Source: Nitratireductor sp. B36 (GTDB taxonomy: Bacteria; Pseudomonadota; Alphaproteobacteria; Rhizobiales; Rhizobiaceae). From it: a DNA stretch of 64,000 nt. The translations under genes were made by a program, and so were the position numbers. Below, piece by piece: positions 1 through 64,000 of this stretch. Below the pieces are notes generated by a model. That model saw only the letters and a list, made by a program, of their open reading frames with translations. It did not search any database and was not told the origin of the DNA. Position 1 is the stretch's first letter; each line of letters starts with the position of its first letter. The DNA is taken from the NCBI RefSeq assembly GCF_020833685.1, contig NZ_JACKZY010000003.1:634997-698996 (forward strand), given 5' to 3'.

Positions 1-1750
1 ACTACCTGAGCTTCTGTCGCTGGAGTGTTGGGGCGGGGCGACCTTCGATGTCGCCATGCGCTTCCTGACGGAAGATCCGTGGGAGCGTCTTTCACGCATT
101 CGCGAGGGCGCGCCGAACCTGCTTCTCCAGATGCTCCTGCGCGGTGCCAATGGCGTCGGCTACACCAACTATCCCGACAATGTCGTGCAGCACTTCGTCA
201 AACAGGCGGCGGAAGGCGGCATCGATCTCTTTCGTGTGTTCGACTGCCTCAACTGGGTGGAGAACATGCGGGTGGCGATGGACGCGGTGCGCTCCGAAGG
301 CAAGCTCTGCGAGGCGACCATCTGCTATACGGGCGATCTCCTCGATCCGGACCGCGCGAAGTACGATCTGAAATACTATGTCGGGCTTGCCGGAGAACTT
401 GAGGCTGCTGGTGCAAACATCATCGCCATCAAGGATATGGCCGGCCTCCTGAAACCGGGTGCGGCGCGGGTGCTGTTCAAGGCGCTCCGCGAGGCAACCG
501 ATCTGCCATTGCATTTCCACACGCACGACACGTCCGGCATTTCCGCCGCAACGGTGCTTGCCGCCGTTGAAAGCGGGGTCGACGCCGTTGACGCGGCAAT
601 GGATGCGCTCTCCGGCAACACATCGCAGCCTTGTCTCGGCTCCATTGTCGAAGCGCTCAAGGGCGATGCCCGCGATACCGGGCTCGACCGTGAATGGGTG
701 CGCCGCATCTCCTTCTACTGGGAGGCCGTGCGCAACCAGTACGCCGCCTTTGAAAGCGACCTGAAGGGGCCGGCTTCCGAGGTCTATCTGCACGAAATGC
801 CTGGCGGCCAGTTCACCAATCTCAAGGAGCAGGCCCGCTCGCTGGGGCTGGAGACCCGTTGGCACGAGGTGGCGCGCGCCTATCATGACGTCAACATGAT
901 GTTCGGCGATATCGTCAAGGTCACACCCTCCTCCAAGGTTGTGGGTGACATGGCGCTGATGATGGTTTCGCAGGATCTGACCGTCGCGGATGTCCAAAAT
1001 CCGGAAAAGGATATCGCTTTCCCGGACTCGGTGGTCTCCATGCTGCATGGCGATCTTGGTCAGCCACCGGCAGGCTGGCCTGAGGCCCTGCAGAAAAAGG
1101 TCTTGAAGGGGGAGAAGCCGATCACGGTGCGACCCGGTTCGCTGCTGGAGCCGGCCGATCTTGAGGCGGATCGCAAGGCGCTCGAAGAGAAGCTCGGTCG
1201 CAAGGTGAGCGAGTTCGAGTTTTCCTCATGGTTGATGTATCCCAAGGTCTTCACGGACTTCGCCGCCGCATCGGAAAATTATGGTCCCGTCAGCGTGTTG
1301 CCGACGCCTGTCTACTTCTACGGCATGCAGCCCGAGGACGAGATTTTCGTCGAGATCGAACGGGGCAAGACGCTGGTGATCCGTTGCCTTGCGATCGGCG
1401 AGGTTGACGAGAAAGGCATGGTGACCGTGTTCTTCGAACTCAACGGCCAGCCTCGTCGCGTCAAGGTCCCCGACAGGGTGCACGGTGCGTCTGCATCTGC
1501 GGCGCGCCGCAAGGCGGAGGCCGGCAACGAGGCGCATGTGGGGGCACCGATGCCAGGTGTCGTGTCCACGCTTGCTGTCAAGCCGGGGCAGAGTGTCCAG
1601 TCTGGTGATGTGCTTTTGTCCATCGAGGCCATGAAAATGGAAACAGCGCTTCATGCCGAGCGCGACGGAACGATCGCCGAGGTTCTTGTGAGCGCGGGCG
1701 ATCAGATCGATGCCAAGGATCTGCTCGTCGTGTTCGAGAACGGCGATTGA
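1..1750 (+). CDS. pyc: Pyruvate carboxylase, C-terminal half (5' end outside window)
   Basis: Biotin-dependent carboxylation of pyruvate to oxaloacetate, an anaplerotic reaction in the cytosol. The frame is open from base 2, so the gene starts upstream; 582 residues remain of a family length near 1150. Visible parts are the carboxyltransferase domain (LECWGGATFDVAMR at the very start, HFHTHDTSG with the metal-binding histidines, EMPGGQFTNL), a long linker, and a C-terminal biotinyl domain whose acceptor lysine is in AMKMET (codon 1634-1636). The biotin carboxylase domain must lie outside the window. A rho-independent terminator follows 27 bp after the stop, so transcription probably ends here. 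The family assignment is firm. Confidence 0.96.
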   Translation, partial: LPELLSLECWGGATFDVAMRFLTEDPWERLSRIREGAPNLLLQMLLRGANGVGYTNYPDNVVQHFVKQAAEGGIDLFRVFDCLNWVENMRVAMDAVRSEGKLCEATICYTGDLLDPDRAKYDLKYYVGLAGELEAAGANIIAIKDMAGLLKPGAARVLFKALREATDLPLHFHTHDTSGISAATVLAAVESGVDAVDAAMDALSGNTSQPCLGSIVEALKGDARDTGLDREWVRRISFYWEAVRNQYAAFESDLKGPASEVYLHEMPGGQFTNLKEQARSLGLETRWHEVARAYHDVNMMFGDIVKVTPSSKVVGDMALMMVSQDLTVADVQNPEKDIAFPDSVVSMLHGDLGQPPAGWPEALQKKVLKGEKPITVRPGSLLEPADLEADRKALEEKLGRKVSEFEFSSWLMYPKVFTDFAAASENYGPVSVLPTPVYFYGMQPEDEIFVEIERGKTLVIRCLAIGEVDEKGMVTVFFELNGQPRRVKVPDRVHGASASAARRKAEAGNEAHVGAPMPGVVSTLAVKPGQSVQSGDVLLSIEAMKMETALHAERDGTIAEVLVSAGDQIDAKDLLVVFENGD

Positions 1751-1776
1751 CGATCTCGGTTAAACCGATTTAAATG

Positions 1777-1811
1777 CGGCGCGATCAGGTGATTTCTGAC
1801 GCGCCGTTTTT
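1777..1811 (+). terminator. Rho-independent terminator after pyc
   Basis: CGGCGCG (1777-1783) pairs with CGCGCCG (1800-1806); the stem continues inward with ATCAG against CTGA and one bulged base, and TTTTT follows at 1807-1811. It ends only 13 bp before the start chosen for the next gene, which therefore either has a promoter overlapping this stem or depends on read-through. Confidence 0.8.
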
Positions 1812-1824
1812 CTTGGAGCCGGTT

Positions 1825-3003
1825 ATGTCATTCCGGAATGCGTCCATCGGGCGCTGGGCTGTTGCGGCCTGCTTTTTCGTCAATGGTTTCATGGTAGGCA
1901 GTTGGGCTCCGCAGATTCCGGTTGTCGCCTCCCGCTTTGAGCTGAGCGAGACGGCGCTTGGTCTGCTCATTCTCGTTTTCGGTTGTGGAGCGGTGGCCGT
2001 GATGCCGCTGTGTGGCTATTTGATCGGCCGGTTCGGCTCCCGCATTGTCTTGCGGGTGGCCGCTATTGTGTGCGCCCTGTCCTTTGGCGGCCTCGTCGGA
2101 GCCGCGTACATCTGGCAAATGATTGCCGCACTTATCTTTTTTGGTGCATTTCTGGGTGCCATGGATATCTCCATGAACGCCAATGCCGTGGCTGTGGAGC
2201 GCTCGCTCGGACGGGCGGTGATGTCTTCGTCACACGGGTTTTGGAGTCTGGGCGGGTTTGTCGGTGCCGGCGCGGGCGGACTGCTTATTGAGCGCTACGG
2301 TTACATGGCGCATGCGGGAATGGTGGTGGCATTTGCCGTTGTGCTTGTCCTTGTCACGCTGCCATTTCTGATTGTTGAAGCTCGGCCCATGGCCGGGGAG
2401 GATGGCCATGGGCGCAAGGGATTGCCCCGCAATCCGATGGTCTATGTGACAGGTCTTGTCGCACTTTTCTGCATGTTGCCGGAGGGAGCGGTGCTCGATT
2501 GGGCAGCGCTTTACCTCCGGCAGGAAATGGGCGCGGGAATCGCCGAAGCGAGTCTGGCCTTTACCGCATTTTCCGGCGCCATGGCGGTGATGCGTTTTGC
2601 CGGCGACCGTTTGCGCAATCGTTTCGGTGCAGTGCGCACCTTACGCTATTCCGGCATCGTCGCAACGATCGGCATGCTTGGAGCCGGGTTCGCCACTTCG
2701 CCCATGCTGGCGACGATAGCTTTCGCTCTCAGCGGTATGGGTATCGCCAACATGGTGCCGATAGTCTTTTCCGCTGCGGGCAACCAGCCGGGGCTGTCAC
2801 CGGGGGCAGGTATGAGCGTGGCAACCACGATCGGCTATTCCGGCATGCTTGTTGCTCCATCGCTGGTGGGCTTCATCGCTGAGCGCACCGGATTCGCGCC
2901 GATTTTCCTGGCTTTTTCCCTGCTGCTTGCCTGCGTTCTGATGCTGGCCAATCTCGTCAGGTCCGCTGATACGATTGCTGCGCAGCCTGCCGGTGGTGCT
3001 TGA
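1825..3003 (+). CDS. MFS transporter (YbjJ-like)
   Basis: A 392-residue, twelve-helix major facilitator superfamily permease of the inner membrane. The N-terminal WAVAACFFVNGFMVGSWAPQ and the loop GRFGSR after helix 2 resemble the YbjJ-type branch; the substrate cannot be read from sequence. I chose ATG 1825 because TTGGAG lies 6-11 bp upstream and the protein then begins just before helix 1. An in-frame ATG at 1774 would add 17 residues but sits at the foot of the pyc terminator stem. No sugar or drug genes adjoin it, so the context does not suggest a cargo. Confidence 0.8.
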   Translation: MSFRNASIGRWAVAACFFVNGFMVGSWAPQIPVVASRFELSETALGLLILVFGCGAVAVMPLCGYLIGRFGSRIVLRVAAIVCALSFGGLVGAAYIWQMIAALIFFGAFLGAMDISMNANAVAVERSLGRAVMSSSHGFWSLGGFVGAGAGGLLIERYGYMAHAGMVVAFAVVLVLVTLPFLIVEARPMAGEDGHGRKGLPRNPMVYVTGLVALFCMLPEGAVLDWAALYLRQEMGAGIAEASLAFTAFSGAMAVMRFAGDRLRNRFGAVRTLRYSGIVATIGMLGAGFATSPMLATIAFALSGMGIANMVPIVFSAAGNQPGLSPGAGMSVATTIGYSGMLVAPSLVGFIAERTGFAPIFLAFSLLLACVLMLANLVRSADTIAAQPAGGA

Positions 3004-3016
3004 TCTTTACCTGGCG

Positions 3017-3175
3017 CTAGATGTTGCCCATCAGCATTAGTATTAAAACGATAACCAGCAGCAGGCCCAAGATGCCTGACGGTCCGTATCCCCATCCGCG
3101 CGAATGCGGCCAGGCGGGGATGGCGCCAAGCAAGATCAAGATCAGAATGATGATGAGGATTGTGCCGAGCGACAT
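3017..3175 (-). CDS. DUF3309 small membrane protein
   Basis: A 52-residue protein: a hydrophobic segment at the N-terminus, a conserved central PAWPHSRGWGYGPSG block and a second hydrophobic segment. This is the DUF3309 pattern common in alphaproteobacteria; function unknown. The ATG at 3175 is preceded by GAGGAGAACGCG on the coding strand, a strong ribosome binding site, so a longer reading from 3208 is not needed. A sequence matching the EcfG stress promoter lies 37 bp upstream, so I infer a general-stress protein of the envelope. Confidence 0.82.
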   Translation of the reverse strand: MSLGTILIIILILILLGAIPAWPHSRGWGYGPSGILGLLLVIVLILMLMGNI

Positions 3176-3211
3176 CGCGTTCTCCTCGCTGTGTTGAAAG
3201 CCTTGCATTTC

Positions 3212-3236
3212 AACGTGTCAGCAGCACTTCGGTTCC
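3212..3236 (-). promoter_or_regulatory. EcfG-type promoter of the DUF3309 gene
   Basis: On the minus strand GGAAC (3232-3236), a 16-nt spacer, then CGTT (3212-3215), ending 37 bp before the DUF3309 start codon. This matches the known EcfG consensus GGAAC-N16/17-CGTT of alphaproteobacterial general stress promoters. Assignment is by motif only. Confidence 0.68.
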
Positions 3237-3237
3237 C

Positions 3238-3281
3238 TCAAAAGCAAAGAAGCCGGCGCGTCGCTGGGGATGCGCCGGCTC
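3238..3281 (-). terminator. Rho-independent terminator of the RND operon
   Basis: AGCCGGCGC (3252-3260) and GCGCCGGCT (3273-3281) form a perfect 9-bp stem; on the minus strand it is followed by the T-rich run TTCTTTGCTTTTG. It lies 25 bp beyond the RND stop codon and just upstream of the DUF3309 promoter, insulating the two units. Confidence 0.75.
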
Positions 3282-3305
3282 GTGATGTAAAAAAGGCCTG
3301 GTCCC

Positions 3306-6300
3306 TCACTCAGCTGGTTTGGGAAAGGGGTCTTCCGGAACATCGGAAGTCTTTACCGGTGTCTTGTCCTTTTCACCCCGACGGAACAGTCGAGCAAACA
3401 GACCGCGCCGCTTCTGGCCGGCGGGCAGGGTCTCGCGTGTGAACACCATCAAAGCAGAGGGCGTGACGATCAGCGTTAGAGCTGTCGCAAAGGTGAGGCC
3501 ATAGACGATGGCGCCTGATAGCGAAATCCACCACTGGGTCGAGGGCGCTCCGATGGTCACTTCCTGGTGGAACAGTTCCAGTCCGAGACCGAAAGCGATT
3601 GGCGCCACACCGAGCACAGCGGAAATGGCGGTCAGCATGACCGGGCGCGCGCGTTCGCGGCAGGTCTGAAGGATGGCCTCCTGCTTCTTCCAGCCTTCGC
3701 GCCGCAGCCGGTCATAGGTGTCGATCAGAACGATGTTGTTGTTCACCACCACGCCGGCAAGCGCAATGACACCAATGCCGGACATGACGATGCCAAAGGG
3801 CTGCCCGGTTATGAGCAATCCAAGGAACACACCGATTGTGGCCATCACCACGGTCATCAACACCAGGAAGACGCTGGTGAACTTGTTGAACTGGGCAAGA
3901 AGCACCACGAAAATCAGAAAGATTGCGGCGCCGAAGGCTTTCGACAGGAAGGCGCTCGCTTCTTCGCTTTCCTCGTTCGACCCGGCGAGTTTCCAGCGTG
4001 TGGTGCCAAGGTCCATGTCGCCAAGCGTCTGCGTGACTTCGGCCTGGACGGCCGAGACCTGATAGCCGCTGGCGACATTGGCTGTGACGACAATGGTGCG
4101 CTGTCCGTCGATGCGGTTCAAAATGCCGGTCGACCGTTCCGGTTCGCGTGATACGAAGTTGGAGATTGGGACCGGACCCTGTGATGTCTGGACCCGCAGC
4201 TGATCCAGGGCAGAGAGGGTGCGCCGGTCCTCGGGCAGGCGCAGGCGAATATCGACAGCGTCGTCGACACCGGCGGGCCGGTATTCTGACAGTTTCAATC
4301 CGTTGGTCACAAGCTGGACCACCGTGCCGACAGACACCGGGCTGATCCCGTATTGTGCTGCCTTGGCGCGATCCACCTTGATCGCCCAGTCGATGCCGGG
4401 TGGCGGGAGGCCGTCAGATATGTCGATCACGCCCGGCACGTTTCCGATCGCACGCGCGACCTCCGCGGCATGGCTGTTCAGGTCTGTCGGATCCGCAGCT
4501 GAAAGGCGAACCTGGATCGGCTGACCGGTCGGAGGACCGCCTTCGGGTACGCGGACCTCGATTTCGACACCAGGGGTGCCGGCAAGCTCACGCCGCAGAT
4601 CATCAAGGATCTTGCTCGCAGGCTCGCGCTCCCGCCAGTCAATAAATTCGTATTGGATGACACCGATGACATCTTCATCGATATCCTGTCCGCCGCCACG
4701 GGTTTTGCCGACGCGTGTATAGACGGATTCAATGCCTGGCCAGTTGAGTAGCTTTTCCTCGGCAGGTTTTGTCAGCCGGTCCATCTCTTCAAGCGAGAGG
4801 TTTCCACGGGCATGCACATACATGAGGCCGTATTCCGGCTCCACATTGGGGAAGAACTCAACGCCGGCGCCATATTGAGAGTAGGAGTAGATGATGCCGC
4901 CCAGCAGGCCGACCGTGAGCAGAAGAACGGTTTTGGGAAAGCGCACAGCCTGCTTCACGAGCCCCATATACCACCCGTCCGGTTTCTGCTCTTCCTGCAC
5001 ATGTGCCTTGGCAAAGATCGCCCCGAGGGTCGGGGTGAATATCAATGCATAGATCATCGAGGCGCTTAGCGTGACGATCAGCGTGATCGGCAGGTATTTC
5101 ATGAACTCGCCGACAATGCCCGGCCAGAACAAAAGGGGCGAAAAGGCCGCGATACGAGTCATGGTTGCAGCGATCACGGGGCCGGCCATGCGTTTGGCTG
5201 CAAGCTCGAAGGCTTGCGCCTTGTCCATGCCCTCGGTCATGCGCCGCTCGGCGAATTCCGTTACGATGATGGCGTCATCAACCAGCATGCCGACGGCCAG
5301 GATGAGGCTGAAGAGAACCACCATGTTGACGGTGAAGCCGCCAAGCGAGAGAGCGTAGATGCCCATCAGGAAGGACGCGGGAACGGCGAGTCCGATCAAC
5401 AGGGAAGCGCGCCCGGAGAGGGTGTAGAGGACAACGATGAAAACCAGAATCACTGCGATCAGGACATGGTTTTGCAGGTCGTTGAGCATGTCGCGGATCA
5501 TCACCGATTTGTCCTGACTGTAGGACACAGTGATGTTGCCGTCCGTAACCTTCTCGAATTCGGTCGCTGCAGTTTTCACGGCATCAACCGTGTCGACAAG
5601 ATTCGCGCCGACCCGCTTCTTGACCTCAATGGCGATTGCGTTCCTGCCGTTCAGGCGGGTGATCGTTTCGGCATCCTTGAAGGTGGAGCGGATCTCTGCC
5701 AGATCACGCGCGCGCACCACGGCATTCGGGCTTGAGACAATCGGCAGATTCGCCACATCCTCCACAGTCTCAATCAGTGAAGGCACCTTGACAGCATACC
5801 GTCCGGCTTCGCCTTCCAGCGAACCGGCTGCGACCAGGCTGTTTGAGGCATTGACGCCATTGATCATCTGGTCGAGCTGCAAGCCGTAAGAGGAGAGCTT
5901 CATCGGGTCGATGAGAATCTCGACCAGTTCGTCGCGAGAGCCCTGCAGCGTGCCTTCAAGCACGCCAGGAATTTCCTCGATCCGGTCTCGAAGCTCCCGT
6001 GCGGCGGCGGAAAGAACGCGCTCGGGTACGTTGCCGGCAAGCGTTACGACGAGAATCGGAAACTCTGAAATGTTTACTTCATGCACCGAGGGCTCATCGG
6101 CCCCCTGTGGCAGCTCGCGCCGTGCGTCGGCGACCTTGGCGCGCACGTCCTCGATGGCATTGGAGAAGTCGTAGCCGGCCTGAAATTCGACAAGAACAAA
6201 GCCGCCGCCCTGATAGGCGGAGGATCGCATTTCCTTGACGCCCTCAAGGCTTTTGAGCCGGGTCTCGATCGGGCGCAGCAAGAGCCGCTCCGAGTCTTCC

Positions 6301-6467
6301 GGTGAGATGCCCTGATAGGTCAGGCTCACATAGATGATCGGGATCGGTACATCCGGCTCAGCTTCCTTGGGGATGCTGATATAGGCCAGTGATCCGGCAA
6401 TCACGAAGAAGAGCAGGATGGATAAGGTCAGCCTGGCATTCTGAATTGCTATACGGACGATGTCCAT
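3306..6467 (-). CDS. RND efflux pump permease (AcrB/HAE1-type)
   Basis: A 1053-residue resistance-nodulation-division transporter that would form a proton-driven inner-membrane trimer exporting drugs or other hydrophobic compounds. It has the family's length and internal duplication: helix 1 near residues 10-30, a large periplasmic loop, the central helix bundle with proton-relay aspartates in GMLVDDAIIV, a second periplasmic loop, and a C-terminal bundle with GVVVNNNIVLID. The membrane-fusion partner is encoded immediately upstream (120 bp) and a TetR regulator is divergent. No TolC-like outer membrane gene is present, so the pump presumably shares one from elsewhere. The substrate is not predictable. 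A terminator follows. Confidence 0.93.
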   Translation of the reverse strand: MDIVRIAIQNARLTLSILLFFVIAGSLAYISIPKEAEPDVPIPIIYVSLTYQGISPEDSERLLLRPIETRLKSLEGVKEMRSSAYQGGGFVLVEFQAGYDFSNAIEDVRAKVADARRELPQGADEPSVHEVNISEFPILVVTLAGNVPERVLSAAARELRDRIEEIPGVLEGTLQGSRDELVEILIDPMKLSSYGLQLDQMINGVNASNSLVAAGSLEGEAGRYAVKVPSLIETVEDVANLPIVSSPNAVVRARDLAEIRSTFKDAETITRLNGRNAIAIEVKKRVGANLVDTVDAVKTAATEFEKVTDGNITVSYSQDKSVMIRDMLNDLQNHVLIAVILVFIVVLYTLSGRASLLIGLAVPASFLMGIYALSLGGFTVNMVVLFSLILAVGMLVDDAIIVTEFAERRMTEGMDKAQAFELAAKRMAGPVIAATMTRIAAFSPLLFWPGIVGEFMKYLPITLIVTLSASMIYALIFTPTLGAIFAKAHVQEEQKPDGWYMGLVKQAVRFPKTVLLLTVGLLGGIIYSYSQYGAGVEFFPNVEPEYGLMYVHARGNLSLEEMDRLTKPAEEKLLNWPGIESVYTRVGKTRGGGQDIDEDVIGVIQYEFIDWREREPASKILDDLRRELAGTPGVEIEVRVPEGGPPTGQPIQVRLSAADPTDLNSHAAEVARAIGNVPGVIDISDGLPPPGIDWAIKVDRAKAAQYGISPVSVGTVVQLVTNGLKLSEYRPAGVDDAVDIRLRLPEDRRTLSALDQLRVQTSQGPVPISNFVSREPERSTGILNRIDGQRTIVVTANVASGYQVSAVQAEVTQTLGDMDLGTTRWKLAGSNEESEEASAFLSKAFGAAIFLIFVVLLAQFNKFTSVFLVLMTVVMATIGVFLGLLITGQPFGIVMSGIGVIALAGVVVNNNIVLIDTYDRLRREGWKKQEAILQTCRERARPVMLTAISAVLGVAPIAFGLGLELFHQEVTIGAPSTQWWISLSGAIVYGLTFATALTLIVTPSALMVFTRETLPAGQKRRGLFARLFRRGEKDKTPVKTSDVPEDPFPKPAE

Positions 6468-6544
6468 CGGGCAGGTCCTGTCTTGTCCCGTCAGCGCGCT
6501 TCAGTGTTTCTCCTGATACCGGAGGCGCTTTGTTTCAATGGTAT

Positions 6545-6586
6545 ACAGCCTTCGAGCGAAAGCCGTTTTACGCTACAGAAGGCTGT
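6545..6586 (-). promoter_or_regulatory. Intercistronic hairpin between adaptor and pump
   Basis: ACAGCCTTC (6545-6553) pairs with GAAGGCTGT (6578-6586), and inside it AGCG pairs with CGCT. It begins right after the adaptor stop codon. No T-run follows on the minus strand, so it is not a classic terminator; an mRNA-stability or attenuation element is possible. Confidence 0.45.
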
Positions 6587-6587
6587 C

Positions 6588-7727
6588 TCAGCGGGTGGTC
6601 ATCTCGGAGGCGAGGACGCCTGCCAGTTCCCGTATCAGCTTCTGGTCGGCGATTTCCGTCTTCACCGTGTCACCCTCGGTCACGAGATCCTGACCGGCAA
6701 CGATTACCTGCGCATTGGCCGGGATGCCGGCAAGGAAGAGAGCCCGGGGCGTGTCATCGACCAGGTCAATCGGGTAAAAGACCACCTTGCCGGTGTCATC
6801 GACGGCACGAACGCCAAGCTCGCCATTCTCGTTCAGCGTCACCACGGAACGCGGCAAGGCAACCGCTTCCACCGGCTCGGCGTGAATGTTGATCTCTGCG
6901 GTCATGCCGGCGGGAATGCTGCCGTCCTGATTGGGGATCGCCACCTCGATACGGAACGTACGGGTCTGCTCAGAAGCCTCGCGGCTGACGAAGCGGACTT
7001 CACCGCTGACTTTCGTGCCGTCAACCAATCGGACGTCCGCCTTGTCACCAACATCGACAGATCCAAGGTCGTGTTCGCTGACCTCGCCCACGGCGATCAC
7101 CGGGTCGAGTTTGATCAGTGTGGCAACTTCCTGACCCTGCATTGCGGAGGAGCCGAGCTCCACGTCGACCTTGTCGATGATGCCATCGAAGGGTGCGCGT
7201 ACGGTGATGCGTGCAAGGTCGGCTTCAGCAGCCTCGAGCTGGGAGCGGGCAGTGGCGAGTGCCGAGCGGGCGCTGTCCAACTGCAGGCGGGCAAGATTGC
7301 CGGACTTGGCAAGGCGGTCAGCAGCCTCGGATTCGGCCTGTCTCTGGGCCAAAACCTGACGTGCGGTCTCCACCGCCGCTTCCTTGCCTTCAGTCTCGAG
7401 CCTCAGGATCAGGTCGCCCGCGGATACCCTGTCGCCCTTTGAGACCGGCAGCTCCGAGACCACGCCGCCAGCGCGCAGGGCCAGGGCCGAACGCTTGTCA
7501 GCAGCGGTCTTGCCCGAAACGCGGATCGTTCTGGAGTGATCGATACGCGGCGGCGTCGCCACCGTCACCGTCTGCGCTTCCGCCGGCCTGTTTTCGGGTC
7601 GCTGCGCCACGGTCTGTGGCTCTTCACTGGCGCTGCCAACAGAGGAAAACTCCCCCGTGGCGATCCAGGCGGCTGTCGCGACCAACACGGCAATCGCGGC
7701 AAGTTTGTGCAACCTTATCTTCGGCAT
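6588..7727 (-). CDS. RND efflux periplasmic adaptor (membrane fusion protein)
   Basis: A 379-residue HlyD/AcrA-family adaptor linking the RND permease to an outer-membrane channel. An N-terminal signal anchor (KLAAIAVLVATAAWIATG) is followed by a flexible linker, a lipoyl-like half motif (ALRAGGVVSELPVSKGDRV), an alpha-helical hairpin rich in Ala, Gln and Glu (about residues 115-165), the second lipoyl half (TVRAPFDGIIDKV), and beta-barrel and membrane-proximal domains. It is the first gene of a two-gene minus-strand operon, 312 bp from the divergent TetR gene, so a TetR operator in that gap could control both directions. Confidence 0.92.
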   Translation of the reverse strand: MPKIRLHKLAAIAVLVATAAWIATGEFSSVGSASEEPQTVAQRPENRPAEAQTVTVATPPRIDHSRTIRVSGKTAADKRSALALRAGGVVSELPVSKGDRVSAGDLILRLETEGKEAAVETARQVLAQRQAESEAADRLAKSGNLARLQLDSARSALATARSQLEAAEADLARITVRAPFDGIIDKVDVELGSSAMQGQEVATLIKLDPVIAVGEVSEHDLGSVDVGDKADVRLVDGTKVSGEVRFVSREASEQTRTFRIEVAIPNQDGSIPAGMTAEINIHAEPVEAVALPRSVVTLNENGELGVRAVDDTGKVVFYPIDLVDDTPRALFLAGIPANAQVIVAGQDLVTEGDTVKTEIADQKLIRELAGVLASEMTTR

Positions 7728-8039
7728 GTCGTTTTCCGATGCGATAGAGCCGGCCTGTCGACTGAGGACCGGCCCGATATGGGGACTGCCCGCGCAGAAT
7801 TCAATTCGCCAAGGCGCAAGGGCAGGACGCGGTATCTTGCGGCAAAAGCACGCTCATATATCGCACACGCAAGCTTTACAAAAGCCGAATGGCGAATGCT
7901 CCTGACATCAACGAACGTCTGTCTGACGTCAGAATGCAAGCACATAAAAACGCCCTCTGCACGCTGGATGCGCGAAGGTTGGGGACATATTGACAAAAAT
8001 CGTTATTTTGTCAATAGTCGTCGAAAGAAAGTACAGTCC
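7728..8039. other. Divergent control region, RND operon / tetR
   Basis: This 312-bp gap separates the adaptor start from the TetR start. Apart from the palindrome at 7990-8014 I see no gene. The half nearer tetR is relatively AT-rich, as expected for promoters. Confidence 0.6.
7990..8014. promoter_or_regulatory. Candidate TetR operator
   Basis: TTGACAAAA (7990-7998) and TTTTGTCAA (8006-8014) are perfect 9-bp inverted arms around a 7-nt centre, 25 bp before the tetR start. Left arm TTGACA could also be a -35 element, so a repressor bound here would block tetR and possibly the pump operon. Confidence 0.65.
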
Positions 8040-8654
8040 ATGAATTTGATTGCCCGATGCACCGATGACCCCAAGCGGGAGCGTATCCTTGATGGCGCCA
8101 TGAAGGTGTTTCTTGCCTATGGCTTTGCCCGAACCACGATGGATGACATTGCCCGGTCCGCTGATGTTTCGCGGCCGGCGCTTTACCTGCAGTTTCGGAA
8201 CAAGGCGGACATCTTCCGCGCCATCGGCGCATGCGTTCTTGAGCAATCGCTGGAAGGCGCGCGGCAGGGGCTTGCCGAAGAAGGAACCTTTGGCGAGCGG
8301 ATGATGACGGCGCTCGACCGGGCCCTGTTCGGGCTGATCGAGACCATCGATCAGTCGGCTCATGGACAGGAAATTCTCGACATGGAAAACAAGATCGCCG
8401 CCGATATCATTGCCGAGTGGCGCGATGGGCTGACAGCCATTGTTGAGGCAGCGGTGGCGGATGAGGCAACGCGGACAAATGCCGATCTTGAGGGGCAGGG
8501 GCTTTCGGCCCGGGGGCTGGCGGAAATTCTGCTGGATGGTCTTGAAGGTATGCGTATGCGCGGCCTGTGTGGAAAGCCCGCCATAGACGGTGCGCGGCGA
8601 CTGGTGCGGGTTCTCGAAATTTCCATGGCCGCAGCGCAACCGGAACGTGGTTGA
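8040..8654 (+). CDS. TetR-family repressor
   Basis: A 204-residue one-component regulator. The N-terminal helix-turn-helix reads TTMDDIARSADVSRPALYLQF, followed by the usual KADIF link to an all-helical ligand-binding domain that is not conserved enough to name a ligand. ATG 8040 gives a standard-length protein; upstream codons in frame would extend through the operator region and are rejected. Divergent from an RND pump operon, it is most likely the local repressor of that pump, acting through the palindrome 25 bp upstream of its own start. Confidence 0.88.
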   Translation: MNLIARCTDDPKRERILDGAMKVFLAYGFARTTMDDIARSADVSRPALYLQFRNKADIFRAIGACVLEQSLEGARQGLAEEGTFGERMMTALDRALFGLIETIDQSAHGQEILDMENKIAADIIAEWRDGLTAIVEAAVADEATRTNADLEGQGLSARGLAEILLDGLEGMRMRGLCGKPAIDGARRLVRVLEISMAAAQPERG

Positions 8655-8687
8655 GGCGGGCTGCTGGCTTCAAACTGGTGATCGTCG

Positions 8688-9485
8688 CTACTGTGCCGTC
8701 CAGCCACCATCCATCGGCAGGGCCGTGCCAGTCATCTGCGATGCGTGATCGGAACACAGAAACACAACCAGCCCGCCCAACTCCTCGACAGTGACAAACT
8801 CCCGCGTGGGCTGCCTGGCAAGCATCACTTCGCGCACGACCGTTTTACGATCCATGCCATGCACCTTCATCTGATCAGGAATTTGCGCCTCCACCAACGG
8901 GGTCAGGACGTAACCGGGGCAAACAGCGTTGCAGGTGATGCCAGTCTCGGCGAGTTCGAGAGCCACTGTCTTGGTCAGCCCCACCACGCCATGTTTGGCT
9001 GCGACATAGGCGGATTTGAACGGCGAGGCGCGCAGGCCATGTGCCGAGGCGATGTTGATGATGCGTCCGTGACCTGCCTTCTTCATGTGCGGGATCGCAG
9101 CGGCGATGGTGTGGAAAGACGACGAAAGATTGATCGCCAGAATGGCGTTCCATTTTTCGATGGGGAATTCTTCGACGGGGGCCACATGCTGGATGCCGGC
9201 ATTGTTGACGAGAATATCGACGCCACCGAAGCGTTGTGCCGCCTCATCGATCAGCAGACGGCAGGCGGCCGGATCGGACATGTCGGCGCTCACATAGGTC
9301 GCCTCCACGCCGTGATCATCGGCGAGCTTTTTTGCGATAGCATGGTCTTTTGAGCTGTCCGTGAATGAATTCAGGACGATATTGCAGCCGTTGGCTGCCA
9401 GCGCTTCGGCAATCCCGAAGCCGATGCCAGACGTTGAGCCGGTGATCACAGCCGTCCGTTTTTGCTTGCCCGGTTCGTCCTGCAT
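8688..9485 (-). CDS. bdhA: D-3-hydroxybutyrate dehydrogenase
   Basis: NAD-dependent oxidation of D-3-hydroxybutyrate to acetoacetate, used to mobilise polyhydroxybutyrate. The 265-residue protein is a classical short-chain dehydrogenase: cofactor motif GSTSGIG near residue 16, NNAG, catalytic serine in NIASAHGL and the YVAAK pair. The stretch SAHGLRASPFKSAYVAAK and the C-terminal MTGTALPMDGGWTAQ are characteristic of 3-hydroxybutyrate dehydrogenases rather than generic SDRs. It is convergent with tetR (33 bp apart). phaR and phaAB lie about 8 kb away, which fits a polyhydroxybutyrate-making organism. Confidence 0.88.
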   Translation of the reverse strand: MQDEPGKQKRTAVITGSTSGIGFGIAEALAANGCNIVLNSFTDSSKDHAIAKKLADDHGVEATYVSADMSDPAACRLLIDEAAQRFGGVDILVNNAGIQHVAPVEEFPIEKWNAILAINLSSSFHTIAAAIPHMKKAGHGRIINIASAHGLRASPFKSAYVAAKHGVVGLTKTVALELAETGITCNAVCPGYVLTPLVEAQIPDQMKVHGMDRKTVVREVMLARQPTREFVTVEELGGLVVFLCSDHASQMTGTALPMDGGWTAQ

Positions 9486-9661
9486 GGCATGTCCCTTTGT
9501 CGAAGCGTGGGAAATGAGGTAATGTTGCGGCGCAGCAAAGCGACGGATGGAGACACTGTCAAGCGAGGCGATCTGCGCAAATGCGCTTATGCGCCATTGA
9601 CATTCCGGTCTGTCTCGGCCACCTCAAGCCCGATACGGCTGAAAACGGGACAGTTCCCCCA

Positions 9662-10939
9662 ATGACCGGAACATTCACGGCCAGCAAATCTGTGAGCGGC
9701 TATTTCTCTTCACCATTTCCACGGCGCGAGGCCGTGGGTGTTGCCGTGGGCAATGTGATTGTCGGTGGGGACGCACCCGTGGTCGTTCAGTCCATGACAA
9801 ACACGGACACGGCGGATGTGGACCGCACGGTGGCGCAGATCGCTGCGCTTCATCGAGCCGGCTCTGAATTGGTGCGCATTACCGTGGATCGTGATGAGGC
9901 GGCCGCTGCCGTGCCACGCATCCGCGAACGGCTGGAACGGGTGGGTATTTTTGTGCCACTCGTGGGCGATTTTCACTATATCGGGCACAAATTGCTGGCC
10001 GATCATCCTGCCTGCGCCGAGGCTCTGGCGAAATACCGGATCAATCCCGGCAATGTCGGCTTCAAGGACAAGAAAGACCGTCAGTTTGCCGCGATCATCG
10101 AAACGGCGATCAAGTATGACAAGCCGGTGCGCATTGGCGTCAATTGGGGCTCACTCGATCAGGAATTGCTCACGCGTCTGATGGACGAGAACCAGAATAA
10201 CGGGTCGCCCATGACGGCTCAGGAAGTGACGCGCGAAGCCATTGTGCAGTCGGCGCTGCTTTCGGCCGAGCTTGCGGAGGAAATCGGGCTCGGGCGCGAC
10301 CGTATCATTCTTTCAGCCAAGGTCAGCCAGGTGCAGGACCTGATCGCGGTCTATACTGAGCTTGCGCGGCGCTCCAACCACTCGCTGCATCTGGGGCTGA
10401 CCGAAGCCGGCATGGGCACCAAGGGGATTGTCGCCTCATCAGCCGCGATGGGTATTCTGCTGCAGCAGGGTATTGGTGATACGATCCGCATTTCCTTGAC
10501 ACCGGAGCCGGGCGGCGACCGCACCCGTGAAGTGCAGGTGGCGCAGGAGCTTCTGCAGACGATGGGATTCCGCCAGTTCCTGCCGGTGGTTGCGGCGTGC
10601 CCTGGTTGCGGCCGAACGACTTCGACCGTCTTTCAGGAACTTGCCCAGAAGATCGAGGGTGATCTGCGAAAGAACATGCCGGTCTGGCGCAAGAAATATC
10701 CCGGTGTGGAGAGCCTGAAGGTCGCGGTGATGGGGTGCATCGTCAACGGACCTGGCGAATCCAAGCATGCCGACATCGGCATTTCGTTGCCGGGGACGGG
10801 AGAAACGCCGGCTGCCCCGGTGTTTGTGGATGGCAAGAAGGCAGCAACGCTGCGGGGCGAGAACATCGCGGCAGAGTTTGAAAAGATGGTCGCCGACTAT
10901 ATTGAAAAGCGTTTCGGGCCCCGCGAGACAGCGCAATAG
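9662..10939 (+). CDS. ispG: 4-hydroxy-3-methylbut-2-enyl diphosphate synthase
   Basis: IspG (GcpE) converts methylerythritol cyclodiphosphate to HMBPP with an iron-sulfur cluster, the penultimate step of the non-mevalonate isoprenoid pathway. The 425-residue protein starts with the usual barrel ([14 protein letters not shown]) and carries the cluster cysteines in [11 protein letters not shown] and [10 protein letters not shown] near the C-terminus. ATG 9662 was chosen because the conserved region begins about 25 residues later; a reading from 9581 adds non-conserved sequence. ispA for the next pathway stage lies about 4 kb downstream but is not co-transcribed. Confidence 0.95.
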
Positions 10940-10943
10940 CAGT

Positions 10944-11471
10944 TCATTTTCCCCGGTCAGCCAGGGATGACATCACCGTTTGGGTCAGTTCGCGCAGCAA
11001 CTCCTCAAGGAGCTCGCGGCGCGCCTCGGGCATCGCGGTAAAGAGCGCAAGCTCGCTGGCCATGTCGGCCCTGAACGCCTTCTCGGCGCGCTCTTTGCCG
11101 GCGGAGGTAAGCTCAACCATCATGCTGCGCCCGTCTTCGGGCGAAGGGGTGCGCTTGACCAGCCCGGCCTTTTCAAGCCGTTTCAGTCTGTGCGTCAGAC
11201 CACCTGAAGTGATCATCAGGGATTTGTAGAGTTCGGTCGGCGTGAGGCGGTAGGGCGCTCCGGCGCGGCGTAGGGTGGCGATCACGTCGAACTCGCCCCG
11301 ATCGAGGCCGAAGGCGGCGAAGGTTTCCTCGATGCCGGGGCGAACGAGCATCGATAGCCGGTAGATGCGGCCGAGAATGCTCATGGGGCTCGTGTCGAGA
11401 TCGGGAAGTTCGTGTGCCCACTGCGCCCGCAGACGGTCGACATGATCCTCACCGGTTTTCTCGATGCTCAT
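10944..11471 (-). CDS. MarR-family transcriptional regulator
   Basis: A 175-residue winged-helix regulator. The recognition region LTPTELYKSLMITSGGLTHR and wing motif VKRTPSPEDGRSMMVELT are typical MarR; flanking helices would form the dimer interface. It is divergent from a small cupin gene, and the 136-bp spacer has two near-identical palindromes, so it likely represses itself and the cupin gene. The ligand is unknown. No cysteine in the OhrR sensing position is obvious. Confidence 0.88.
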   Translation of the reverse strand: MSIEKTGEDHVDRLRAQWAHELPDLDTSPMSILGRIYRLSMLVRPGIEETFAAFGLDRGEFDVIATLRRAGAPYRLTPTELYKSLMITSGGLTHRLKRLEKAGLVKRTPSPEDGRSMMVELTSAGKERAEKAFRADMASELALFTAMPEARRELLEELLRELTQTVMSSLADRGK

Positions 11472-11512
11472 GAAAGCTCCTGATCGTTCGCGGGTCTTGT
11501 TGGCTTGCTATA

Positions 11513-11530
11513 TATCTTGACGAGAAGATA
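11513..11530. promoter_or_regulatory. MarR operator candidate 1
   Basis: TATCTT (11513-11518) and AAGATA (11525-11530) are inverted arms around GACGAG. The site is 42 bp upstream of the MarR gene and shares its half-site with candidate 2. Confidence 0.6.
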
Positions 11531-11537
11531 AAATGCA

Positions 11538-11559
11538 AATATCTTGATGTTAAGATATT
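11538..11559. promoter_or_regulatory. MarR operator candidate 2
   Basis: AATATCTT (11538-11545) and AAGATATT (11552-11559) are perfect 8-bp arms around GATGTT. Its centre is about 27 bp from that of candidate 1, compatible with two dimers side by side, and it is 48 bp from the cupin start. Confidence 0.65.
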
Positions 11560-11607
11560 CGGGCTCGGCACAGCGCAGGGCTTTGGAGGAAGAAGGGAGC
11601 AACAGCG

Positions 11608-11943
11608 ATGTTTGAGATCATTCGCCGTTCTGAGCAGAAGCCGAGCCCCAAGGGTACGGTGACCTTTGAGGGGGAGCCCTATGGTGGGCAGGTTTCCATG
11701 TTCGTGATGAACAGTCCGCCCGGCCACGCCACAGGTCTGCACAAGCATCCCTATTCGGAGACCTGGGTGCTGCATTCGGGGGAAGCTGAGTTCACGGTGA
11801 ACGGCGAAACCGTGCGCGCGTATACGGGAGACATCGTTGTCGTTCCGGCCGATACACCGCACAGCTTCGCCAATGTGGGGTCTGACCGCCTCGATATCGT
11901 TTGCATCCACGCGTCAGGGCGTATCCAACAGGAAAACCTTTGA
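11608..11943 (+). CDS. Small single-domain cupin protein
   Basis: A 111-residue beta-barrel protein of the RmlC-like cupin fold. The metal-binding motif is visible as GLHKHPYSETWVLHSGE (two His and one Glu of cupin motif 1), with the later histidine in PADTPHSF of motif 2, so a metal site is likely intact. The enzymatic role is unknown; small cupins can be dioxygenases, isomerases or sensors. GGAGGAAG precedes the ATG. Divergent from and probably controlled by the MarR regulator. It is convergent with the hybrid histidine kinase. Confidence 0.82.
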   Translation: MFEIIRRSEQKPSPKGTVTFEGEPYGGQVSMFVMNSPPGHATGLHKHPYSETWVLHSGEAEFTVNGETVRAYTGDIVVVPADTPHSFANVGSDRLDIVCIHASGRIQQENL

Positions 11944-11990
11944 AGGCCAGAACCCTGAAATCAGCCTCTGCGGGCCTCTGCGGGCCTATG

Positions 11991-14450
11991 TCAGGCGCTT
12001 GCTGAAAGCCGGTGGGCATCGTTTCGCCAGTGGGTGATCTTGTCGGCGAGTTTCTGGGGGGAAATCGGCTTGGGCAGGTAATCGTCCATGCCGGCACCCA
12101 GACACTTTTCCCGGTCGCCCCTCAAGGCATGGGCGGTGATGCCGATGATCGGCGTGTGCGTCCCGTTGGCAGCTTCCAGTTCCCGGATCGCAGCCGTTGC
12201 CTCGTAACCGTTCATTTCCGGCATCGAGACATCCATGAGGACGAGCCCGGGCTTCAGCGTGCGCAGCATCTCGACTGCCGTCTTACCGTTGCTTGCGATT
12301 CTGTATTTCAGTCCCATTCCATCGAGAATCTGGCTGAAAACGAGCTGGTTCACTTCGTTGTCCTCGGCGACCAGAACATCGAGCGGCCCGCTGATCCCGC
12401 GCGACCCTGAGAGGCCTCGCTCAAGTGGCGTTGAGGCATGGATCTGAATCGGTTTGGCCTGAATCGGCGCTTCGACGTTGTCCCGCGTGGGGAGCGCGCG
12501 GCTCACCTGCATCACTGAAACCAGCGTTTCCAGAAGCATGGAGGCACGTGTGGGCTTGTTCAAGTGCGCGGCAATCCCGCATTCGCTCATGAGGCGCGCC
12601 GTATCGGTCTGGTCGACCGATGTGAGAAGGACGAGTGGAATGCCCGCGAGCGCCGGATCCGCTTTGATCTTCTTGGCGACATCAGCGCCATTCATTTCGG
12701 GCATCTGATAGTCGAGAATGACACAATCCACCCGCGCATCAAGTTGAGCAGAGCGCTGCAGGAAGGCGAGACCGACGGCGCCGCTTTCCGCGGCTGCGCA
12801 CTCGAAGCCCCAGCTGTTCAGTTGCTCAAGCAAAATCTCGCGGTTGATCGGATTGTCATCGATGACAAACACGCGTGCCCCGGAAACGTCCACCGGCGCA
12901 GTCGCCTGGACGGCATTGGCCGTATCCACAGCAAACGGCACAGTGAAGGTGAACGTGGATCCTTTCCCCACCTCGCTGGTTGCTTCAATGGAGCCGCCCA
13001 TCAATTCGGCCAGTTTGACAGCGATGGCCAGCCCGAGCCCGGTTCCTTCATGGCGGCGGGTGGACGATGAATCGACCTGCGCGAATTTGTCGAAGACCAC
13101 GTCCAGCTTGTCTTGGGGAATGCCGATGCCGGTGTCTTCCACCCGAACCGTGACCCGGGTGATCTCCCCTTCCGATTTGCCTGAAACATCAATCAGGACG
13201 TGACCGCGCTCGGTGAATTTCACCGCGTTGCCGACAAGGTTCGTGGCGATCTGACGGAACCGGCCCACATCGCCAATGAAGGAAGCAGGCAGTTCCGGAT
13301 CGACGCGGACGATGAGCTCCAGGTCTTTCTCGGCCACGCGCGAGGAAACCAGAGCCGCCACGTCTTCAATCGCCTCGCCAAGACGGAATGGCGCTTCGTC
13401 CAGCTTCAGCTGTCCCGCATCGATCTTCGAGAAATCAAGAATGTCGTTGATGATGGTCAAGAGGGCTGTACCTGATTTGACGATCACGTCGACGAACATC
13501 GCCTGACGCTGGTCAAGATTGGTGCGTGCCAGCAGTTCTGCCATGCCCATAACGCCGTTCATGGGGGTGCGGATTTCATGGCTCATATTGGCCAGGAACT
13601 CGGATTTCGTGCGGTCGGCCGACTGTGCCTTTATCTTTTCGGCTGCGAGCGAGATATTTGCGCTGTGCAGTTCCTGATGCGCCCTGGAGATGCGGCGAAT
13701 CATCGGCTCAAAAATGCGTAGCGCCAGGATGAGGCTCGCAGTCACCATGGCCACGGCAACGCCGAAGAGGCCCCATTGGAGGGTGCCGTGGCTTTCAATC
13801 ATTCCAGCGTTGAGAAGATCGGAGATGCGCTTTAGTTCCGGGCGCACCTGGGTGTTTGCGAGCGATTGGAGCTGCTTGAAAACACGCCGCGCCGTGGCGT
13901 TGTCGTAGTCGGTGAAAACCTCCAGCCTGTTGGCGAGCGAGATGATGTCGCGGATCTGCGCCCGCAGCGGGGTTTCTCCATTCTGGCCAAGCCAGATACG
14001 ACGTACAGAAACGGGGACGGTATGGCCCGTGATATCCGTTGCAGTCGGCATTGTCTGCGAGATGGGCGCGCCTGAGTCCAACCCTCCCTGAAGATTGGTC
14101 AGGCGCTGACTTTCCAATGTGGTGACTTCCCCACTAACCGCGAATTCGAGCGCCTGAAAGGCGTCGTTCAATCGCGTCAGCGCCAGCTCGAGTTCGCTGT
14201 GACTTGATGCGGTTTCCGCCGCGTCTCCACGCGAAAGAAGTTCAGCCTGTTCAAGGCGCAACGCGTTGTGAATCACATCATTGGTGGCATCCGCCATGTG
14301 GCTGATGAATGCGCCGAAACGCACCTGATTCTTGGTCGTCTGCGTTTGCCACAGCAAGAAACCGGTCCCCAAGGCAACTGCGATGACGAAACCAGCCAGC
14401 AGCACGAACAAGCGTCCGCGCATATATTGTTGTGTCCCCAGGGTAGGCAT
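11991..14450 (-). CDS. Membrane hybrid histidine kinase with two receiver domains
   Basis: An 819-residue sensor. Helices at about 12-34 and 226-246 flank a mainly helical periplasmic domain. Then come a phospho-acceptor HisKA domain (His about 291 in [13 protein letters not shown]), an ATPase domain ([24 protein letters not shown]), and two receiver domains with acceptor aspartates near 580 ([10 protein letters not shown]) and 740 ([10 protein letters not shown]). There is no output domain, so phosphate must go to a separate phosphotransferase or regulator. No partner gene adjoins. I chose ATG 14450 over an in-frame TTG at 14462. A CtrA consensus box lies 49 bp upstream, so cell-cycle control is possible. 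Confidence 0.9.
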
Positions 14451-14498
14451 TGCTGTTCCCAAGACGTCCCCATTTTCCGTAAGAATTGAACATCCTGA

Positions 14499-14514
14499 TT
14501 AATGCCTGATTAAC
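14499..14514. promoter_or_regulatory. CtrA consensus box upstream of the hybrid kinase
   Basis: TTAA (14499-14502), exactly 7 nt, then TTAAC (14510-14514) equals the CtrA consensus TTAA-N7-TTAAC of alphaproteobacteria. It lies within a direct repeat of CCTGATTAA-like sequence, 49 bp upstream of the kinase start. Confidence 0.6.
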
Positions 14515-14644
14515 GCTAAAAGAATGAGTTTATACATGGCTTTGCGGCCAAGCGGCATGAATGCGCAGTCATGTTGGAAGAAAAACAAAGCAAGACAGGC
14601 CAAGCTGTCGTGTGCTCTCAAGAAAATACGGGTCCGAGATAGTG

Positions 14645-15565
14645 CTATTTATCGCGATTGGCCACAAAACGAGCGGCTTGGCGAAGGGTCTCGGCACGTT
14701 CTTCGAATGGCTCCAGAATTTCTTCAGCCTGAGCAACGAGACCATTGAGTTGATGGCGGGTCCACTCAATTCCATGCAGGCTCGCCAAAGTCGCCTTGCC
14801 AGCGGCGGCATCCTTGCCGGTCGCTTTGCCCATCGTTTCGCTGTTGGAGGTGAGATCAAGCAGATCGTCGGCCAGCTGAAACGCGAGACCGATTGCGGAT
14901 CCAAATTCACCGAGACGTTCCATCTCCGCCGGTTGCGCGCCGCCCACCAAGCTGCCAGCCTCGCAGGCAAAGCGGATGAGGGCGCCCGTCTTCATAGATT
15001 GCAGGAGGAGTATTTCCTCTTCGCTGAGGACGGAGCCTTCGGCAGCCAAGTCGAGCGCCTGACCTCCGGCCATGCCGCCCATGCCAGAGGCGCGGGCGAG
15101 CCGATTGACAAGCATGACCTTCGTTTCAGCGGGTAAATCTGTCTCGCCGGCGCTGATGATGTCGAAAGCGAAGGTCAGTAGACTGTCGCCGGCCAGGATC
15201 GCAGCGGCTTCATCGAAGGCGCGATGAACAGTCGGCTGGCCACGCCGCAGGTCGTCATCGTCCATTGCAGGCAGATCGTCATGGACGAGAGAGTAGCAAT
15301 GTACGCATTCCAGTGCCGCAGCCACGCGCAATGCAGCGCTCTGGTTTTTCGTATCGAACAGTGCGGCAGTCTCGAGCACAAGGAAAGGCCGTAGGCGCTT
15401 GCCGCCGTTCAGAACGCCATGGCGCATGGCCTTCAGCAAACGTTCGGGCCGATGCAGCTCTCCCTCGAGTGGGCGGGGCGCGAGCAGGTCGCGCAGCGTG
15501 CTCTCGACCAGACTCGCGCCGGCGGCCAGTTTAATCTCGAAGGGGAGGGGCAGTGTCTCTTCCAT
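14645..15565 (-). CDS. ispA: Farnesyl/geranyl diphosphate synthase
   Basis: A 306-residue short-chain trans-prenyl diphosphate synthase that condenses IPP with DMAPP/GPP, supplying farnesyl units for ubiquinone and undecaprenol. First aspartate-rich motif [14 protein letters not shown] and second motif DDLLD are both intact; GGKRLRP binds IPP. The length and the [10 protein letters not shown] context fit IspA better than long-chain synthases. ATG 15565 was chosen for family length; a start at 15634 would add 23 unconserved residues. Divergent from mtgA. Confidence 0.9.
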
Positions 15566-15730
15566 GCCCGGAGCGATGCCGTTATTGGGCGTCGGGGTCA
15601 AGTCCGATTGTTGGTGCCATTGCGCCGCAGGCATTGGAGCGCTATGCGGAAAGCAGTGTTATGGCGTTTCAAATGCGGGGAAACAGGATTGAGCGGCCCG
15701 ACAGTCGATCCCGAAAAAAAGCCGTCGACC

Positions 15731-16465
15731 ATGGGCAGCCGGCGTCGTGGCCGTAGCGGTAAAGCGCGGGCAGGAACCGCCCGTGGATGGAGAAGACGGT
15801 TTTTCCGCCTTGTTGTGACCATCCTCGTGGTGCTGGCCCTGATACCGGCCGGATTGACGCTTTTGTACAAGGTCCCGTTCGTTCACCCTCTTTCCACATT
15901 GATGATGCGCGATCTGGCGACGCTTCAAGGATATGACCGCCGCTGGACTGCGCTCGATGAAATGGGAACGCTAATCCAGCACTCTGTTGTGATGTCGGAG
16001 GACGGGCAGTTCTGTGCGCATGACGGGATCGACTGGGCCGCGCTGAACCTCGTCATCAACGATGCGCTGTCGGGCGAAAAGGCGCGGGGAGCTTCCACCA
16101 TACCAATGCAGACCGTGAAGAATCTTTATCTCTGGCAGGGCCGATCCTTCGTGCGCAAAGGTCTGGAGCTTCCGTTGGCGGTTTACCTCGATCTTGTCCT
16201 TTCCAAGCGACGTATCCTTGAAATTTATCTGAACATTGTCGAATGGGGCCCGAACATTTACGGCGCGGAGGCTGCGGCGCAACATTACTTCGGGCGGCGG
16301 GCTTCCGAGCTTACGCGCCGCCAGGCCGCTTTGTTGGCAGTGACGTTGCCCAATCCGCTGGAGCGCAATCCGGCAAAGCCATCCGGCGGCCTCAACAGGC
16401 TCGCTGCAAATATCGAGCAGCGGGCGCGCAAGGCTGGCGGTTATGTGGGGTGTCTGAAACCCTGA
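15731..16465 (+). CDS. mtgA: Monofunctional peptidoglycan glycosyltransferase
   Basis: A 244-residue GT51 enzyme that polymerises lipid II in the periplasm. A basic N-terminus precedes one membrane anchor (about residues 28-48), then the catalytic domain with the glutamate motif [28 protein letters not shown] and [20 protein letters not shown]. There is no transpeptidase domain, so it is MtgA rather than a class A PBP. ATG 15731 puts the anchor at the expected place but lacks a clear ribosome binding site; ATG 15644, preceded by GGAG, would add 29 residues. Divergent from ispA; rpmF follows on the same strand. Confidence 0.9.
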
Positions 16466-16618
16466 TTGCAGCAATTCTCCAAAAAAAATGCATTGCGACC
16501 CACTGGCCAAAGGCCGTTTTGACGTGTATAGGCACGCCGACTTCCAATTCCCGGCCGAGATGCTGGGCCCTGGATCAAGGGGCCGCAACGGCCTTTGACC
16601 GATTAGCGGAGCAGGACA

Positions 16619-16801
16619 ATGGCTGTACCAAAAAGGAAAACGACGCCTTCGAAGCGCGGCATGCGCCGCTCGGCCGATGCCATCAAGGCACCGACCTATG
16701 TCGAAGACAAGAATTCGGGCGAGCTGCGTCGTCCGCACCACATCGACCTGAAGACCGGCATGTATCGCGGTCGCCAGGTTCTGGAGCCGAAGGACGCATA
16801 A
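16619..16801 (+). CDS. rpmF: 50S ribosomal protein L32
   Basis: A 60-residue ribosomal protein beginning [18 protein letters not shown], the L32 signature. The later zinc cysteines found in some L32 proteins are absent, as in many alphaproteobacteria. GGAGCAGGAC precedes the ATG. A strong terminator follows, so this is probably a short transcript. It is not followed here by plsX-fabH as in enterobacteria. Confidence 0.97.
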
Positions 16802-16825
16802 GCGACTTTCTCTAGTGAATTGCGG

Positions 16826-16857
16826 AAAGGCCGGTCTTCGACCGGCCTTTTTCGTTT
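16826..16857 (+). terminator. Rho-independent terminator after rpmF
   Basis: AAAGGCCGGTC (16826-16836) pairs with GACCGGCCTTT (16840-16850) over a 3-nt loop, followed by TTCGTTT. It may also slow transcription from the convergent ACT-domain gene, which ends at 16861. Confidence 0.9.
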
Positions 16858-16860
16858 GGG

Positions 16861-17289
16861 CTACCCATTTGCCGCATTCACCTCAGCGCGCTGCTGAACG
16901 TCGTGAAGGACAGAAAGGGCTTTTTCCGCGAGCTGTTCGGGCACGAATACATGGTCGTGATGGAAAGCAGCGATCACATTGCAAGGAATGCCTTCCTCTG
17001 CCAGCGCCGTGGCCACGGAAGCGGTTAGCCCCACACCGTCTAGCGCCGAATAGACGCCAAGGACGATCCGGCGCATCGGCATATCTGTGTCGAAGCCATG
17101 TGCCCTGGCGCTTTGCAGGGAGACGACCAGCGTCGTTCCCTCCTCTTCCTTGAAAACGCAGAGCGCGTCCTTGATGAGCGTCTCAGAGGTATCCTGGCGG
17201 GGGACGCTGCAGAAAACATAGATGCCCTCACTCAGCACCGGCGTCAGGCCTGAAAGCATAGAATGCCGGTCGCGCACAGGGTCGGTCAT
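16861..17289 (-). CDS. ACT-domain protein
   Basis: A 142-residue protein with two small ACT-like regions: an N-terminal half around LSEGIYVFCSVP and a C-terminal half GLTASVATALAEEGIPCNVIAAFHHDHVFVP, the pattern of the ACT_3/ACT_7 families of free-standing amino-acid-binding regulators. No enzyme domain is fused. The target is unknown. It lies between rpmF and phaR, on the same strand as phaR and 44 bp downstream of it, so co-transcription with phaR is possible. Confidence 0.78.
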   Translation of the reverse strand: MTDPVRDRHSMLSGLTPVLSEGIYVFCSVPRQDTSETLIKDALCVFKEEEGTTLVVSLQSARAHGFDTDMPMRRIVLGVYSALDGVGLTASVATALAEEGIPCNVIAAFHHDHVFVPEQLAEKALSVLHDVQQRAEVNAANG

Positions 17290-17333
17290 CTCGTGCAGTC
17301 CGAAGGGAAGTTCAGTTGGGAAAGAGCTTCAGG

Positions 17334-17945
17334 TCAGGAATCGCCCATTGAATCAATCTTGCGTTGCATCGCGGCAATCTGCTCTCGTAAATCTTTCAGA
17401 TCGTCGGAGCGGTGCGTGTCATTGCCCGCGTCCCTTTCCGGAGCCGCGGGTGGCTCGGAAGCGCCAGACATCGGTGTGAACATGCGCATTGCATTTTGAA
17501 ACATCTCGATGTTTCGGCGTGTCTGCTCTTCCACCATTTTCATTGGAGCTGACATGCCCATCATGTCCATTGAGGAGGTCCCAAAGGCCTTGTTCATCTG
17601 CTCACGCATGCGCTCCTGCTCTTTCGAGAAGGCCATCATGGATTGTTCGAGAAAGCTTGGAACAACCATCTGCATCTGATCGCCGTAAAAGGCGATGAGC
17701 TGGCGCAAGAAGGATACGGGCAGCATGTTCTGTCCGTTGCGGTCATTCTCCAATTCAAAAATGATCTGGGTCAGAACCGAATGGGTGATGTCGTCGCCGG
17801 ATTTGGCGTCCTGCACGACGAAATTTTCATCGCGTTTCACCATTTCAGCGAGATCTTCCAGCGTCACATAGGTGCTGGTGCCGGTGTTGTAGAGACGGCG
17901 ATTGGCGTATTTCTTGATGACGATCGGGTCGTCCTTGGCTGGCAT
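17334..17945 (-). CDS. phaR: Polyhydroxyalkanoate synthesis repressor PhaR
   Basis: A 203-residue regulator that senses PHB granules and represses phasin and biosynthesis genes. The N-terminal DNA-binding domain shows IVIKKYANRRLYNT and TSTYVTLEDLAEMV; the PHB-accumulation domain follows (SVLTQIIFELE, FLRQLIAFYGDQMQ); the C-terminus is Met-rich and ends in a helical segment (LKDLREQIAAMQRKI). ATG 17945 is preceded by CGGGGAGGTCAGTA, a strong ribosome binding site. It is divergent from phaA-phaB, the classic arrangement in Rhizobiales. Confidence 0.95.
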   Translation of the reverse strand: MPAKDDPIVIKKYANRRLYNTGTSTYVTLEDLAEMVKRDENFVVQDAKSGDDITHSVLTQIIFELENDRNGQNMLPVSFLRQLIAFYGDQMQMVVPSFLEQSMMAFSKEQERMREQMNKAFGTSSMDMMGMSAPMKMVEEQTRRNIEMFQNAMRMFTPMSGASEPPAAPERDAGNDTHRSDDLKDLREQIAAMQRKIDSMGDS

Positions 17946-18247
17946 TACTGACCTCCCCGTAGCACGGTGTCTATGGCGTCGCTTCCGGTCGTCTCTTCCG
18001 TCGACCTGGAATAACGATGCCCTGGATTCAAGGACCAGGGGCAGGATATGCGCAAAATCCGGTCGAATGAAAGCGGTTTTCGCAGGGGCGAAGACGCGGT
18101 CGCTTTTCTTCGGCGACGCGCAACAGTTGTTGCGCTGCACACTACCGTTTGACTCGTCACTTATTAGCCGCGACAAATGCGGATGAAGTCAGTCCGTTGC
18201 ACGGGCTGCACAATTTTACGTATCGCCTTTTCACGGGAGAAGTCTTC
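17946..18247. other. Divergent control region phaR / phaA
   Basis: This 302-bp gap holds the promoters of phaR and phaA. I see the dyad at 18118-18135 and a second TGCA-CGGGC-TGCA element at 18198-18210; no further gene is evident. Confidence 0.6.
18118..18135. promoter_or_regulatory. Candidate PhaR operator
   Basis: GCGCAACA (18118-18125) and TGTTGCGC (18128-18135) are perfect 8-bp arms around GT. Known PhaR sites contain TGC/GCA half-sites, which these arms include. It is 113 bp upstream of phaA and 172 bp upstream of phaR. Confidence 0.5.
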
Positions 18248-19432
18248 ATGTCGACAGCTGAAGCCATCGTCGTCGCCAGTGCCGCTCGGACACCGGTCGG
18301 TTCTTTCAACGGATCGTTTGCCACCGTGCCAGCGCACGAACTGGGCGCCACTGCCATCAAGGAAGCGCTTTCACGCGCTGGCGTGGCGCCTGAAGAGGTG
18401 AATGAGGTCATTCTCGGTCAGGTGCTGACCGCGGGCCAGGGGCAGAACCCGGCACGTCAGGCTTCGGTCGCAGCCGGCCTGCCGAAGGAGACAACCGCCT
18501 GGGTGCTCAATCAGGTCTGCGGTTCGGGCTTGCGCACCATCGCCATCGGAATGCAGCAGATCGCTACGGGCGATGCCGACATCATCGTGGCCGGCGGGCA
18601 GGAATCCATGACGCTCTCGCCGCATTGCGCCTATCTGCGTGCCGGGGTGAAGATGGGCGATTACGCCATGATCGACACGATGATCCGCGACGGCCTTTGG
18701 GATGCCTTTAACGGCTATCATATGGGTATCACGGCGGAGAATGTGGCGCGGCAGTTTCAGATCACGCGTGAGGAGCAGGACGCCTTTGCGCTCGCCTCGC
18801 AGAACAAGGCGGAGGCCGCTCAGAAGGCCGGGCGTTTCAAGGACGAGATCGTGCCCGTGACCGTGAAGAGCCGCAAGGGGGAGACGGTCATTTCGGAGGA
18901 TGAGTATATCCGTCATGGCGCGACCCTTGAGGGTATGCAGAAGCTGCGTCCGGCCTTCGACAAAGAGGGCACCGTGACGGCGGCCAATGCATCAGGCATC
19001 AATGACGGTGCTGCTGCAGTGGTTCTGATGCGCGAAAGCGAGGCGGAGCGCCGTGGTTTGACGCCGCTCGTACGCATCGCGTCCTGGGCAACGGCAGGTG
19101 TCGATCCGGCGATCATGGGCACGGGGCCGATCCCCGCTTCGCGCCGTGCGCTGGAAAAGGCAGGCTGGAAGGCGGAAGATCTCGATCTGGTCGAAGCCAA
19201 CGAGGCCTTTGCCGCACAGGCCTGTGCCGTGAACAAGGATATGGGCTGGAACCTGGAGATCGTGAACGTGAATGGCGGAGCGATCGCCATCGGCCATCCG
19301 ATCGGAGCTTCGGGCACACGCATTTTCAACACGCTGGCCTTCGAGATGCGCCGCCGGGGCGCGAAGAAGGGGCTGGCGACGCTTTGCATTGGCGGCGGAA
19401 TGGGCGTCGCCATGTGCGTGGAAGCGCTGTAG
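18248..19432 (+). CDS. phaA: Acetyl-CoA acetyltransferase (beta-ketothiolase)
   Basis: Condenses two acetyl-CoA to acetoacetyl-CoA, the first step of polyhydroxybutyrate synthesis. The 394-residue thiolase has the acyl-binding cysteine in [10 protein letters not shown] (about residue 89), NEAFAAQ, the histidine in [14 protein letters not shown] and the second catalytic cysteine in [13 protein letters not shown] 18248 is preceded by GGGAGAAG. It is followed 108 bp later by phaB, forming a phaAB operon; no PHA synthase gene lies in the window. Confidence 0.96.
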
Positions 19433-19540
19433 ATTGTTTGCCGGCACGCGGCGGCAGACGTCGCGTGCCAGCCGGCTTATCGCTCAGGCACAATGGGGCG
19501 AAGGCGGCGGGGACGATTCATTTTCAGGGAGGCGACCTGC

Positions 19541-20260
19541 ATGAAGACGGGACTTGTTACCGGTGGAACTCGTGGCATTGGCGCGGCAATAGCAACAGCC
19601 CTCAGGGATGCTGGCTATCGGGTCGCGGTGAATTACGCGGGCAATGACGAGGCGGCGGCGCGGTTTGCCGAGGAAACCGGCATTGCCGCCTACAAATGGT
19701 CGATCGCCGATTATGATGCCTGTGCCGAAGGTGTTGCGAAGATCGAAGCCGATCTCGGGCCGGTGGACGTTCTGGTCAACAATGCCGGAATCACGCGGGA
19801 TGTGATGTTCCACAAGATGACGGTGGAAGACTGGCGCGCGGTTGTCGATGTCAATCTCAACGGCGTCTTCAACATGACGCATCAGGTTTTTGCCGGTATG
19901 CGGTCACGCAGGTTCGGTCGCATCGTCAATATATCTTCCATCAACGGTCAGAAGGGCCAGATGGGGCAGGCCAACTACTCGGCGGCCAAGGCCGGCGAGA
20001 TCGGTTTCACCAAGGCATTGGCCCAGGAGGGGGCGCGCTTCAACGTGACAGTGAACGCGATCTGCCCGGGCTATATCGCCACAGACATGGTGATGGCTGT
20101 GCCGGAAGCCGTGCGCGAGAAAATCATCGCCCAGATCCCGGTGGGGCGGTTGGGCGAGGCCTCGGAGATTGCAAGATCCGTGCTTTTTCTGGTTTCGGAC
20201 GAGGCCGGGTTCATGACCGGGTCGACATTGACGGTCAATGGCGGACAGTACTTCGTCTGA
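19541..20260 (+). CDS. phaB: Acetoacetyl-CoA reductase
   Basis: NADPH-dependent reduction of acetoacetyl-CoA to (R)-3-hydroxybutyryl-CoA. A 239-residue SDR with cofactor motif GGTRGIG near the N-terminus, NNAGITRDVMFHKM, catalytic Ser in NISSINGQKGQMGQ and YSAAK, all diagnostic of PhaB. ATG 19541 is preceded by AGGGAGG. It follows phaA on the same strand. Confidence 0.95.
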   Translation: MKTGLVTGGTRGIGAAIATALRDAGYRVAVNYAGNDEAAARFAEETGIAAYKWSIADYDACAEGVAKIEADLGPVDVLVNNAGITRDVMFHKMTVEDWRAVVDVNLNGVFNMTHQVFAGMRSRRFGRIVNISSINGQKGQMGQANYSAAKAGEIGFTKALAQEGARFNVTVNAICPGYIATDMVMAVPEAVREKIIAQIPVGRLGEASEIARSVLFLVSDEAGFMTGSTLTVNGGQYFV

Positions 20261-20478
20261 AGGAAAAACTGCTGCATTGCGCGGCTGAGTGACCCGGTGC
20301 TGTGGAGAAAAGCGAGCGTCGTGCTTTGCGTATCTCTGTATCAAATTGAAGCAATTTGGTTAACGCGGCATTCATCCTGACACTCCGGCCCTGTGGATAA
20401 GCTGTTCCTTATCTGTCGACAGCTGGTGGAAAACACCAGATGTAGTGGCGAACGTATCAGGAACATTTCGGCATCACT

Positions 20479-20520
20479 GATTCGTCGCCGATTCGTTCCG
20501 GGTTTGGTCGAAGTGTTAAC
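20479..20520 (+). repeat. Repeat block copy 1 (GATTC pair plus GTTAAC)
   Basis: GATTCGTCGC, C, GATTCGTTCC (20479-20499), a 15-nt spacer, then GTTAAC (20515-20520). It is matched by copy 2 at 20753-20794. Confidence 0.7.
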
Positions 20521-20752
20521 GCGTGGGTCTTCGAAGCGTCGAAAACCCGTTAACCGCTCAGCAAATTTTCCTAACGAAATCTTATGCTTGTTCGGGAAGA
20601 AGAGACGCGGTCCTCTGCCTTTCGCTCAAAAGTTAACGCTCATCCCCGGTTTCATACCATTTGGGCAAGGTGCCGATTCAGCATGTAGGCCCACGTGCTG
20701 AGCGATGCACAGCATATTGGGGTGAACAAAACGGGAAACACTCGAAGTGAGT

Positions 20753-20794
20753 GATTCGTCGCTGATTCGTTCCAGACTCGTTCCAAACCTTAAC
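20753..20794 (+). repeat. Repeat block copy 2 (GATTC pair plus CTTAAC)
   Basis: GATTCGTCGC, T, GATTCGTTCC (20753-20773), a 15-nt spacer carrying GACTC, then CTTAAC (20789-20794). Only one of 21 bases differs from copy 1, and the spacing to the TTAAC element is identical. Confidence 0.7.
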
Positions 20795-20928
20795 AAGCGA
20801 ATTTTTCTCCTCCCCGTTTGGGCAGGCTTTGTCGGCGGAGTGTCAGTCTTGCCTTGGAATGCGAAGGCAAAGCGTGCTAACCCGTGTGCTCGCCTTTTTT
20901 CGCTGAGGTAGACGGCTTTCCGGGCCCT

Positions 20929-23900
20929 ATGAATTTCCAGAATCAGAATGCCAGTCCCCGGACACTTTCGGGGCGCAACGTCACAGCCATCCTCGGCCCT
21001 ACCAACACGGGCAAGACGCATCTCGCCATTGAGCGTATGGTGGCGCATTCGAGCGGGATAATAGGCCTGCCACTGCGCCTGTTGGCTCGCGAGGTTTACA
21101 CGCGTGTTGTCGCCAAAGTGGGTGAGCAGCATGTGGCGTTGATCACCGGCGAGGAAAAGATATCGCCGCCGGGCGCGCGCTTCTCGGTGTGTACTGTGGA
21201 GGCAATGCCGCGTGAGGCGGATGTGGCCTTTGTCGCCATCGACGAAGTGCAGCTTGCCGCTGATCTCGAGCGCGGGCATATCTTCACCGACCGCATCCTG
21301 CACCTGCGGGGCCGCGAGGAAACGCTGCTGCTGGGTGCCGGCACGATGCGCGGCATCCTGGAAAAGCTGCTACCGGGCCTTTCGGTCATAACCCGGCCGC
21401 GCATGTCGGTGCTTACCTATTCCGGTTCGCGCAAGATCACGCGGCTGCCGCGTCGCTCGGCCATCGTGGCCTTTTCCTCCGATGAGGTTTATGCGATCGG
21501 CGAACTGATCCGCCGCCAGCGCGGCGGTGTCGCCGTGGTGCTTGGCGCGTTGAGCCCGCGCACCCGAAATGCGCAGGTGGCGCTCTATCAATCCGGCGAT
21601 GTTGACTATCTGGTGGCGACGGATGCCATCGGCATGGGGCTCAACCTCGATGTGGACCACGTTGCCTTTGCGCAAAACCGCAAGTTCGACGGTTTCCAGT
21701 ATCGCGACCTCAATCCGTCGGAACTCGGCCAGATCGCCGGACGTGCAGGCCGACATTTGAGGGACGGAACCTTTGGTGTGACGGGCCAGGTGGACCCATT
21801 CGCCGATGAGCTGGTCCATCGTATCGAGGCGCATGAGTTTGATCCGGTCAAGGTGCTGCAATGGCGCACGGCCGCGTTCGACTTTTCAAGCGTTGATGCT
21901 CTCAAGGCATCTCTCGATATGCCGCCTCCGGTTGAGGGGCTCACTCGCGCACTGCCTGCTGCGGATGCCAAAGTGCTCGAATTTCTGTCGCGGGATGAGG
22001 ACATACGCAAGCTGGCGGAAGGGCGCGAACGCGTCGGGCTTCTGTGGGAAGCCTGTGTGCTGCCCGATTACCGGCGTATAGCACCGGCCCAGCACGCGGA
22101 AATTGTTGGTGCAGTCTTTTCTGATCTGGCGCGAATGGGCCATGTCGATGAAGACTATATGGCTGAACAGGTCAAACGTGCCTCGTCTACCGAGGGGGAC
22201 ATCGACACTTTATCGCAGCGGATCGCGCAGATCCGCACATGGACATTTGTCTCGCATCGGCCCGGTTGGTTGGCCGATGCGACACACTGGCAAGAAAAAA
22301 CACGAGAGATTGAGGACAGTTTGTCCGATGCGCTGCATGAGCGATTGACGAAACGCTTTGTGGACCGCAGGACTTCCGTGCTCATGAAGCGCCTGAGAGA
22401 GAATGCAATGCCGGAAGCAGAAATCAGCCCCGTTGGCGAAGTCCTTGTCGAGGGGCACCATGTTGGTGAGATGCTAGGGTTCCGCTTTACTGCCGACCGT
22501 TCGGCGGAGGGCGAGGATGCGCGCGCCGTCAAGGCAGCCGCGCAAAAAGCGCTCGCGGCCGAGTATGAAGCTCGTGCGGAGCGTTTTGCCTCATCGGGCA
22601 ATGGAGATCTGGCGCTCGATTCTGATGGTCTGCTGCGTTGGCTCGGACAGCCTATCGCAACCCTGGTGGCTGGCGAGGATGCATTAAAGCCGCGTGTGGT
22701 GCTCCTGGCAGATGAGCAGCTTACCGGGCCGGCACGCGACAAGGTGGCTGCCCGTGCCGAACGCTTTGTGACATATCAGATCGAGTCGCTACTGAAGCCC
22801 TTGGTGGACCTTCGCAACACTGAAAGTCTTTCGGGAATGGCGCGCGGGATCGCCTTCCAGCTTGCCGAGAATTTCGGCGTGCTCAATCGCCGCAATGTGG
22901 CCGAAGACGTTCGCGCTCTCGATCAGGACGCGCGCGCCTCGTTGCGCCGCCTTGGCGTGCGCTTTGGCGCTTATCACATCTTTGTTCCTGCGCTGATCAA
23001 ACCCGCTCCTGCAGGGCTTCTGACACTTCTGTGGGCGCTGAAAAACGACGCTAAAGACAAGTCGGGCTATGGGGATGTCGTGAACGCGCTTGCCGCGGGG
23101 CGCACGTCTATCGTCACCGATCCGACCTTTGAAAAGGCGTTTTACGGGCTCGCGGGCTATCGCAATCTCGGTCGCCGTGCGGTGCGTGTCGATATTCTTG
23201 AGCGCCTTGCAGATCTTATTCGACCTGCGCTGTCGTGGAAGCCGGGAGCGGGCGCGCGGCCTGAAGGCGGTTATGACGGTGCTGCCTTTGTGGTCACGCC
23301 GGCAATGATGTCCATTCTTGGTGCGACCGCTGACGATATGGAAGCGATCCTCAAGGGGCTGGGCTATCGTGGAGAGCCGAAATCAGCTGAAGAGGTGGCC
23401 GCGCATCTGAAGGCGCTCGACGAGGCGGCTGCGGAAAAGGAAGCGACACAAAAGGCCGAGGAACTCAAATCAGCCGCGCCCGTGGCTGAGGGGACGGAAA
23501 CGGCCGCGGCGACCGAGGAGGCCACTGCCCAGCCAAATGAGGGAGCAGAGGCAGAGACCGTTGTGGCGGAGACACCCGCCGAGACCGCAACGCCTGCGGC
23601 TGCTGAGACCACCGCGGATGCAGCAGCTGAGGCTGTGGCTGAAGCGCCTGCTTCCGAGGCTTCGGCCGAAAATGCATCCGTCGAGGAAGAAGAACCGAAG
23701 CCGGTTCTCATCTGGCGGCAGGCTCGTTTCGATGGGCGAAAGCGCCATGGTGCGGGCAAGGGAAGTCCGCGCCAGCAGGGGCGCGGGCGTCAGGAACGCG
23801 AGGGGGCCCAAAAGCGAGGCAAACCTCCACGCAAGGACGGTGACAAGCAGAGCTTTAAACGCAAAGGAGCTGCGCATCGTCCGCGCGAGGAGCGGCCGGC

Positions 23901-23964
23901 TCGGATCGATCCGGATTCACCCTTTGCCAAGCTCGCTGCACTGAAGGACCAGTTGAAGAAGTAG
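20929..23964 (+). CDS. Suv3-like RNA helicase with extended C-terminal tail
   Basis: A 1011-residue superfamily 2 helicase of the mitochondrial-degradasome (SUV3) type, expected to unwind RNA with ATP. Visible motifs: Walker A GPTNTGKTH (Lys29), DEVQ as the DEXH motif, SGSRKIT, ATDAIGMGLNLD, and QIAGRAGRH. After about residue 820 comes a long Ala/Glu-rich, coiled or disordered segment, ending in a strongly basic Arg/Lys/Gly tail that probably binds RNA. ATG 20929 is used because the conserved region follows within 17 residues; no good ribosome binding site is visible, and GTG 20884 is an alternative. An S4 RNA-binding gene follows by 9 bp. Confidence 0.9.
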   Translation: MNFQNQNASPRTLSGRNVTAILGPTNTGKTHLAIERMVAHSSGIIGLPLRLLAREVYTRVVAKVGEQHVALITGEEKISPPGARFSVCTVEAMPREADVAFVAIDEVQLAADLERGHIFTDRILHLRGREETLLLGAGTMRGILEKLLPGLSVITRPRMSVLTYSGSRKITRLPRRSAIVAFSSDEVYAIGELIRRQRGGVAVVLGALSPRTRNAQVALYQSGDVDYLVATDAIGMGLNLDVDHVAFAQNRKFDGFQYRDLNPSELGQIAGRAGRHLRDGTFGVTGQVDPFADELVHRIEAHEFDPVKVLQWRTAAFDFSSVDALKASLDMPPPVEGLTRALPAADAKVLEFLSRDEDIRKLAEGRERVGLLWEACVLPDYRRIAPAQHAEIVGAVFSDLARMGHVDEDYMAEQVKRASSTEGDIDTLSQRIAQIRTWTFVSHRPGWLADATHWQEKTREIEDSLSDALHERLTKRFVDRRTSVLMKRLRENAMPEAEISPVGEVLVEGHHVGEMLGFRFTADRSAEGEDARAVKAAAQKALAAEYEARAERFASSGNGDLALDSDGLLRWLGQPIATLVAGEDALKPRVVLLADEQLTGPARDKVAARAERFVTYQIESLLKPLVDLRNTESLSGMARGIAFQLAENFGVLNRRNVAEDVRALDQDARASLRRLGVRFGAYHIFVPALIKPAPAGLLTLLWALKNDAKDKSGYGDVVNALAAGRTSIVTDPTFEKAFYGLAGYRNLGRRAVRVDILERLADLIRPALSWKPGAGARPEGGYDGAAFVVTPAMMSILGATADDMEAILKGLGYRGEPKSAEEVAAHLKALDEAAAEKEATQKAEELKSAAPVAEGTETAAATEEATAQPNEGAEAETVVAETPAETATPAAAETTADAAAEAVAEAPASEASAENASVEEEEPKPVLIWRQARFDGRKRHGAGKGSPRQQGRGRQEREGAQKRGKPPRKDGDKQSFKRKGAAHRPREERPARIDPDSPFAKLAALKDQLKK

Positions 23965-23973
23965 CGCCATGCA

Positions 23974-24363
23974 ATGAGCGGGACAGCTTTAGAACGGCAG
24001 CGCATCGATAAGTGGCTGTTCTTTGCACGGGTGGTGAAATCACGCTCACTCGCTGCCAAGCTCGCACAGGCGGGACGAGTTCGGGTCAATCGCAACAAGA
24101 TCGAGCAGGCCGCCTACCAGATCAAGGTGGGCGACGTGCTCACCATCTCTCTTGACCGGCGTATCCTTGTATACCGTGTTCTGGCGCCTGGGGCGCGGCG
24201 TGGCCCCGCGGAAGAGGCACGTCTGCTCTATGAAGACATGACTCCGCCTGCCCCGCCGAAAGAGATCCTGGTAGCGTCACAGCCGCCAAAGCGTGATCTG
24301 GGGACCGGACGCCCGACCAAGAAGGAGCGTCGCGCGCTCGATCGGTGGCGCGACGACGGCTGA
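23974..24363 (+). CDS. S4-domain RNA-binding protein (Hsp15-like)
   Basis: A 129-residue protein with an N-terminal S4 domain (QRIDKWLFFARVVKSRSLAAKLAQAGRVRVN), the fold shared by Hsp15 and ribosomal S4. Hsp15 rescues nascent-chain-blocked 50S subunits; the same role here is inferred only from similarity. The basic C-terminal tail (TKKERRALDRWR) is typical. It starts 9 bp after the helicase stop, so the two are co-transcribed, suggesting an RNA or ribosome quality theme. Confidence 0.88.
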   Translation: MSGTALERQRIDKWLFFARVVKSRSLAAKLAQAGRVRVNRNKIEQAAYQIKVGDVLTISLDRRILVYRVLAPGARRGPAEEARLLYEDMTPPAPPKEILVASQPPKRDLGTGRPTKKERRALDRWRDDG

Positions 24364-24501
24364 ATCCGAAAACAGGTCTCCAAAGGTAGGAATGGGATTT
24401 CGCCTGCGACGATTGCGGCGCAATAACGGGCCTTGCAACCGCCCTTCAAAGGCGATACCTCACCTCTCGACATTCCAAGAAGCTGTCAGCCGAGAGCACC
24501 A

Positions 24502-24840
24502 ATGACCTATATCGTCACCGACAATTGCATCAAGTGCAAGTACATGGACTGTATAGAAGTTTGTCCGGTGGACTGTTTCTATGAGGGTGAAAACATGCTC
24601 GTCATCCATCCGGATGAGTGCATCGACTGCGGTGTCTGTGAACCGGAATGCCCGGCAGAGGCGATCAAGCCCGATACTGAGCCAGGTCTGGATAGCTGGC
24701 TTCAGCTGAATTCCGAATATGCCGAAAAATGGCCCAACATCACCGCTAAGAAAGAGCCTCCGGCAGACGCCAAGGAATTTGATGGCGTCGAAAACAAGCT
24801 GGAGCAGTACTTTTCGCCGGAGCCCGGCGAAGGAGATTGA
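24502..24840 (+). CDS. fdxA: Seven-iron ferredoxin (3Fe-4S/4Fe-4S)
   Basis: A 112-residue electron carrier starting [26 protein letters not shown]. Cysteines of the N-terminal 3Fe-4S/4Fe-4S pair (9, 17, 21, 25 and others) and the second motif [12 protein letters not shown] are present, matching the Azotobacter FdI / FdxA family by length and by its C-terminal extension ([13 protein letters not shown]). FdxA is an essential gene in several alphaproteobacteria; the partner redox enzyme is not indicated by context. It lies downstream of the S4 gene with a 138-bp gap. Confidence 0.96.
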
Positions 24841-25219
24841 ACCCACTTTACGTCCGTGGGGCATAATGCAAATAGACGTGGCAATCGCGCAGGATTCTGC
24901 CGCGACATCTTCGCACATGCGTCAAATTCTTGATTCTTTCGGCTTTTTGTGGTAGCTTCACGAAATCATGCCGGTGACAACACGTCTTTTGATGGCGCAC
25001 ACAGACTAATCACTGAAAGGTGGGGCTCAAAATCCGGACCGGGGCTATCTGGGTCAGGGTGTATTGGTTTGCGTGGCGGGCCTTCGGTACAGGGCTGTCA
25101 CCATTTCCCAGAGCTTGAAATTTCTCGTGCGTCCGAAAAGCCGGCAGGCGTATGGGCATAGGTTATCGTCGAGGCGAGGCGATGCCGGCATGCCCCACTA
25201 GAACAGGAGTGTTAGGCGG
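24841..25219. other. Intergenic region fdxA - carD
   Basis: This 379-bp stretch contains no gene I can support. Two GATTC sites (about 24893 and 24934) and AT-richer sequence near 24925-24970 probably mark the carD promoter zone. No terminator with a T-run is obvious behind fdxA. Confidence 0.5.
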
Positions 25220-25792
25220 ATGACCACCCAGCAGAAGAAATCGGCGCAGCGTCAGGGATTCAAGACTGGCGAATATATCGTGTATCCGGCGCACGGCGTC
25301 GGGCAGATCGTTACGATCGAAGAGCAGGAAGTCGCCGGTCACAAGCTGGAATTGTTCGTCATCGATTTTCAGAAGGACAAGATGCGCCTCAAGGTTCCGG
25401 TCGCCAAGGCGACGTCCATTGGCATGCGCAAGCTTTCCGAAACTGATTATGTCGATCGTGCGCTCAAGGTCGTCCAGGGCCGTGCCCGCGTGAAGCGCAC
25501 CATGTGGTCGCGCCGCGCCCAGGAGTATGATGCAAAGATCAATTCGGGTGACCTGATCTCCATTTCGGAAGTCGTGCGCGATCTTTATCGTGCCGACAAT
25601 CAGCCGGAGCAGTCCTATTCGGAGCGTCAGCTCTATGAAGCCGCACTCGACCGCATGGCGCGCGAGATCGCGGCCGTCAATCGCATGTCGGAAACCGAAG
25701 CTGTGCGCCTGATCGAGACGAACCTGAACAAGGGTCCGCGCCGTGGTGCGAAAGCCGACAATGAGGAAGCCGAGAAGGACGAGGCGGCGTAA
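25220..25792 (+). CDS. carD: CarD-family transcription factor
   Basis: A 190-residue protein that binds RNA polymerase beta and stabilises open promoter complexes. The N-terminal RNAP-interaction domain is clear: FKTGEYIVYPAHGVGQIVTIEEQEVAG, then KLELFVIDFQKDKMRLKVPV; the helical C-terminal DNA-binding part follows (YSERQLYEAALDRMAREIAAV). The C-terminus is lysine- and glutamate-rich. It is monocistronic, with a strong terminator just behind. In Rhizobiales carD commonly neighbours fdxA and rpoH2, as here. Confidence 0.94.
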   Translation: MTTQQKKSAQRQGFKTGEYIVYPAHGVGQIVTIEEQEVAGHKLELFVIDFQKDKMRLKVPVAKATSIGMRKLSETDYVDRALKVVQGRARVKRTMWSRRAQEYDAKINSGDLISISEVVRDLYRADNQPEQSYSERQLYEAALDRMAREIAAVNRMSETEAVRLIETNLNKGPRRGAKADNEEAEKDEAA

Positions 25793-25819
25793 AACGTCCC
25801 TCCCCAACACTTTCCAAGG

Positions 25820-25852
25820 AACCCGGCTCTCTAGCCGGGTTTTTTGTTGTTC
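25820..25852 (+). terminator. Rho-independent terminator after carD
   Basis: AACCCGGCT (25820-25828) pairs with AGCCGGGTT (25833-25841) around CTCT, then TTTTGTTGTT. A textbook terminator 27 bp after the stop codon. Confidence 0.93.
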
Positions 25853-25874
25853 GGTGTCATACGAGCTCGCGGCT

Positions 25875-25900
25875 GGAACTTTTCGTGTTTCCGACTCGTT
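25875..25900 (+). promoter_or_regulatory. EcfG-type promoter of rpoH2
   Basis: GGAAC (25875-25879), a 17-nt spacer, CGTT (25897-25900). It fits the EcfG general stress consensus. As I recall, rpoH2 of Sinorhizobium is under the EcfG-type factor RpoE2, so the context agrees. The leader before the rpoH2 ATG would be about 220 nt. Confidence 0.75.
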
Positions 25901-26124
25901 ACTTTAAGTGATGTCTCGTTGCCTGGGCCTGAGAAACCCTGTTCACGGTGCTTTCAAAAGGCCTCTTACCGCCGGCGAGACGTCCGCCACTGGCGCGGCC
26001 GCGCATGTTTGAACGGGGCGTCAGCGACGCTTTGAATGTTTGGACAGCGCATGGCTAAGCCAGTGCGTGTGGGCTTGGTGGCCCGCTCTCCGTTGTCGGA
26101 GGCTGGCTCGTAACGCGGGAGTGC

Positions 26125-26985
26125 ATGATGCAAGACCGGGCGGAACGCAAACTGATCGAGAATGCGATGAAAGCGCCATATCTGGCGCTGGAAGAAGAAC
26201 AAGATCTGGCAAAACGCTGGTCGAAAACACAGGATCAGCAAGCGCTGCATCAACTGACCGTCGCTCATATGCGCCTGGTTATCGCCATGGCTGGCCGTTT
26301 TCGAAACTTTGGACTGCCGATGGCTGACCTCATACAGGAGGGGCATATCGGGCTCCTGGAGGCTGCAGCCCGGTTTGATCCCGAGCGCGGCGTCCGTTTC
26401 TCCACATATGCGACATGGTGGATACGCGCCTCGATGCAGGACTATGTCTTGCGCAACTGGTCGATCGTGCGCGGTGGGACGAGTTCCGCCCAGAAGGCGC
26501 TTTTCTTCAAGTTCCGCCGTCTGAGGGCGAAGCTCCAGAAAAGCATGGGGACTTCTGCCGAGATTCACGAAGAGGCGGCCAAACTTCTTGGCGTTTCAAC
26601 CGCCGACGTGGCGATGATGGATGCGAGGCTGTCCGGACCCGACTTGTCTCTCAACGCACCGATGCGCGATGAAGGCGAGGCGTCTGCGGAGCGGATGGAG
26701 TTTATACCTTCCGATGCCGATCCCGTGGATGAAACCGTCGAGCACATGATCGACGGTGAGCGGCGTGCGGTGTGGCTCGCCAAGGCGCTCAATGTTCTGG
26801 ATCGGCGCGAATTACAGATCATACGCGAGCGCCGGTTGTCAGACGACGGGGCGACTCTTGAGGCGCTGGGCACCGCGCTCGGAATATCAAAGGAACGTGT
26901 TCGTCAGATCGAAAGCAGGGCGATCGAGAAGTTGCGCGGCGTGCTTGTTCGTGAGCATCCCGCGCTCCTCGGGGGCGCAGCCTGA
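26125..26985 (+). CDS. rpoH2: RNA polymerase sigma-32-type factor RpoH2
   Basis: A 286-residue heat-shock-family sigma factor. Region 2 reads HMRLVIAMAGRFRNFGLPMADLIQEG and FSTYATWWIRASMQDYVLRNWS; the RpoH-specific box appears as SSAQKALFFKFRRLR; region 4 ends with GISKERVRQIESRAIEKLR. It is more divergent than RpoH1-type proteins, and its position beside carD and its EcfG-like promoter point to the RpoH2 paralogue active in stationary phase or oxidative stress. ATG 26125 follows GGGAG. Convergent with the M48 peptidase gene. Confidence 0.9.
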   Translation: MMQDRAERKLIENAMKAPYLALEEEQDLAKRWSKTQDQQALHQLTVAHMRLVIAMAGRFRNFGLPMADLIQEGHIGLLEAAARFDPERGVRFSTYATWWIRASMQDYVLRNWSIVRGGTSSAQKALFFKFRRLRAKLQKSMGTSAEIHEEAAKLLGVSTADVAMMDARLSGPDLSLNAPMRDEGEASAERMEFIPSDADPVDETVEHMIDGERRAVWLAKALNVLDRRELQIIRERRLSDDGATLEALGTALGISKERVRQIESRAIEKLRGVLVREHPALLGGAA

Positions 26986-27025
26986 GACAAACTGCGCTTC
27001 TGAAAGATAAGACAAATGACAAACG

Positions 27026-28513
27026 CTATTGATCGGTGACGATCTTCACCCTGGTGCCCGCTGAAGGTGACGCACCGGGTCCGAGAGCATTCAGCAGTCG
27101 GAAAAGCTCTACCTTCCGATCCACGCCGCGCATGCGTGCAGCCAGCGAAGCCAGCGTTTCGCCAGGCTGAACCGTGACCACGCGGATCCGCAGGGGGGTG
27201 AGCGCCGCGCGCTCCGCCTGATTGAGGACGCGGAAGCTCTGACCGACAGAATCGGCAACCTTTTCAAGTTCGCCGCTCGTTGCGGGGGCGGCGGTCAGCA
27301 GGCGATAGACCTGTCCGCCCGAACGGATCACCGTCACATCGAACTGCCAGCCATCGGCGCTGGCGCGTCCCTTGGCGGCCGGGTAGCCATTGATGGTGAG
27401 GGTCCGGATTGTCTCGGGCTCAAGCCCGGCAACCCAGCCACTCGTCAGATAATCGGTCAGGGATGTTCCCTGCGGAACGGTGGCTCCATCGAAACGGACG
27501 GCGATGTCCTCGGGTCCGACGGCGGTGACTGCTTTCGCTGAGTTGTCGATGATGAAGCCCTGGGGAACGCGGAAGGCGACGCCGAGCCTTGGATGAAGAA
27601 AGTCGCGTCCGCGCACAAACCCTTCTTCCGGGGAATCGCCGTAGATCATGCCGTCGATACCAGCGAGGAAGGAATCGCGGTCTCGCTTGCCCGCCGCGTT
27701 GGGCTGTTGAAGTTCACGGGCATGGCGTTGCGCGAGCTCGATGCGGCGTGGCGCGTTGGGGTGGCTGGCCAGAAAGTCGAGGCTGGCGTCCGTCGCGCCG
27801 CTGACGCTGCGAAAGCCCTGATAGGCGTCCATCGCTTGCAGGAAACGAGCCGCGGCGAACGCGTCGTAGCCGGCATGGGAGGTGGTGCGAATGCCAATAC
27901 GGTCGGCTTCAAGCTCCTGGTTTCGGGAGAATTGCGCAAGCCGCAATTTGCCGCGAACCAGTGCAGCCTGCGCCGCCTGATCGCGACCGCCCACCACTTC
28001 ATTGACCACCTTGGAAGCGAATTTTTCTTCCGCCTCCAGTTTCTGCCTCTCGATGCCATGATTGGCGGTCACGTGTGCCATTTCATGGGCCAGGACAGCG
28101 GCAAGCTCCGCCGAATCATTGGCAAGCGCCAAGAGCCCGCGTGTGACATAAAGGTAGCCGCCGGGCAGGGCGAACGCGTTCACGTTCGGTGAATTGAGTA
28201 TCGTGATCCGATAGGCGGCGCCGGTGTTTTGTTCGTCCAACGTCAGCGAGCCGACGACCTTGGCTACCATTCGTTCGAGCTTCGCGTCGGAATACTCGCC
28301 GCCATAGGTCTGGAGGATACGTGGGTGCTGCTGGCGGGCGAGACGTGCCAGCCGGTCACCGCGTGTCACCGTGTCCACCGTGACCGGGTTGGAGGATGGC
28401 ATGAAACTGCCCGTGTCGGTCGGGATCATCTGGCAGCCGGAGAGGAGCGCGGTGAGCGTCAGGGCCAGGACAGTTTTGCGCGACGATGACCGCGCGGGCG
28501 GCAGGAAGTTCAT
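27026..28513 (-). CDS. M48 metalloprotease lipoprotein with LysM domain (BepA-like)
   Basis: A 495-residue envelope protease. N-terminal signal peptide ends in the lipobox LLSGC, predicting a lipoprotein. The M48 zinc site is HEMAHVTANHG near residue 150, with the third ligand in ELEADRIG; the layout resembles YfgC/BepA and LoiP. The C-terminus carries a LysM-like motif (VVTVQPGETLASLAARM), suggesting peptidoglycan contact. ATG 28513 is chosen because the signal peptide starts there; an in-frame TTG at 28567 is unlikely. Expected role is outer-membrane protein quality control. Confidence 0.9.
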   Translation of the reverse strand: MNFLPPARSSSRKTVLALTLTALLSGCQMIPTDTGSFMPSSNPVTVDTVTRGDRLARLARQQHPRILQTYGGEYSDAKLERMVAKVVGSLTLDEQNTGAAYRITILNSPNVNAFALPGGYLYVTRGLLALANDSAELAAVLAHEMAHVTANHGIERQKLEAEEKFASKVVNEVVGGRDQAAQAALVRGKLRLAQFSRNQELEADRIGIRTTSHAGYDAFAAARFLQAMDAYQGFRSVSGATDASLDFLASHPNAPRRIELAQRHARELQQPNAAGKRDRDSFLAGIDGMIYGDSPEEGFVRGRDFLHPRLGVAFRVPQGFIIDNSAKAVTAVGPEDIAVRFDGATVPQGTSLTDYLTSGWVAGLEPETIRTLTINGYPAAKGRASADGWQFDVTVIRSGGQVYRLLTAAPATSGELEKVADSVGQSFRVLNQAERAALTPLRIRVVTVQPGETLASLAARMRGVDRKVELFRLLNALGPGASPSAGTRVKIVTDQ

Positions 28514-28684
28514 GGTAGCGGGCGCTCGATTGGACAAGTGAATGTCCTTCCGGTTGATCTTGTCCAAAGCATGACCAGCCTCAACCAGCCAGCCGCGCTT
28601 TTGGTTCCCTCAGCATTGCATCATGTCCCATCGGGGGCATCGTCTAGCGCATAAGCTGCAAAAGGGGAATCCATTTCTTGGAGC

Positions 28685-29431
28685 TTAGTTGATTTCGCGG
28701 CGCGCGCCTATATAGCGGTTGAAGGCGTCCGATGCCTTGCCAGAGATGAACGCATCGGTTGTGCCAATGGCGGAAACCTGTCCTTCTTCCACGAAGATCA
28801 TCGTTTTGCAAAGCCGCTCTGCATCGCGTGGATCATGCGTCGCCATCAGAATTGTCATTCCTTGCGCGGCGTGCAGCTCGGTGATGAGATCGAGCATCTC
28901 ATCACGCAGGGCAGGTCCGAGCGAAGCGAAGGGCTCGTCCATCAGAAGGACGGGGCGTCTGCGAATCAATACGCGCGCAAGCGCCACACGTTGGCGCTCT
29001 CCGCCCGAGAGCGCCTGGGGTAAGCGGTCTTCCTTGCCGGCGAGGCCGGTTCTGGCAAGAGCATCCGAAACCGCTGCCCGGTCTTCCTCGGTCAATTTCA
29101 GGGAAGCAGAGCGGCCAAGCCCCACATTCTGGGCGACGGTGAGATGCGCGAAGAGATTGTTTTCCTGAAACACCATGGAAACAGGCCTGCGGTGAGGATT
29201 GAGCCGGGAAACATCTTCGCCATTTATGAGAACGCGGCCCGCGGTGGGTTTCTCGAAGCCGGCTATCAGACTGAGCAGCGTCGATTTGCCCGAACCGCTT
29301 GGGCCCATAACGGCCACAATATCGGATGGCGCGATTGTTGCATCGAACGCCATCGGCCTCCCCCCCGGATAAGCGAATTGCAGCGCTTCCAGAGCGATTT
29401 GCGCGCCATGTCCAGCGGCGGTCTTGATCAT
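28685..29431 (-). CDS. thiQ: Thiamine ABC transporter ATP-binding protein
   Basis: A 248-residue ATPase energising thiamine/TPP uptake. Walker A GPSGSGKST, Q-loop in VFQENNLF, signature LSGGERQRVALARVL, Walker B VLLMDEPFASLGP and a switch histidine in MATHDPRDAE are all present. Its ATG overlaps the thiP stop by 4 bp (ATGA), proving the frame and indicating translational coupling. Third gene of thiBPQ. Confidence 0.94.
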   Translation of the reverse strand: MIKTAAGHGAQIALEALQFAYPGGRPMAFDATIAPSDIVAVMGPSGSGKSTLLSLIAGFEKPTAGRVLINGEDVSRLNPHRRPVSMVFQENNLFAHLTVAQNVGLGRSASLKLTEEDRAAVSDALARTGLAGKEDRLPQALSGGERQRVALARVLIRRRPVLLMDEPFASLGPALRDEMLDLITELHAAQGMTILMATHDPRDAERLCKTMIFVEEGQVSAIGTTDAFISGKASDAFNRYIGARREIN

Positions 29432-31026
29432 GTCTTCTCCCTGCCGAGACGATCGGCGATGAACATCAATGCCAGACAGAGAAGCCCCAGGAAAAGAGCG
29501 AGGCCGGCGGCATCTGCCGTGCGGTAGCTGCCCATGCGCTGCAGCAGGAGATAGGGCAGCGTCTGCACCTGATCGGAGCCGAACAGGGCGATGACGCCGA
29601 GATCGCCCAGAGATAGGGCGGCAGCGAAGGCGAGTGCGGTGGCAGCGGGACGTTTGAGCGCAGGCCAGTCGACAAGGCGTAGCCTGCTCCACCCGGTAAT
29701 GCCAAGTGAGAGACACAGTCTTTCATGGCGGGCGCTGGCGGCATCATAAGCCGGACGAATGGCACGGATGGCGAAGGGCATGGCCATTACCGCATTGGCC
29801 GTGACGACCATGACCGGCGCGAAGGCGAAGACATTGCCCACATGGCGCAGGAGAATAAACCAGCCAGCACCGATGACCAGCGGCGGAACGATGAGCACCA
29901 TGGCAGCACCGCTGTCGGTTGCGCGCTCCAGCAGGGTTGCGGGCAGGGCGCCGCGTTTCATTTCCAGCGCGCGCCGGGCCGCGACCAGTGCCAGTGACAG
30001 GATGAGGCACAGGAGGGCCGACAGACTCGCGAAAACAAGGCTGGTGGCGGTGGCCGCAAAGACCGCGCTTTCGGTGGCAAGGCGTCCGAGATCGGCTTTC
30101 AGGCCAGCGACCACGGTTGCCGCCATCGGCCCTGCAACGAAGAAGAGGGCGACAAGGATGAGGGCTGCGTTAAGACCGGTCTCTGCGGGCGTATGCCAGA
30201 CGATCCGTCGGGGTGCGACGGGGAGGTTTGCATCGCCGCTGAAGGACGCGCCGAGGCGGCTCATTGCCAACACGATGCTGCCCGCCAGTGCCACCTGAAT
30301 GAGGGTGAGCACCAGTGCAAGGGCAGGGTCGAAGTCGAAGCGCAAGGCCTGATAAATCGCCACTTCGAGTGTGGTCGCGCGCGGGCCTCCTCCGAGTAGC
30401 AAGACGATGGTGAAGGACGTGACGCACAGCATGAAAACGAGCCCGGCAATGCCGGGCAGGGCAGCGCGCATGGCCGGCCATTCGAGAAACCGGAACGAGG
30501 CTCGCGCGCCCATGCCAAGCTGGGCTGCAAGACGCCACTGGTCTGCCGGCACGCTTTCAAGCGCGTTCAGGAAGAGCCGCGTTGCGAGCGGCAGGTTGAA
30601 GAAGACATGGGCGACCAGAATGCCCGAAAGGCCATAGATGCCAGGCCAGTGCTCGTTGAAGGCGACCGACAGGAATGGCGCGAAGAAGCCCGCGCGGCCA
30701 TAGAGCGCGAGCACGCCAAGGGCAGCGACAATGGCTGGCAGCGCAAGCGGCACGGCGAACAGGCGCAGGATGAAGGCGCGGCCCGGAAAGGCCGGATGCC
30801 GCGCCAGCGCACGCGCCAGAAGGATCGAAGGGAGCACCGAGAGCAGCGTGGAAAGCAGGGCCTGCCAGAGCGTGAAACGGGCAATGCGCAGAAGCCATGC
30901 ATCGAACGCATCCAGCACGCCAGAACCCTGGCGTGCCGCTTCCAATGCGAGGCCGATAAAGGCTCCGCTGACAAGCAGGCCGACGGCCGCTAGCGCGACA
31001 CGCCCTGCGGTTATGCGTCTGTCCAT
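29428..31026 (-). CDS. thiP: Thiamine ABC transporter permease
   Basis: A 532-residue fused permease with about twelve helices and two binding-protein-dependent transport domains. The cytoplasmic coupling motifs appear twice (LPGIAGLVFMLCVTSFT in the first half and LKRPAATALAFAAALSLGDLG in the second). ThiP, like SfuB, carries both permease halves in one chain. ATG 31026 lies 19 bp after the thiB stop; a GTG nine bases earlier is possible. Operon thiB-thiP-thiQ. Confidence 0.93.
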   Translation of the reverse strand: MDRRITAGRVALAAVGLLVSGAFIGLALEAARQGSGVLDAFDAWLLRIARFTLWQALLSTLLSVLPSILLARALARHPAFPGRAFILRLFAVPLALPAIVAALGVLALYGRAGFFAPFLSVAFNEHWPGIYGLSGILVAHVFFNLPLATRLFLNALESVPADQWRLAAQLGMGARASFRFLEWPAMRAALPGIAGLVFMLCVTSFTIVLLLGGGPRATTLEVAIYQALRFDFDPALALVLTLIQVALAGSIVLAMSRLGASFSGDANLPVAPRRIVWHTPAETGLNAALILVALFFVAGPMAATVVAGLKADLGRLATESAVFAATATSLVFASLSALLCLILSLALVAARRALEMKRGALPATLLERATDSGAAMVLIVPPLVIGAGWFILLRHVGNVFAFAPVMVVTANAVMAMPFAIRAIRPAYDAASARHERLCLSLGITGWSRLRLVDWPALKRPAATALAFAAALSLGDLGVIALFGSDQVQTLPYLLLQRMGSYRTADAAGLALFLGLLCLALMFIADRLGREKT

Positions 31027-31045
31027 GGCTGGCACCGGGGTGTGC

Positions 31046-32050
31046 TTAGCGGCTCATCACCGAAAGCCACTCATCGACCCATGTCTTCCGGTTCTTTGCC
31101 ACCTCTTCAGGCGGGAACTCGAGCGTTTTGGTCGGTTTGACGAGTTCATCGAAAACCGGATTCAACTTGCCGGAGGTTTCTCCGGCCGGGAACATCCAGT
31201 TGGTTTCGGGAATGGCGTCCTGAAAGCCGGGACCGGTCATGAAGGCGAGGAATTTCTGCGCCAGCGGGTTTTTTGCGCCCGCAACCGTCTGTGCCGCCAC
31301 TTCCACCTGCAGGTAATGGCCTTCCGCGAAGCTGGCTGCCTTGTAGCGCTCCGTATCCTCGGCGATGCGGTGATAGGCGGGCGAGGTGGTGTAGGAGAGC
31401 ACCATGGGAACCTCACCGCTGGTGAACAGTCCATAGGCCTCACTCCAGCCGGGTGTCACCGTCAGCACCTTGTCCTGCAGCCGGCTCCAGGCTTCTGATG
31501 CCTTGTCTCCATAGACGGCCTTGACCCAGAGCAGAAGACCTAGGCCCGGTGTGGAGGTGCGCGGGTCCTGAATGGCGATCTTCAGATCACCCTCGGCCTC
31601 CACCAGTTCCTTCAGGCTTGCCGGTGGTGTCTCGATGGCTTCGGTGTCGTAGACGAAGGCGAAATAGCCATAGTCGAAGGGTACGAAAATGTCGTTCTCA
31701 AAGCCGCCCGGCACCTCTACCTTGGCCGTATCAATACCGTGGGGGGCGAAGAGGCCGGTTTCCTGCGCCTCGTGGAGAAGATTATTGTCGAGGCCGAGCA
31801 CAATGTCGGCTTTCGTGGAGCTGCCCTCAAGCCGGACACGGTTCAGCAGTGCCACGCCATCGGCGACCGAAACGAATTCCACGTCGCAACCGCATTCCGC
31901 CTCAAACGCCTTTTCCACCTGTGGGCCTGGGCCCCAGTCGGATGTGAAGCTCTCATAGGTGTACACTGTGAGCTTATTCTGGTCGAATGCCTGCCCGGAA
32001 AGGGCCAATGTGCCGAGCACCAGGGTGGAAAGCAGGGTGGTGGTGCGCAT
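31046..32050 (-). CDS. thiB: Thiamine-binding periplasmic protein
   Basis: A 334-residue solute-binding protein (TbpA/ThiB) that delivers thiamine, TMP or TPP to ThiPQ. A signal peptide ([19 protein letters not shown]) leads into [17 protein letters not shown], the ThiB N-terminal signature, and later [13 protein letters not shown] and [12 protein letters not shown] 32050 has an excellent Shine-Dalgarno (GAGGAGG), which can be masked by the upstream hairpin. A TPP riboswitch controls the operon. Confidence 0.95.
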
Positions 32051-32052
32051 CT

Positions 32053-32086
32053 GCGCCTCCTCTTTTCTGGTCTGGGAATGAGGCGC
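32053..32086 (-). promoter_or_regulatory. Ribosome-binding-site-sequestering hairpin of thiB
   Basis: On the minus strand GCGCCTC (32080-32086) can pair with GAGGCGC (32053-32059), which contains part of the thiB Shine-Dalgarno. It lies directly after the TPP aptamer, so it is a plausible translational expression platform. Confidence 0.65.
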
Positions 32087-32098
32087 TGAGTGAAAAGC

Positions 32099-32198
32099 GT
32101 CTAATCCCTCCGCCGGTATCAGCCGGATCAGGTTCCGCGGGTTGGTTGGGTTCTTCCCAAGCCTCTCAGCCGACAATGCGCCGGCACCCCGTTAGAGC
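32099..32198 (-). promoter_or_regulatory. TPP riboswitch (THI element)
   Basis: On the minus strand the conserved blocks occur in order: ACGGGGTGCC (32183-32192), GGCTGAGA (32164-32171), GAACCTGATC (32126-32135), and the TACCGGCG-type block ending in GGAGGGA (32105-32118). The P1 stem pairs TCTAA (32192-32196) with TTAGA (32100-32104). It binds thiamine pyrophosphate and controls thiBPQ. A TATTTT -10-like box lies just upstream near 32205. Confidence 0.96.
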
Positions 32199-32295
32199 GA
32201 CCGGGAAAATAGGGCGCGGTGCGCAGCTCCGCAAGGGGGGTGAATGGTGCAAACGCCGTTGGCGCTGGCCCGCCGGCATGATATGGGCCTCGCCC

Positions 32296-32943
32296 ATGAG
32301 CCGATTTACCCTTCTCCTTGGCGGAGACCTCACCCGGACACCGGCCCTTGATGCCGAAATCGCCGACAGCCGCATCATCGCAGCGGATTCGGGCATGCGC
32401 CATGCTGCGCTTCTGGATGTGAAGCCCGAGCTCTGGGTGGGGGACTTCGATTCCGTGCCCGACGGGTTTGAGGATGCCTATGTCGACGTGGCGCGCCGCA
32501 CCTTTCCCTCCGAGAAGGACAAGACCGACGGCGAGATCGCGATTGCGGCAGCTCTGGAGGCCGGGGCGACAAGCCTTCTGCTGGCCGGCGCCTTTGGTGG
32601 CGAACGGGCCGACCACATGTTCCTGCATTTCGCGCAGGCATTGCAGCTCTCCGAGCGCGGCATTGCCGCGAAGCTGACGAGCGGGCATCAGGAAGGCGTG
32701 CCGCTCGTCCCGGGGCGGCGCCACAGCTTCGCCTATGCTGATGGAACACTGTTTTCGATCCTCGGCTTTTCGGAGCTTTCCGGCCTCACGGTCGAAGGCG
32801 CGAAATGGCCGCTCGATGCCGTGGAGGTGCCCTTCGGATCGTCTCTGACACTTTCCAATGTCGTTGAGGGCGACCTCTCGATAACCTTGAAAAAGGGCCG
32901 GGCGCTGTTCATGGCGCATCTACTGAATGACGGAGAACGCTGA
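32296..32943 (+). CDS. thiN: Thiamine diphosphokinase
   Basis: A 215-residue thiamine pyrophosphokinase that makes TPP from thiamine. Family features: LLLGGDLTR at the start, IAADSGMRHA, WVGDFDSV, SEKDKTDGEIAIAAAL and GAFGGERADHMFLH. It is divergent from the riboswitch-controlled thiamine transporter, giving a salvage unit of uptake plus activation. The riboswitch reads only toward thiB, so thiN is apparently not under it. The ABC-F gene follows 3 bp later. Confidence 0.92.
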   Translation: MSRFTLLLGGDLTRTPALDAEIADSRIIAADSGMRHAALLDVKPELWVGDFDSVPDGFEDAYVDVARRTFPSEKDKTDGEIAIAAALEAGATSLLLAGAFGGERADHMFLHFAQALQLSERGIAAKLTSGHQEGVPLVPGRRHSFAYADGTLFSILGFSELSGLTVEGAKWPLDAVEVPFGSSLTLSNVVEGDLSITLKKGRALFMAHLLNDGER

Positions 32944-32946
32944 ACC

Positions 32947-34758
32947 ATGGCGCCGCCACTCTTAAAGCTGGATGATATTCGTTTGACCTTCGGTGGCACG
33001 CCGCTGCTGGCCGGTGCCTCGCTGATGGTCGGCCCCGGCGAGCGGCTTGCGCTGGTGGGGCGGAATGGCTCCGGCAAGTCGACCCTGTTGAAGATTGCCG
33101 CCGGGCTCGTGGAGCCGCAGGATGGCGAGATCTTCCGCCAACCGACGGCAACCATACGTTATTTGCCGCAGACGCCCGACTGGCAGGGGTTCGCGACCGT
33201 GCGCGCCTATGTGGAGGCGGGGCTTGGGCCTGCCGACGACATCAACCGGGTGGCGCTGGTCATCGACCGGCTGGGGCTCACGGGCGATGAAGACCCGGCG
33301 ACGCTTTCTGGCGGCGAGGCGCGCCGTGCGGCACTGGCCCGCGTGCTTGCGCCGGAGCCGGATCTGCTACTGCTCGATGAGCCGACCAACCATCTCGACC
33401 TCGCCACGATCGAGTGGCTTGAGGAAGAGTTGCAACGGACCTCTTCCGCTTTGGTCACCATCTCGCATGACCGCCGATTTCTGGAAAAGGTAAGCCGCGC
33501 AACCGTGTGGCTCGACCGGGGTGTGACGCGCCGGCTCGACAAGGGGTTCGCCCATTTTGAGGACTGGCGCGATCAGGTGCTCGAAGAGGAAGAACGCGAG
33601 CAGCACAAGCTCGCCCGCAAGATCGAGCGCGAAGAGCACTGGCTGCGCTATGGCGTGACCGCGCGCCGCAAGCGCAATGTGCGCCGCCTTGGTGAGTTGC
33701 AGGCGCTGCGCGAGAAACACCGCAGCCACCGCGGCGCGGAAGGCGTGGCGACCATGGCGGCCAGTGATGCCGCTGAATCCGGCAAGCTTGTCATCGAGGC
33801 GAAGGGGCTCGCCAAATCCTATGACGGACTGCAGGTGGTCAAGGACTTTTCCGCGCGCATCCTGCGTGGCGACCGTGTCGGCCTTGTCGGGCCCAATGGC
33901 GCCGGCAAAACGACGCTGATCAATCTTCTGACAGGCAAGCTTGAGCCCGATGAGGGATCGCTGCGGCTCGGTGCCAATCTGGACATCGCCATTCTGGACC
34001 AGAAGCGAGCGCTCGATCCGCTGGAGACGCTCTCTCACTTCCTGACCGACGGGCGCGGCGACAGCGTCGTCGTCAATGGGCAGGAGCGACATGTCGTTTC
34101 CTACATGAAGGACTTTTTGTTCAAACCCGAGCAGGCGCGCACACCGATCCGCGAGCTTTCGGGCGGTGAACGCGCGCGGCTGGTTCTGGCCCGGCTCCTC
34201 GCACGCCCGGCCAATCTGCTGGTTCTGGATGAACCGACAAACGATCTCGATATGGAGACGCTCGACCTTCTGCAGGAGCTTGTCGAGGACTTTCCCGGCA
34301 CGGTGCTGCTCGTCAGCCATGACCGCGATTTCCTCGACCGTACGGTGACGAGCACCATTGCGCCTGCGGGCGATGGCCGCTGGATCGAGTATGCCGGCGG
34401 CTATTCCGACATGATGGCGCAGCGCAAGGGCGAGGAGCTGGAGCGGCGCAAGACCCGTAGTGCCGAGCAGCAGAAGGCGAAGCCAGCCGGCAATGCAGGC
34501 ACGCCCAAGGCCGGTTCGAAAAAGCTCTCCTACAAGCAGAAATTCGCGCTGGAGACGCTGCCAAAGAAAATCGACGAGCTGGCGGATGAGATCGCGGCAT
34601 TGGAAGAGAAACTCGCCGATCCGAATCTCTACACGCGGGATGCAGCCGCTTTTCAGCGCTATTCCAAAGAGCTTGATGAAAAGCGCGCGAGCCGGGAGAC
34701 GATGGAAGAGGAATGGCTGGAGCTGGAGATGCTGCGCGAGGAGGTTGAGGGCGCATAG
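32947..34758 (+). CDS. ABC-F family ATPase (Uup-like)
   Basis: A 603-residue cytosolic protein with two ABC domains and no membrane segment, acting on ribosomes or translation. Domain 1: Walker [10 protein letters not shown] (residues 38-46), signature [15 protein letters not shown], Walker [15 protein letters not shown] charged linker follows ([15 protein letters not shown]), then domain 2 with [24 protein letters not shown] and [12 protein letters not shown]. The basic [15 protein letters not shown] region and the C-terminal coiled coil (from about residue 525) fit Uup. It is 3 bp behind thiN. Confidence 0.93.
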
Positions 34759-34791
34759 CACCTCTTGCTTTTTTGGACACCGACTTCAAAG

Positions 34792-34834
34792 CCCCCTTCT
34801 CCCCGCCGGCGGGGAGAAGGTGAGGATGAGGGGC
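34792..34834 (+). repeat. Palindromic repeat, copy A
   Basis: CCTTCTCCCCGCC (34795-34807) meets its exact complement (34808-34820), followed by TGAGGATGAGGGG. The same unit occurs in ftsY at 52466, 52576 and 52715 and in reverse as copy B. It is reminiscent of the rhizobial RIME-type intergenic repeats. Here it follows the ABC-F gene and may act as a terminator-like hairpin. Confidence 0.85.
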
Positions 34835-34896
34835 GAGCGCCATGTTCTGTGAAACCGCAATACGCGAGAGTTTTACAAGCGCGGCGTCAGCGCCAA

Positions 34897-34943
34897 CCCC
34901 TCATCCCCCTGCCGGGACCTTCTCCCCGCAGGCGGGGAGAAGG
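34897..34943 (-). repeat. Palindromic repeat, copy B (inverse orientation)
   Basis: CCCCTCATCC (34897-34906), an 11-nt spacer, then CCTTCTCCCCGC (34918-34929) and GCGGGGAGAAGG (34932-34943). It faces copy A across about 60 bp, 39 bp upstream of xerC. Confidence 0.85.
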
Positions 34944-34981
34944 AAGCCGCCTTCACCGCTCGCTAACCAGACTGGTTCAGA

Positions 34982-35932
34982 ATGCCGCGTATGGACCAGG
35001 ATTTCCTCATTTCCGCAAAGCCCGACCTCCAGAAGGCCCGTGTCAGGTGGCTTGCCTCGCTGGCCGATGAGCGGCGTCTTTCGGCGCTGACCGTCGATGC
35101 CTATGAGCGCGACACACGGCAGTTTCTGCAGTTTCTCACAGGGCATTGCGGCGAGGCACCGGGTCTCTCCGACATTGCCGAGCTGCGCCCGGCGGACCTG
35201 CGCGCCTTTCTGGCCTTTCGGCGGGGCAAGGGGGCGGGAGCGCGCACGCTCGGGCGCGGGCTTGCCGGGGTTCGCTCGTTTCTGCGGTATCTGGAGCGTC
35301 GGGGGCTGGTGAACGCAGCGGCTGCGGCTGCGCTGAAGGCGCCGCGTGCTCCGCGCGCGCTGCCCAAGCCGCTAACGGCCGCCGATGCGCGCAAGGTTGC
35401 CTCGGGCGAGGGGCAACTTGCCGAGGAACCGTGGATCGCGGCGCGGAATGCCGCCGTCTTCACGCTGCTTTATGGAGCCGGGCTTCGCATTTCGGAGGCG
35501 CTGGGGCTTCTAGGCGGCCAGGTCGGGGAACTGCGCCAAGGCGCGCTCAGGATCACCGGCAAGGGCGGCAAGACACGGCTTGTGCCGGTGCTGCCGGTAT
35601 CCGCCGAGGCGGTCGCCGAGTATCAGCGCCTTTGCCCTTATCATCTGGAGGCCGACGGGCCGCTTTTTCGCGGCGCGCGTGGCGGTGCGTTGCAGCCTGC
35701 GATCATTCAGCGCGAGATGAAGCGTATGCGCTCCGCGCTCAACCTGCCGGAGACAGCAACGCCGCATGCGCTCAGGCATTCCTTCGCCACGCATCTTCTT
35801 GGGCGCGGCGGCGATCTGCGCGCGATCCAGGAGCTTCTGGGCCATGCGAGCCTCTCCACGACGCAGGTCTATACGGGTGTGGACACGGCGCGGCTTCTCG
35901 AAATCTACGATGCCGCCCATCCGCGGGCCTGA
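34982..35932 (+). CDS. xerC: Tyrosine recombinase XerC
   Basis: A 316-residue site-specific recombinase that with XerD resolves chromosome dimers at dif. An N-terminal SAM-like core-binding domain (ALTVDAYERDTRQFLQFL) precedes the catalytic domain with Arg in YGAGLRISEALGL, Lys in GKGGKTRLVP, HALRHSFATHLL, LGHASLSTTQ and the tyrosine nucleophile in QVYTGV. All catalytic residues are intact. ATG 34982 and 34991 are both possible. A dif site was not seen in the window. Preceded by two palindromic repeats. Confidence 0.92.
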   Translation: MPRMDQDFLISAKPDLQKARVRWLASLADERRLSALTVDAYERDTRQFLQFLTGHCGEAPGLSDIAELRPADLRAFLAFRRGKGAGARTLGRGLAGVRSFLRYLERRGLVNAAAAAALKAPRAPRALPKPLTAADARKVASGEGQLAEEPWIAARNAAVFTLLYGAGLRISEALGLLGGQVGELRQGALRITGKGGKTRLVPVLPVSAEAVAEYQRLCPYHLEADGPLFRGARGGALQPAIIQREMKRMRSALNLPETATPHALRHSFATHLLGRGGDLRAIQELLGHASLSTTQVYTGVDTARLLEIYDAAHPRA

Positions 35933-35999
35933 AGCCATTGCTCGCAATTTGTGGTGGCGGTTTAACGGTTTCGCCGGGATTTGCCGCTAGCGTGGCGCC

Positions 36000-37073
36000 A
36001 TGAAAACGCATGCAAAAGCCACCACCGCAACCGAGCGGTTTGTTGACCGCCTTTTTCTGTGCGCTGCTGCCTTTCCGCTTTTCCTGCTGCTGGCGCTGGT
36101 CCTCGGCCTGCTGATGGCAAAGCCGGCAAAGGCGGATGAGATTGTCTGTTCGGGCACAAACCTCCTGACGGAACTCGCCGCAGAGAACCCGGCCGCGCTT
36201 GAAGAGGTGCGACGACAGGCGGCGGAGACGCCGAATGGCAGCGGACTCCTTTGGCGGGTCGAGAAGGAGGGCGTTGCGCCCTCTTATCTTTTCGGCACCA
36301 TGCATATGAGCGACCCGCGCGTGGTCACTCTTCCCGTGGATGCTCGCCAAGCATTCGACGCGGCGGAACGCGTCGTCATCGAAACAACGGATATTCTCGA
36401 TCAGTCCAAAATGGCTGCAGCCATGTTTAAACGCCCGGAACTGATGATGTTCACCGGTGAGGAAACGCTTGGCGATCACCTGGCCGGGGCCGAGCGTCAA
36501 ACGGTGGCGGATGCGCTTGAGCTGCGCGGTATTTCGTTCGCCAGCGTGAAGAAGATGAAGCCATGGATGTTGATCTCGCTGGTGGCATTGCCTGCCTGCG
36601 AAATTCAGCGCAAGGAAGCCGGGATGCCGATCCTGGACGTTAAACTCGCCGGGGATGCGCAAAACGCCGGCAAAGAGCTTCTGGGTCTTGAGACGGCGGT
36701 TGAGCAACTGGACGCCATGGCCTCTCTGCCCATGGAAATGCATGTGCGTGGCCTGGTAGAGACGTTGGCGCTGGGTGATGGCCTGAACGACGTGATGGAA
36801 ACCATGGTGTCGCTCTACGCCGAGGGAGAGACCGGCATGTTCTGGCCACTGATCCGTGTTGCAATCCCCGAGCAGGAAGAGGGTTCGGGTGATTACGCTG
36901 CCTTCGATCAGGCAATGGTCAAAGCGCGCAATGGAACAATGGCTGAGCGGGTGCGGCCCATACTGGACAGGGGCAATGCCTTTGTCGCAGTTGGAGCATT
37001 GCATCTGCCCGGGGAGGAAGGCCTCATCGAACTTCTGCGTGCACAGGGTTATTCAGTTGAAGGCGTGCGGTAG
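36000..37073 (+). CDS. TraB/GumN-family protein
   Basis: A 357-residue exported or membrane-anchored protein: a hydrophobic segment at about residues 23-42 ending in AKADE (possible signal cleavage), then the TraB/GumN domain with YLFGTMHMSDPR near residue 97 and GALHLPGEEGLIELL at the C-terminus. These GTMH/GALH motifs resemble Tiki-type metalloproteases, so a metal-dependent envelope hydrolase is possible but unproven. It follows xerC by 67 bp on the same strand. Confidence 0.83.
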   Translation: MKTHAKATTATERFVDRLFLCAAAFPLFLLLALVLGLLMAKPAKADEIVCSGTNLLTELAAENPAALEEVRRQAAETPNGSGLLWRVEKEGVAPSYLFGTMHMSDPRVVTLPVDARQAFDAAERVVIETTDILDQSKMAAAMFKRPELMMFTGEETLGDHLAGAERQTVADALELRGISFASVKKMKPWMLISLVALPACEIQRKEAGMPILDVKLAGDAQNAGKELLGLETAVEQLDAMASLPMEMHVRGLVETLALGDGLNDVMETMVSLYAEGETGMFWPLIRVAIPEQEEGSGDYAAFDQAMVKARNGTMAERVRPILDRGNAFVAVGALHLPGEEGLIELLRAQGYSVEGVR

Positions 37074-37145
37074 ATTTAGGGTTCCGGCTAACTAAACGCG
37101 TGTTATCGTGGTGATGGTGCTGGGGAGGGTTTTTGGAGTGACGTC

Positions 37146-37349
37146 ATGCAAGACGAAAACCCAAACGAGAATCCCAAACACCGTTCCGCAAGCTCGGCGG
37201 GAACGCGCGGGTTTGTGATTGGCGCCATCGCCGCCGCGCTCGCCATACTCGTCTTCATGGCGATTTCAGGAAGCGGCTTCTTCGGTCCACATGTCACCAC
37301 GGTGCCGGAGGCTGTCAACGACAGTATTCCCACCGGTGATGGTGAGTAA
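37146..37349 (+). CDS. Small single-pass membrane protein, unknown
   Basis: A 67-residue protein with a polar N-terminus (NPNENPKHRSASS), one hydrophobic helix (about residues 22-42), and a short polar C-terminus. I do not recognise the family. TTTTTGGAGTG lies upstream as a ribosome binding site. It sits between the TraB-like gene and the TCA operon terminator; co-transcription with the former is possible. Confidence 0.65.
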   Translation: MQDENPNENPKHRSASSAGTRGFVIGAIAAALAILVFMAISGSGFFGPHVTTVPEAVNDSIPTGDGE

Positions 37350-37350
37350 A

Positions 37351-37379
37351 AAGCCCCAAAGCTTTCGCTTCGGGGCTTC
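37351..37379. terminator. Imperfect hairpin between small gene and lpdA
   Basis: AAGCCCC (37351-37357) pairs with GGGGCTT (37372-37378), with further inner pairing and one mismatch. It lies just after the small gene and 25 bp beyond the lpdA stop, so it could end transcripts from both directions. The T-run is weak. Confidence 0.55.
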
Positions 37380-37403
37380 GTCGTTGTTTAAACCCCTGTC
37401 GGA

Positions 37404-38810
37404 TTACATGTGGATCGGCTTGGCAAAAGTGGCGAGTGCGGCTTCCTTGACCGTTTCCGACATGGTGGGGTGTGCGTGGCAGGTGCGGGCCAGGTCTTCC
37501 GACGAGCCGCCGAACTCCATCAGAACCGCTGCCTCGTGGATCATCTCGCCGGCGCCGAAACCGACGATGTGAACGCCCAGCACGCGATCCGTCTTCTTGT
37601 CGGCGAGCACCTTCACGAAACCATCCGTCTTGAGCATGGAGCGGGCGCGACCGTTGGCCGAGAAGGGGAATTTGCCGGCGTTGTATTCCACGCCGGCCTT
37701 TTTAAGCTCTTCTTCGGTCTTGCCGACGGAGGCGACTTCCGGGCTTGTATAGACCACGCCGGGGATCACATCATAGTTCACGTGCCCGGCCTGTCCGGCG
37801 AGGATCTCGGCCACGGCGACGCCTTCATCCTCGGCTTTGTGCGCGAGCATCGGACCGGCGATCACGTCGCCAATCGCGTAAATGCCATCGACATTCGTCT
37901 TGAAATGCTCGTCGGTCTTTACACGGCCGCGCTCATCCAGCTCCACGCCCACGGCATCAAGGCCAAGGCCCTCTGTGTACGGCTTGCGGCCGGTCGCAAC
38001 GAGAACCACATCTGCTTCGACGGTTTCGGCGTCTCCGCCCTTTGCCGGCTCAAAAGTGACCTTCGCGCCCTTGCCGGCCTTGGTTACGTCCGTGACCTTC
38101 GCGCCGAGCTTGAACTCGAAACCCTGCTTGCCGAGCATACGCTGAAACTGCTTGGCGACCTCACCGTCCATGCCGCCAAGAATGGTGTCGAGATATTCGA
38201 CCACGGTCACCCTGGCACCGAGGCGGGCCCAGACGGAACCCAGCTCCAGGCCAATCACGCCGCCCCCGACAACCACCATGTGCTCAGGGACCTTGGAAAG
38301 CTCCAGAGCGCCGGTGGAGGAGACGATCACCTTTTCGTCGAACTTCACGTCGACGCCAGGAATGCCGGCGACGTCGGAGCCGGTGGCGATGACGATGTTC
38401 TTCGTCTCGACAGACTGTTCCTTGCCGTCGTCGCCCTTAACGCTGACCTTGCCTTTGCCGGCGATGCTGCCAAAGCCGCGAAGGACATCGATCTTGTTCT
38501 TCTTCATCAGGAAGTCGAGACCCTTGGTGTTCTGCTCGACCGTCTTGACGCGATGCTCCATCATCTTCTTGAGATTGAGCTTGGGTTTGCTCACCTCAAC
38601 GCCGAGATCGGCAAGGCCATGGCCGGCTTCCGCGAACATCTCCGTGGCGTGCAGCAGCGCCTTGGAGGGGATGCAGCCGACATTGACGCAGGTGCCGCCA
38701 TGGGTGGAGAGCTTCTCGACAACAGCTGTCTTGAGGCCGAGTTGAGCCGCCTTGATGGCGCAGACATAGCCGCCGGGGCCGGTGCCGATCACGACGAGAT
38801 CATAGGACAT
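37404..38810 (-). CDS. lpdA: Dihydrolipoyl dehydrogenase (E3)
   Basis: A 468-residue flavoprotein that reoxidises dihydrolipoyl groups of the 2-oxoglutarate complex with NAD. FAD motif [10 protein letters not shown], redox-active disulfide [19 protein letters not shown] motif [17 protein letters not shown] motif [20 protein letters not shown], and catalytic HAHPTMSE near the C-terminus. Last gene of the mdh-suc operon, so it is most likely the E3 of oxoglutarate dehydrogenase. Confidence 0.96.
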
Positions 38811-38842
38811 GTTCGTGCCTTTCCTGAATTCCGTTGCGTCGG

Positions 38843-39604
38843 CTATCGACCGCCGCTGACATTGAGAATGGCGCCCGTGGAGTAGGACGCCTCATCGGAG
38901 AGAAGCCAGAGCGCGGCGCGGGCGATTTCCTCTGCCGTGCCAGGCCGTTTCATTGGGATCAGACCCGAAAGCCGCTGCGCCCTGTCCGGCTGGCCGCCGG
39001 AGGCGTGGATTTCGGTATCGGTGATGCCGGGCCGCACGGCGTTGACACGGATGCCTTCCTCAGCAACTTCGCGGGCAAGCCCCATTGTGAAGGTATCGAC
39101 CGCTGCCTTGGAGGCTGCGTAATCCACATATTCGCCTGCCGAACCAAGCACTGCGGCGATGGAAGATATGTTGACGATGGCACCGCCCTTGCCGCCGTGG
39201 CGTGTGGATATGCGCTTCACCGCCTCGCGGGCGCACAGCATCGTGCCGATCACATTGATACGCATCATACGCTCGAAGCGAGCGAGGTCCATTTCGTCGA
39301 CGCGCGCCTTGCGGTCGACAATGCCCGCATTGTTGACAAGAGCATCGAGCCGGCCAAAGCGCCGGTCAACGGCCTCAAACATGGCCAGGATTTCGCTTTC
39401 CTCGGCCATGTCAGCCTTGACGGCGAAGGCCTCGCCGCCCGCTTGTTCGATATTCCGGACCACGGTTTCGGCTGCGTCAGGGTTGGCAACATAGTTGACT
39501 GCTACACGATATCCCGCGCTTGCCGCCAGTCGACAGATCGCAGCGCCGATGCCGCGGCTCCCGCCTGTCACCAGAAGTGTCTTTGCTGACTGCATCATCG
39601 CCAT
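38843..39604 (-). CDS. Short-chain dehydrogenase within the TCA operon
   Basis: A 253-residue SDR: cofactor motif GGSRGIGAA near the N-terminus, NNAGIVD, Ser in [15 protein letters not shown], and [10 protein letters not shown]. The sequence resembles YgfF-type or glucose/ribitol dehydrogenase-like SDRs; substrate unknown. It lies between sucB (60 bp upstream) and lpdA (32 bp downstream) on the same strand, so it is co-transcribed with them. As I recall, this insertion recurs in related Rhizobiales, but a role in the complex is not established. Confidence 0.85.
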
Positions 39605-39664
39605 TCCTGATCTCGCCGGATGGACAAGGGCGCGAAAGACATCCGCCTTCCGCGCCCGGCTTTT

Positions 39665-41206
39665 CTAGAGGTCGAGGACCAGTCGTTCCGGATCCTCGAG
39701 CACGTCCTTGATGCGCACGAGGAAAGTCACGGCTTCCTTGCCGTCAACGATCCGGTGATCATAGGAAAGCGCGAGATACATCATCGGGCGGATGACGATC
39801 TGGCCGCCGACCACCATGGGCCGCTCCTGGATCTTGTGCATGCCCAGAATGCCCGATTGCGGCGCATTCAGGATCGGGGTCGACATCAGCGAGCCATAGA
39901 CACCGCCATTGGAGATGGTGAATGTGCCGCCCTGCATGTCAGCCATGGAGAGCTTGCCATCGCGGGCCGCGAGACCCAGACGACCGATTTCCTTCTCCAC
40001 CTCGGCGATCGACATCTGGTCGGCATCGCGCACCACCGGCACGACGAGACCGCGGTCGGTGCCGACGGCAACGCCGATATGGCAGAAGTTCTTGTAGATG
40101 ATGTCCGTGCCGTCGATCTCGGCATTCACAGCCGGGATTTCCTTCAGCGCATGGCACACCGCCTTGGTGAAGAAGCCCATGAAGCCGAGCTTCACGCCAT
40201 GCTTCTTCTCGAAGAGCTCCTTGTACTTCTTGCGCATCTCCATGACCGCCGTCATGTCCACCTCGTTGAAGGTGGTGAGCATGGCGGCAGTGTCCTGCGC
40301 ATCCTTGAGGCGGCGCGCGATGGTCTGACGCAGGCGTGTCATCTTCACGCGCTCTTCACGGCTCTCGTCCTCGGCCGGAGAAGCGGGGCGGGCTGCCTTG
40401 GGCTTTTCAGCCGGTGAACTCGGTGCGCCGCCCTCAAGCGCTGCCAGCACATCGCCCTTCAGCACCTGGCCGTCTTTGCCGGAACCGGCAACGTCCGAAG
40501 CCTTCATGCCCTTTTCTGTCATCAGCTTCTGAGCAGAGGGTGCGGGCGGACGTCCGCCATCGTCATCCTTCTTCGCCGCGGGGGCTTCCTTCTCGGCCGG
40601 CTTGTCGGCCTTGGGCGCTGCGGCGCCGGCAGAGGCTCCCTGTTCGATGCGCAGGAGAAGCGCCCCGACTTCGACCTCGTCACCCGATGCAACCACCATC
40701 TCAGTGATCACGCCATCGACCGGCGACATCACTTCCTGGGCCGCCTTGTCGGTTTCGAGTTCAAGAATGGCTTCATCGGTTTTCACCGCGTCGCCAACCT
40801 TCTTGTAGATCTCGCCGACCTGGGCTTCGGTGACGGATTCGCCCGCCGATGGAACATTCACCTCGACGATTTTTCCGCCGCCGGCCATGGTTGCCTCCTG
40901 GGTTTCTTTCGTACCGGACGAGCTTTCGCCGGCCTGACTGGTTTCTGGTTTTGCTTTGCCGGCGCCTTCGCCCGCGGCAATCATGCCGAGGAGCGCGCCG
41001 ACTTCGACGGTTTCGCCTTCCTTGACGGTGATCTCATCGAGAGTGCCGGCAGCGGGCGCGGGCACTTCAATGGAAACCTTGTCGGTTTCCAGCTCAACGA
41101 GTGGCTCGTCGGTGGCGATCGTGTCACCCACCGATTTCATCCAGCGGGCAATGGTTGCCTCGGTAACGGACTCGCCCAGTGTGGGAACCCGAATCTCGGT
41201 CGCCAT
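39665..41206 (-). CDS. sucB: Dihydrolipoyl succinyltransferase (E2) with two lipoyl domains
   Basis: A 513-residue E2 of the 2-oxoglutarate dehydrogenase complex; transfers succinyl from E1 to CoA. Lipoyl domain 1 (residues about 3-78, lysine 43 in [11 protein letters not shown]) is followed by a short linker and lipoyl domain 2 (about 112-187, lysine 154 in [11 protein letters not shown]), then a subunit-binding domain ([17 protein letters not shown]) and the catalytic core ending in [14 protein letters not shown]. Most rhizobial SucB I recall have one lipoyl domain and about 410-430 residues. Codon 107 is an ATG preceded by AGGAGG, so a 407-residue form could also be made. GGAG precedes the first ATG. 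Confidence 0.95.
40888..40899 (-). promoter_or_regulatory. Internal ribosome binding site and start in sucB
   Basis: AGGAGG (40894-40899), CAACC, and the ATG whose first base is 40888 (Met107) form an ideal start between the two lipoyl domains. Initiation here would give a 407-residue single-lipoyl E2. Confidence 0.5.
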
Positions 41207-41227
41207 GTCGTTTTTCTCCGTCGCTTG

Positions 41228-44215
41228 CTATTCGCCGAGCGCGTCTTCGAGGAAAGCCTCGAGCTGCGCCAGATGCTTCGACATAAGGCCGGTCGCGGGC
41301 GATGCAGCGGCCGGACGACCGGTGTAGCGCACGCGCGTGTTCTTGGCCTCGATGTGTTGCAGAACCCACTCCAGATACGGATCGATGAAGGACCAGGCAC
41401 CCATGTTCTTGGGCTCTTCCTGGCACCACACCATTTCCGCATTCTTGAAGCGCGAAAGCTCGTTGATCAAAGCCTTGGCCGGGAACGGGTAGAGCTGCTC
41501 GACACGGAGAAGATAGATATCGTCGATGCCGCGCTTCTCGCGCTCTTCGTAAAGGTCGTAATAGACCTTGCCGGAGCACATGACGACGCGGCGGATCTTC
41601 GAATCCTTCACCAGCTTGATCTTCTCGCCGTCCAGATGCTCGGCATCGTCCCACAAGAGACGGTGGAATGCGCTTTCGCCGGAAAGCTCAGCCAATGTGG
41701 ACACGCAGCGCTTGTGGCGCAGCAGCGATTTCGGTGTCATCAGGATGAGCGGCTTGCGGAAATCGCGCTTCAGCTGACGACGCAGGATGTGGAAATAGTT
41801 CGCAGGCGTTGAACAATAGGCGACCTGCATGTTGTCTTCCGCGCACATCTGAAGCCAGCGTTCGAGGCGGGCGGAGGAGTGCTCCGGACCCTGACCCTCA
41901 TAACCGTGCGGCAGCAGGCACACGAGGCCTGACATGCGGAGCCACTTGCGTTCGCCAGACGAGATGAACTGGTCGAAGACCACTTGCGCGCCGTTGGCGA
42001 AGTCGCCGAACTGCGCTTCCCACAGCGTCAGCGCACGGGGTTCGGCAAGCGAGAAGCCGTATTCGAAGCCGAGGACAGCTTCTTCCGAAAGCATCGAGTT
42101 GATGACCTCGTAATAGGCCTGCTGCGGTCCCAGATTGTTGAGCGGGATGTAGCGATTTTCGTCGCGCTGGTCGTAGAGCACGGAGTGGCGCTGCGAGAAG
42201 GTGCCGCGCTCGGAGTCCTGACCGGACAGGCGCACCGGATTGCCCTCGAGCAGGATCGAGCCGAAGGCAAGGGCCTCAGCCGTCGCCCAGTCGATACCGG
42301 CGCCCTCGTCGATCATTGCCTTGCGGTTTTTCAGGAAGCGCTGGATCGTGCGGTGGGCTTCGAAATCCTCCGGGATTTCGGTCAGCTTCTTGCCGATTTC
42401 CTTGAGCGTCTTGACCGGGACGGCGGTCTTGCCGCGGCGCTGTTCATCCGCATGATCGGCCTTCTTCAGGCCCGACCAGACGCCATCCAGCCAGTCGGCC
42501 TTGTTGGGCTTGTAAGCCTGACCGGCCTCGAACTCCGCTTCAAGATGGGCGCGCCAGTCGGCCCGCATCTTCTCGATGTCGGCTTCGGTCACAAGACCTT
42601 CCTCGATCATCTTCTTCGCATAGATCTCGCTCGTCGTCGTGTGCTTGCGGATCTTGCGATACATGATCGGCTGGGTGAATGCCGGCTCGTCGCCCTCGTT
42701 GTGGCCGTAGCGACGGTAGCAGAACATGTCGATGACAACCGGCTTGTGGAAGGTCATGCGGAATTCGGTTGCAACCTTTGCCGCATAGACCACCGCTTCC
42801 GGGTCGTCGCCATTCACGTGGAAGATCGGTGCCTCAATCATCTTCGCCACATCGGAAGGATAGGGCGAGGAGCGCGAGAAGCGCGGATTGGTGGTGAAGC
42901 CGATCTGGTTGTTGATGATGAAATGCACGGTGCCGGCAACGCGGTGGCCGCGCAGGCCCGAGAGGCCGAAGCACTCGGCCACAACGCCCTGACCGGCAAA
43001 GGCGGCATCACCGTGCAGCAGCAACGGCATGACCCGCGCACGCTCTTCCGGCGGCACCACTTCCTCGCGCTTGCGGCCGAACACCTGGTCCTGCTTGGCG
43101 CGGGCCTTGCCCATCACCACCGGGTTCACGATTTCCAGATGCGAGGGGTTTGCCGTGAGCGAGAGGTGCACATTGTTGCCATCGAAGGCGCGGTCGGAGG
43201 AGGCGCCGAGATGATATTTCACGTCACCGGAGCCTTCCACATCGTCAGGCGCGAAGGAGCCGCCCTTAAACTCGTGGAAGATGGCGCGGTGAGGCTTTTC
43301 CATGACCTGCGCGAGGACGTTCAGGCGGCCACGGTGGGCCATGCCGAGAACGATTTCCTTGAGGCCCATCTGGCCGCCGCGCTTGATGATCTGTTCGAGA
43401 GCGGGGATCAGCGCTTCACCGCCGTCGAGGCCGAAGCGCTTGGTGCCCTTGTATTTCACATCGATGAACTGCTCAAAGCCTTCCGCTTCGATCAGCTTCT
43501 GCAGGATTGCCTTTTTGCCGTTGGCAGTGAACTCGACACCCTTGTCGGGACCTTCGATGCGCTCCTGGATCCACGCCTTTTCAGCCGGGTTGGAGATGTG
43601 CATGAATTCGACGCCCAGCGTCGAGCAATAGGTCCGCTTCAGAATGTCGAGCATCTGGCGGATCGTGGCCGTCTCGAGGCCGAGCACATGATCGATGAAG
43701 ATCGGGCGGTCGTAGTCGGCTTCCGTGAAGCCGTAGGCCTCTGGCGACAGCTCGTTGTAATCTTCCAGCGGCTTGGCAATGCCCAGCGGGTCGAGGTCGG
43801 CATGCAAATGACCGCGCATGCGATAGGCGCGGATCATCATGATGGCACGGACGGAATCACGGGTCGCCTGGAGGGTTTCTTCGGGCGAGAGCTGCGCGCC
43901 GGTCTTGGCTGCCTTTTCCTTGATCTTGCCGTCGAAATGCTTTTCGACTGCGCCCCAGTCGCCATCAAGCGCTGAGACAAGCTCGCCATTTGCGGCCTGA
44001 GGCCAATTCTTCTTTTTCCAGGACGCGCCGGCGGCGTTCTTCTTCACATCGGCGGCATCATCTTTGAGCGCGCCGAAGAAATCGCGCCAGTCTTCACTGA
44101 CGGAAGACGGATCGTCCTGATAGCTGGCGTAGAGTTCCTCGATATAGGCGGCATTGCCGCCATAGAGAAACGAGGTGAGCGACATTTGGTCGTTGGCCTG
44201 ATCTTGCCGTGCCAT
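41228..44215 (-). CDS. sucA: 2-oxoglutarate dehydrogenase E1
   Basis: A 995-residue thiamine-diphosphate enzyme that decarboxylates 2-oxoglutarate and succinylates E2. N-terminal SFLYGGNAAYIEELYASYQ is the E2-binding segment; the ThDP region includes GDAAFAGQGVVAEC and FIINNQIGFTT, then RRYGHNEGDEP and SEEAVLGFEYG in the transketolase-like half. Length is standard. The ATG has no clean Shine-Dalgarno: a 7-bp hairpin ends 8 bp upstream and would hold the only GGAA. It lies between sucD and sucB in the operon. Confidence 0.96.
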   Translation of the reverse strand: MARQDQANDQMSLTSFLYGGNAAYIEELYASYQDDPSSVSEDWRDFFGALKDDAADVKKNAAGASWKKKNWPQAANGELVSALDGDWGAVEKHFDGKIKEKAAKTGAQLSPEETLQATRDSVRAIMMIRAYRMRGHLHADLDPLGIAKPLEDYNELSPEAYGFTEADYDRPIFIDHVLGLETATIRQMLDILKRTYCSTLGVEFMHISNPAEKAWIQERIEGPDKGVEFTANGKKAILQKLIEAEGFEQFIDVKYKGTKRFGLDGGEALIPALEQIIKRGGQMGLKEIVLGMAHRGRLNVLAQVMEKPHRAIFHEFKGGSFAPDDVEGSGDVKYHLGASSDRAFDGNNVHLSLTANPSHLEIVNPVVMGKARAKQDQVFGRKREEVVPPEERARVMPLLLHGDAAFAGQGVVAECFGLSGLRGHRVAGTVHFIINNQIGFTTNPRFSRSSPYPSDVAKMIEAPIFHVNGDDPEAVVYAAKVATEFRMTFHKPVVIDMFCYRRYGHNEGDEPAFTQPIMYRKIRKHTTTSEIYAKKMIEEGLVTEADIEKMRADWRAHLEAEFEAGQAYKPNKADWLDGVWSGLKKADHADEQRRGKTAVPVKTLKEIGKKLTEIPEDFEAHRTIQRFLKNRKAMIDEGAGIDWATAEALAFGSILLEGNPVRLSGQDSERGTFSQRHSVLYDQRDENRYIPLNNLGPQQAYYEVINSMLSEEAVLGFEYGFSLAEPRALTLWEAQFGDFANGAQVVFDQFISSGERKWLRMSGLVCLLPHGYEGQGPEHSSARLERWLQMCAEDNMQVAYCSTPANYFHILRRQLKRDFRKPLILMTPKSLLRHKRCVSTLAELSGESAFHRLLWDDAEHLDGEKIKLVKDSKIRRVVMCSGKVYYDLYEEREKRGIDDIYLLRVEQLYPFPAKALINELSRFKNAEMVWCQEEPKNMGAWSFIDPYLEWVLQHIEAKNTRVRYTGRPAAASPATGLMSKHLAQLEAFLEDALGE

Positions 44216-44223
44216 TTTGATTT

Positions 44224-44241
44224 CCGGAACCCGCGTTCCGG
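44224..44241 (-). promoter_or_regulatory. Hairpin at the sucA ribosome entry site
   Basis: CCGGAAC (44224-44230) and GTTCCGG (44235-44241) form a perfect stem around CCGC, ending 8 nt before the sucA ATG on the coding strand. The Shine-Dalgarno-like GGAA is inside the stem. Confidence 0.45.
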
Positions 44242-44282
44242 CTCCTTGGTCGCCGGCACATTAGCCGGACAGTCACATTGTT

Positions 44283-44311
44283 CCCGGCTGCCACTTATGT
44301 GGCAAGCCGGG
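44283..44311 (-). promoter_or_regulatory. Intercistronic hairpin sucD - sucA
   Basis: CCCGGCT-GCCAC (44283-44294) pairs with GTGGC-A-AGCCGGG (44299-44311) with one bulged base and a 4-nt loop. No T-run follows, so RNA processing or stability rather than termination is likely. Confidence 0.5.
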
Positions 44312-44325
44312 TTTATGGTTCTTCT

Positions 44326-45228
44326 TCAACCCTTGATCGCTTCAACGAGCGTCTGGCCAAGGCGCGCCGGGGAGGGCGAAACCTTGATGCCGGCTGCTTC
44401 CATTGCCGCGATCTTGTCTTCTGCGCCGCCCTTGCCGCCGGAGATCACGGCGCCTGCATGGCCCATGGTGCGTCCGGGAGGAGCGGTACGGCCCGCGATG
44501 AAGCCGGCCATCGGCTTCTTGCGGCCTTTCTTGGCCTCATCGCGGAGGAACTGGGCTGCTTCTTCTTCCGCCGAACCGCCGATCTCACCGATCATGATGA
44601 TCGACTGGGTTTCGTCGTCGGCCAGGAACATCTCCAAAACGTCGATGAACTCGGTGCCTTTCACCGGGTCGCCGCCGATGCCGACTGCCGTCGTCTGGCC
44701 AAGGCCGGCATTGGTCGTCTGGAACACGGCCTCATAGGTGAGTGTGCCGGAGCGCGACACGACGCCCACGGAACCCTTCTGGAAGATGTTGCCGGGCATG
44801 ATGCCGATCTTGCATTCGTTCGGCGTCAGAACACCGGGGCAGTTCGGGCCGATCAGGCGCGACTTGGACTTGTCGAGCTTCGCCTTCACCGCAACCATGT
44901 CCATCACAGGAATACCTTCCGTGATGCAGACGATGAGCGGGATCTCGGCCTCGATGGCCTCGATGATGGCCGCGCCCGCGCCTGCCGGCGGGACATAGAT
45001 CACGGATGCGTTGGCGCCGGTCTTTTCCTTGCCTTCGGCGACGGATGCGAAGATCGGGAGCTCTTCACCGCCCTGGCCGGTCCAGGTGGAGCCGCCCTTC
45101 TTGGGGTGAATGCCGCCGACCATCTGCGTGCCATGATAGGCAAGCGCCTGTTCGGTGTGGAAGGTTCCGGTCTTGCCGGTCAGGCCCTGAACGAGAACCT
45201 TGGTGTCTTTGTTTACGAGAATGGACAT
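44326..45228 (-). CDS. sucD: Succinyl-CoA synthetase alpha subunit
   Basis: A 300-residue subunit binding CoA and carrying the phosphohistidine. CoA-binding N-terminus [21 protein letters not shown], nucleotide-site region [10 protein letters not shown], and the phosphohistidine loop [14 protein letters not shown] near residue 245. It starts 6 bp after the sucC stop, as expected for an obligate heterodimer. Confidence 0.97.
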
Positions 45229-45234
45229 CTTGGC

Positions 45235-46431
45235 TCAGCTTCCCTTAACGGCTGCAACGATCTTCTTGGCGGCGTCGTCGAGATCATCGGCGGCGATCAC
45301 GTTGAGGCCGCTTTCGTTGATGATCTTCTTGCCAAGATCGACATTTGTGCCTTCGAGGCGAACCACCAGCGGAACCTTCAGGCCCACTTCCTTGACGGCA
45401 GCGACAACGCCTTCAGCGATGACGTCGCAGCGCATGATGCCGCCGAAGATGTTGACCAGAATGCCCTTCACGGCCGGGTCCGCGGTGATGATCTTGAAGG
45501 CTGCCGTCACCTTCTCCTTGGATGCGCCGCCGCCGACATCGAGGAAGTTGGCAGGCTCGGCTCCGTAGAGCTTGATGATGTCCATCGTGGCCATTGCGAG
45601 ACCGGCACCATTGACCATGCAGCCGATGTTGCCGTCGAGCGCGACATAGGCGAGGTCGTATTTGGAAGCCTCGATTTCCTTCTCGTCTTCCTCGGTCGTG
45701 TCGCGCAGGGCAACCACGTCCTCGTGACGGAACAGCGCGTTGCCGTCGAAGGAGACCTTGGCATCGAGAACGCGCAGGCGGCCATTTTCCATGACGATCA
45801 GCGGGTTCACTTCCAGAAGGCTCATGTCCTTCTCGGTGAAGGCCTTGTAGAGGATCGGGAACAGCGTCTCGCCGTCCTTCGCTGCGTCGCCCTCGAGCTT
45901 CAGCGCCTCGTTGAGCTTCTTCACGTCGTCAGCCGTAACGCCCGTTTCCGGGTCGATGGCGAGCGTGAGGATCTTCTCCGGCGTCTCTTCGGCGACAGCC
46001 TCAATGTCCATGCCGCCTTCCGTCGAGACGACGAAAGCCGGACGGCCGACCGTGCGGTCGATGAGGATCGAGAGGTAGAGCTCGCGGTCGATGTCCGCAC
46101 CGTCTTCGATATAGAGGCGGTTCACCTGCTTGCCGGCCGGGCCGGTCTGCTTGGTGACGAGCGTGTTGCCGAGCATCTCGTTGGTGTGCGCGACAACTTC
46201 CTCGACGCTCTTCGCAAGCCGCACGCCGCCCTTGGCGTCGGGCCCGAGTTCGGTGAACTTGCCCTTGCCGCGTCCACCCGCGTGGATCTGGCTCTTTACC
46301 ACATAGAGCGGTCCGGGAAGCTTCTTCGCAGCGGCTTCGGCTTCGCCCTTCTCAAACACCGGCACGCCATCGGCCACCGGTGCGCCATAGCTCTTCAGAA
46401 GCTGCTTGGCTTGATACTCATGAATGTTCAT
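45235..46431 (-). CDS. sucC: Succinyl-CoA synthetase beta subunit
   Basis: A 398-residue ATP-grasp subunit starting [19 protein letters not shown]. It makes succinate and ATP/GTP with Suc[18 protein letters not shown] and GANFLDVGG-like (here [11 protein letters not shown]) plus [11 protein letters not shown] are the family signatures. Follows mdh by 13 bp. Confidence 0.97.
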
Positions 46432-46444
46432 TGGAGGCCTACTC

Positions 46445-47765
<1,321 letters not shown>

Positions 47766-48971
47766 TCAGCCCGTTTGCGCTGCCTGCTCTCCAACAGAAG
47801 TGGATTTCTCAGCCATTCGCGGACCGGTTTGCTCCAGCCAGTCCTGGCTCTGCATCTCTATGAGTCGGGAAACAGTGCGATCAAACTCGAAAGCTTCTGT
47901 GCCGTTTGAAGCCGTGTAGAGCGCATCGGGTTGAGCAGCGGCAGAGATGAACACCCTTGCGCCGGCATCGTACAGTGTGTCGATGAGAAGAATGAACCGT
48001 TTCGCTTCGTTGCGCCGTCGTATATCCATGGTCGGGACGTGATCGATGAAGATCGTGTCGAAAGCGCCGGCTATGGCCAGATAATCGCGAGCGCCGAGCG
48101 GTTTCTCGCAGAGATCCGCAAATGAAAAGCGTGCAGCTGAGCCGGAGGCCTGTGGCACGGGCACGGTCCTGCCCTTCACCTTCAGTTCCGAAGGCTCGAC
48201 TGGCTGTCCGTCGGTCACCGTCGCCCAGGCCTCGTCCATCTGCTTTGTGGCAGCTGGATCGTCCGGAGAGATATAGACAGGAATGCGGTTGAGCTTCTGC
48301 ATCCGGTAATCGGTGTCGATATCCAGCTCCAGAATGCGGGTGTTTTCCTTGAGAATGCCGATGAACGGTAGAAAAAGACCGCGATTGAGTCCATCGCGAT
48401 AGAGGTCGTCCGGTGCGACGTTGGATGTGGCCACCAGAACGACACCCTTGTCGAACAAGGCAGAGAAAAGGCGGGAGAGAATCATCGCATCGGCAATGTC
48501 GGTTACAGTGAACTCATCGAAACACAGAACCCATGCGTCTTTCGCCAGCGCCGCCGCCACGGGCGGGATCGGATCCGTTTCCTGGGTCTCGCCGGCTTTC
48601 AGTGCCGCACGGTGTTGTCCAATGCGATCATGAACGTCTGCCATGAAATCGTTGAAATGGGCGCGGCGCTTGTGCTCTACGGGCACCAACTCATGAAACA
48701 TGTCCATGAGCATGGTTTTGCCTCGGCCCACGCCGCCATACACGTAGAGCCCTCGCACCGGCTCGCGGGATGTTTTCCGCCGGGCGAAAAGCCAGCCGAG
48801 CGCGCTCGATTTTCGAGCCAGGCGCTTGTCGCTGATCTCGCCGATCAGCCTGTCTAACGCCGCCGCGATTTTCTCCTGTGCCGGATCGCGCGCGATCTTG
48901 CCCGTCTCGACCATGTGGTCGTAGCGCTGCGTGACGGAAGGATGGGTTACAAGTCCGTCACGCAGTGTCAT
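47766..48971 (-). CDS. zapE: AFG1-like ATPase (ZapE)
   Basis: A 401-residue AAA-type ATPase. Walker A GGVGRGKTMLMD (about residue 79), Walker B WVLCFDEFTVTD, then HFNDFMADVH earlier and FIDHVPTMDIRRRNEAKRFI. Homologues act in cell division under stress (ZapE) or mitochondrial quality control (AFG1/LACE1). It lies 51 bp downstream of omp19 on the same strand and precedes the TCA operon, a neighbourhood I recall as common in Rhizobiales. Confidence 0.9.
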   Translation of the reverse strand: MTLRDGLVTHPSVTQRYDHMVETGKIARDPAQEKIAAALDRLIGEISDKRLARKSSALGWLFARRKTSREPVRGLYVYGGVGRGKTMLMDMFHELVPVEHKRRAHFNDFMADVHDRIGQHRAALKAGETQETDPIPPVAAALAKDAWVLCFDEFTVTDIADAMILSRLFSALFDKGVVLVATSNVAPDDLYRDGLNRGLFLPFIGILKENTRILELDIDTDYRMQKLNRIPVYISPDDPAATKQMDEAWATVTDGQPVEPSELKVKGRTVPVPQASGSAARFSFADLCEKPLGARDYLAIAGAFDTIFIDHVPTMDIRRRNEAKRFILLIDTLYDAGARVFISAAAQPDALYTASNGTEAFEFDRTVSRLIEMQSQDWLEQTGPRMAEKSTSVGEQAAQTG

Positions 48972-49022
48972 GTCAGGCTTTCACGCTTGGCAGTCTGGCC
49001 GAGGGATAATGGAGGGCGTCGC

Positions 49023-49556
49023 TCAGCGCGACAGTGAGATGGGCTGGCCGGAGGTGGTCTGGCCATCGAAACGGCCCGCTCCGGATGAGTAGAGACGTGC
49101 GAGCACGCTGCCATTCGCATCGTAAAATGCGAGTTGCTTGCCCTCGACATTCCATGATTTCACGCCGTCGATCGGAGCGGGGCAACGCAGCGGCCCCGCC
49201 CGATAGCCAGAACCGAATTTGGTCTGCGGTGTGGCGACCCGGCACGATTGGCCTGCCACATTCACACTCCATACGCCGGCAACACTGCCGGTGGAAACGT
49301 CCGGTGCATTGGCTGCCGCATTCGGGTCGAGCGCTGCCACCTGGGTTTCCTGCTGAGGTGCCTCAGGGAACTGCGAAGGATTGGTGGTCGGGCTTGAGGG
49401 AGGCGGAAGCTGGTTAGACGTTACCGTGCCAGACGGCGCGGAGGGCAATGGTTCTGGAGCCCTGGTGCTCATCGGCGAGAAGCGGTCGCTCTGACAGCCG
49501 GCCAGACCGACGGCCAAAAGCGATACGGCCAGAATTGCGAACTTATTATGTGGCAT
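49023..49556 (-). CDS. omp19: Outer membrane lipoprotein Omp19 / protease inhibitor family
   Basis: A 177-residue lipoprotein. Signal peptide with lipobox VGLAGC, a Pro/Ser-rich linker, then the AprI/Inh-type beta-barrel domain: GVWSVNVAGQSCRVATPQTK, YRAGPLRCP, LAFYDANGSV, SSGAGRFDGQTTSGQ. Length and these blocks match Brucella Omp19 as I remember it; that protein inhibits proteases and is an immunogenic surface lipoprotein. The ATG at 49556 is preceded by CGGAGAGACGGC. Fits a Brucella-relative. Confidence 0.9.
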   Translation of the reverse strand: MPHNKFAILAVSLLAVGLAGCQSDRFSPMSTRAPEPLPSAPSGTVTSNQLPPPSSPTTNPSQFPEAPQQETQVAALDPNAAANAPDVSTGSVAGVWSVNVAGQSCRVATPQTKFGSGYRAGPLRCPAPIDGVKSWNVEGKQLAFYDANGSVLARLYSSGAGRFDGQTTSGQPISLSR

Positions 49557-49739
49557 GCCGTCTCTCCGTTGCAGCGTCCAATGCACTGAAATACAAATGA
49601 GTTCCGTTTGAAACGCCAGATCGTGGCGAACTTTTGCAATTATAACAGCCCAGCCAGGGTTAAGAACCTGTTTCCGCCACGTGGCCGGGTGACTGTTTCT
49701 TATTGGCAACACCTTCTCAGGGGTATTGGCGCATCTGCG

Positions 49740-49764
49740 GGAACCGGGGACCGTTTTTGACGTT
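49740..49764 (+). promoter_or_regulatory. EcfG-type promoter of the DUF1328 gene
   Basis: GGAAC (49740-49744), a 16-nt spacer, CGTT (49761-49764), ending 42 bp before the DUF1328 start. Matches the EcfG consensus, as at rpoH2 and the DUF3309 gene. Confidence 0.7.
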
Positions 49765-49806
49765 GAAGCTTCTCAACCGGCGCTAGCGCCAATAGGAGGG
49801 CAAACA

Positions 49807-49968
49807 ATGCTTAAATGGATTCTCATTTTGTTGATCGTCGCGGCTGTGGCAGGCCTGCTTGGTATGAACAGTCTGGCGGGGGCGGCGATGACCGGCGCCA
49901 AACTGTTGATCGCGGTGGTTCTCGTTCTCTTCCTTCTCGCGGTCCTCGGTATTGTGGCGATAGCCTGA
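49807..49968 (+). CDS. DUF1328 small membrane protein
   Basis: A 53-residue protein of two hydrophobic helices (MLKWILILLIVAAVAGLL and a second VVLVLFLLAVLGIV), the YtjA/DUF1328 pattern. Function unknown. AGGAGG lies just upstream of ATG 49807. With an EcfG-like promoter ahead, I infer general-stress expression, parallel to the DUF3309 gene. Confidence 0.87.
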   Translation: MLKWILILLIVAAVAGLLGMNSLAGAAMTGAKLLIAVVLVLFLLAVLGIVAIA

Positions 49969-50069
49969 CATCGCGCCGGATCTGATGCACGATTGATGGG
50001 GCCGTTCGTCTGGTAATTTTGCCTCTCATCAGCCATATAGGCGCCTGAGACAAAGGTTTTGGAGCCACC

Positions 50070-50951
50070 ATGGCGCTCGAGGCAGCATTTGCAAAGATGA
50101 ACGGCCTCGGCAACGCGATCATCGTTGCCGATATGCGTGGCCGCGCGGACCGGGTGACGCCCGAGGCTGCGCGCGCGCTCAATGCCGATCCGGCTACGCG
50201 CTTCGACCAGATCATGGCGATCCATGACCCGCGCCTTGCCGGCACCCATAACTATATCGAAATCATCAATTCCGATGGCAGCCAGGCGCAGGCCTGCGGC
50301 AATGGCACGCGATGTGTCGTGCAGGCGCTGGCCGCTGAAACCGGCGAGAAGGTTTTCACCTTCCAGACCATCGCCGGCATTCTGAACGCCGAGGAGCATG
50401 AGGACGGGCTGATCTCTGTCGATATGGGTAAGCCACGGTTCGGCTGGCAGGACATTCCGCTCGCCGAGGAGTTTCGCGATACGCGCATGATCGAGTTGCA
50501 GGCGGGGCCCATCGATGCGCCGGTGCTGCATTCGCCTTCCGTTGCCTCCATGGGCAACCCCCATGCGATCTTCTGGGTCGAGAGAGACGTCAATGTCTAC
50601 GATCTGGAGCGGTTTGGGCCGCTGCTTGAAAACCATCCGATCTTCCCGGAACGTGCCAACATCTCCATCGCGCAGGTGACAGCCGAAAATGCGATGAACC
50701 TGCGCACATGGGAACGCGGGGCCGGGCTTACGCTCGCCTGCGGTTCTGCGGCCTGCGCGGCTGCGGTGTCTGCCGCGCGAACCGGGCGCACGGGCCGTCA
50801 CGTGACGGTCACCGTTCCGGGCGGGCCGCTCGATATCCTTTGGCGCGAAGATGATCATGTCATCATGACCGGTCCCGCCGAATGGGAATTCTCCGGCCGC
50901 TTCGACCCCGCCACCGGGGCCTGGGAGCGCGAGACCGAGGGAGCAGCCTGA
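50070..50951 (+). CDS. dapF: Diaminopimelate epimerase
   Basis: Converts LL- to meso-diaminopimelate for lysine and peptidoglycan. A 293-residue PLP-independent epimerase with [15 protein letters not shown] at the start, the first catalytic cysteine at residue 76 in ACGNGTRC, and the second in [16 protein letters not shown] lies 6 bp upstream of the ATG. The next gene begins at the base after the stop codon. Confidence 0.96.
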
Positions 50952-52235
50952 ATGACGGTGGATGTTCTGACATTCGGGTGCCGGCTGAACGCCTATGAGT
51001 CCGAGGTCATCAAGCGCGAGGCGAAGGCTGCCGGGCTTGAGGAGCTGGCGGGCGGTGCTGTCGTCGTCAACACCTGCGCCGTCACCGGCGAAGCGGTGCG
51101 GCAGGCGCGTCAGGCGATCCGCAAGGCGCGACGTGAAAATCCCGATGCCCGCATCATCGTCACCGGCTGCGCGGCTCAGACGGAGCCGGGCACCTTCGAC
51201 GCCATGGACGAGGTCGATCTCGTGCTCGGCAACGAGGAAAAGCTCAAGGCCCACAATTACCGCGCCCTGCCGGATTTCGGCGTGAACCAGTTCGAGAAGG
51301 TTCGCGTCAACGACATCATGGAAGTGCGCGAGACAGCCTCGCACATGGTCGAATCCATCGAGGGCCGTGCCCGCGCCTTCGTTCAGGTGCAGAATGGCTG
51401 CGATCATCGCTGCACCTTCTGCATCATTCCCTATGGCCGGGGCAATTCCCGCTCGGTGCCCATGGGCGCTGTGGTGGATCAGGTGCGCCAGCTCGTCGGC
51501 AATGGCTATGGCGAAGTGGTGCTCACGGGCGTGGATCTCACCAGTTTCGGGGCGGATTTGCCGGGTAGCCCGCGCCTCGGGCGGCTTGTCTCCACGCTTT
51601 TGCGTGAAGTGCCGGAGCTTGAGCGCCTGCGTCTTTCCTCCATCGATTCCATCGAGGCGGATGACGAGCTGCTGCGCGCGCTGGCGGAAGAGGAACGGCT
51701 GATGCCCCATCTCCACCTTTCGCTGCAGCATGGCGACGACATGATCCTGAAGCGCATGAAGCGCCGCCATTTGCGCGCCGATGCCATTGAATTTTGCGAG
51801 CGTGTGCGTGCGCTCCGGCCCGACGCTGTGTTCGGCGCAGACATCATCGTCGGTTTCCCGACAGAGACCGACGCCATGTTCGAGAATTCGCTGAAGATCG
51901 TCGAGGAATGCGGGCTCACGCATCTCCATGTATTCCCCTTCAGCCCGCGCGAGGGCACGCCGGCAGCGCGCATGCCGCAGCTCGACCGCGCGCTGGTGAA
52001 GGAGCGCGCAGCGCGTCTGCGCGCCGTAGGTGATGTCGCCTATGCTCGGCATCTCGCATCGCTTGACGGCACCCGTCAGCGCATTTTGATCGAGCGGCCG
52101 GGGCTTGGCCGCACAGAGGGTTTCACGCTGGCCGCGCTTGAGGGCGGTCAGCCGGGGCAGATTATCGAGGCGCGGGTCACCGGCCACGACGGGGAGCGGC
52201 TCACTGCGGTCGCCGTCACACAGGAAGCGGCATAG
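50952..52235 (+). CDS. mtaB: tRNA t6A37 methylthiotransferase
   Basis: A 427-residue radical-SAM enzyme that converts t6A37 to ms2t6A37 in tRNA. N-terminal UPF0004 cluster cysteines (TFGCRLNAYESE, VNTCAVTGEA, GCAAQTEP), the radical-SAM motif NGCDHRCTFCIIPYGRG, and a C-terminal TRAM domain. It is between dapF (stop TGA immediately followed by ATG) and ftsY in an operon. Named MtaB rather than MiaB from TFGCRLN and its length. Confidence 0.93.
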   Translation: MTVDVLTFGCRLNAYESEVIKREAKAAGLEELAGGAVVVNTCAVTGEAVRQARQAIRKARRENPDARIIVTGCAAQTEPGTFDAMDEVDLVLGNEEKLKAHNYRALPDFGVNQFEKVRVNDIMEVRETASHMVESIEGRARAFVQVQNGCDHRCTFCIIPYGRGNSRSVPMGAVVDQVRQLVGNGYGEVVLTGVDLTSFGADLPGSPRLGRLVSTLLREVPELERLRLSSIDSIEADDELLRALAEEERLMPHLHLSLQHGDDMILKRMKRRHLRADAIEFCERVRALRPDAVFGADIIVGFPTETDAMFENSLKIVEECGLTHLHVFPFSPREGTPAARMPQLDRALVKERAARLRAVGDVAYARHLASLDGTRQRILIERPGLGRTEGFTLAALEGGQPGQIIEARVTGHDGERLTAVAVTQEAA

Positions 52236-52240
52236 CAGGC

Positions 52241-53803
<1,563 letters not shown>

Positions 53804-53805
53804 GC

Positions 53806-54453
53806 GTGAGCGAAAAACCCGTCTTCGAACGCGATCCCGCCGATCCCAAGCGCAAGGAGATCAACCCGCTCTTAAAGCTGGCGCTGGAGCTGGGGCCGCT
53901 CATGGTGTTCTTCTTCGCCAATTCGCGTGGTGAGTGGCTGGTGGAGCGTTTCCCGGCGCTGGGCAGTCTCGGTGGGCCGCTTTTTGTGGCGACCGCGCTC
54001 TTCATGGCCGCCACGGCCATTGCGCTCACAGCCTCCTGGATTCTCACCCGCACTCTTCCCATCATGCCGCTCGTTTCGGGCGTGGTGGTGTTCGTGTTCG
54101 GCGCGCTGACGCTCTACCTGCACAGCGAAATCTTCATCAAGATGAAGCCGACCATCGTCAACACGCTGTTCGGCGTGGTGCTTCTGGGCGGTCTCGCCTT
54201 CGGCAAGTCGCTGCTCGGCTATGTGTTCGATTCCGCCTTCAAGCTGGATGCGGAAGGCTGGCGCAAGCTCACCCTGCGCTGGGGCCTGTTCTTCATTTTC
54301 CTGGCGGTGGTCAACGAGGTGGTGTGGCGGATGTTCTCCACCGACGCCTGGGTCGCCTTCAAGGTGTGGGGCATCATGCCGATCACCATCCTCTTCACGA
54401 TGAGCCAGATGCCGCTGATCATGAAGCACTCGCTGGAAGAGCCCACGAAGTAG
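53806..54453 (+). CDS. yciB: Inner membrane protein YciB / septation protein A family
   Basis: A 215-residue polytopic protein (about five or six helices) of the YciB/IspZ family, linked to cell-envelope synthesis and intracellular septation. [20 protein letters not shown] near the start, [22 protein letters not shown] and [19 protein letters not shown] are conserved blocks. The start codon is GTG 53806, 2 bp after the ftsY stop, indicating tight coupling. Last gene of dapF-mtaB-ftsY-yciB; its stop abuts that of sulP. Confidence 0.93.
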
Positions 54454-56142
54454 CTACTCAGCCGCATCCCGCCTTGCAGCGGCGATGGCGTCGTCCAGCC
54501 GGCTGTAGAACCGGAGTGCGGGTGGCCGCATCCCGTGGGTGCGCAGCAATTTGCGCACCGGCTGGCTTGCCCCCGCGAGATAGACATTGGTTCCCTTCTG
54601 GCGCGCCTTGCGCACGAAACCTTCGATTGTCGCAGCCGCTGTGGAATCGAGAAAGCTCACCGAGCCGATGTCGATGACATAGGCTTTCGGCTGGCCGCCA
54701 ATCCGGTCGAGTGCGGCCCCCACCGCAGCCGCTGCACCGAAGAAGAACGCGCCGGCAATGCGATAGACAACCACATCGTCGTCGGTTGCAATCTCGGATT
54801 TGTATGGACGTTCGCCATTGTCAGGCTGATCTCCCAGGGAGGCAACGCCATGCTCCACGCGCACCGCTTCCGACATGCGGTGCAGAAAGAGCAGCGCGCC
54901 GAGGCCGAAGCCCACCAGAATGCCCTCCGTCAAGTCGCGGAACACCACTAGCAGGAACGTCACCAGAAGCACCACAGCGTCGCCCCACGAGGAGCGCAGC
55001 AGTGCTGCGAACTGATGCTTCTCCGCCATGTTCCATGCAACCACCGCCAGAATTGCGGCAAGGGCTGCAAGCGGGATGAAGCGTGCCAGCGGCGCCGCCA
55101 CCAGCATGAACGCCAGAAGAAACAGCGAATGCAGCATGCCCGAAACAGGCCCGCGTGCGCCGGCCCGCACATTGGCTGCCGTGCGCGCGATGGTGCCCGT
55201 CACGCAGAAACCGCCAAACAGCGCCGAACCGATATTGGCCGCGCCCTGCGCCACCAGTTCGCTGTTGGAGCGGTGCCGGCGTCCGGTCATGGAATCGGCC
55301 ACCACCGCCGAAAGCAGGCTCTCAATGCCGCCCAGAAGCGCAAACGAGAACGCGGCGGGCAGAACCGCCATGATCTTTTCGGTGCTCAGGTCCGGCAGGT
55401 GCGGGGCAGGCAGCATCTGCGGAATGCCGCCAAACCGCGAGCCGATGGTTTCCACCGGCAGACCCAGCGCCCATGCGACCAGCGTGGCCGCCACCACGGC
55501 GATCAGAAAGCCCGGCCAGTGCGGCCGCCAGCGGCGCAGCCCGACGATCACCGCCACCGAGCCAAGCGCCAGCAGAAGGGCTGCGGCGTTCACCGTCGGC
55601 GCGGCTTCCGCCAGCGCCTGCAATTTGGGGATGAAAGGCCCGGGCTCCGCGCCCGTCAGCGTCAGGCCGAAGAAATCCTTGAGCTGGCTCGTCAGGATGA
55701 TGACGGCGATGCCGGAGGTGAAGCCCACCGTGACCGGGTAAGGCACATATTTGATGAAGGTGCCGAGCCTCAAGAGACCAATGGCAAGCAGGATGAAACC
55801 GGAGAGGAAGGTGGCGAGGATCAGCCCGTCCATGCCGTGCGCCTGCACCGTGGCGAAAACGAGCACGATGAACGCGCCCGCCGGGCCGCCGATCTGAAAC
55901 CGGCTGCCGCCAAGCGCTGAAACCAGAAAGCCGCCGACAATGGCGGTATAGAGGCCGCGCTCCGGCCCCACGCCCGAAGCGATGGCGATGGCCATGGACA
56001 AGGGCAGCGCGATGATCGCGACCGTCAGGCCGGCAACGATGTCGGCCTTGAGCGCGGCAGGGCCATAGCCCTCGCGCAGCACGGTCAGCAGTTTGGGTGT
56101 GAACAGAGCAGTGAAGCCGGGGCGCGTGGCGCTCGCCTGCAT
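54454..56142 (-). CDS. SulP-family anion transporter
   Basis: A 562-residue SLC26/SulP membrane protein with a transport domain of about 10-14 helices (SMAIAIASGVGPERGLYTAIVGGFLVSALGG near the start) and a cytoplasmic C-terminal STAS domain (YVIDIGSVSFLDSTAAATIEGFV). Substrates in the family include sulfate, bicarbonate and dicarboxylates; no sulfate or carbonic anhydrase gene adjoins to decide. An XRE gene lies upstream on the same strand, 128 bp away. Confidence 0.92.
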   Translation of the reverse strand: MQASATRPGFTALFTPKLLTVLREGYGPAALKADIVAGLTVAIIALPLSMAIAIASGVGPERGLYTAIVGGFLVSALGGSRFQIGGPAGAFIVLVFATVQAHGMDGLILATFLSGFILLAIGLLRLGTFIKYVPYPVTVGFTSGIAVIILTSQLKDFFGLTLTGAEPGPFIPKLQALAEAAPTVNAAALLLALGSVAVIVGLRRWRPHWPGFLIAVVAATLVAWALGLPVETIGSRFGGIPQMLPAPHLPDLSTEKIMAVLPAAFSFALLGGIESLLSAVVADSMTGRRHRSNSELVAQGAANIGSALFGGFCVTGTIARTAANVRAGARGPVSGMLHSLFLLAFMLVAAPLARFIPLAALAAILAVVAWNMAEKHQFAALLRSSWGDAVVLLVTFLLVVFRDLTEGILVGFGLGALLFLHRMSEAVRVEHGVASLGDQPDNGERPYKSEIATDDDVVVYRIAGAFFFGAAAAVGAALDRIGGQPKAYVIDIGSVSFLDSTAAATIEGFVRKARQKGTNVYLAGASQPVRKLLRTHGMRPPALRFYSRLDDAIAAARRDAAE

Positions 56143-56270
56143 GGGAAAGCCTCATACCATCGGCAGCGGAAGGCCGTCGGCGGATTTGCAGGCGGTCGCC
56201 GTTGCGTTCTCATCGTTCCCGCAGTTCCGGTCGCAAAGCCGGTTTCCACTTTTGCTGGAACTGCGTTGTC

Positions 56271-56543
56271 TCAGACGGTTTTCGCCTTTGCCGGGGTTGG
56301 CTCTCTGAAGCGTACACCGCGTCCGGTGCCGTGGCTGGGTGCATGGTCGCCGATCAGCTCGATGCCGGCTGCCCCCAGCGCCTCGACCACTTTGGAAAGC
56401 GTGTCGACCACACCGCGCACATTGCCTTCGCTTGCCTCCATCCTCTGGATGGTCGGCAGGGAAACGCCCGAAAGCTCGGCCAGTTGCTTCTGGTCGATGC
56501 CCAAAAGGGCTCGGGCGGCGCGCATCTGTGCTGCGGTTATCAT
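56271..56543 (-). CDS. XRE-family DNA-binding protein
   Basis: A 90-residue single helix-turn-helix protein: AQMRAARALLGIDQKQLAELSGVSLPTIQRME. The C-terminal tail is basic. No toxin gene is adjacent, so an antitoxin role is not supported. A strong palindrome lies upstream, which suggests autoregulation, and sulP follows on the same strand. Confidence 0.87.
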   Translation of the reverse strand: MITAAQMRAARALLGIDQKQLAELSGVSLPTIQRMEASEGNVRGVVDTLSKVVEALGAAGIELIGDHAPSHGTGRGVRFREPTPAKAKTV

Positions 56544-56580
56544 TGGCGCTCCGTCTTCGAGAGTATATACAGTCTTTTAG

Positions 56581-56609
56581 TATTGATGTCTAGAACATCA
56601 ATATTGATG
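56581..56609. promoter_or_regulatory. Candidate XRE operator
   Basis: TATTGATGT (56581-56589) and ACATCAATA (56595-56603) are perfect 9-bp arms around CTAGA; a third half-site TATTGATG overlaps at 56602-56609. It is 38 bp upstream of the XRE gene. Confidence 0.65.
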
Positions 56610-56621
56610 GTTTCAAACGGA

Positions 56622-57029
56622 TCAGACGCCGAAAAGTCCGATCACCCCGCCCATGATAAGGGCGACACCTAGCCAGTGGCCGGCGTCGATCAGGGTCAGG
56701 TCCCAGCCAAAGCCTTCATAGCGCTGGTTGACAGCCACGGTCGTGGCCATGAAGCCGAGCCAGATGAAGGCACCGGAGACAACGCCGTTCCAGAAGGTCA
56801 CTTGGCCTGCGCCCAGATGGCCGATCACGCCGGCCAGAACCCATGCCATGATCAGTTCGGCCACGAATGAGGTGATGAAGAGCGACGGTTCCATCCTGGC
56901 GTCTTCGGGCTTGATGCGAGCGGCCTTCATCCATGGCTTGCCGAGCGCGCCGTAATAAATGGCGCCGAACATGAACGCTGCGACGGCGGCAACGAGGATG
57001 GCGAGATAGTTGAGACCGGCGAAATCCAT
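56622..57029 (-). CDS. DUF1761 membrane protein
   Basis: A 135-residue protein with four predicted helices: NYLAILVAAVAAFMFGAIYYGALGKPWMKA is the DUF1761 hallmark. Function unknown. ATG 57029 is preceded by GAGGAGAACCCC. It lies 55 bp after the methyltransferase stop on the same strand and may be the last gene of the tsaD operon. Confidence 0.87.
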   Translation of the reverse strand: MDFAGLNYLAILVAAVAAFMFGAIYYGALGKPWMKAARIKPEDARMEPSLFITSFVAELIMAWVLAGVIGHLGAGQVTFWNGVVSGAFIWLGFMATTVAVNQRYEGFGWDLTLIDAGHWLGVALIMGGVIGLFGV

Positions 57030-57084
57030 GGGGTTCTCCTCACATGTCCAGCAGGGCGGATTGAATCCGCACTCCACAAAGCGG

Positions 57085-57741
57085 TCAAGCGAATTGCCAG
57101 ACGGTAGTACGCTTCACCTCTGCGTCTTCGAGCGCACGGGTCACCGGCACGATATAACTCGCCAGTTCGGCAAGGTGTTCGCGCGGCAGGTAGCTCCGGC
57201 CGGGGTCGCCGACAATGACCGTCGCGCCTGCTTCTGACAGGCGCTCGAACCATGGCACCAGCGTGTCGGTCATCGCCCGGTCATAGAACACGTCGCCGGC
57301 AAGCACCACCTCCCATTTGCCTGTTGCGCCGGTGAGGTCTTCCTGCGTGGTCTCGAACTGCACATCGTTCGCGACCATGTTCAGCGCACAGGCCGGTCCG
57401 CTGAACGGGTCGATGTCCGCTGCCAGAACATGTTTCGCGCCAGCCTTCATGGCGGCGATGGCGACAAGCCCGGATCCGGTCGCAAAGTCGAGAACGGTTT
57501 TCCCCCGCACGGTTTCGGGGTGATCGAGAATGTAGCGCGAAAGCCCCTGACCACCCGCCCATGCGAAGGCCCAGAAAGGGGGCGGCAGGCCGATCTCTGC
57601 AAGCTCCTCCTCCGTGCGTTGCCACAGATCATGCGCCTCATCGGCCAGATGGAGCGCGATTTCCGGCACATGCGGCGGGCGCATCAGCGCCGTGTTGGCG
57701 CGGATGAACGCCGCCGCATTGTCCGGGGTGATGCGCCGCAC
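57085..57741 (-). CDS. Class I SAM methyltransferase (ETF-beta lysine methyltransferase-like)
   Basis: A Rossmann-fold methyltransferase of about 218 residues: glycine-rich motif VLDFATGSGLVAIAAMKAGA and acidic ADIDPF, preceded by PPPFWAFAWAGGQGLSRYI. These match COG3897, which includes bacterial homologues of the ETFB lysine methyltransferase METTL20; the substrate here is inferred. The start is uncertain: GTG 57741 (used) lies 11 bp after the EVE-gene stop, while an ATG at 57798 would overlap that gene by 46 bp. Neither has a good ribosome binding site. Confidence 0.8.
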   Translation of the reverse strand: MRRITPDNAAAFIRANTALMRPPHVPEIALHLADEAHDLWQRTEEELAEIGLPPPFWAFAWAGGQGLSRYILDHPETVRGKTVLDFATGSGLVAIAAMKAGAKHVLAADIDPFSGPACALNMVANDVQFETTQEDLTGATGKWEVVLAGDVFYDRAMTDTLVPWFERLSEAGATVIVGDPGRSYLPREHLAELASYIVPVTRALEDAEVKRTTVWQFA

Positions 57742-57752
57742 GGGGGAAAGGC

Positions 57753-58178
57753 TCAGGGTGCCTTGTCGAGGCCGCCCATGCGGCAGATCTCGGCCCATTC
57801 GTCAGGCCGCACCGGCTGCACGGAAAGCCTCGAATTGTTGACCAGAATCATCTCCGAAAGCGCCGGATTGGCCTTGATCTCGGCCAGCGTGACCGGGCGA
57901 GGGATGTCCTTGACCGCGCGAATGTCCACGCATTCCCAGCGCGGGTCATCCGTCGTGGTGTCGGGATGCGCCAGCGCGCACACTTCCACGATACCGACCA
58001 CGGAAGTTTCCTTGACCGAGTGGTAGAAGAAGCCGAGGTCGCCGAGCTTCATCTCGCGCATGTTGTTGCGCGCCTGATAGTTTCGCACGCCGTCCCACTG
58101 CTCGCCCTCGTCACCCTTTTTCTTCTGCATCTCCCACGACCAGGTGGAAGGCTCGGACTTGAACAGCCAATAGGCCAT
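57753..58178 (-). CDS. EVE domain protein
   Basis: A 141-residue PUA-like EVE protein (YWLFKSEPSTWSW at the start, QWDGVRNYQARNNMREMKLGDLGFFYHS, then ALSEMILVNNSRLSVQPV). EVE domains bind modified bases, such as 5-methylcytosine-type marks in DNA or RNA; the target here is unknown. The ATG shares one base with the yciI stop (TGATG), giving coupled translation. Confidence 0.92.
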   Translation of the reverse strand: MAYWLFKSEPSTWSWEMQKKKGDEGEQWDGVRNYQARNNMREMKLGDLGFFYHSVKETSVVGIVEVCALAHPDTTTDDPRWECVDIRAVKDIPRPVTLAEIKANPALSEMILVNNSRLSVQPVRPDEWAEICRMGGLDKAP

Positions 58179-58474
58179 CACGCATTCTCCGGATTGTTGA
58201 AGACCCAGTTCCAGGCCCGTATTTCAACGGATTCGAAAAGGCCCGCAAGAGCATAGGGGTCTGCGGCGGCGATCAGTTCCGCTGCCGCCTGGTCTTCGGC
58301 CTCCACTGCAACAAGGCTGCCGCAGGGCTTGCCTTCATCGTCAAGGAATGGCCCTGCGAATTTCAGCGCGCCGTTTTCGTTGAGCCCGTTCAAATAGTCC
58401 ACATGGTCGGGCCGTGTGCTCATACGCGTTTCCAGATGGCCAGGCTTGTCCCGGCAGATGATAGCAAAGATCAT
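58178..58474 (-). CDS. YciI-family protein
   Basis: A 98-residue ferredoxin-like-fold protein: MIFAIICRDKPGHLETRM at the start, HVDYLNGL, GPFLDDEGKPCGSLVAVEAED and DPYALAGLFESVEIRAW. YciI proteins can have dehydrochlorinase-like or regulatory roles; the function here is unknown. It lies between gpsA and the EVE gene. Confidence 0.91.
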   Translation of the reverse strand: MIFAIICRDKPGHLETRMSTRPDHVDYLNGLNENGALKFAGPFLDDEGKPCGSLVAVEAEDQAAAELIAAADPYALAGLFESVEIRAWNWVFNNPENA

Positions 58475-58489
58475 GTTCTTCCCCCTGTT

Positions 58490-59476
58490 TCAGGTTTCAC
58501 TCTTGAGCGGGCGTGAAAGCAGCGCTTCCATGGCGGCCTGTACGGTGACCCGTCCCTTGAGAAGCTCTGTCACGCTTTCGATAATGGGCGCTTCGAGGCC
58601 GCGTTCGCGCACGATGCGCGCGGCAATCCCCGCCGTATGTGCGCCCTCCGCCAGCGGTCGGCCCTCAAGGCTTTCCCCGCGTCCGAGTGCTGCCCCAAAG
58701 GCAAAATTGCGCGATTGTTCCGAGCCGCAGGTCAGGATCAGATCGCCGAGGCCCGAAAGCCCCATCAGCGTGTCGGGCCGCGCGCCAAAAGCCTCGCCGA
58801 TACGCCGCAATTCCACGAAACCACGGGTGATCAGCGCTGCCGATGCGCTGGCGCCGAGCCCGGCTCCGTGTGTGGCGCCGGCGGCGATGGCCAGAACGTT
58901 TTTCAGCGCGCCGCCGATCTCCACACCCGTCAGATCGTCGGTCGAATAGCAGCGCAGGCGCGGCGCGGAGAGCTGTTCGGCGAGCGTCATCGCCAGACCG
59001 GCATTTTTTGCCGCCACCGTCACGGCGGTCGGCAGGCCGCGCGCCAGATCGCTGGCGAAGCTCGGCCCGGACAGCGCGGCCACAGGGTTTTCAGGCAGCA
59101 TCTCGGAGGCGATTTCGGACATGAGCCTGCCCGTCTCGCGTTCGATGCCCTTGGCGCATAGCACGATGGGTACCCCCTTCGGCACATGCGGGCCGGCATC
59201 GGCAAGAACCGCCCGCAGGGTCTGCGCTGGCGTCACGGCAAGAATGCAGTCGGCATTCTTGAGTGCATTCTCCATGCTGCTCGTTGCAGCAAGCTTTTGA
59301 TCAAGCTTCAAGCCGGGCAGGTAGCGTTCGTTGATGTGATCGGCATTGATCGCCTGCGCCAGCGCTTCGTCGCGCGCCCAAAGTTTGGCGCGGTGCCCGC
59401 TCGTGAGCATTGTCGCGCCCAGCGCCGTTCCCCATGCGCCTGCGCCCAGAACAGCGATGGTCCATGGTGTTCTCAT
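58490..59476 (-). CDS. gpsA: Glycerol-3-phosphate dehydrogenase [NAD(P)+]
   Basis: A 328-residue enzyme that reduces dihydroxyacetone phosphate to sn-glycerol 3-phosphate for phospholipids. [11 protein letters not shown] binds the cofactor; [15 protein letters not shown]; catalytic lysine in [24 protein letters not shown]. Starts within the tsaD stop (4-bp ATGA overlap). Confidence 0.95.
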
Positions 59477-60558
59477 GCCTTTGCTCCCCGTTTGCCCGCG
59501 CCGAAGAGTGGGGCCGATGCCTGATCCAGCGGCCAGCGCGGGCGCGGGGCGAAGCCGAGGGTCTCCTCTTCTTCAAGGCCTGCTTCCAACCGTTCCAGAC
59601 CGGCCCAGGCGATCATCGCGGCATTGTCACCGCATAGGCGCAAGGGCGGGGCGATGAGCCGGAAACCGGCTTTCTCGCAGAGTGTATCGAGTGCAGAGCG
59701 AATTGCCTGATTGGCCGCCACACCGCCCGCCACCACAAGGGCCGGAGTTTTGAGATCGGGATGCGTTTCCCGGAAGCGGGCGAGACTTCGAGCAACCCGG
59801 TCGGTCAGTGTTTCGGTCACCGCCTGCTGGAATGACGCACAGATGTCGGCGATGTCTTTTTCACCGAGTGGCGCAAGTGCGGTGGCTTCACGCCGCACCG
59901 CGGCCTTGAGGCCGGAGAATGAGAAATCGGGTCGTGATTCACCTTTCAATGGGCGCGGAAAGGCAAAGCGCGCCGGGTCGCCCTCCGCTGCCGCCATTTC
60001 CACGCTGGGGCCGCCGGGATAGGGCAGGCCGAGGAGCTTGGCTGTCTTGTCGAATGCCTCGCCCAGCGCATCGTCTATGGTGGAGGCCCAGCGCTGATAG
60101 CGCCCGACGCCCTCCACATGAACGATCTGCGTATGCCCGCCTGAGACGAGCAGAAGCAGATAGGGAAAGTCGATCCCGTCGGTCAGCCGGGCGGTCAGCG
60201 CATGGCCTTCCAGATGGTTGACGGGAATGAGCGGCTTGCCGCTCGCCGCCGCGATCGCCTTGGCGGTGGTCAGCCCCACGATCAGCCCGCCGATCAGGCC
60301 GGGACCTGCCGTGGCGGCGATGGCGTCGATGTCTTGTAGCGGGAGGCCCGCTTCATCGAGTGCGGCTTTCACCACTCCGTCCAGCGCTTCCACATGGGCG
60401 CGGGCTGCGATCTCCGGCACCACGCCGCCAAAGGCGGCATGGTCGGCGATCTGGCTCAAAACCACATTGGACAGGATTTTGGTGTCGTTGCCCGATTTTT
60501 CGATCACGGCCGCTGCCGTCTCGTCGCAACTCGTCTCGATGCCAAGGATGCGCGTCAT
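59473..60558 (-). CDS. tsaD: tRNA N6-adenosine threonylcarbamoyltransferase
   Basis: A 361-residue TsaD that adds threonylcarbamoyl to A37 of tRNA (t6A). [15 protein letters not shown] at the start, metal-binding histidines in [39 protein letters not shown] and the C-terminal [10 protein letters not shown]. It produces the substrate base for MtaB, which is encoded 7 kb away. First gene of the minus-strand operon; divergent from hemC. Confidence 0.95.
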
Positions 60559-60612
60559 TCAGACTTACCCGCTCATGTTGCCGTCGCAGCCAATCCCCGT
60601 TAGGGGTGTGGT

Positions 60613-60629
60613 GCATCCGGTTCGGATGC
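60613..60629. promoter_or_regulatory. Hairpin upstream of hemC
   Basis: GCATCCG (60613-60619), GTT, CGGATGC (60623-60629) form a perfect 7-bp stem in the 93-bp tsaD/hemC gap. It may be an operator or an mRNA leader structure. Confidence 0.4.
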
Positions 60630-60651
60630 GGGTTAGCACGGACGTGACGGC

Positions 60652-61581
60652 ATGCAAACTGATGTGGTGAAGATCGGCACGCGCGGAAGCGCTCTGGCAG
60701 TGGCTCAGGCGGCAGAGGTGCGCGCGCGCCTCATGGCGGCACACGGCCTGCCAGAAGAGGCGTTCGAGATCGTCGTCATCTCCACCTCCGGCGACCGCAT
60801 TCAGGATCGCCCGCTCTCGCAGGCCGGCGGCAAGGGGCTTTTCACCAAGGAAATCGAGGAGGCCATGCTCGATGGCCGCATCGATCTGGCCGTGCATTCC
60901 TCGAAGGACATGCCCACCGTCCTGCCGGACGGGCTCGAAATCTCCGCCTTTCTGGAGCGAGAGGATGTGCGCGATGTCTTCATTGGCCGCTCCATTGCAA
61001 AGCTCGAGGATCTGCCGCGGGGCGCCAAGCTCGGCACCTCCTCGCTGCGTCGTCAGGCGCTGGTGCTGCGGCTGCGCCCGGATCTTGATGTCGGCATGTT
61101 CCGTGGCAATGTGCAGACGCGCCTGCGGAAGCTGGAGGAAGGCGTCGCCGAAGGCACGCTTCTGGCGCTTGCCGGGCTTAACCGGCTCGGCATGCCGCAT
61201 ATAGCGACCGAGGTGATGGACCCCGAACGCTTTCCGCCGGCGCTGGGGCAGGGCGCGATCTGCATCGAAAGCCGCATCGGTGATGCGCGCATCGGGCCGA
61301 TGATCGCCGCGATCCATCATGCCGAAACGGGCGATGCGCTGCTTTGCGAACGCGCTTTTCTCGGTGCGCTGGACGGTTCCTGCCGCACGCCCATCGCGGG
61401 CCTTGCCCGCATAGACGGCGACACGCTGCGCTTTTCGGGCCTGATCCTCACGCCCGATGGCCGTGAGACCCATGAGATCGCAACTGAGGGCCTGGCAGTG
61501 GATGCCGTGCGCATCGGCGCGGAGGCAGGCGCGGAAATCCGCGAGAAGGCCGGCACGCGGTTCTTCGATAGCTGGCAGTAA
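60652..61581 (+). CDS. hemC: Porphobilinogen deaminase
   Basis: A 309-residue hydroxymethylbilane synthase of the tetrapyrrole pathway. [14 protein letters not shown] at the start, [23 protein letters not shown], and the cysteine that anchors dipyrromethane in [11 protein letters not shown]. Length normal. First gene of hemC-hemD with hemY further on. Confidence 0.96.
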
Positions 61582-61582
61582 G

Positions 61583-62290
61583 ATGCGGCGGGTGCTGGTC
61601 ACGCGTCCGGAGCCGGGCGCTTCGGAAACGGCAGGCAGGCTCGCTGAAATGGGGTTCGAGCCCCTCGTCCTGCCGTTGACGGAGACTGTGCCGCTTCACC
61701 CCGCCATCCACGCCGAACCGGTGGATGTTGTCGCTGTCACCAGCCCCAATGCGATCCGCCATGCGCCACAATCCGTTTTCGACGCATTGAAGGGCAAGCC
61801 GGTCTTCGCCGTGGGACACCGCACCGGTGATGCCGCGCGTGCTGCCGGGCTCAATGTGGTCGATGACGAGGCGGGCGATGCGGAGCGGCTGGCGGTGCGC
61901 ATCGACGGGGCTTTCGCGGCTCCCGCCCATATAACGGTGCTTTGCGGGCGGGTGCGCCGCCACGTGCTGGAAACAGGGCTTCGAGCGGCAGGCCACCGCC
62001 CACGTCTGGTCGAGATTTACGACACACTGCCGCTGGATCCTTCAGAGAGCGCTATCCGGTCGGTTATCGGCGAGCGCCCTGTCGATGACGTGCTGCTTTA
62101 TTCGGCCAATGGTGCAAGCCAGCTTGTGCGCCTCATGGAGCGGTCTGTCGTGGGAACAAATTTGGCAGCTGCGACATTTTATTGTCTCTCGGAGCGTATT
62201 GCCGGGGTTTTGGGTCAGGATGTCGCAAAAACCGTTCGAATTGCGGATTTTCCGTCGGAAGATCGTCTGCTCTTTCTGCTAAAGACGTAA
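61583..62290 (+). CDS. hemD: Uroporphyrinogen-III synthase
   Basis: A 235-residue HemD that cyclises hydroxymethylbilane to uroporphyrinogen III. The family is weakly conserved; RRVLVTRPEPGASETAGRLAEMG, AVTSPNAIRH, VGHRTGDAARAAG and LLYSANGASQLVRL are the visible blocks. Its ATG follows the hemC stop by 1 bp, which with context makes the call strong. Confidence 0.93.
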   Translation: MRRVLVTRPEPGASETAGRLAEMGFEPLVLPLTETVPLHPAIHAEPVDVVAVTSPNAIRHAPQSVFDALKGKPVFAVGHRTGDAARAAGLNVVDDEAGDAERLAVRIDGAFAAPAHITVLCGRVRRHVLETGLRAAGHRPRLVEIYDTLPLDPSESAIRSVIGERPVDDVLLYSANGASQLVRLMERSVVGTNLAAATFYCLSERIAGVLGQDVAKTVRIADFPSEDRLLFLLKT

Positions 62291-62345
62291 CCGCAATCCT
62301 GTGAGCCCCTGTTTTCAACACATGGGGGTGTGATAGGAACTTATA

Positions 62346-62363
62346 TGCACTGCACATAGTGCA
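62346..62363. promoter_or_regulatory. TGCACT inverted repeat upstream of the mitofilin-like gene
   Basis: TGCACT (62346-62351), GCACAT, AGTGCA (62358-62363); 30 bp upstream of the start. It may be an operator for a local promoter. Confidence 0.4.
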
Positions 62364-62392
62364 GGGTCAGTCTTTTGCAGCGGAGTTGCCTG

Positions 62393-63874
62393 ATGGTCAA
62401 AACGCCGAGAACGCGTCATTCCAAAACCCAGAAGGAGCCAGTGACCATCGATCTGGATCCCGATCAGGTGAAGAAGGAAAAGGTCGACAAGCCTGACGCG
62501 CCCGGTGAAGCCAGCAAACAGGCAGCCGGGCAGGTCGCGCAAATGGGCGCGGAAGCGAAGCCGGAGGCCTCCGGGACGGAGACATCTGCCAAGCCCGCCC
62601 CCTCTACCGCTCCAAAAGACGAAAAGCCTGCCGCCGCGTCCAAAGAAGAGCCCGCGAGCAAGGATGCCGGGTTCGGGCGCGAAGCGAAAGCTGGTGGTGC
62701 ACATGTCAGCAAGGCTGATGCCGAAAAGAAATCCGCAAAACCCGAGCGCTCCTCGCCCGCCACAGGCGGGGGCGGCGCTGGCCGTGCGGCTATCGGTGGT
62801 GTTGTCGGCGGTGTCGTGGCGTTGGCACTTGCAGGTGGCCTGCAGTGGGGAGGCATCCTGCCTTCTCCCGACAGGGGCGGTGATGCCGCCGACCCGGCGG
62901 TGGAAACACTCCGTCAGCAGGTGGCAGCCCTTGAAAGCAGGTTGGGCGATCAGCCTGCCGCCAGCGGCAACACTGAAGCGGTGGAGGCCGCGTTGAGCGA
63001 GGCGCGTGAGCGCGCCGGCGCAACCGAGCAGCGCCTTTCCGAGCTGGGAAATGAGATTACGGCGCTGCGCGAATCGATCTCCTCAGGCGAAGCCGGCGAG
63101 GGGCCGGGACTTGAGGCGATCTCGGATCGGCTCGCAGCACTTGAGGAAAAGACGCAGGGCCTATCGGCAGGCGGTGAAACAGGAGCCGCGCTTGAAGATG
63201 TAACCTCCCGGATCTCGTCGATAGAGGCCAGCGTACGGGAAGCATCCGAAGTGGCCGGTACGGCGAGCCAGACGGCGTCTGACAACGCCGCGGCTCTTTC
63301 CACACTGAAGACCGAGGTCGACGCGCTGAAGGCGCAGGCTGAGGAGGCGGATGCCGCCCCGCGCATGGCGCTGGTCATTGCCGCGACCACACTGAAATCC
63401 GCTGTGGAGCGCGGCACGCCTTATGCCAGCGAGCTTGAGACCTATACCGCCATCGCACCCGAGGGTGAGGCCGAGGCGCTGGCGCCGCTTGAGGCGAATG
63501 CGAACTCCGGTGTGCCGAGCCGCGCGGCGCTTGCCGCCGAGGCGCCCGAAGTGGCGAGCCGCATCGTGGCCGCCACCACGCGCCAGGCGGGCGATGGCGG
63601 TGGCGGCATCATCGACAATCTGATGGCCAGCGCCCGCTCGCTCGTGGTGGTGCGTCCGGTGGGCAGCGTCGAAGGCGATGGGCCGGATGCGATCGCCGCA
63701 CGCATGGAAGCGGCCGTGGTTGCCAATGATTATGAAAAGGCGCTTGCCGAATACGAGACTCTGCCGGAGGCAGGCAAACAGGCCGGCGCCGATTTCGCTG
63801 AAAAGCTCAGGGCCCGTCAGGCCGCCGACCAGATATTGAACAGGGCGCTCGCCGATGCGCTGAAGGGGGCATAA
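62393..63874 (+). CDS. Mitofilin-like (COG4223) membrane protein
   Basis: A 493-residue inner-membrane protein: Pro/Glu/Lys/Ala-rich cytoplasmic N-terminus (to about 130), one helix (GGVVGGVVALALAGGLQWGG), a long coiled-coil periplasmic part, and a C-terminal helical domain (about 320-493; VAAATTRQAGDGGG-like stretches and EYETLPEAGKQAG). This is the alphaproteobacterial COG4223 layout between hemD and hemY, related to mitochondrial Mic60; Mic60 homologues shape membranes. ATG 62393 is preceded by CGGAG. Confidence 0.87.
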   Translation: MVKTPRTRHSKTQKEPVTIDLDPDQVKKEKVDKPDAPGEASKQAAGQVAQMGAEAKPEASGTETSAKPAPSTAPKDEKPAAASKEEPASKDAGFGREAKAGGAHVSKADAEKKSAKPERSSPATGGGGAGRAAIGGVVGGVVALALAGGLQWGGILPSPDRGGDAADPAVETLRQQVAALESRLGDQPAASGNTEAVEAALSEARERAGATEQRLSELGNEITALRESISSGEAGEGPGLEAISDRLAALEEKTQGLSAGGETGAALEDVTSRISSIEASVREASEVAGTASQTASDNAAALSTLKTEVDALKAQAEEADAAPRMALVIAATTLKSAVERGTPYASELETYTAIAPEGEAEALAPLEANANSGVPSRAALAAEAPEVASRIVAATTRQAGDGGGGIIDNLMASARSLVVVRPVGSVEGDGPDAIAARMEAAVVANDYEKALAEYETLPEAGKQAGADFAEKLRARQAADQILNRALADALKGA

Positions 63875-63880
63875 GCGCAG

Positions 63881-64000
63881 ATGTTCCGTATTCTCTTCTA
63901 TCTTGTTGTCGTCTTCCTTCTGGGGCTGGGCTTTGCCTGGCTGGCCGAGCGTCCGGGCGATCTCGTCGTCACCTTCGCGGGCTATCGCTATGAGGTTTCG
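63881..64000 (+). CDS. hemY: HemY N-terminal part (cut by window end)
   Basis: The first 40 residues: MFRILFYLVVVFLLGLGFAW is a membrane segment, then ERPGDLVVTFAGYRYEVS, the start of the HemY N-terminal domain. It follows the mitofilin-like gene by 6 bp. The TPR-rich remainder lies outside. The role in heme synthesis is by gene context only. Confidence 0.88.
   Translation, partial: MFRILFYLVVVFLLGLGFAWLAERPGDLVVTFAGYRYEVS

Follow-up and report, generated by a model that had tools for sequence, protein, structure and literature searches.

What is the function of the non-coding DNA that separates phaB from a helicase gene in this genome (4.19 Mb, 9 contigs), which a first-pass annotation had described as origin-like and as a possible secondary or regulatory element? 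The stretch analysed here, hereafter the window, is 64 kb long (C3:634997-698996), and the segment of interest occupies its positions 20261-20928, between the stop codon of phaB (acetoacetyl-CoA reductase) and the ATG of the helicase gene, the boundaries that had been proposed for it. Similarity to this whole region at the DNA level was found in 9/9 other genomes of the same genus. The genes that follow on the same strand encode, in that order, a SUV3-type RNA helicase (20929..23964, plus strand; Pfam DEXQc_Suv3, 1.1e-26; PDB Suv3, 4.4e-37), an S4-domain protein (23974..24363, plus strand; weakly Hsp15-like, under the cut-off of that family), the ferredoxin FdxA (fdxA, 24499..24840, plus strand; NCBIfam NF045490, cut-off exceeded), a CarD-family protein (25220..25792, plus strand; Pfam CarD_C, 2.4e-24) and sigma-32. 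The nearest named relatives of the helicase protein are those of Nitratireductor (best-segment identity, 92-93%). We take the helicase gene to be presumably the same as SMc03877 (mgpS) of S. meliloti, which PMC4941405 lists among the RNA helicases whose transcription rises under acid stress. No sigma-70-type promoter was found between positions 20200 and 21000, a point against a control region of these genes.

On balance, and without strong conviction, we favour the proposal that the segment is a control region, built of phased DNA-protein contacts, for the helicase gene, and probably also for the S4, fdxA and carD genes behind it, and that DnaA joins in this clade (functional steps that we infer, the sign of the regulation included). 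The old core of this region would be a module of ~90 bp with contacts every ~11 bp, present here twice, 274 bp (26 helical turns) apart; since the module contacts recur about every 11 bp, the bound proteins would all lie on the same side of the helix. Our prediction for the Nitratireductor-Mesorhizobium group is that DnaA polymerises on a row of weak boxes spaced by 11 bp and joins the distal module. This would couple the presumed operon to the activity of DnaA and perhaps also to GANTC methylation, whose state changes on fork passage.

The motifs that had first drawn attention to the segment are indeed present. The perfect DnaA box TGTGGATAA (20392-20400) is the sole one in the 64-kb window and was equalled in 2/2000 dinucleotide shuffles of the segment, from which all motif expectations for the segment were derived (1 box versus 0.00 expected), and the near match reported along with it is the one-mismatch box TGTGGAGAA on the minus strand (20301..20309). 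The four GTTAAC palindromes, at 20359, 20515, 20549 and 20632, are every GTTAAC of the window, and the claim that they exceed chance is borne out (0.11 expected; 0/2000 shuffles with as many). At the first of them (20359..20364) TTAAC are the most frequent letters among relatives, the one at 20549..20554 comes from the motif scan, and the one at 20632..20637, between the modules, was found by the motif scan and is conserved in relatives. All four GATTCGT copies of the window also lie inside the segment (0.10 expected from dinucleotide shuffles). The six GANTC sites (20479, 20490, 20675, 20753, 20764 and 20775, in about 300 bp) had been counted correctly; 2.82 are expected in the segment and 106/2000 shuffles reach six, a marginal excess that is modest once the lower GC content of the segment (0.52 versus 0.61) is allowed for. 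Moreover, the six sites are not independent, because five of them sit in two copies of one repeat.

The enrichment is clearer across relatives. From 80 helicase loci of relatives, three (L034, L069 and L073) were left out as their upstream DNA was too short, and the other 77 together with the window gave 78 homologous upstream regions of 620 bp. They hold 691 GANTC (221 expected), a conservation of the kind looked for in GcrA/CcrM promoters, 184 GTTAAC (7.5 expected) and 15 TTATCCACA (0.1 expected).

The repeat just mentioned, which the first-pass annotation, right as to the motifs, had missed together with an 11-bp array of DnaA boxes, was found by a repeat search as one unit in two copies, at 20479 and 20753. 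It belongs to the ~90-bp module, whose distal copy (20433..20521, plus strand, 76.3 bits) holds CAC.A.AT.T.G, GAAC-N7-GAAC, GATTCGTCGCCGATTCGTTCC and GTTAACG, and whose proximal copy (20707..20794, plus strand, 75.7 bits) holds the three 11-bp units GATTCGTCGCT, GATTCGTTCCA and GACTCGTTCCA. In the aligned relatives, the module reads CAC.A.AT.T.G, GTGAACAAA, GAA, AGTCAG and GATTCGTCGC.GATTCGTTCC, then AGACTCGTTCC in the proximal copy or a variable stretch in the distal one, and finally GTTAA, with conserved positions that recur, as judged by eye, at about 11 bp. The distance between the two modules in 70 two-module loci is 271-274 bp in 42 and 281-285 bp in 25, two main classes that lie one helical turn apart; it is 247, 259 and 263 bp in one locus each, and never 275-280 bp. 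Outside the clade the spacing is not phased (about 279 bp in S. meliloti; about 196 and 201 bp in Rhizobium). The GATTC of the core is conserved in 76/77 proximal and 65/70 distal modules and retained in most class-wide matches, in which the second GATTC and the other GANTC vary, so that most GANTC sites are a rhizobial-side feature. Between the modules, a third conserved piece of the aligned relatives, GATTCAGCATGTAGG (20675..20689, plus strand), holds one of the six GANTC sites; its GATTCAGCAT also occurs in the upstream regions of S. meliloti/Sinorhizobium and Rhizobium, and is possibly the remnant of a third module.

Compact conserved non-coding blocks in two tandem copies would also suit a small RNA or a leader RNA acting as such, a reading that we hold to be highly improbable, in that the consensus fold is weak, with 6 predicted pairs and no covariation, and conserved bases at 11-bp steps suit the DNA helix better. 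A structured RNA was rejected on the lack of covarying pairs and of any Rfam match up to E 5. Elsewhere, a TPP riboswitch (32088-32201, minus strand, 65.3 bits) is the one Rfam hit of the window that passes the gathering threshold.

The DnaA part of our proposal concerns the DNA just before the distal module, where four DnaA-box-like 9-mers, all pointing the same way, follow one another every 11 bp (20392..20433, minus strand; 9, 5, 6 and 7 matches out of 9, i.e. 27/36). Most of the 70 two-module relatives, which are related to one another and whose counts are thus not independent, carry four or five such same-orientation 9-mers, 11 bp apart, at this place. Averaged over the 70 regions, the match to TGTGGATAA has its maxima at -54, -65, -76 and -87 and a lesser one at -99. 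Between -100 and -45, 51/70 regions hold a box with no more than one mismatch, and none there has the opposite orientation; such boxes occur in 3 regions in the stretch just upstream and in none between the modules. Perfect DnaA boxes, found in 15/78 regions, have a single orientation throughout and positions that step by 11 bp. An 11-bp period gives an average array score of 22.7, versus 15.7-17.1 for other periods. Four-box 11-bp arrays score at least 23/36 in 53/70 regions (17/70 fall below 23), as compared with 2 of 2,075,736 background positions, the best of which reaches 24. In 420 kb of G171 and in the 484 kb sampled from the genome under study (window included), no other array of at least 23 was seen.

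When boxes lie 2 bp apart, DnaA-ATP binds them cooperatively; the DnaA oligomerisation arrays of oriC (low-affinity sites 2 bp apart) are likewise made of one-orientation 9-mers with an 11-bp period; unlike them, the segment lies off the skew origin and has no obvious unwinding region. In the 12 hemE regions no array of this kind was seen, and none of them has more than one perfect DnaA box; the array score thus misses the presumed origin, which makes it a weaker indicator of DnaA sites in this DNA. Taken together, the array makes DnaA a likely binder of the segment in this clade. Neither Sinorhizobium nor Rhizobium showed the array, which was therefore gained, or lost, within the family; class-wide, perfect boxes occur in 2/27 loci. 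In two loci of family f60 (L221 and L222), a perfect DnaA box of opposite orientation precedes the module core by 93 bp, possibly an independent gain of DnaA.

A DnaA-box array, as present in the segment, is one mark of oriC; two others, a skew minimum and parS sites, lie elsewhere. In the contig under study, hemE, the GC-skew switch and parS-like sites cluster ~439 kb from the segment, which agrees with the earlier remark that the usual rhizobial origin lies near hemE and not here. The skew switches at hemE (216 kb), within whose stretch the cumulative minimum falls, and the segment, at 655 kb, falls within a single replichore: skew is at most 0.0012 in each of the five stretches before hemE, and positive in 16/18 stretches after it, that of the segment included. 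The skew minimum that had been suggested as a check is thus not at the segment. In the single-contig congener G008, the skew minimum of 40 sampled stretches falls at 620-682 kb, a range that takes in hemE (645 kb) and not the element (206 kb); the sampled skew profile of G171 was too noisy to use. Sites resembling parS (at most 2 mismatches to the consensus) occur 6-9 kb beyond hemE in this contig and in 11/12 hemE regions, and none was found in the window or the other sampled stretches, save one overlapping a hemE region.

By its long-term position, the segment is not the chromosomal origin, a candidate rejected on skew switch, parS-like sites and distance to hemE alike; of the first reading as an origin-like, secondary or regulatory element, it is the regulatory part that is supported, by conservation of the sites far beyond the genus. 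A secondary or conditional replication origin would account for a DnaA array stronger than anything at hemE and for the cluster of GTTAAC and GANTC, and is slightly raised because the hemE regions have no comparable array; with no skew switch, no pronounced AT-rich stretch in the segment (60-bp windows of 0.42-0.60 GC) and no parS-like site in the window, we nevertheless consider it most improbable.

The same observations bear on another alternative, namely that the segment is a DnaA control site comparable to datA and DARS, i.e. a non-origin, non-coding array that titrates, inactivates or reactivates DnaA and times initiation, the adjacent genes being incidental. The datA, DARS1 and DARS2 sites of Escherichia coli are likewise non-coding DnaA-box clusters away from the origin; the segment is such a cluster as far as its sequence alone tells, and differs from them in that its 11-bp array is found in one clade, joined to a separate conserved module before an operon. 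Several features speak for this alternative: none of the background and own-genome stretches scanned holds a better array than this one-orientation row, the modules mark a single place in the genome, the 484 kb sampled contain just 2 perfect DnaA boxes, one in the segment and one near hemE, and the element lies 411-497 kb from hemE in seven genomes of the family that have both on one contig (G000, G001, G003, G008, G024, G171 and G332; in G104 the two are on separate contigs). A constant distance is, however, equally expected from conserved gene order, and the core module, which goes with the helicase operon, has a wider distribution than the array; we judge this alternative unlikely. Its fuller form, an alphaproteobacterial counterpart of datA/DARS in which each chromosome would have a single DnaA site outside the origin, at a set distance from oriC and with its array built on an ancient GANTC module, so that fork passage and CcrM methylation would reset DnaA once per cycle, seems to us slightly less likely still. 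In two f28 genomes the distance to hemE is 530-555 kb. The site of G270, 1.5 Mb from hemE, is a palindromic word of family f34, and that of G233 (f50), 12 kb from hemE, is an extra copy of the module.

Our preferred reading, a control region of the downstream genes, draws on the distribution of the module. In the genome under study, it has 2 matches at the thresholds used, both in the segment. When up to three mismatches to the double word are allowed, 76/77 near relatives with enough upstream DNA have it in the 620 bp before the helicase gene, mostly twice (L049 has none); it also lies upstream of the helicase gene in S. meliloti/Sinorhizobium and Rhizobium, so that the conservation proposed as a check was found. 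The exact double word occurs in 12/13 genomes of the family (own included) and in 28/297 genomes of an order-wide sample, and the sequence model R1 finds the module in 33/387 class-wide genomes. Among 28 class-wide loci found by the module alone (which exclude the genome under study and G060; G669, G476 and G532 are positive without a locus), 24 have the helicase gene within their 1.5-kb flank; the four exceptions are L227, with the module 4.7 kb away from the helicase gene, L225, whose genome has no helicase, and L253 and L254, described below. Conversely, 80 helicase upstream regions from 100 helicase genomes across the class (own included) have the module in 15, as many as R1 alone finds at E below 0.01, and the helicase therefore does not need the module. 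As 11 of these 15 had helped to build the matrix, the independent count is 4 positives among the other 69 regions. At the same threshold (1% of shuffles), the wrong strand passes in 4/80 regions, perhaps on account of the inverted repeats that the module contains; right-strand scores are at least 29 in 14/80 regions, the best wrong-strand score being -1.8. Of 11 loci scanned for degenerate modules, ten, from families f34, f44 and f50, have them before the helicase gene, and the eleventh, G500 of f127, has none. Judged from these matches, the module is of old age but has a patchy rather than a universal distribution. Its left half is matched from rhizobia to small AT-rich genomes of 1.4 Mb, a breadth that implies a conserved protein recognising the core.

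Regulation of the helicase alone was rejected, for the module is retained before the TerB, FdxA and CarD genes in two genomes without a helicase match (L253 and L254; in L254 the S4 gene comes first after the module, ahead of these three). Family f50 has an additional copy beside a DUF3108 gene that is related to the one found ahead of the module in f28, f29, f31, f35, f42 and f49 loci, which suggests a rearrangement that separated two modules. In L121 (f50), the extra module sits between two gene ends with no gene start downstream, and this persistence counts against a pure promoter reading.

Which other regulators might bind the module was considered from its words. GTTC-N7-GTTC (20769..20783, minus strand), present 96 times in the 78 upstream regions (2.3 expected), exactly matches the alphaproteobacterial LexA box, and occurs on the other strand, as GAAC-N7-GAAC, just upstream of the genome's own lexA-like gene; a GAAC-N7-GAAC direct repeat also lies in the distal module (20450..20464, plus strand), with both GAAC retained in 13/70 distal modules. 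If these were LexA boxes, the segment would be a LexA/SOS-controlled promoter and the operon induced by DNA damage. The repeat is found in 77/77 proximal modules, but in 1/70 distal ones, i.e. it is missing from 69; GAAC-N7-GAAC is common genome-wide (122 sites versus 88 for the reversed control), and the repeat is embedded in a much longer module whose conserved bases extend well past the LexA half-sites. We thus regard LexA, on motif grounds, as a fair candidate for one part of the region, and LexA control as the explanation of the segment as distinctly unlikely. As for CtrA, whose control of this DNA had been suggested, the full site TTAA-N7-TTAA is absent from the segment and from the 78 regions, and a CtrA-bound region was rejected; the half-site TTAACCAT is likewise absent from the segment, and occurs 10 times in the 78 regions (0.9 expected).

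Control by CcrM and GcrA is possible, the segment having GANTC enrichment in common with GcrA/CcrM-controlled promoters. CcrM methylation may matter in that the core holds a nearly invariant GATTC, though the bases around it are equally kept. In Brucella, GcrA ChIP peaks are reported to be enriched 4.4- and 4.7-fold in GANTC (PMC6813329, PMC3973325; further background on GANTC and GcrA in PMC5172544).

The word CAC.A.AT.T.G at the start of the module shares key positions with the consensus of the NrdR box. An NrdR-controlled promoter was rejected, as each module has one box-like word and not a pair ~30 bp apart, and the downstream gene encodes a helicase, not a ribonucleotide reductase; the word resembles the consensus and the upstream region of the genome's own class II ribonucleotide reductase gene, but one-mismatch matches in the genome (9 versus 27 for the control, per strand) do not exceed control counts. 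That upstream region (L261, 1471-1514) has a perfect NrdR-type palindrome, and visual inspection suggests another, less perfect one some 30 bp from it.

No paper on the element was among those listed in a literature search that was incomplete as to subscription papers and supplements, and is hence no proof of novelty, and a text search of papers for the exact module words gave unrelated matches only among the best 15 of 45. RhizoBindingSites (PMC7674921) reportedly offers per-gene footprint motifs for nine symbiotic species, which may include that of the module. To our knowledge, the action of DnaA outside the origin is poorly charted in alphaproteobacteria, and the segment provides one precisely located site at which DnaA, LexA, CcrM/GcrA and the putative core factor can be examined together.

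A plasmid-borne site was rejected: five records of a plasmid collection matched, four of them of 3.5-3.7 Mb. In two records with gene tables the module precedes the helicase gene, and one further record has no features there. One record bears the title plasmid pSymB, namely CP090106.1 (L206; S. meliloti Ak57), but with its 3.72 Mb and the rpmF-phaR-helicase region in it, it looks like the chromosome. NZ_CP072868.1 (L207; Rhizobium sp. NLR16a 'plasmid p3') is a 489-kb circular record with core-type chromosomal genes (clpB, prfA, secA, rpmF, phaR and the helicase gene, plus three modules, in about 60 of the 489 kb viewed), and is either an excised part of the chromosome or an assembly artefact.

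In family f34, the words GAACGAATC...GATTCGTTC occur at loci that differ from genome to genome (L125-L128, L255 and L257-L259); those of L125-L128 look like a palindromic relative at other loci, and f34 genomes also have a separate degenerate module before the helicase gene. Finally, the N-terminal part of the CarD protein of L253 (7638-8879) includes a long region resembling histone H1 (HC2; Pfam, 3.4e-16).
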